From assembly GCA_030615745.1 (NCBI GenBank), contig JAUWYR010000047.1, positions 1-19,782 on the forward strand: a stretch of 19,782 nt of DNA. The letters run 5' to 3'. The DNA is from Candidatus Zixiibacteriota bacterium. Lineage in GTDB: Bacteria > Zixibacteria > MSB-5A5 > SM23-73-2. The notes beneath the pieces are model-generated. The model saw nothing but the letters and a program-made list of their open reading frames with translations, was not told the origin of the DNA and made no database searches. Of the stretch, positions 1 to 19,782 are shown in pieces. The translations under genes were made by a program, and so were the position numbers. Numbering within the stretch: the stretch's first letter is position 1; every line of letters starts with the position of its first letter.

Positions 1-395
1 TATCAAAGACACAGAGGTTTAACGGAAAAACACAAAATTCAATACATAAATTGGTACTGTTTCCTTAAAAATCAAATGAAAATAGCAACACTTTAAAACC
101 TTTATACCCGCAATGACAGTGTAAAGAAATGTTAGAGACACCACATTAGAATACTGTAACTCAATCCTTTAGGATTGATTTTTCAATTTTTTGGAGTGTA
201 ATCCATATGGATTGCCTGCGTCCCGCCAAAGGCGGGATCGCACTCCTAAAAACCTCCTCTTCTTATTGCCGACATAGGAACGCAGAGGGATAAACCCTCC
301 CTGGCCGGGCAGGCTGTTACGCGTAGAGGAGCCTTTATGGCTCCGATTCTTTAAAAGAATTCCAATAGCTCTTTGTAAATGTTATCATTCCCAAC
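1..395. other. Intergenic region rich in short hairpins, no gene seen
   Basis: I see no credible gene here. The stretch holds a series of short inverted repeats. Among them are an 8-bp stem around 162-180 (TCAATCCT / AGGATTGA), a 14-bp palindrome AATCCATATGGATT at 200-213, TCCCGCC-AAA-GGCGGGA at 221-237, GAGGG / CCCTC at 285-299, and GGAGCC / GGCTCC at 328-344. The 200-237 pair sits between GGAGTG (193-198) and CACTCC (241-246), so the whole piece can fold as a branched structure. It lies downstream of secA, beyond its terminator. Hairpins of the same build recur in other gaps of this window. Confidence 0.6.
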
Positions 396-425
396 AAAAA
401 AGCAGAGGATGATAACATCCTCTGC
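396..425 (-). terminator. Rho-independent terminator of secA
   Basis: A perfect 10-bp stem (402-411 with 416-425) closes a 4-base loop. On the minus strand it is followed directly by six T residues (401-396). It lies 24 bases past the secA stop codon, where an intrinsic terminator is expected. Its core GGATG/CATCC recurs in two other hairpins near 4672-4734. Confidence 0.85.
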
Positions 426-448
426 GAGCACAGAATTTTATTCTTAAT

Positions 449-3400
449 CTATCTCCCGCAGCACTTCTTATATTTTTTCCCTGACCCGCAGGGGCAGGGG
501 TCATTTCTTCCAACCTTTTTGCCCACTTTGACAGGCATCCTCTTTCCGGGCTTAGCTTCATCCGAAGGCTGCCTCTCCATTAAACGCATCCCCATCCCAG
601 TGGTATCCTGATGAACTTCTCTGGTTCTTTGAGCAGCACCCTTTCTTTTTGCTACCTCCTTCTCCGGAACTTGAAGCTTAAAGATCAAAGATAATACCTC
701 CTCATCTATTTTGTCTAAAAGCTCGGAAAACATCTGGAAAGACTCCTTTTTATATTCTATCAAAGGGTCCCTTTGCCCATAAGCTCTTAAGCCAATTCCT
801 TCCTTAAGCTGATCCATATCATATAGATGCTCTTTCCACTTCTGGTCAATCACCTGAAGAATGGCAAATCTTTCTAACTTCCTCATCAAATCAGATCCAA
901 TTGCATTCTCTTTGTATTCGTATAAATCACCAATCCCCTTTATCAACCTGTTTTTCAACTCATCATATTTTAAATCCGGAATGTCCTCTTTTTTAAATTT
1001 GATCTCCAAAAGAAAACTCTGCCTTATATCTTCACATAGCCCATCTAAATTCCAGTTCTCAGGATATCCCTTGGGGTCAATATGTTGTTCCAATTTCTTT
1101 GTTACCACCTCATCGATCAACCCAAAAATTTCATCTTTAAGATTCTCACCCTCCAAAGCAGCTAATCTTCTATCGTAAATAGCCTCCCTCTGTTGGTTCA
1201 TCACATCGTCGTATTCGATGAGATGTTTTCTGATAGCGAAATTCTGCATCTCTACTCTTTTTTGAGCTCTCTGAATAGCTTTGGTTACCATGGGATGCTG
1301 GATAACCTCCCCTTCTCCCGCCCCTAATTTATCCATAACTCCTGCGATACGGTCAGAGCCGAAAAGCCTCATCAGGTCATCCTCTAAGCAGAGAAAAAAT
1401 CTTGAGGAGCCTGGGTCACCTTGCCTCCCACTTCTCCCCCTGAGCTGGCGGTCGATCCTCCTTGCCTCATGTCTTTCTGTTCCGATAATGTGAAGACCGC
1501 AGGGAACTTCTTCATAACAATTCAACTCCTTAAAATTGGGGCAATCATTATCTGTTCCCGGAGGTTGCACTAATCTACAATTAGGACTTTTAACCACACC
1601 AGGACCTAATTTTATATCTGTTCCTCTACCAGCCATATTGGTCGCTATGGTAACAGCTTTTGCCTCTCCTGCGCGAGAGACTATCTCAGCCTCCTGTTGA
1701 TGATATTTAGCATTCAAAACCGAATGTCTTATCCCCTGACGCTTAAGCATTCTCGAAAGGGTCTCCGAAGCATCAACTGAAACAGTTCCAACTAAAACCG
1801 GACGACCTGCATTATGAGATTTTATAATCTCATCGATTATCGCATTGTATTTCTCCCTTCTGGTTTTATAGATCACGTCATCGCAATCGATTCTCCTAAC
1901 CGGCTCATTTGTCGGAATAACCACAACATCCAGCTTATAGATCTCCCAGAATTCAGAAGCTTCGGTCTCAGCTGTTCCTGTCATCCCCGCGAGTTTATCA
2001 TACATCCTGAAAAAGTTCTGGAGAGTTATAGTTGCTAATGTCTGGGTCTCACCCTCGACTTTAACCCCTTCCTTAGCCTCAATGGCCTGGTGCAATCCAT
2101 CTGAATATCTTCTCCCGGGCATCAATCTTCCGGTGAACTCATCAACGATCATGACCTTTCCATCCTGAACCACATACTCCACATCTCTTTCAAAAAGAGA
2201 ATATGCTTTTAAAAGCTGTGAAATCGAGTGAACTTTTTCACTTCTTTCTGCGTGAATCGTATAAAGCTCTTCCTTTTTCCCCCTTTTCTCTTTTTCAGAC
2301 AGGTTCTCATCCGAATCTATCTCGTGGATCCCCTCGGTTATATCTGGCAAAACGAAAAGTTTCTGCTCCTCAGGAGAAAGCAAAGACCTTCCCTTCTCAC
2401 TCAGATTTATGGTGTTCTCCCTCTCATCTATGGAATAGTATAAAAGCTCATCCAACTCACCAAGCCTTTTATCTCTCATGAAATCGGTCTCCGCTTTGGA
2501 GATAAGCTTTTTGACCCCTAACTCCTTTTGAAGTTTTATAAGTTTTTTGTTCTTGGGAGCACCACGTTGAGCAGTCAGAAGCCTTATTCCAGCTTCATAC
2601 TCATCCCCATCCTTCAAAAGTCTCTCACCCTCTGCAATTATTTTATTAACCAATACATACTGTTTTTTCACCAATTGATCAACTGCGGGTTTCATCTCTA
2701 AATAAGGCTGAGATTTCATCTCAACAGGACCGGAGATGATCAAAGGTGTCCTGGCCTCATCAATAAGGACTGAGTCAACCTCATCAACTATAGCGTAATG
2801 AAAACCTCTTTGCACTCTATCCTCGAATCTCACAGCCATATTATCCCTTAGATAGTCGAATCCGAACTCGTTGTTTGTCCCGTAGGTGATATCGCAATCA
2901 TATTGGATATTTCTTTCTTCAGAGTTCATCTCATTCTGGATACATCCTACAGAAAGTCCTATGAATTTATAGATCTCTCCCATCCACTGAGCATCCCTTC
3001 TGGCTAAATAATCGTTAACTGTTACCAGATGAACCCCTCTACCAGTTAAAGCATTTAAATACAAAGGCATTGTCGCAACCAGAGTTTTTCCTTCTCCTGT
3101 CGCCATCTCAGTGATCCTACCCTGATGCAGGACCACCCCACCAATCAACTGAACATCATAGGGTATCATATCCCACTGGATCTCAATACCGCAAACCTCC
3201 CATTTTTTTCCACAAAGTCTTGTGCAAACCTCTTTAACCACAGCAAAAACATTTGGCAAAATCTCCTCCAATGCCTCTTTCTCAACCTTTTTAAGTTCTT
3301 CATCTACTTCAACTATCTGGTTTTCTATCTGTTTTTTCTCCTCAGGGAAAAATCCCTGTTCTGGAGGGTTAAATAAGTGTTCCTTCAATTCCTTTAATTG

Positions 3401-3586
3401 GTTTTCCAGCTCCCCGGTTTTATCCTTTATTCTTTTTTTAAACTCATCTGTCTTCGACTTCAGCTCTTCATCAGAAAGATCGTGCAAAGTCTCATATATT
3501 TCGTTAATCTCTTGCACAATGGGCTCAATCTTTTTTGTATCTCTCTCGTGCTTGGAACCAAAGATTTTAGTCAATATATTTGCCAC
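449..3586 (-). CDS. secA: Preprotein translocase ATPase SecA
   Basis: SecA is the cytosolic motor that drives unfolded precursors through SecYEG using ATP. The 1045-residue protein has Walker A MATGEGKT at 161-168, the DEVD Walker B at 268-271, the second nucleotide-binding domain with GRGTDIKLG near 653-661 and LRGRSGRQGDPGSS near 715-728, and the C-terminal zinc motif CxC...CC at 1031-1043 that binds SecB or phospholipid in the family. It is longer than the roughly 900-residue E. coli protein. The extra length includes an enlarged segment at about 290-440 and a four-cysteine insert at 662-697 (C670, C682, C690, C696). The start is GTG, chosen because GAGGTGAT lies 6-7 bases upstream. It is transcribed alone, with its own terminator. 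Confidence 0.98.
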   Translation of the reverse strand: MANILTKIFGSKHERDTKKIEPIVQEINEIYETLHDLSDEELKSKTDEFKKRIKDKTGELENQLKELKEHLFNPPEQGFFPEEKKQIENQIVEVDEELKKVEKEALEEILPNVFAVVKEVCTRLCGKKWEVCGIEIQWDMIPYDVQLIGGVVLHQGRITEMATGEGKTLVATMPLYLNALTGRGVHLVTVNDYLARRDAQWMGEIYKFIGLSVGCIQNEMNSEERNIQYDCDITYGTNNEFGFDYLRDNMAVRFEDRVQRGFHYAIVDEVDSVLIDEARTPLIISGPVEMKSQPYLEMKPAVDQLVKKQYVLVNKIIAEGERLLKDGDEYEAGIRLLTAQRGAPKNKKLIKLQKELGVKKLISKAETDFMRDKRLGELDELLYYSIDERENTINLSEKGRSLLSPEEQKLFVLPDITEGIHEIDSDENLSEKEKRGKKEELYTIHAERSEKVHSISQLLKAYSLFERDVEYVVQDGKVMIVDEFTGRLMPGRRYSDGLHQAIEAKEGVKVEGETQTLATITLQNFFRMYDKLAGMTGTAETEASEFWEIYKLDVVVIPTNEPVRRIDCDDVIYKTRREKYNAIIDEIIKSHNAGRPVLVGTVSVDASETLSRMLKRQGIRHSVLNAKYHQQEAEIVSRAGEAKAVTIATNMAGRGTDIKLGPGVVKSPNCRLVQPPGTDNDCPNFKELNCYEEVPCGLHIIGTERHEARRIDRQLRGRSGRQGDPGSSRFFLCLEDDLMRLFGSDRIAGVMDKLGAGEGEVIQHPMVTKAIQRAQKRVEMQNFAIRKHLIEYDDVMNQQREAIYDRRLAALEGENLKDEIFGLIDEVVTKKLEQHIDPKGYPENWNLDGLCEDIRQSFLLEIKFKKEDIPDLKYDELKNRLIKGIGDLYEYKENAIGSDLMRKLERFAILQVIDQKWKEHLYDMDQLKEGIGLRAYGQRDPLIEYKKESFQMFSELLDKIDEEVLSLIFKLQVPEKEVAKRKGAAQRTREVHQDTTGMGMRLMERQPSDEAKPGKRMPVKVGKKVGRNDPCPCGSGKKYKKCCGR

Positions 3587-3649
3587 TTTTAAATCACCTC
3601 ATACTCTTCAAGCTATTCATTTTAATATACGACTACAACAATTTTTTAT

Positions 3650-3677
3650 ATCATATAAAATCATATTATTAAAGCAA
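3650..3677 (-). promoter_or_regulatory. Candidate secA promoter
   Basis: On the minus strand TTGCTT (3677-3672) and TATGAT (3655-3650) are 16 bases apart, about 65 bases upstream of the secA GTG. The -10 matches five of six consensus bases; the -35 is weak. This is inference from motif shape and position in very AT-rich DNA. Confidence 0.3.
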
Positions 3678-3713
3678 GGAAAAAGATTTGTATCAGATAA
3701 AGGTAAGAACAAA

Positions 3714-3750
3714 TTTCTTGAGCGTGAGGAGTAGCTCCTGACGCAACATC
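3714..3750. repeat. 37-bp palindromic repeat, copy 1
   Basis: This copy is identical at 36 of 37 positions to 4568-4604. Its core is an inverted repeat with 10-base arms (3722-3731 and 3735-3744) around TAG. This copy carries the one difference, which makes a mismatch in the stem. It lies between secA and the orphan gene at 3845-4525; the other copy is on that gene's far side, in the same orientation. Confidence 0.85.
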
Positions 3751-3844
3751 TAAAGATGAAAAAACTCACAGAGCATCCTCCAGACAGATTTTGACTTTGG
3801 TCAACAGAAGGTCTTTATAACCATCCGGCAATTTTTGTAGTTTC

Positions 3845-4525
3845 TTAAGTGCTTAGTATCATTTCTTCCAGTTTCTGAAGATGTTTTTCTCCGCTCTCTA
3901 AATCCCTTTTATCTATAAGTTCGAAACTCTTGCAAAAATAATGAAATAGAACATTAAAATAATACTGCGAAAGCAATAGAGATTCTTTTACATAATTAAG
4001 GTTTGGCCCTATATCAAAAAGTAAATTTTCTTGTGATTCAGAAATTCTTGGTAAAACACCCCTATAGTTCGGATGAACAACTTTAGAAAGATCTTTATAC
4101 CATTTATCATAGTGCCTCTCCATTTTTGCAAGCTCTGCCCTCTTCTTAATCTGCGAATGATCTTTTTTCCTTAGTGCTTTAGAATAATCCTCCTGATTTT
4201 CTAAAAACATTTTGCATAAAATATTATTCTCTTTTTCTAAATACTTTAACTCGATTACATTATCCAATAGGGCTCTCACAAGAATACCAGCTTCCAGTCC
4301 GAATCCATAATTACATAGGTAATGAACTGATGCAAATAATGCGACTGACCTGGTAAAAAGAGTCTGCACAACTCCTTTGAAATCCGAGTCCAGTTTGATT
4401 CCCTTTTGCTCAAAGATATTTAATACATTATTTACCTCATTAATTAGTGCTAAGTTGCACTCGAATAAATCTTTATACTTTGCATAAGCTGTATTTTGCA
4501 CAATAAATTCATTCTTAGCTATCAT
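3845..4525 (-). CDS. DUF5677-like hypothetical protein
   Basis: The function is unknown. The 226-residue protein is probably soluble and almost entirely helical. It has a conserved-looking block RALLDNVIELKYL at 84-96 (R84 and E92 standing out) and LSKVVHPNYRGV at 146-157. This arrangement resembles the DUF5677 family, whose members are often called HEPN-like; I infer this from pattern only. The ATG at 4525 has a weak purine stretch (AAGAAAG) upstream. The gene stands alone between secA and recR, bracketed by two copies of a 37-bp palindromic repeat, and looks like an accessory insertion. No partner toxin, antitoxin or nuclease gene lies beside it. Confidence 0.7.
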   Translation of the reverse strand: MIAKNEFIVQNTAYAKYKDLFECNLALINEVNNVLNIFEQKGIKLDSDFKGVVQTLFTRSVALFASVHYLCNYGFGLEAGILVRALLDNVIELKYLEKENNILCKMFLENQEDYSKALRKKDHSQIKKRAELAKMERHYDKWYKDLSKVVHPNYRGVLPRISESQENLLFDIGPNLNYVKESLLLSQYYFNVLFHYFCKSFELIDKRDLESGEKHLQKLEEMILST

Positions 4526-4567
4526 TTGTTCTTTCTTCTTGTTTTGTCAGGGCCTTAGTCCTGCATC

Positions 4568-4604
4568 TTTCTTGAGCGTCAGGAGTAGCTCCTGACGCAA
4601 CATC
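4568..4604. repeat. 37-bp palindromic repeat, copy 2
   Basis: This copy has a perfect stem: 10-base arms at 4576-4585 and 4589-4598 around TAG. It matches copy 1 at 3714-3750 except for one base. It lies just upstream of the orphan gene's start, and so both copies flank that gene as direct repeats 854 bases apart. Confidence 0.85.
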
Positions 4605-4615
4605 GAAAAAGGATT

Positions 4616-4750
4616 GCAAAAAGTTGTTTTTGCTTCTGGTAGTACCAGACACCCTGTCCTTTACTTGCTTTTGGCGGATGTTATCATCTGCCAAACACTA
4701 AAATTTTTGTTCGTGGTGGATGTCATCATCCACCAAATATCAAAATTTTT
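4616..4750. repeat. Tract of four consecutive short hairpins
   Basis: Four stem-loops follow one another with little spacer: GCAAAAA / TTTTTGC (4616-4633), TCTGGT / ACCAGA (4635-4649), GGCGGATG / CATCTGCC (4673-4692) and GGTGGATG / CATCCACC (4715-4734). The last two lie in 37-base units (4672-4708 and 4714-4750) that resemble each other along their length and both end in AAAATTTTT, so they look like a diverged tandem duplication. On the minus strand the tract lies downstream of recR and could help end its transcript, but no classic T-run follows the stems directly. A short direct repeat CTCAACTCTC follows at 4767-4776 and 4781-4790. Confidence 0.7.
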
Positions 4751-4796
4751 ACCCTCCAGCTTTTTTCTCAACTCTCCCCTCTCAACTCTCAAGTCT

Positions 4797-5396
4797 CTAA
4801 AACTCCACTCTCCCCTCAATGGCATTAGCCAATGTGTTCACATCCGCATATTCCAATGCACCGCCAGAAGGTAGCCCTCTTGCTATTCGGGTGACTTTTA
4901 TCCCCAGGGGCTTGATCAATTTAGCTAAATAAATGGCTGTTGCTTCCCCCTCTGTGGATGGATTTGTAGCTAAAATTACCTCTTTTACTCCCTTTTGTTT
5001 TAATCTATTTAAAAGCTCTTTTATCTTCAAATCCTCAGGACCTATGTTATCCAGAGGGGATAGAACCCCGCCTAAGACATGGTAGGCTCCATTATATTGC
5101 CCGGTCTTCTCCACAGCCAGAACATCCTTAGATTCCTCAACAACGCATATCAAAGACCTATCCCTTTTTTTGTCAGCACAGATTTTACAAGGGTCCTTCT
5201 CGGTTATATTAAAGCACAAAGAACAATATCTTATCTTCTCCTTAACATCCATTATCGCCTGAGCCAAGTTTTCAGCCTCCTCTTTTTTGATTCTCAAAAC
5301 ATGAAAAGCAAGTCTCTGGGCAGTTTTTTTGCCTATCCCGGGAAGCTTGTTGAACTCCTCGATCAATCGGTCTATGGAATCAGCCAACTTTACCAC
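4797..5396 (-). CDS. recR: Recombination mediator protein RecR
   Basis: RecR works with RecO (and RecF) to load RecA on SSB-coated single-stranded DNA at gaps. The 199-residue protein has the family's usual length and order: helix-hairpin-helix LPGIGKKTAQRLAFH at 18-32, a four-cysteine zinc finger (C58, C61, C70, C73), and a Toprim domain from about 81 to 175 with EE at 87-88. The annotated start is GTG, two bases after the stop of the KAP gene, so translation is probably coupled. The GTG has no well-spaced SD. TTG at codon 4 (5387-5385) has AAGGGTGG just upstream and is a credible alternative start. The gene closes the SRP RNA-dnaX-ybaB-recR block. Confidence 0.97.
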   Translation of the reverse strand: MVKLADSIDRLIEEFNKLPGIGKKTAQRLAFHVLRIKKEEAENLAQAIMDVKEKIRYCSLCFNITEKDPCKICADKKRDRSLICVVEESKDVLAVEKTGQYNGAYHVLGGVLSPLDNIGPEDLKIKELLNRLKQKGVKEVILATNPSTEGEATAIYLAKLIKPLGIKVTRIARGLPSGGALEYADVNTLANAIEGRVEF

Positions 5397-5398
5397 CC

Positions 5399-8300
5399 TT
5401 ATTCTTTTTTGTTAGAGTCTGAACTTGTGAACTTCTCAAATGCTTTCCATTCTTTCCAATTTTTGTTTACTCTTGGCTCAAGTTCTCGAATTGCATCTAA
5501 AGCCTGGTCTCTTATCTTCCGCGATAGTTTATCATCTTTAGCTACGCCGATGAAATCAGCCAAACACTCTTTAATGTCTTTATTATCTAACACCTTTAGT
5601 TTAGTTATATAGAATGATTTCACCTTCTGAAGCAAATCGTCATCCACAACCAAACTCCTAAGCTTAGTTTTCAATGAGAGCAACGTGCCTTCATCCACTA
5701 TATCTTGATTTTCTAAGATTACGTCGAAAGCTACATCCCCGTATGAAATGGCCCTAATTTCTTCTGATAAGTATTGGGCAATATTATTGACTATTGTCTT
5801 AACAGCATCGTCCGTTAATATATGCTTAATCCTATTAAAATTCGTCTTAATTAATCTTTTCCGAGCTACACCTGCTGATTTCAAAAAATTTAAGGTTAGT
5901 TTAGTTATTTTACGATCCGTGAAATCGCGGTCATTACATTTCTCTGAAAAAAGCAAAATAGAATCCAAAAAACTGTTAATCGTTTCAAAATCTTCTGGTT
6001 CATCGTTAAAACGATCTATCTCCTCTATTAGTATGTCAATAGTTTCTTTTTCTAGTCCCCTTTTTACAATCTTCTCTGCATAACGATTTACATAGATCAA
6101 ACCAACATTGAATAACGGACTTTCAGACTCTCGCATCAGAGGGAAAACTATATGATTGCAAAAATAGTTTATGTTTGATCCATAATATTCTTCATATAAC
6201 ATGTCTTGAATTTTATCCTTTTCATCAACAGCCTTCTTTTCATATTCTCCAGTTTTTAGATAGATTTTTGTCATAAATGCAATCAGGTCTGCGTAGTCTC
6301 TAACTTTTTTAGATTCTTTTAGTTCACGTAAAATCTCATTATATGATTCTGGTTCATGCCCTATAAGATGTGTTAATTTACTTTTGATTTGTTTCTGCCT
6401 ACTATTATTAGATACTGGGTATAAAGCGACGTATAGACCAGAAACTATTTTAAAGGCTTTTGGCTGCGGTTGTGTCGGTTCTATTAATGTCTGAATTGAA
6501 TGTAACACATCTAATAAGGGGTCTATGAGATCTTTAGGAATTTCAAATCTTACCTTATCCAAATTTTCTATTGCGAATCTTTTTGGTTCATCATAAGTGT
6601 TTGCAGTTTCACCTTTAAGCATTTCAACCATCTTAGAAACAAGATGCTTGTTTTTCGACTTTATCGGCATGATAGAGTTCAAGTTCAGGTATAAATCTAT
6701 CAGTTCTTGGTTTACTGGTGAGCGTTTACTAACAATAGAACCTTGTAATTTATCTTCCATAAATTTTAAAGTCAAAAATTTAGGGGCTACTTGTTTTATA
6801 TCTTCCTTAGAAAGAAAATCAACTATCTCTTTTTTGAAATCATCGAATTTATCTTCGAAAAATACCCCGACATTATGCGCAGCATCACCTGTGATTATTT
6901 TATTATTTGTAAATAAAACTTGGAGTTTCTCTGAGGGGAAAATCTCAGATTCAGGGAGTTTTCTCGTAAACTCGCGAAGAATAGATTGTAAGTTTCTATT
7001 ATTGGATTCGACTTTTATAAATAAATCAAAGCACTTAAGATCAAGCGAATGAACACAATCGATTAAGTGGTCCTGATCAAGGTAAGAGCACACCTCTTCT
7101 GAAAATGATGTTGTGATCTCTTTGGGTACATAATCAAGAATAGTCATCGTTGAGTCGAATATATTTATAAATCTTTCCTTAGCCTGTTCCTCTCTCATTG
7201 TCATTTTGACTATTTCAAGATAATTTTCAATTTTTTGAGCATCTTTCTTAGCATCTTCAAATATGTCTGTCAGTTCATTCACTCTCCTATATATTAATGA
7301 ATCCTTAATTTTTTTGCTCTCTGGAATTGTAACATCTAATGGGTCTTGATTAAAGCGTATAAAAAGTTCTATGTTCTCATTTTGTATAGTCTTAGTTGCT
7401 TGCAAAAATCTTTTTAACTCTTTGTTTTTTGTGGAAATACTTATAGCTTCTTTCGATCCTTCCGGCAATGTGAAAAAGGTTCTATTTTCTATAGCTTCAA
7501 TTGAGGTTTTATACACTGTTGCATCTTTTTGAATTTCTTCATGGAAATCAGGCCATTGCTCCTTTAATACCATCAATTTTGCCAAAAAGTCGATGTTTTC
7601 GGTGATAACATTGGGTGCTATCTTCTTCTTTATCTCAAACATTCTTGCTACATAGTGTTTTACCGTTAAATTATTAAGTATTTGCTTAATCCTCCGGGGA
7701 CTGTCTACAAACCCCTGCGTAATTACGTGGATAATTTCTCTCCTTTTTGGATGGTTCTGTAGGCTCGTTTGATCTATTAGGATTTCTGCATAAGATTTTA
7801 TATCAGAATAAATCAAAGGATGAATTTCTATTGAGGTCTGAAATACCTTTCTTATGAATTCATCAGGATCTGCAGTTTTATCTTCTTTTGGGTATAACTG
7901 GTTTTTAAGATGTTTTCTAATTGCTTCTGGGTCACAAGGGATAATGTACACACAATCTTTTTCACCTAAGAATGTATTAATCCCTCGAAGCGTTTTAATA
8001 ACTGTTTCGCTATCACACCGATCGAGATTGTCAAAAATTATCAACAATTTCTTATGTATACCTCTTAGGTCTTTCATAACCTTGTTCTTAAATAGATCTT
8101 CAAATTGTTCAGGTGATGTAGGTTTTTCAACACTTTTAGTTACAGTTGTTGTCTTTGTTAATCTTTCTAAGCTTGCAAGTAGTGCAAATATTGCAGGCAA
8201 TACGAGATGCACTATATATTCATATGGATCAAACGCCGTTTTAAATATTATAACTTTCGACATTAAAGCTGCGAAAAGTACTAAAGATAAAAGAACAAAG

Positions 8301-8728
8301 ATTCTTCCAAACTTTTCCCAATTAATTTCATGTTTTGTCACATCTTGAAAGTGGTGCGTGCTGTATAGGCTGTCTTTGAAATTTTTATACTTCTTCTTTT
8401 CCCGTAAAATTTTCTCATCGATTTCTATTAGTAGTTGTCGCCTCAGAGTATCGTCTGCATGTTTCCATACATCGAAATACACTACTTCATATTTACTATC
8501 TGGATCGTTTTTTATTTCTTCCTTCAGAATTCTTGCTATCCCCGTTTTCCCAGTCCCCCATTTACCGAACAAACCGATGCAAAAAGGAGTGGGTGCATTT
8601 TTTACGATGTCTTTCAAGACATCTACATAATACTGATGGTGAAACTCATCCTCTTCTCTGGATTGAATTTCTCTTTCACTTATTAGCCTAATGCCTTCTA
8701 ATTCTTTTTTATTCTCTTTTAACTCCAT
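5399..8728 (-). CDS. KAP-family P-loop NTPase, membrane-anchored
   Basis: This is a 1109-residue STAND-like P-loop NTPase of the KAP family, whose bacterial members include PifA and QatA, both linked to phage exclusion. Walker A is GKWGTGKT at 55-62 and Walker B is LLIIFDNLDR at 228-237 (D233, D236). Two predicted membrane segments (about 143-163 and 170-188) lie between them, the typical KAP layout. The KIIPCD-like strand (YIIPCDPEAI, 261-270) and the arginine-rich SPRRIKQILNNL region follow. From about 400 on the protein is helical and repeat-like without a domain I can name. The ATG has AAGGGG about 6 bases upstream. It sits between ybaB and recR, with 133 bases before it and 2 after it. 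No qatBCD or nuclease partner is visible. A defence role is inference only. Confidence 0.85.
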   Translation of the reverse strand: MELKENKKELEGIRLISEREIQSREEDEFHHQYYVDVLKDIVKNAPTPFCIGLFGKWGTGKTGIARILKEEIKNDPDSKYEVVYFDVWKHADDTLRRQLLIEIDEKILREKKKYKNFKDSLYSTHHFQDVTKHEINWEKFGRIFVLLSLVLFAALMSKVIIFKTAFDPYEYIVHLVLPAIFALLASLERLTKTTTVTKSVEKPTSPEQFEDLFKNKVMKDLRGIHKKLLIIFDNLDRCDSETVIKTLRGINTFLGEKDCVYIIPCDPEAIRKHLKNQLYPKEDKTADPDEFIRKVFQTSIEIHPLIYSDIKSYAEILIDQTSLQNHPKRREIIHVITQGFVDSPRRIKQILNNLTVKHYVARMFEIKKKIAPNVITENIDFLAKLMVLKEQWPDFHEEIQKDATVYKTSIEAIENRTFFTLPEGSKEAISISTKNKELKRFLQATKTIQNENIELFIRFNQDPLDVTIPESKKIKDSLIYRRVNELTDIFEDAKKDAQKIENYLEIVKMTMREEQAKERFINIFDSTMTILDYVPKEITTSFSEEVCSYLDQDHLIDCVHSLDLKCFDLFIKVESNNRNLQSILREFTRKLPESEIFPSEKLQVLFTNNKIITGDAAHNVGVFFEDKFDDFKKEIVDFLSKEDIKQVAPKFLTLKFMEDKLQGSIVSKRSPVNQELIDLYLNLNSIMPIKSKNKHLVSKMVEMLKGETANTYDEPKRFAIENLDKVRFEIPKDLIDPLLDVLHSIQTLIEPTQPQPKAFKIVSGLYVALYPVSNNSRQKQIKSKLTHLIGHEPESYNEILRELKESKKVRDYADLIAFMTKIYLKTGEYEKKAVDEKDKIQDMLYEEYYGSNINYFCNHIVFPLMRESESPLFNVGLIYVNRYAEKIVKRGLEKETIDILIEEIDRFNDEPEDFETINSFLDSILLFSEKCNDRDFTDRKITKLTLNFLKSAGVARKRLIKTNFNRIKHILTDDAVKTIVNNIAQYLSEEIRAISYGDVAFDVILENQDIVDEGTLLSLKTKLRSLVVDDDLLQKVKSFYITKLKVLDNKDIKECLADFIGVAKDDKLSRKIRDQALDAIRELEPRVNKNWKEWKAFEKFTSSDSNKKE

Positions 8729-8808
8729 TTCTACCCCTTGGTTGTTTCATTTTTAAGGTTCTGCTACAAAAGTTGTTTTTAATCTCCTGAAATATTGAAT
8801 TTTTGTAC

Positions 8809-8826
8809 GCACGGATTTATCCGTGC
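8809..8826. repeat. Hairpin between ybaB and the KAP gene
   Basis: A perfect 7-bp stem GCACGGA / TCCGTGC closes a TTTA loop. It lies in the 133-base gap between ybaB and the KAP NTPase, so it would be in the shared minus-strand transcript. It has no T-run, so it is more likely a dispersed intergenic hairpin or processing site than a terminator. Confidence 0.7.
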
Positions 8827-8861
8827 TTAAATTAATTCAGCTAAAACCTGTGCCTTCTAAT

Positions 8862-9179
8862 CTAAAAAGGAAACCCCGGTATCCTCAGTCCTCCGGTGAG
8901 CTTCGCCATGTTCTCCATCTGAAGTTGTTGAGCTTTTTCTCTGGCTTGATTGACCGCGGAAACAACTAAATCCTCAAGCATCTCGATATCATCCGGATTA
9001 ACCACCTCAGGGTCTATCTTTATCTCCAGTATCTCCTGCTTACCATTAGCAATGACTGTGACCATACCTCCACCAGCGGTTCCTTCAACCCTTTTCCCCT
9101 CAAGCTCTTTTTGAATCTCTTCTATTTTTTCTTGAACCTTTTGCATCTGTTTCATTAAATTTCCAAAACCTTTAGGCAT
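8862..9179 (-). CDS. ybaB: YbaB/EbfC family nucleoid-associated protein
   Basis: This small dimeric DNA-binding protein is encoded between dnaX and recR in most bacteria. The 105-residue protein has the usual length. It begins with the [23 protein letters not shown] coiled-coil helix (5-27), followed by the beta-strand core with [25 protein letters not shown] (37-61) and a C-terminal helix. AGGAGG is 5 bases before the ATG, fixing the start. It lies 19 bases after dnaX. Its exact role is unsettled in the family; in this context it accompanies replication and recombination genes. Confidence 0.95.
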
Positions 9180-9198
9180 ACCATCCTCCTAAACTTAT

Positions 9199-10872
9199 TT
9201 ATTCTTCTGTTATCTCACCCTCGAAATTCTCCAAAAGGCTTTTTATCAAAGGATCCTTTTGTATTATTTTCTCTTTGTCAAAATTGCTTTTTATCCTTGG
9301 ATTCTTTGAAGGAGCATTTTTAGTGGTATCGAGGGTGAACTTAATCGGAACAGACGATCCGTACACCTGTTCCAATGCCTTTTGAACCAGCTTAAAATTA
9401 TCTTTTTTCTCTAACTGCTGTTTATGAAACTGCCTGCCATTATAAAACAAAAGATTGATAAATCCATCTTCAAATGAGGCCAACTTTCCCTCAACCAGAC
9501 AGGGCCATAAAGAGACCTTAGATTTTTTCACCCACTCTAATACGTGTTCCCAACCAGATTTAATATCATCCAAATTCAGGCTCGAAGAGCTTTTCTGGCT
9601 TAATTCTTCAGTCAAATTAGATAAATCCGCTTTTTTAGACGAAAAACCATTTTTTTCCAACTTTTCTATGTGCCTGTCTTTACTTTTATTTTCAGATTCC
9701 TTTTTTAGGCCACCTGAAAAGAGGTAGTCCAATTTATGGATTACATCCTCCAACAAAACGTTTTTTTCCATCTTGATCATCTTCATTAATGCTATCTCCA
9801 GATGAACCCTTGGCTCAGAGGTTCTTTTCAAGATATAAGCTGAATCAGCTACTATATTTATCATCCTCAAAATATCTGTATCTGAGAATTTTTCCGATTC
9901 CTTTTTGTATTTTTCTATGTATTCTTTCGACAGGTCAAAAAGTCTTTGTTCTGCCTGAGTTTCAAAAGAGCCTTTTTGGACTTTAGCTATTAGAAGGTTT
10001 CTCAAGTGGTCTAAAAATCCTTTTGCGAAATCCTGGATATCGACCCCTGAATCGATTAGTTGAGAAAGAAGGGCAAGTCCTTTTTGCGCATCTTTTTTTG
10101 CAATTATATCAGTTAGCTCAAATAGGGTTTGTTGATCCACAATACCTAAAATTTTCTCCACAACTTCCTTTTCAATCTCTTTGCCTCCATAGGCGATCAC
10201 CTGGTCTAAAAGGGACAATGCATCCCTCACGCTTCCATCAGCTTTTCGAGCCAGGATAAATACCGCATCCTCTTTTATTTTTATCTTCTCCTTCAAAGCG
10301 ATTTTTTCAATAGTCATAACCAGATCAGAAAAAGGGACTCTTCTGAAGTCAAATCTCTGACACCTTGAAAGAATCGTAGGCGGAATCTCGTGCGGTTCAG
10401 TAGTAGCGAAGACAAAGACCACATTTTTGGGTGGCTCCTCGATTGTTTTCAAAAGCGCATCAAAAGCTGAGGGAGATAGCATCTGGACTTCATCTATTAT
10501 ATAGATTTTATACTTTCCCCGAACAGGAGAATATTTTACCCCCTCAATTATAAGCTCCCTTATATCATCCACTTTACTTTTCGAGGCGGCATCCATCTCG
10601 AAGACATCAATGCTTTTGCCCAAGTTTATCTCCTTGCAGGAATCGCAGATATTACAGGGGATAGGGGTTATTCCTTCAGCACAATTTAAGGACTTAGCCA
10701 AAATTCGGGCAGTAGTGGTTTTCCCTGTTCCCCTCGGTCCTGCAAAAAGGTAGGAGTGTGCTATTCTTTTAGACTTTATGGCATTGATTAGGGTAATAGT
10801 AATATGGTCTTGACCCACGATCTCTTCAAAAACCTGAGGTCTGTATTTCAAAGCCATCACCAGATAACTCAT
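9199..10872 (-). CDS. dnaX: DNA polymerase III subunit tau/gamma DnaX
   Basis: DnaX is the AAA+ clamp-loader subunit that loads the sliding clamp and, in its tau form, links the polymerase to the helicase. Numbered from the ATG chosen here (557 residues), Walker A is GPRGTGKT at 45-52, the zinc module uses C64, C73, C76 and C79, Walker B is IIDEVQM at 125-131, and the SRC motif is at 169-171. I start at the ATG at 10872, not the in-frame TTG at 10899. AAGGAG and AGGAG lie 9 and 4 bases before the ATG, and this SD region falls inside the longer frame. A run of seven A near codons 405-407 could allow a shorter gamma-like product. The gene heads the dnaX-ybaB-(KAP)-recR operon, directly after the SRP RNA. 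Confidence 0.95.
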   Translation of the reverse strand: MSYLVMALKYRPQVFEEIVGQDHITITLINAIKSKRIAHSYLFAGPRGTGKTTTARILAKSLNCAEGITPIPCNICDSCKEINLGKSIDVFEMDAASKSKVDDIRELIIEGVKYSPVRGKYKIYIIDEVQMLSPSAFDALLKTIEEPPKNVVFVFATTEPHEIPPTILSRCQRFDFRRVPFSDLVMTIEKIALKEKIKIKEDAVFILARKADGSVRDALSLLDQVIAYGGKEIEKEVVEKILGIVDQQTLFELTDIIAKKDAQKGLALLSQLIDSGVDIQDFAKGFLDHLRNLLIAKVQKGSFETQAEQRLFDLSKEYIEKYKKESEKFSDTDILRMINIVADSAYILKRTSEPRVHLEIALMKMIKMEKNVLLEDVIHKLDYLFSGGLKKESENKSKDRHIEKLEKNGFSSKKADLSNLTEELSQKSSSSLNLDDIKSGWEHVLEWVKKSKVSLWPCLVEGKLASFEDGFINLLFYNGRQFHKQQLEKKDNFKLVQKALEQVYGSSVPIKFTLDTTKNAPSKNPRIKSNFDKEKIIQKDPLIKSLLENFEGEITEE

Positions 10873-10887
10873 TTTACTCCTCTCCTT
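10873..10887 (-). promoter_or_regulatory. Double SD that decides the dnaX start
   Basis: On the minus strand AAGGAG (10887-10882) and AGGAGT (10881-10876) stand in tandem before ATG (10872-10870). This favours the ATG over the TTG 27 bases upstream, whose reading frame runs through these sites. Confidence 0.75.
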
Positions 10888-10918
10888 ACTATTTACCAAA
10901 AGCTAACAACCATCTACC

Positions 10919-10938
10919 AGATGACCTAAAGGTCATCT
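10919..10938. repeat. Hairpin at the 3' end of the SRP RNA gene
   Basis: AGATGACC and GGTCATCT form a perfect 8-bp stem around TAAA. On the minus strand it begins right where the closing stem of the SRP RNA ends. There is no T-run. It could trim or stabilise the RNA, or be another member of the intergenic hairpin population. Confidence 0.6.
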
Positions 10939-11215
10939 TCTCTCGTGCACCCACCCTCGATTTCTGCTCTTCGAAGGGTCTGAGGTAGCCAACTCCTGCC
11001 AGGCTCACCTGCATCACACCCAAGAACCGCTTACCGCTGCTACCTTCCGGTCCTGACGGGGTTGGGCGGTCTTGAAGTTGCGCAGGACCTGACCATCAAC
11101 ATCGCTTGCCAAAGACCTTATCCGAAAAACCCAAAACCTCAGGCGGGGATTCGACCCCGGTATAGCGGATTCCGGGCTACAGGGCACCGCTAGCTCCCCA
11201 TCTAGCACGAGAGAA
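10938..11215 (-). ncRNA. ffs: Signal recognition particle RNA, large bacterial form (scRNA/6S type)
   Basis: The SRP RNA binds Ffh and targets nascent membrane proteins. On the minus strand the domain IV core GTCAGGACCGGAAGGTAGC lies at 11057-11039, with GGAAG and the asymmetric-loop AGCAG in canonical order. The 5' part contains GTGCTAGATGGGGAGCTAGC followed by GGTGCCCTGTA, the Alu-domain signature of Bacillus-type RNA. The ends pair: TTCTCTCGTGC (10938-10948, plus) with GCACGAGAGAA (11205-11215) gives an 11-bp closing stem, so the length is about 278 bases. Its place just upstream of dnaX matches scr-dnaX-yaaK-recR of B. subtilis. Exact ends are inferred from the closing stem. Confidence 0.93.
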
Positions 11216-11238
11216 AGAAATTTGATAACAAATTTCTT
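11215..11238. repeat. Palindrome at the 5' edge of the SRP RNA gene
   Basis: AAGAAATTTG and CAAATTTCTT form a perfect 10-bp inverted repeat around ATAA. It ends where the SRP RNA begins, so it covers the place where the -10 box should be (TTATCA is the nearest hexamer on the minus strand). It could be an operator-like site or one of the dispersed hairpins. Confidence 0.5.
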
Positions 11239-11276
11239 GGTTTTTAGTTAATAGTTCATGGTTCATGGTAAAATCT

Positions 11277-11645
11277 TTACTTTATAGAATTAATCAGTGC
11301 GCTGACAGATTTTGCCAATCTCAAACAATTCTTGTGTAGCATCTCAAATTGGTCATCTGCCAGATATCTATTTTCTAAAGCTATACTAAGAATAGGTATA
11401 CATTCATAAAGGGAACCTCTTGATTTTCTCAGAAAATTCTTAAATTCCGTCTTGGTCAAACTGCTCCCTTCTGCAATATTTAAAGGAACAAAAGATGCTG
11501 CTCTCCTGAGTTGTGAAGTGATTCCAAAGATCTCATCTTTAGGAAATTTTTTGGTCAATTTATAGATCTTCTTTGAAAAATTCAAAGAATCCTGATAAAC
11601 CCTCAGTTTCTCAAAACTGAAAATTTCTTTAGAATCTTTTACCAT
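11277..11645 (-). CDS. Four-helix-bundle protein of the 23S rRNA intervening-sequence family
   Basis: This is a 122-residue member of the S23/IVP family, small pentameric four-helix-bundle proteins first found in inserts in 23S rRNA genes and often present as free-standing genes. It has the signature FEKLRVYQ near 11, then FPKDEIFGITSQLRRAASFVPLNIAEG, with RRAA and NIAEG as the most conserved parts. I take ATG (11645) as the start because GGTGG lies 7 bases upstream; two TTG codons precede it in frame. It lies between the SRP RNA and tRNA-Ala, not within an rRNA gene. The molecular role is unknown. Confidence 0.88.
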   Translation of the reverse strand: MVKDSKEIFSFEKLRVYQDSLNFSKKIYKLTKKFPKDEIFGITSQLRRAASFVPLNIAEGSSLTKTEFKNFLRKSRGSLYECIPILSIALENRYLADDQFEMLHKNCLRLAKSVSALINSIK

Positions 11646-11671
11646 CAACAATCCACCAACTACTAACCACT

Positions 11672-11696
11672 AAAAAATTTGCTTTGCAAATTTTTT
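11672..11696 (-). terminator. Terminator-like hairpin after tRNA-Ala
   Basis: AAAAAATTTGC and GCAAATTTTTT form an 11-bp stem with a TTT loop (AAA on the minus strand). On the minus strand it starts at the tRNA discriminator base and ends in six T residues, so it could stop the tRNA transcript. The stem is mostly A-T pairs. Confidence 0.55.
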
Positions 11697-11768
11697 GGAG
11701 CAGAGCGGACTCGAACCGCCGACCTTCTCGTTGCGAACGAGATGCTCTCCCAACTGAGCTACTGCCCC
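11696..11768 (-). tRNA. tRNA-Ala (anticodon CGC)
   Basis: The minus strand folds as a 73-base cloverleaf. The acceptor is GGGGCAG / CTGCTCC with the alanine-identity G3:U70 pair and discriminator A. The D-arm has GCTC...GAGC, the anticodon stem is TCTCG / CGAGA with loop TTCGCAA (CGC at 34-36), and the T-loop is TTCGAGT. The 3' CCA is not encoded, so a CCA-adding enzyme is needed. It lies 91 bases after rtcA. Confidence 0.95.
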
Positions 11769-11859
11769 AGGTTAGTTAACGGTAAATAGTTCACAGTAAA
11801 CCGTCATAAAACTACGTTTGGAATAATAACAATTATAAAATCAAAATCAAGGGATTTTT

Positions 11860-12924
11860 CTAAATTTCGATTTTATCTTTTATCCCGGATGAGTCGAGGG
11901 TGACTTTTCCCTCGCTACCTTCTTCCCCTTGGATCTCTGTTTTCACCGGCAGAAACTGTTTTACTACCCAGATATTGGTAAGAAGATGTTTGGTGACTTT
12001 TGATACTGTAAAACTCGATTTGCCACAAGCTAAAGTTAGATAAGGTATCAGTTGGTCTGCTAAATGAAAATCAACTGCGGATTTCGTTTTGATAAAATTC
12101 AAAAATTCACAACAAGCCTCCTCTGCCACTTTCTCTGCTTTTTTTCCGATCTCACCTAAGGAGGAAAAACCAGCTATTGAGTTTTCAAACTTAGCTAAAA
12201 GGAAAAAGAAAGTCCCCTTACCTATTGAGGGGACTTCTATGATTTCAATTTGTGGATAAAGTCTATGCTCTTTTAAAATTTTTATTGCCTGGTTTTTTTG
12301 CCTTAAAGCGATATCCAGAGGCAAATTCGAAACTACAGAGATTCCGGTCAAGCTTTCTAATTTGCCCCTCTCAGTTAAATTCAGAGGTGAAATATTTTTC
12401 GTTGGAGAAACCCAGCACAAAACCTCACCTTTTCCTTTTGGATACCATCCCCATTTTCTTATATCACCTTTGAGGTAGCATCCGATTTTTTCAACCATTG
12501 GAAAAAAGACATCTTTCAAATAGGTGAAAGGCGGGCTCCACATAACATGGGTGCCTCCCAAAACAGCTATCTTTGATGGACTTTCAGCAAAAATCAGAGA
12601 TGGAAGAATCGCCTGTAAGACCAAAGAGACAGACCCTGCGCTCCCCTTAATTTTTGCAACATCGAATGTAAAATCGCCACCAACTATTTTTTTCGGGAAA
12701 AATCTTAAACTTTCTGATCCAAGATTTGCTCCATCAACTTTTGCAAAAGTGATCTCTTTACAAGCGTCAACACAGGTTAGGTGTTGAGGTTGAAGACCTG
12801 GAACTTTCCTTCCCTTTCTGATATTATATATCTCAACTTCCTCTTTTAATAAAGAGGATAAAGCAAGGGTAGTCCTGAGGATCTGACCACCACCCTCCCC
12901 ATAACTTCCATCGATTCTTATCAT
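11860..12924 (-). CDS. rtcA: RNA 3'-terminal phosphate cyclase RtcA
   Basis: RtcA converts RNA 3'-phosphate to a 2',3'-cyclic phosphate with ATP, through an enzyme-AMP intermediate. The 354-residue protein has the usual length. It shows the N-terminal IDGSYGEGGGQILRTTLALS (4-23), RKGRKVPGLQPQHL (36-49), the KIKGSAGSVSLVLQAILP block (91-108), and FHLADQLIPYLTLA (286-299), where H287 matches the histidine adenylated in E. coli RtcA. Its ATG overlaps the TGA of the upstream phosphoribosyltransferase gene (ATGA), so the two are translationally coupled. No rtcB or rtcR lies in the window. Confidence 0.96.
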   Translation of the reverse strand: MIRIDGSYGEGGGQILRTTLALSSLLKEEVEIYNIRKGRKVPGLQPQHLTCVDACKEITFAKVDGANLGSESLRFFPKKIVGGDFTFDVAKIKGSAGSVSLVLQAILPSLIFAESPSKIAVLGGTHVMWSPPFTYLKDVFFPMVEKIGCYLKGDIRKWGWYPKGKGEVLCWVSPTKNISPLNLTERGKLESLTGISVVSNLPLDIALRQKNQAIKILKEHRLYPQIEIIEVPSIGKGTFFFLLAKFENSIAGFSSLGEIGKKAEKVAEEACCEFLNFIKTKSAVDFHLADQLIPYLTLACGKSSFTVSKVTKHLLTNIWVVKQFLPVKTEIQGEEGSEGKVTLDSSGIKDKIEI

Positions 12925-13595
12925 AAGTTCTTTTCCCCTATTCTTTTAGAAGCCTCATTAAGAATTTTGACAATCTCTTCATCTTCCATATCCTCAAATC
13001 TTTTATAGAAACTCGCCACAGCAAAGTAAAAGGAATGACTAATATGCAAGACAATGAATTTGTCCACCTCCTTTTCAATCAATTCCGCTGCTGAATCAGA
13101 AGCAACCGGAACAGCTACAATAATTTTTTGTGGCTTTTTTCCCCTGCAGAACTTAATTGCGGAAAGCATAGTATATCCTGTGGCTAAACCGTCATCAGTT
13201 AAAATAACCGACCTTTTTTCTAAATCAGGAAATGGGGTTTTCCCACGATAAACTTCGTTCCTCCTCAGAACCTCCTGATACACCTCATCAATCCCTTTTT
13301 CTATCTCCTCTTTGGTCAAGTTGACATATTGAAGAAGTTCCTTATTCAGAATAACAGTTTTATCCAGAGTAATTGCACCATACCCTGCCTCTGGGTCTTG
13401 GGGGATAGGTATTTTTCTTAGGACTATTGTATCGAGCTCACAACCCAACTTACAAGCTACAACATCTCCCACCGGAACTCCCCCTCTCGGAATACCTAAG
13501 ACAATTGGATTTTTAAGCTTAAGGGTTTTTTTCTTTAATACTTTAGCTAACTTCTCCCCAGCATCGATCCTGTCCTCAAAAAGTACCTTTTCCAT
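12921..13595 (-). CDS. Phosphoribosyltransferase-domain protein
   Basis: This is a type I phosphoribosyltransferase fold protein of 224 residues, like the putative phosphoribosyltransferases often found near stress or erythromycin-esterase-type genes. The N-terminal part has VLGIPRGGVPVG (32-43), a hallmark of this subgroup. The PRPP-binding loop is ILTDDGLATGYTM (131-143) with the two acidic residues D134 and D135. The substrate is not evident. The ATG lacks a clear SD. It overlaps rtcA by 4 bases, and the site-2 protease gene ends 73 bases upstream, so all three may share a transcript. The stable pairing with rtcA suggests a nucleotide or RNA-end related role, which is inference. Confidence 0.85.
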   Translation of the reverse strand: MEKVLFEDRIDAGEKLAKVLKKKTLKLKNPIVLGIPRGGVPVGDVVACKLGCELDTIVLRKIPIPQDPEAGYGAITLDKTVILNKELLQYVNLTKEEIEKGIDEVYQEVLRRNEVYRGKTPFPDLEKRSVILTDDGLATGYTMLSAIKFCRGKKPQKIIVAVPVASDSAAELIEKEVDKFIVLHISHSFYFAVASFYKRFEDMEDEEIVKILNEASKRIGEKNL

Positions 13596-13668
13596 TTTTA
13601 AGATAAATTTTTTGGGAAAGTCCTATATAGTATCTTCAAATCAAAAGCCGTTTTATAATTAAGTCTAT

Positions 13669-14796
13669 CTACCTCCTGCCAAGGTCGGTTTTTATTCGCA
13701 AAAGGTTCATTATATCCTTACGAGTCAAAATCCCCACAACTTTTTTATCTTTAAGCACTGGAAGTCTGCCAAGGTCGCTCTGGATAATCTTTTTCAAAGC
13801 ATTTACCGCATCATCTTCAGGGTCTAAAATAAACTCCTCTGATACCTCTTTTACAGCACTACTCACAGTTTTTTCTCTCCACTTCTCCTTGGGAATCTCC
13901 TTCACTGAATGGAGGGTCACAATCCCTAAGAACTTATCTTTTTGGCAAACAGGGAAACTGCTGAACCGGTGTTTAAAAAAGAACTCATCAACCAAATCAG
14001 AGATTGGAAGGTCAGGACTGACGCAGACCACATTTGAACTCATAAGTTCTTTAACCTTCATCCCTGACAGAACATCCATTATCAAAACCCTTTGATAGCT
14101 CGACTCCGCAGCTTGTCTTAAAAACAACCCGATAAATATCATCCACAATCCACCAATAAAATATCCTGTTATCACCTGAAAAGCACCCAAAAGAATCAAA
14201 AACATCCCCAACCCCTTACCTGCGGTAGAGGCAATGGAGGTGGCTTTGGCAAGGTCTTTGGTTTTGTTCCAAAAGTATGCTCTTAAGATTCTCCCTCCAT
14301 CTAAGGGAAAGCCGGGCAGAAGGTTAAAAGCACCGAGCATGAAATTTATCAATGCTAAATATTCGAAGATAGCACCAAAAACTTCAGACCCGGAAGAGCT
14401 TATAACAAAATACCATAAAAACCAAAAAACTAAAGCCAAAAAGAAACTGGATATTGGACCAACCACCGCTATTTTGAATTCATCTTTTGCAGATTTCGGC
14501 TCCTCTGAAATCTGTGCAACACCACCGAATAAAAACAAAACTATTTTATCAACCTTCAACTTCTCTTTTTTTGCCATAAGGGAATGGGAGAGCTCGTGAA
14601 AAAGGACTGAGGCGAAAAGTAAAAAGGCAGATAATACACTCATCATCAAATATAAAGATTTGCCAAGACCTCTAACCCTCATCGGGAAATATCCCACAGC
14701 CAAGGTGTAAGCTATCAGAATGAATATGAAAAGCCAGGTGTAATGAACAGAGATCTCAATCCCTGCTATAGTGAAAAGCTTTAGACTTCTAACCAT
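13669..14796 (-). CDS. Site-2 protease family zinc metalloprotease with CBS pair
   Basis: This intramembrane protease of the M50 family resembles SpoIVFB and Rip3. It has several membrane helices in the first 228 residues. The zinc motif is HELSH at 67-71 and the third ligand is in LLPGFPLDGGR at 159-169 (D166). A soluble tail carries two CBS domains (about 250-300 and 310-368), which in the family bind adenine nucleotides and adjust activity. At 375 residues it has the usual length for this M50-CBS form. Such proteases cut membrane-bound regulators; the target here is unknown. The SD is poor (GGAG about 13 bases before the ATG), but a good promoter lies upstream. Confidence 0.93.
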   Translation of the reverse strand: MVRSLKLFTIAGIEISVHYTWLFIFILIAYTLAVGYFPMRVRGLGKSLYLMMSVLSAFLLFASVLFHELSHSLMAKKEKLKVDKIVLFLFGGVAQISEEPKSAKDEFKIAVVGPISSFFLALVFWFLWYFVISSSGSEVFGAIFEYLALINFMLGAFNLLPGFPLDGGRILRAYFWNKTKDLAKATSIASTAGKGLGMFLILLGAFQVITGYFIGGLWMIFIGLFLRQAAESSYQRVLIMDVLSGMKVKELMSSNVVCVSPDLPISDLVDEFFFKHRFSSFPVCQKDKFLGIVTLHSVKEIPKEKWREKTVSSAVKEVSEEFILDPEDDAVNALKKIIQSDLGRLPVLKDKKVVGILTRKDIMNLLRIKTDLGRR

Positions 14797-14846
14797 GAAA
14801 AAATAATGCTCCTTTTTGAGTTTTTTCTTAAATTAAAATTTTTCTC

Positions 14847-14875
14847 ATAATAATTATTTACTTTCACAAAATCAA
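14847..14875 (-). promoter_or_regulatory. Candidate sigma70-type promoter of the site-2 protease gene
   Basis: On the minus strand TTGATT (14875-14870) and TATTAT (14852-14847) are 17 bases apart. They place the transcript start about 44 bases before the ATG at 14796. The -35 matches four of six and the -10 five of six consensus bases. Confidence 0.5.
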
Positions 14876-14887
14876 TTGTTTTTTGCC

Positions 14888-15326
14888 TCATAATGTAGAT
14901 ACCAAATACAAATCATACACTTTTTGAGAGAAAAGATTAGGCAACGCCCAAGAGAGCAGATTATATTTTTCAAAAACTGATAACCTTAAACTCTCAAGGA
15001 GGTTGCCTATGTTATATAATAACTCAGTCATAAAGATAATAAAAAGCCAGATGAGATACAACAGATCTCTTGATGTCTCTTGACCTTCGGCATACGCAAA
15101 TTTAGAGATTCGCAAAAAAGTGATTTTATTCTTGTTAGCCTTTAAATATCGGAACATAAACTTAGCTTGTCAAAAATTGGGGTGGTTATTGATTATAATA
15201 GAAGAAAAATAACAGAGTTTGTTTTCTGTAGGAGTTTCCTTTTCCAGATTGAAGCCTTCTTCTCCTTAAGTCGAGAATTGTCGTTCGTTAACGATTCTAT
15301 CCTCTAAACCCGGAGGTGGGGAGTTT
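14888..15326. other. Intergenic region of about 440 bases with paired arms and possible leader
   Basis: I recognise no gene here. A minus-strand frame of 89 codons (15157-14888) has no SD and no recognisable domain. On the plus strand TAGGCAAC (14938-14945) and GTTGCCTA (15002-15009) can pair, with further GAGAG / CTCTC pairing inside, burying AAGGAGGT before ATG at 15009. Further right, TATAAT at 15194-15199 is the only good -10 box and would give a leader of about 120 bases to the ATG at 15327. A 10-base palindrome TCGTTAACGA lies near 15285-15295. Confidence 0.4.
15009..15083 (+). CDS. Possible 24-residue small ORF
   Basis: An ATG follows AAGGAGGT at a 6-base spacing, the best SD in this part of the window. 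The frame encodes 24 residues starting MLYNNSVIKIIKSQ and ends in TGA. The SD and start are part of a long imperfect hairpin (14938-15009). It could be a leader peptide or small protein, or chance. No homologue is known to me. Confidence 0.2.
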   Translation: MLYNNSVIKIIKSQMRYNRSLDVS

Positions 15327-15410
15327 ATGATGTTTCGTAACAAGCGAAATAAGCTACTTTTAGTAGGGGCAATGATAATAATATTTTATTTATGTAAATC
15401 CACTCCATGA
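15327..15410 (+). CDS. Small membrane ORF, probable 5' part of the gene continued at 15580
   Basis: This 27-codon frame follows GGAGGT at 9 bases. It encodes a basic start (MMFRNKRNK) and a hydrophobic stretch (LLLVGAMIIIFYL), then stops. The +1 frame opens at 15382 and stays open to 15963, adding two more hydrophobic stretches before the coiled coil. The simplest reading is one gene of about 211 residues broken by a single-base shift between 15382 and 15408, either in the genome or in the assembly. Programmed frameshifting or a true small membrane peptide are alternatives. Confidence 0.4.
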   Translation: MMFRNKRNKLLLVGAMIIIFYLCKSTP

Positions 15411-15579
15411 TTTAATACCTAAGATTCTATCTATTCTAAGTGTTGTTTATCTACTTTATCAATCCTTTTTACCAAAGACTCAAAGATCTAAATCGGGGAT
15501 AAATCTGTGTCTTTTTCTTCTTTTATTTTCTGGGGTACCTCTTCCGGCAAGAGAATTCAAACGGGCAAGAATAAGCAAT

Positions 15580-15963
15580 ATGGAAATTAAGGAAATAAGC
15601 CAAAAACTCGAAGAAAATAACAACAATATTGCACAATTGAGCACCTCATTCGATACTCTGAAAACAAGCTTAACAAACATAAAATCTTCGGTCGATTCTA
15701 TAAAGATTATGGTGAAAGAGTTACTTACCCAAAGGGAGATTAATCTTGGGAGTCAAAACCCCAATATGCCTATACCTCTGAAAGCTGTGGAGAAACCATA
15801 TGGGTTAAAATATGATCCCGGTATCCTTGCAAAAGAGTTGAACCCACATTATGTGGTGCTGTATGCTGACTCGCCTCAATTATTTTTGAGGATTAAAACT
15901 GTTGAATCATCCACCCTCAAGCAAATGAGAAAGCTAATAAAAGCTTATGCCCCCACAAAATGA
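15580..15963 (+). CDS. Hypothetical protein, coiled coil with C-terminal domain
   Basis: The function is not recognised. From the first ATG it is 127 residues. Residues 1-45 form a likely coiled coil (KEISQKLEENNNNIAQL, then SFDTLKTSL), followed by a linker and a compact C-terminal part with KYDPGILAKELNPHYVVLY. The SD before this ATG is poor. The same frame is open back to 15382 without ATG, GTG or TTG. That extra part encodes LIPKILSILSVVYLLYQSFLP and INLCLFLLLFSGVPLP, both membrane-like, so the real protein probably starts at 15327 through a frameshift. The gene is one of two plus-strand genes in the window and shares its terminator with the OmpA gene. Confidence 0.55.
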   Translation: MEIKEISQKLEENNNNIAQLSTSFDTLKTSLTNIKSSVDSIKIMVKELLTQREINLGSQNPNMPIPLKAVEKPYGLKYDPGILAKELNPHYVVLYADSPQLFLRIKTVESSTLKQMRKLIKAYAPTK

Positions 15964-16044
15964 AAAGCTTCGGTAGATTTTGGCTGAGCTTTTACTGCTT
16001 TATGCAATAGACCAAATAACAATTAATTTATTTTTCCCAAAAAC

Positions 16045-16082
16045 AAAAAACGGCGCCCTCTTTAAAAGAGCACCGTCTTTTT
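16045..16082. terminator. Bidirectional terminator
   Basis: A stem with one mismatch and a small bulge (16050-16076, ACGG...CCGT at its base) is flanked by T-runs on both strands: TTTTT at 16078-16082 for the plus-strand gene ending at 15963, and six T on the minus strand at 16050-16045 for the OmpA gene ending at 16098. Its position between convergent genes fits. Confidence 0.8.
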
Positions 16083-16097
16083 CAGGGTCTTAATTAG

Positions 16098-17552
16098 TTA
16101 TTCGATAATTTTGAATTCCACTCTCCTGTTTTTCGCGCGTCCCTCAGGAGTAGCATTATCAGCAATGGGTTGCTTAGAACCATAGCCCTCAGCCGTTAAC
16201 CTATCAGGAGCAATCCCCTTCTCTATTATTAGATAATCTCTAACAGCCTCAGCCCGTCGCTTCGAGAGAGGATCGTTTATAGCATCCGTTCCTGTATTAT
16301 CACAGTAACCTGCTATCTCCACTCTTATTTCTGGGTGGTCCATAAGGATAGCGTAGACTTCGTTTAATTTTTGCATTGTGGCATCATCCAGAATAGCCTC
16401 ATTTAAACCAAAGTTGACCTGAAGTTTAATTTCCTCAAGTGCCTTAACAAGTGCACATCCAGAAGTATCTACCTCCATACCCCTGGGAGTCTCAGGACAC
16501 CTGTCCAGACCATCGCAAACTCTATCTCCATCCGAATCTATTGGACATCCATCCTCATCCACCTTGCAACCCTTAGGAGTATCAGGGCATTTGTCCTCAT
16601 CATCATAAACACCATCACCATCGGTGTCTGGGCAACCTCTGGAGTTAACCCTCACTCCTGCTGGAGTATCCGGACACCTGTCCAGACCATCGCAGACCCC
16701 ATCCTTATCCGAATCGATTGGACATCCATTTATATCAACTTTGCACCCTCTTGGTGTGTTGGGACATTGGTCCAGCCCATCGCAGACTCCATCTCCATCC
16801 GAATCTATTGGACATCCTCTCTCATCGACCAAGCATCCCAGCGGAGTATCAGGACATTCATCGAGTTTATCAGGGACGCCATCACCATCCGAATCTTTGG
16901 ACACTGGATAATAAAGAGTAATCCCGGCAAAGCCCTCTACTAAGCCTTCTGGTAGTCCTAAGGTATCTTTTAGGTCCTCATCCATCTGGCTGAATACTGT
17001 GGAAAGATAGTGAAATCTTCCACCAGCCCCGATTGAGAAATAGTCGTTAACCATATACTCAAATCCTGCGCCAACCATAAAGGTCAGTTGCTGGTCCCTC
17101 AATCTGAGACGTTTCCCCTTGAGATCGTAGATATGAACATTTTTGTTATTCTCATCCTGAACATACCAAGAATAGATTCCAGTTCCTAAATTAAGGTAGG
17201 GATTGAACTTGCCTTCAGGCATAAAATAAATCCAGGTGCCCAGCTCAGCTAAAAAATTATGCTGTTCATCAGCAGCAGAGTGAGCTTCTGCCCACCATTT
17301 CTCATCGTAATTCCTCGGAACCGCTCCATAAGTCCCGATAAGCCCTATCATGATGTTTTTGTGAAGTCCGAACTTCACCTCCGCATTGCCAAAAGGACCT
17401 ATTTTCCAAACATCTTTATCCGCCATCATGTGTTTGCCAAATCCACCCCTTACTCCAAACCCCACCTTGTTATACATTCCTGCTGGCAGAGCAACCTGGG
17501 TAGAAAATAAAAATAAGGAAACCACCAATGCACTTGCCCACAGTTTCCGCAT
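16098..17552 (-). CDS. OmpA-family outer-membrane protein with TSP3 repeats
   Basis: This 484-residue envelope protein joins the outer membrane to peptidoglycan. It has a signal peptide (1-24, cut near ALPA-G), a probable beta-barrel (25 to about 215), five calcium-binding thrombospondin type 3 repeats (220-366, units of 28-30 residues starting DSDGDG), and an OmpA C-terminal peptidoglycan-binding domain (378-484, with GYCDNTG at 415-421 and NRRVEF at 475-480). The repeats carry 16 cysteines, probably disulfide-bonded in the periplasm. The start is the ATG at 17552, with GGAGGT 6 bases upstream; an in-frame ATG at 17600 would spoil the signal peptide and lacks an SD. It has its own promoter and terminator. 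Confidence 0.95.
   Translation of the reverse strand: MRKLWASALVVSLFLFSTQVALPAGMYNKVGFGVRGGFGKHMMADKDVWKIGPFGNAEVKFGLHKNIMIGLIGTYGAVPRNYDEKWWAEAHSAADEQHNFLAELGTWIYFMPEGKFNPYLNLGTGIYSWYVQDENNKNVHIYDLKGKRLRLRDQQLTFMVGAGFEYMVNDYFSIGAGGRFHYLSTVFSQMDEDLKDTLGLPEGLVEGFAGITLYYPVSKDSDGDGVPDKLDECPDTPLGCLVDERGCPIDSDGDGVCDGLDQCPNTPRGCKVDINGCPIDSDKDGVCDGLDRCPDTPAGVRVNSRGCPDTDGDGVYDDEDKCPDTPKGCKVDEDGCPIDSDGDRVCDGLDRCPETPRGMEVDTSGCALVKALEEIKLQVNFGLNEAILDDATMQKLNEVYAILMDHPEIRVEIAGYCDNTGTDAINDPLSKRRAEAVRDYLIIEKGIAPDRLTAEGYGSKQPIADNATPEGRAKNRRVEFKIIE
16454..16895 (-). repeat. Five in-frame TSP3 repeat units
   Basis: Units of about 84-90 bases encode DSDGDGVxDGLDxCPxTPxG and then xVDxxGCPI. Units 2 and 3 are the most alike, and the fourth has DTDGDGVYDDEDKCP. 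The third unit lacks the final isoleucine and the fifth ends in GCA. They are coding repeats within the OmpA gene. Confidence 0.9.
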
Positions 17553-17673
17553 AGATGCACCTCCTTTAAAGGTTTTAATTTTTATTTTTTTACTCTCCAC
17601 TGAAAAAACCCAGCCATCCTCTGTTTTTTAAACCAAAAACCAAAAGCGCGGTGTTTTTAAAATTCGTTTTGCT

Positions 17674-17701
17674 AATATATAACATTAAAATAACTTGTCA
17701 A
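17674..17701 (-). promoter_or_regulatory. Sigma70-type promoter of the OmpA gene
   Basis: On the minus strand a perfect TTGACA (17701-17696) is followed after 16 bases by TATATT (17679-17674). Transcription would start near 17667, giving a 5' leader of about 115 bases before the ATG at 17552. It is the best promoter match in the window. Confidence 0.7.
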
Positions 17702-18109
17702 TAAAAAATTTAAATTTCTTTTTATTTTTTAGATTTAAAAATCCTTTGAGTATTTTAGACTATCTTGTCTCCTTCTAACAAAAAACTTGAGGCGAACTAA
17801 CTATTGCCATTCCAATTAAATAATGCAAATTGTTCAGTAGAGGAGGGGCTCGTTGAGCTTGGCGAACCCCCCAACCACCAACGGGAGACCACGAGGGTCT
17901 CCCCTACGTATTAGGTTTATTTTGTTGGATAAACACTATTATTTCTCCCCGAAAAAAGAACACTTTTTTTTATTATCGTATCTGTTTTTTATCCCTTTAG
18001 TTATTTTTCATATGAATGCTTCGCATAAGAATTTTAACTTGCTTTATCCTTTGGTAGAGATTAAATTTCAAAAAATTGCTTTTTATTTTAAACAAAAAAA
18101 TTAAACACT
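17702..18109. other. Intergenic region between OmpA and ribD-like genes with two GC-rich hairpins
   Basis: No gene is supported. AT-rich DNA surrounds a GC-rich island at 17840-17910. It holds an imperfect GGGG...CCCC stem (about 17845-17870) and a perfect 8-bp stem GGGAGACC / GGTCTCCC at 17883-17903. A weaker ATGC-TTC-GCAT hairpin lies at 18016-18026. The island differs in composition from its surroundings and looks like inserted repeat DNA. I found no convincing promoter for the gene at 18110. Confidence 0.5.
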
Positions 18110-18814
18110 TTGGTGAAAAAAAATTTAACCAAAACCCAATTCCCTTTTGTCACTCTGAAATACGCTCAAACACTCGATGGCAAAATAGCCACCCAAAAAG
18201 GTGATTCGAAATGGATCTCAAATAAAAAATCTTTAGTCTTTGCACATAAATTACGAAGCCAAAATCAATCGATATTAGTTGGTATAGGAACTATAAGAGA
18301 AGACGACCCCCAACTGACCACAAGATTAGTCAAGGGAAAAAATCCTGTAAGAATTATCTTGGATTCAAAGCTATCAATTCGTTTAAGCTCAAAAGTTTTA
18401 AAAAAAAACCCGGAGAGAACAATTATTGCAACAACTAACTTGGCATCTGAAAAAAAAATAAAAAAATTAGTAAATTTAGGAGCAAAAGTTTTGGTGGTAA
18501 AAAAGAAAAATAAAAGAGTTGATCTTTGTGATTTATTAAAAAAATTAAAAAAACAAAAAATCGATTCGGTTTTAGTAGAAGGGGGAGCTGGTGTAATCAC
18601 CTCATTTTTAAAGGAGAGGCTTTTTTCAAGGATTGTAATTATAATAGCTCCAAAGATTTTTGGGAAAGGAAAAAATAGCGTAGACGAGTCCAGAATAAAA
18701 AGGTCTTTTAAAGCTTTTTTGTTCTCATCTAAAAAGATATACAAGCTCGGAAATGATTTGGTCTTCGATGGAATTTTAGCAAATGCGAAGCATTCTTCGA
18801 AAACAAAAAATTAA
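18110..18814 (+). CDS. RibD C-terminal-domain reductase, stand-alone
   Basis: The protein belongs to the NADPH-dependent pyrimidine reductase family of riboflavin synthesis (the RibD reductase domain, or the archaeal-type diaminopyrimidine reductase). The 234 residues cover the reductase domain only; the zinc deaminase domain of bacterial RibD is absent. Family motifs are KYAQTLDGKIAT (17-28), SKWISN (33-38), LVGIGTIREDDPQLTTR (56-72), NPVRIILDS (78-86) and VEGGAGVITSFLK (155-167). The start is TTG (18110) or the GTG right after it; neither has an SD. The gene is very A-rich, more so than its neighbours. It ends 5 bases from the convergent phosphatase gene. Whether it serves riboflavin or another pathway is unclear. 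Confidence 0.85.
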   Translation: MVKKNLTKTQFPFVTLKYAQTLDGKIATQKGDSKWISNKKSLVFAHKLRSQNQSILVGIGTIREDDPQLTTRLVKGKNPVRIILDSKLSIRLSSKVLKKNPERTIIATTNLASEKKIKKLVNLGAKVLVVKKKNKRVDLCDLLKKLKKQKIDSVLVEGGAGVITSFLKERLFSRIVIIIAPKIFGKGKNSVDESRIKRSFKAFLFSSKKIYKLGNDLVFDGILANAKHSSKTKN

Positions 18815-18819
18815 TTCTT

Positions 18820-19626
18820 TTAGAACTTTCCTAATTTTAAAACCTCTAACATCTGAGAGTGGATTTTTCCGTTGGATGCTAATATCTCTTTTTTGTATAT
18901 AGAATATTTGCCACCTTTAAAATCTGTAACTTTTCCACCTGCTTCTTTAACTAATAAAGATCCAGCTGCTGTATCCCAGGGTGAGAGTTTAAGTTCCCAG
19001 AATCCATCGAACCTGCCCATAGCCAAATAACACAAATCCAATGCAGCAGAACCAGCTCTCCTTATTGCCTGAGCTTTTTTTGCAAAATTAGCGAAGTGGT
19101 CGAGATTATCCACATCTGTTTCCCTTATATCATAGGGGAATCCAGTGGCAAGGAGGCTTTTGGAAAGTTTGTTTGTCTTTGAAACGGAAATTCTTTTTCG
19201 CTTTAAAAATGCACCTTTGCCTTTCTCAGCCACAAAAAGCTCATTAAGTAAAGGGTTATAGATTACCCCTAAGATAATTTCGTTATTTTTCTCCAATGCG
19301 ATGGAGACACAATAAGAGGGAAAATCATGAAAATAATTTGTGGTTCCATCCAAAGGATCGATTACCCATTTATATTCGGATTCTTTTTTCTCAGGTTCAC
19401 TCTCCTCGGTCAATATACCAAAATCAGGGAATTTTTTTTTTATTATCTCCAATATAGCCCTTTCTGAATAAAAATCGACCTCGGTGACCAAATTCACCCT
19501 CCCTTTATACCCAACTTTTTTAACCTTACCCCTGTTTTTCAGAAGAATCTCCCCACCTTTTAAAGCAGCTAAAATTGCTGTTTTTGCGTATGCATCAAGA
19601 GATTTGAACTCTTTATCTTTTTTCAT
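18820..19626 (-). CDS. Inositol monophosphatase family protein (SuhB-like)
   Basis: This Mg2+-dependent sugar-phosphate phosphatase has 268 residues, the usual family length. Its metal-binding motifs are intact: EE at 74-75 (GILTEES), WVIDPLDGTTNYFHDFP at 87-103 (D90, D93) and SPWDTAAGSLLVKEAGG at 215-231 (D218). The substrate could be inositol-1-phosphate, fructose-1,6-bisphosphate or another sugar phosphate; SuhB-like members also act on ribosome biogenesis. The ATG has no SD. A possible promoter would start transcription only a few bases before it. It converges on the RibD-like gene with 5 bases between the stops and no terminator visible there. Confidence 0.93.
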   Translation of the reverse strand: MKKDKEFKSLDAYAKTAILAALKGGEILLKNRGKVKKVGYKGRVNLVTEVDFYSERAILEIIKKKFPDFGILTEESEPEKKESEYKWVIDPLDGTTNYFHDFPSYCVSIALEKNNEIILGVIYNPLLNELFVAEKGKGAFLKRKRISVSKTNKLSKSLLATGFPYDIRETDVDNLDHFANFAKKAQAIRRAGSAALDLCYLAMGRFDGFWELKLSPWDTAAGSLLVKEAGGKVTDFKGGKYSIYKKEILASNGKIHSQMLEVLKLGKF

Positions 19627-19634
19627 CTTTTTTG

Positions 19635-19664
19635 AATATAAAATTTTGGAGAGTACAGGTACAA
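19635..19664 (-). promoter_or_regulatory. Candidate promoter giving a nearly leaderless phosphatase mRNA
   Basis: On the minus strand TTGTAC (19664-19659) and TATATT (19640-19635) are 18 bases apart. Transcription would start about 1-2 bases before the ATG at 19626, which fits the lack of an SD. The -35 is weak and lies at the edge of a hairpin. Confidence 0.3.
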
Positions 19665-19678
19665 GGTATCCACCTTGT
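19661..19678. repeat. Hairpin upstream of the phosphatase gene
   Basis: ACAAGGT and ACCTTGT form a perfect 7-bp stem around ATCC. It is the same size and build as other intergenic hairpins in the window. It overlaps the candidate -35 box of the phosphatase gene. Confidence 0.65.
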
Positions 19679-19782
19679 GAGGTTAATTTATTTGAGTGAG
19701 GAGGAGTTTAAGTTTTTAAAGTTTTTGAGATTAGAGTTTTTAAAGAGAACGGGTAAACTTTTTGTAGAACTGCCCGGAATCT

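What the first reader, a model, noticed from the sequence alone, without database searches (positions are those of the whole stretch)
5399..8728. KAP NTPase set inside the conserved SRP RNA-dnaX-ybaB-recR block
The order SRP RNA, dnaX, ybaB, recR is conserved from B. subtilis outward (seen here, established elsewhere). A 3.3-kb gene for a membrane-anchored KAP P-loop NTPase lies between ybaB and recR, with 2 bases between its stop and the recR start, so RecR translation may depend on it. KAP proteins such as PifA and QatA act in phage exclusion. Coupling such a sensor-like NTPase to the recombination mediator could be a repair-linked defence, or a lineage-specific replication partner anchored at the membrane.
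Basis: partly seen in the sequence, partly recalled or inferred. Interest (0 to 1): 0.62.

Follow-up and report, generated by a model that had tools for sequence, protein, structure and literature searches.

The report
Defence-type KAP ATPase inserted before recR
A gene for a large membrane-anchored ATPase, of a family whose studied members fight phages, has been dropped between two housekeeping DNA-repair genes in one bacterial species; it is most likely a newly acquired defence gene and not a partner of the repair protein RecR.

Summary
In detail: an intact 1109-aa KAP NTPase gene (5399-8728, minus) lies between ybaB and recR in the SRP RNA-dnaX-ybaB-recR block. The proposed link to RecR is not supported. 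The same-genus genome has ybaB and recR 77 nt apart with no KAP gene. Of 94 genomes of the phylum where the spacer could be read, 92 have the two genes less than 250 nt apart. The only other filled spacer, in the same order, holds a BglII-type restriction-modification pair. The KAP gene is low in G+C, and its homologues are scattered over many bacterial phyla, archaea and haloarchaeal plasmids. None of the 80 homologue loci fetched shows recR in the DNA held, while restriction-modification genes, integrases and resolvases are common neighbours, unlike in control stretches of the same genomes. The model shows an AAA+ domain most like RdrA of RADAR, a membrane hairpin inside it, and a C-terminal helical solenoid. 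Best reading: a horizontally acquired, single-gene anti-phage ATPase like Tmn, QatA and PifA, parked in a spacer that takes cargo. A new member of a known kind. The mildly interesting part is that this spacer received two unrelated defence cassettes within one order.

The parts
5399..8728 (-). KAP-family P-loop NTPase, 1109 aa: AAA+ domain (about residues 32-370) with a two-helix membrane hairpin inside it (143-190) and a C-terminal all-helical solenoid (about 440-1105); GC 33.2%, GC3 29.8%
8729..8861 (-). spacer between ybaB and the KAP gene, 133 nt, with an 18-nt palindrome GCACGGATAAATCCGTGC (8809-8826); three further places in the genome match this stretch over 24-27 nt
5385..5401 (-). junction: KAP stop TAA (5401-5399), AGGGTGG ribosome-binding-like motif, likely native recR start TTG (5387-5385)
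4797..5396 (-). recR, complete (TIGR00615, 276.5 bits)
8862..9179 (-). ybaB/ebfC, upstream neighbour of the insertion
3845..4525 (-). DUF5677 gene, a second accessory gene on the other side of recR, also absent from the same-genus relative; GC 32.0%, GC3 29.1%
9199..10899 (-). dnaX, conserved block
10943..11210 (-). large bacterial SRP RNA, conserved block

Best explanation
The gene is a horizontally acquired, single-gene anti-phage ATPase of the KAP family, inserted between ybaB and recR in this species and expressed from the dnaX-recR transcription unit. The protein probably forms a ring of AAA+ subunits, held at the inner membrane by the helical hairpin that each subunit carries inside its ATPase domain, with a long C-terminal helical solenoid as sensor or adaptor. 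On infection, a phage DNA or protein ligand bound by the solenoid or ring would trigger ATP-driven remodelling that stops the phage or harms the membrane or cell. Shown here: gene, domains, membrane hairpin (predicted), empty site in relatives, scatter of the family, restriction-modification-rich neighbourhoods. Inferred: ring, ligand, effect, co-transcription, any phage phenotype. No functional tie to RecR is proposed.
For: Empty site in the same genus and ybaB-recR within 250 nt in 92 relatives. GC3 0.298 against 0.43-0.44 in ybaB and recR. Patchy family: 20 of 132 genomes of the phylum. Homologues of about 1000-1150 aa in many bacterial phyla, archaea and haloarchaeal plasmids; in the tree the window gene does not group with the two long homologues of its own phylum. 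Neighbours within 5 kb of 39 homologue loci are rich in restriction-modification genes, integrases and resolvases; 128 control proteins from the same host genomes hit 55 PADLOC families against 411 and 338 for two sets of 128 neighbours (Pfam control). PADLOC models QatA, PDC-S20 and PifA all match. Best solved fold match of residues 13-452 is RdrA of the RADAR defence system, Z 19.6, 4.5 A over 313 residues. The same spacer in G010 holds a BglII-type restriction-modification pair. Tmn is a KAP NTPase with two membrane segments that stops phages (PMC11846954); QatA binds DNA and assembles as a heptamer or octamer (PMC13279940).
Against: No phage assay known to me exists for this subfamily. The NCBIfam QatA equivalog cut-off is missed by far (91.6 against 600 bits), and no qatBCD genes are beside it. 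No integrase or other mobility gene is in the window, so the means of insertion is unknown. The C-terminal model has moderate confidence (pTM 0.45-0.46) and no specific structural match. Only two genomes represent the genus. The neighbourhood control is small, and only the 25 commonest families per set are listed.
Confidence: 0.74

Rival explanations
1. A repair-linked defence: the KAP ATPase senses foreign or damaged DNA at the membrane and acts with RecR (RecFOR) on it, their genes being kept together for joint expression.
For: Same strand, 11 nt between KAP stop and likely recR start, no terminator-like site between them on that strand. QatA, a KAP relative, binds single- and double-stranded DNA (PMC13279940).
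Against: The arrangement exists in this one genome only: absent in the same genus, in 92 relatives and in all homologue loci fetched from other phyla. recR was found in 21 of 22 bacterial host genomes of long homologues, but not in the DNA held around the KAP gene.
Confidence: 0.06
2. The ybaB-recR spacer is a cargo slot in this order: defence cassettes insert there repeatedly because they are read with the housekeeping unit and do no harm. The KAP gene is one such cargo and the BglII-type pair of G010 another. (This refines the best explanation; it does not exclude it.)
For: Two of 94 readable genomes have genes in the slot, both in this order, and the contents are unrelated (KAP NTPase; N6/N4 methylase plus BglII-family endonuclease). 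Order members have longer spacers (46-241 nt), several with palindromic repeats.
Against: Two events are few. recR was found in seven other genomes of the order besides G010 and the window's genus-mate is an eighth empty case. No shared attachment site or recombinase was identified.
Confidence: 0.3
3. An old chromosomal gene with a housekeeping membrane function that the same-genus relative has lost.
For: Intact open frame with conserved NTPase motifs; only two genomes of the genus are available.
Against: All other relatives read here lack it at this place, the gene's base composition differs from its neighbours, and the family is scattered and in part plasmid-borne.
Confidence: 0.06
4. Assembly artefact: a foreign contig joined into the recR block.
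For: The genome is a 74-contig draft.
Against: Both flanks are the organism's own genes, recR is most like that of the same-genus genome, and the KAP frame is intact to within 11 nt of the likely recR start.
Confidence: 0.03

Closest known systems
Tmn (single-gene KAP-family transmembrane NTPase defence; PMC11846954)
   Same: KAP NTPase with two membrane segments; acts as one gene
   Different: No Tmn sequence was compared here; the length and C-terminal part of Tmn were not checked; no PADLOC or NCBIfam model named Tmn was among the hits
QatA of qatABCD (PMC13279940)
   Same: KAP NTPase domain; PADLOC QatA models match (75 bits) and NCBIfam QatA matches weakly (91.6 bits)
   Different: Far below the NCBIfam equivalog cut-off of 600 bits; the models are 593-646 positions long, the protein has 1109 residues; no qatB, qatC or qatD beside it
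PifA of F-type plasmids
   Same: KAP NTPase domain (PADLOC PifA model, 57 bits over residues 16-356)
   Different: The match stops at the NTPase domain; the rest of the PifA model is not matched
RdrA of RADAR (PMC9994260)
   Same: Best structural match of residues 13-452 (Z 19.6); AAA+ ring ATPase with a helical insertion in the ATPase domain and a helical C-terminus
   Different: The insertion in RdrA is a crown that docks RdrB, here a predicted membrane hairpin; no rdrB deaminase gene in the window
PDC-S20 (PADLOC phage defence candidate)
   Same: One model matches over residues 25-507, nearly its whole length (17-459 of 464), 59.5 bits
   Different: The window protein has about 600 further C-terminal residues; PDC-S20 has no tested function known to me

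Membership tests
KAP-family P-loop NTPase (PF07693) | P-loop domain over the curated cut-off, with Walker A and B | tested here: met
   107.2 bits against 20; GLFGKWGTGKT and LLIIFDNLDR; invariant columns kept across 33 homologues
KAP-family P-loop NTPase (PF07693) | Membrane helices inserted within the NTPase domain (in part of the family) | tested here: met
   Hydrophobic stretches 143-161 and 172-190 between Walker A and B, helices 137-163 and 168-188 in the model
QatA (qatABCD) | NCBIfam QatA equivalog cut-off (600 bits) | tested here: not met
   91.6 bits
QatA (qatABCD) | Adjacent qatB, qatC, qatD | tested here: not met
   The neighbours are recR, ybaB, DUF5677, secA and dnaX
PifA | Match over the whole PifA model | tested here: not met
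   Only model positions 6-315 of 720 matched
Tmn | Sequence similarity to TmnA over its whole length | not tested
   No TmnA sequence or named model was used; the paper gives two membrane segments and the KAP family
Tmn | Anti-phage activity of the single gene | not testable with these tools
   Needs plaque assays
RADAR (RdrA) | AAA+ fold like RdrA | tested here: met
   Z 19.6 over residues 13-452; a shared fold, not proof of membership
RADAR (RdrA) | Adjacent rdrB adenosine deaminase | tested here: not met
   No such gene among the neighbours scanned
RecR-linked gene of a conserved operon | Linkage to recR kept across genomes | tested here: not met
   92 relatives without it; no recR in the homologue loci

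The most novel reading that the evidence does not exclude
The ybaB-recR spacer is a lineage-specific cargo slot in which unrelated defence cassettes (here a KAP ATPase, in G010 a BglII-type restriction-modification pair) are inserted and read with the dnaX-recR unit, with no recombinase nearby: a small defence hotspot inside a housekeeping block.
Probability: 0.3. Interest if true: 0.45.

Novelty: new member of a known kind. Interest (0 to 1): 0.3.

Why it matters
It shows how a striking position next to a recombination gene can arise from cargo insertion, not partnership. It also points to a long (about 1100-aa), membrane-anchored KAP subfamily shared by bacteria and archaea, surrounded by restriction-modification genes and apparently untested, and to a housekeeping spacer that has taken defence genes at least twice within one order.

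Tried and rejected
Single-sequence scan of genome contigs gave no relative; the six-sequence alignment gave 80. Phages: no match; viral contigs: 3 weak relatives. The dnaX hit near a KAP homologue in L103 was looked at as possible linkage: the KAP gene there has a serine recombinase as neighbour and genes that look (by eye) like a cytosine methyltransferase and phage terminase, and no ybaB or recR was found. G032 has a KAP gene about 4 kb from recR: it is PifA-like, frame-broken, directly 3' of the SRP RNA, and not found in the recR region of its sister G052, so it is a separate event. By my estimate, finding one more KAP gene within 10 kb of recR among 23 has odds of about 0.15, so it is no sign of linkage. 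Sequence search of solved structures gave nothing useful. The C-terminal model matches only general helical-repeat proteins such as the PP2A scaffold and AP-2. The Aravind 2004 KAP paper is not held.

Full report
Observation. On the minus strand the window reads SRP RNA (10943-11210), dnaX (9199-10899), ybaB (8862-9179), a 1109-aa KAP NTPase gene (5399-8728), recR (4797-5396), a DUF5677 gene (3845-4525) and secA. The KAP frame is intact and scores 107.2 bits with PF07693. The two-base gap depends on the GTG at 5396; the same-genus RecR starts at the codon that aligns with the TTG at 5387, which has AGGGTGG five bases before it, so the likely gap is 11 nt with a separate ribosome-binding-like motif. 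No terminator-like site lies between the genes on that strand.

Is it an ancient operon member? No. The only other genome of the genus held, G001, has the SRP RNA-dnaX-ybaB-recR-secA order with 77 nt between ybaB and recR and neither the KAP nor the DUF5677 gene. I read the ybaB-recR spacer in the other genomes of the phylum where both genes lie in the fetched stretch: 92 different genomes have less than 250 nt between them (108 loci, 16 of them repeats of a genome), and one, G010, has genes in between. Three stretches ended too soon or lacked ybaB (L188, L230, and L229 = G014, where recR has other genes upstream). The KAP gene has GC3 0.298 against 0.43-0.44 for ybaB and recR.

The same slot in G010. 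In this genome of the same order the slot holds two genes: an N6/N4 DNA methylase (PF01555, 192.5 bits) and a BglII-family restriction endonuclease (PF09195, 67.7 bits). So the only two filled slots seen hold a defence-type ATPase and a restriction-modification pair. Spacers in the order are 46-241 nt and several carry palindromic repeats; the spacer before the KAP gene carries one too.

The family. In the phylum 24 KAP genes are found in 20 of 132 genomes; apart from the window only one lies near recR, a frame-broken PifA-like gene in G032, 3' of the SRP RNA. Outside, an alignment-based scan gave 80 loci from many bacterial phyla and from archaea, and tblastn gave three haloarchaeal plasmid genes of 1093-1108 aa, two of them with integrase, HNH or restriction endonuclease genes close by. 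None of these loci has recR or ybaB in the DNA held; several are short contigs, so absence there is weaker evidence. In 21 of 22 bacterial host genomes recR was found. A tree of the NTPase part does not group the window gene with the two long homologues of its own phylum, and mixes bacteria and archaea; support near the window branch is modest.

Neighbourhoods. I took genes within 5 kb of 39 long homologues (256 proteins in two sets of 128). Restriction-modification families lead the tallies: N6_Mtase 8, N6_N4_Mtase 5, Eco57I 5, ResIII 5, Methylase_S 4, with 5 phage integrases and 2 resolvases. A control of 128 proteins from arbitrary stretches of the same host genomes gave 55 PADLOC families against 411 and 338, and none of these restriction-modification or integrase families among those with two or more members. 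Control stretches were chosen by contig number, not at random in a strict sense; they cover bacterial hosts only; and only the commonest 25 families are printed.

Structure. AlphaFold2 on 33 homologues (mean pLDDT 76.6, pTM 0.45) gives an AAA+ domain, helices 137-163 and 168-188 that coincide with the hydrophobic stretches, and a C-terminal all-helical solenoid. Residues 13-452 match the RdrA ring of RADAR best (Z 19.6), then Orc1/Cdc6 (Z about 16) and TnsC (Z 13.8). In RdrA a helical insertion in the AAA+ domain forms the crown that docks RdrB (PMC9994260); here the insertion is a predicted membrane hairpin. That the two insertions sit at the same place is my reading, not computed. The C-terminal part, folded alone, resembles general helical-repeat proteins only.

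Mechanism. By analogy with Tmn, a KAP NTPase with two membrane segments that blocks phages (PMC11846954), and QatA, which binds DNA and forms seven- or eight-membered complexes (PMC13279940), I propose a membrane-anchored ring ATPase that senses infection through its solenoid or DNA and then blocks the phage or harms the cell. Ring, trigger and effect are inferred.

Verdict. Observation confirmed; the RecR coupling is not supported; the defence reading is the best one, untested. New member of a known kind, interest 0.3.

Noticed in passing
window 3845-4525 (minus), repeats at 3714-3759 and 4568-4613: A DUF5677 gene between recR and secA is absent from the same-genus relative, low in G+C, and flanked by two 46-nt copies (91% alike) of a palindromic repeat that has about 30 matching places in the genome.
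   Followed up: partly
L054:8380-10125 (G000:C56) and L055 (G001:C11): A second KAP NTPase (581 aa, with pentapeptide repeats) lies between what look like mutS plus a four-helix-bundle gene and mutL; the mutS-bundle-KAP order is shared by both genomes of the genus.
   Followed up: partly
L167:8910-10369 (G010): A BglII-type restriction-modification pair sits exactly between ybaB and recR in another genome of the order.
   Followed up: yes
L165:11835-14166 (G032): A frame-broken PifA-like KAP gene starts 49 nt after the SRP RNA gene; it was not seen in the recR region of the sister genome G052.
   Followed up: partly
L103:2759-11270: A long KAP homologue beside a serine recombinase lies about 4 kb from a dnaX-like gene in an uncultured bacterium.
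   Followed up: partly
window 11277-11651 (minus): A 23S rRNA-intervening-sequence-type four-helix-bundle gene lies between the SRP RNA and a tRNA-Ala; a similar gene is at the same place in G001.
   Followed up: no
window 15580-15963 (plus): A lone coiled-coil-like small protein on the plus strand with no clear family.
   Followed up: no
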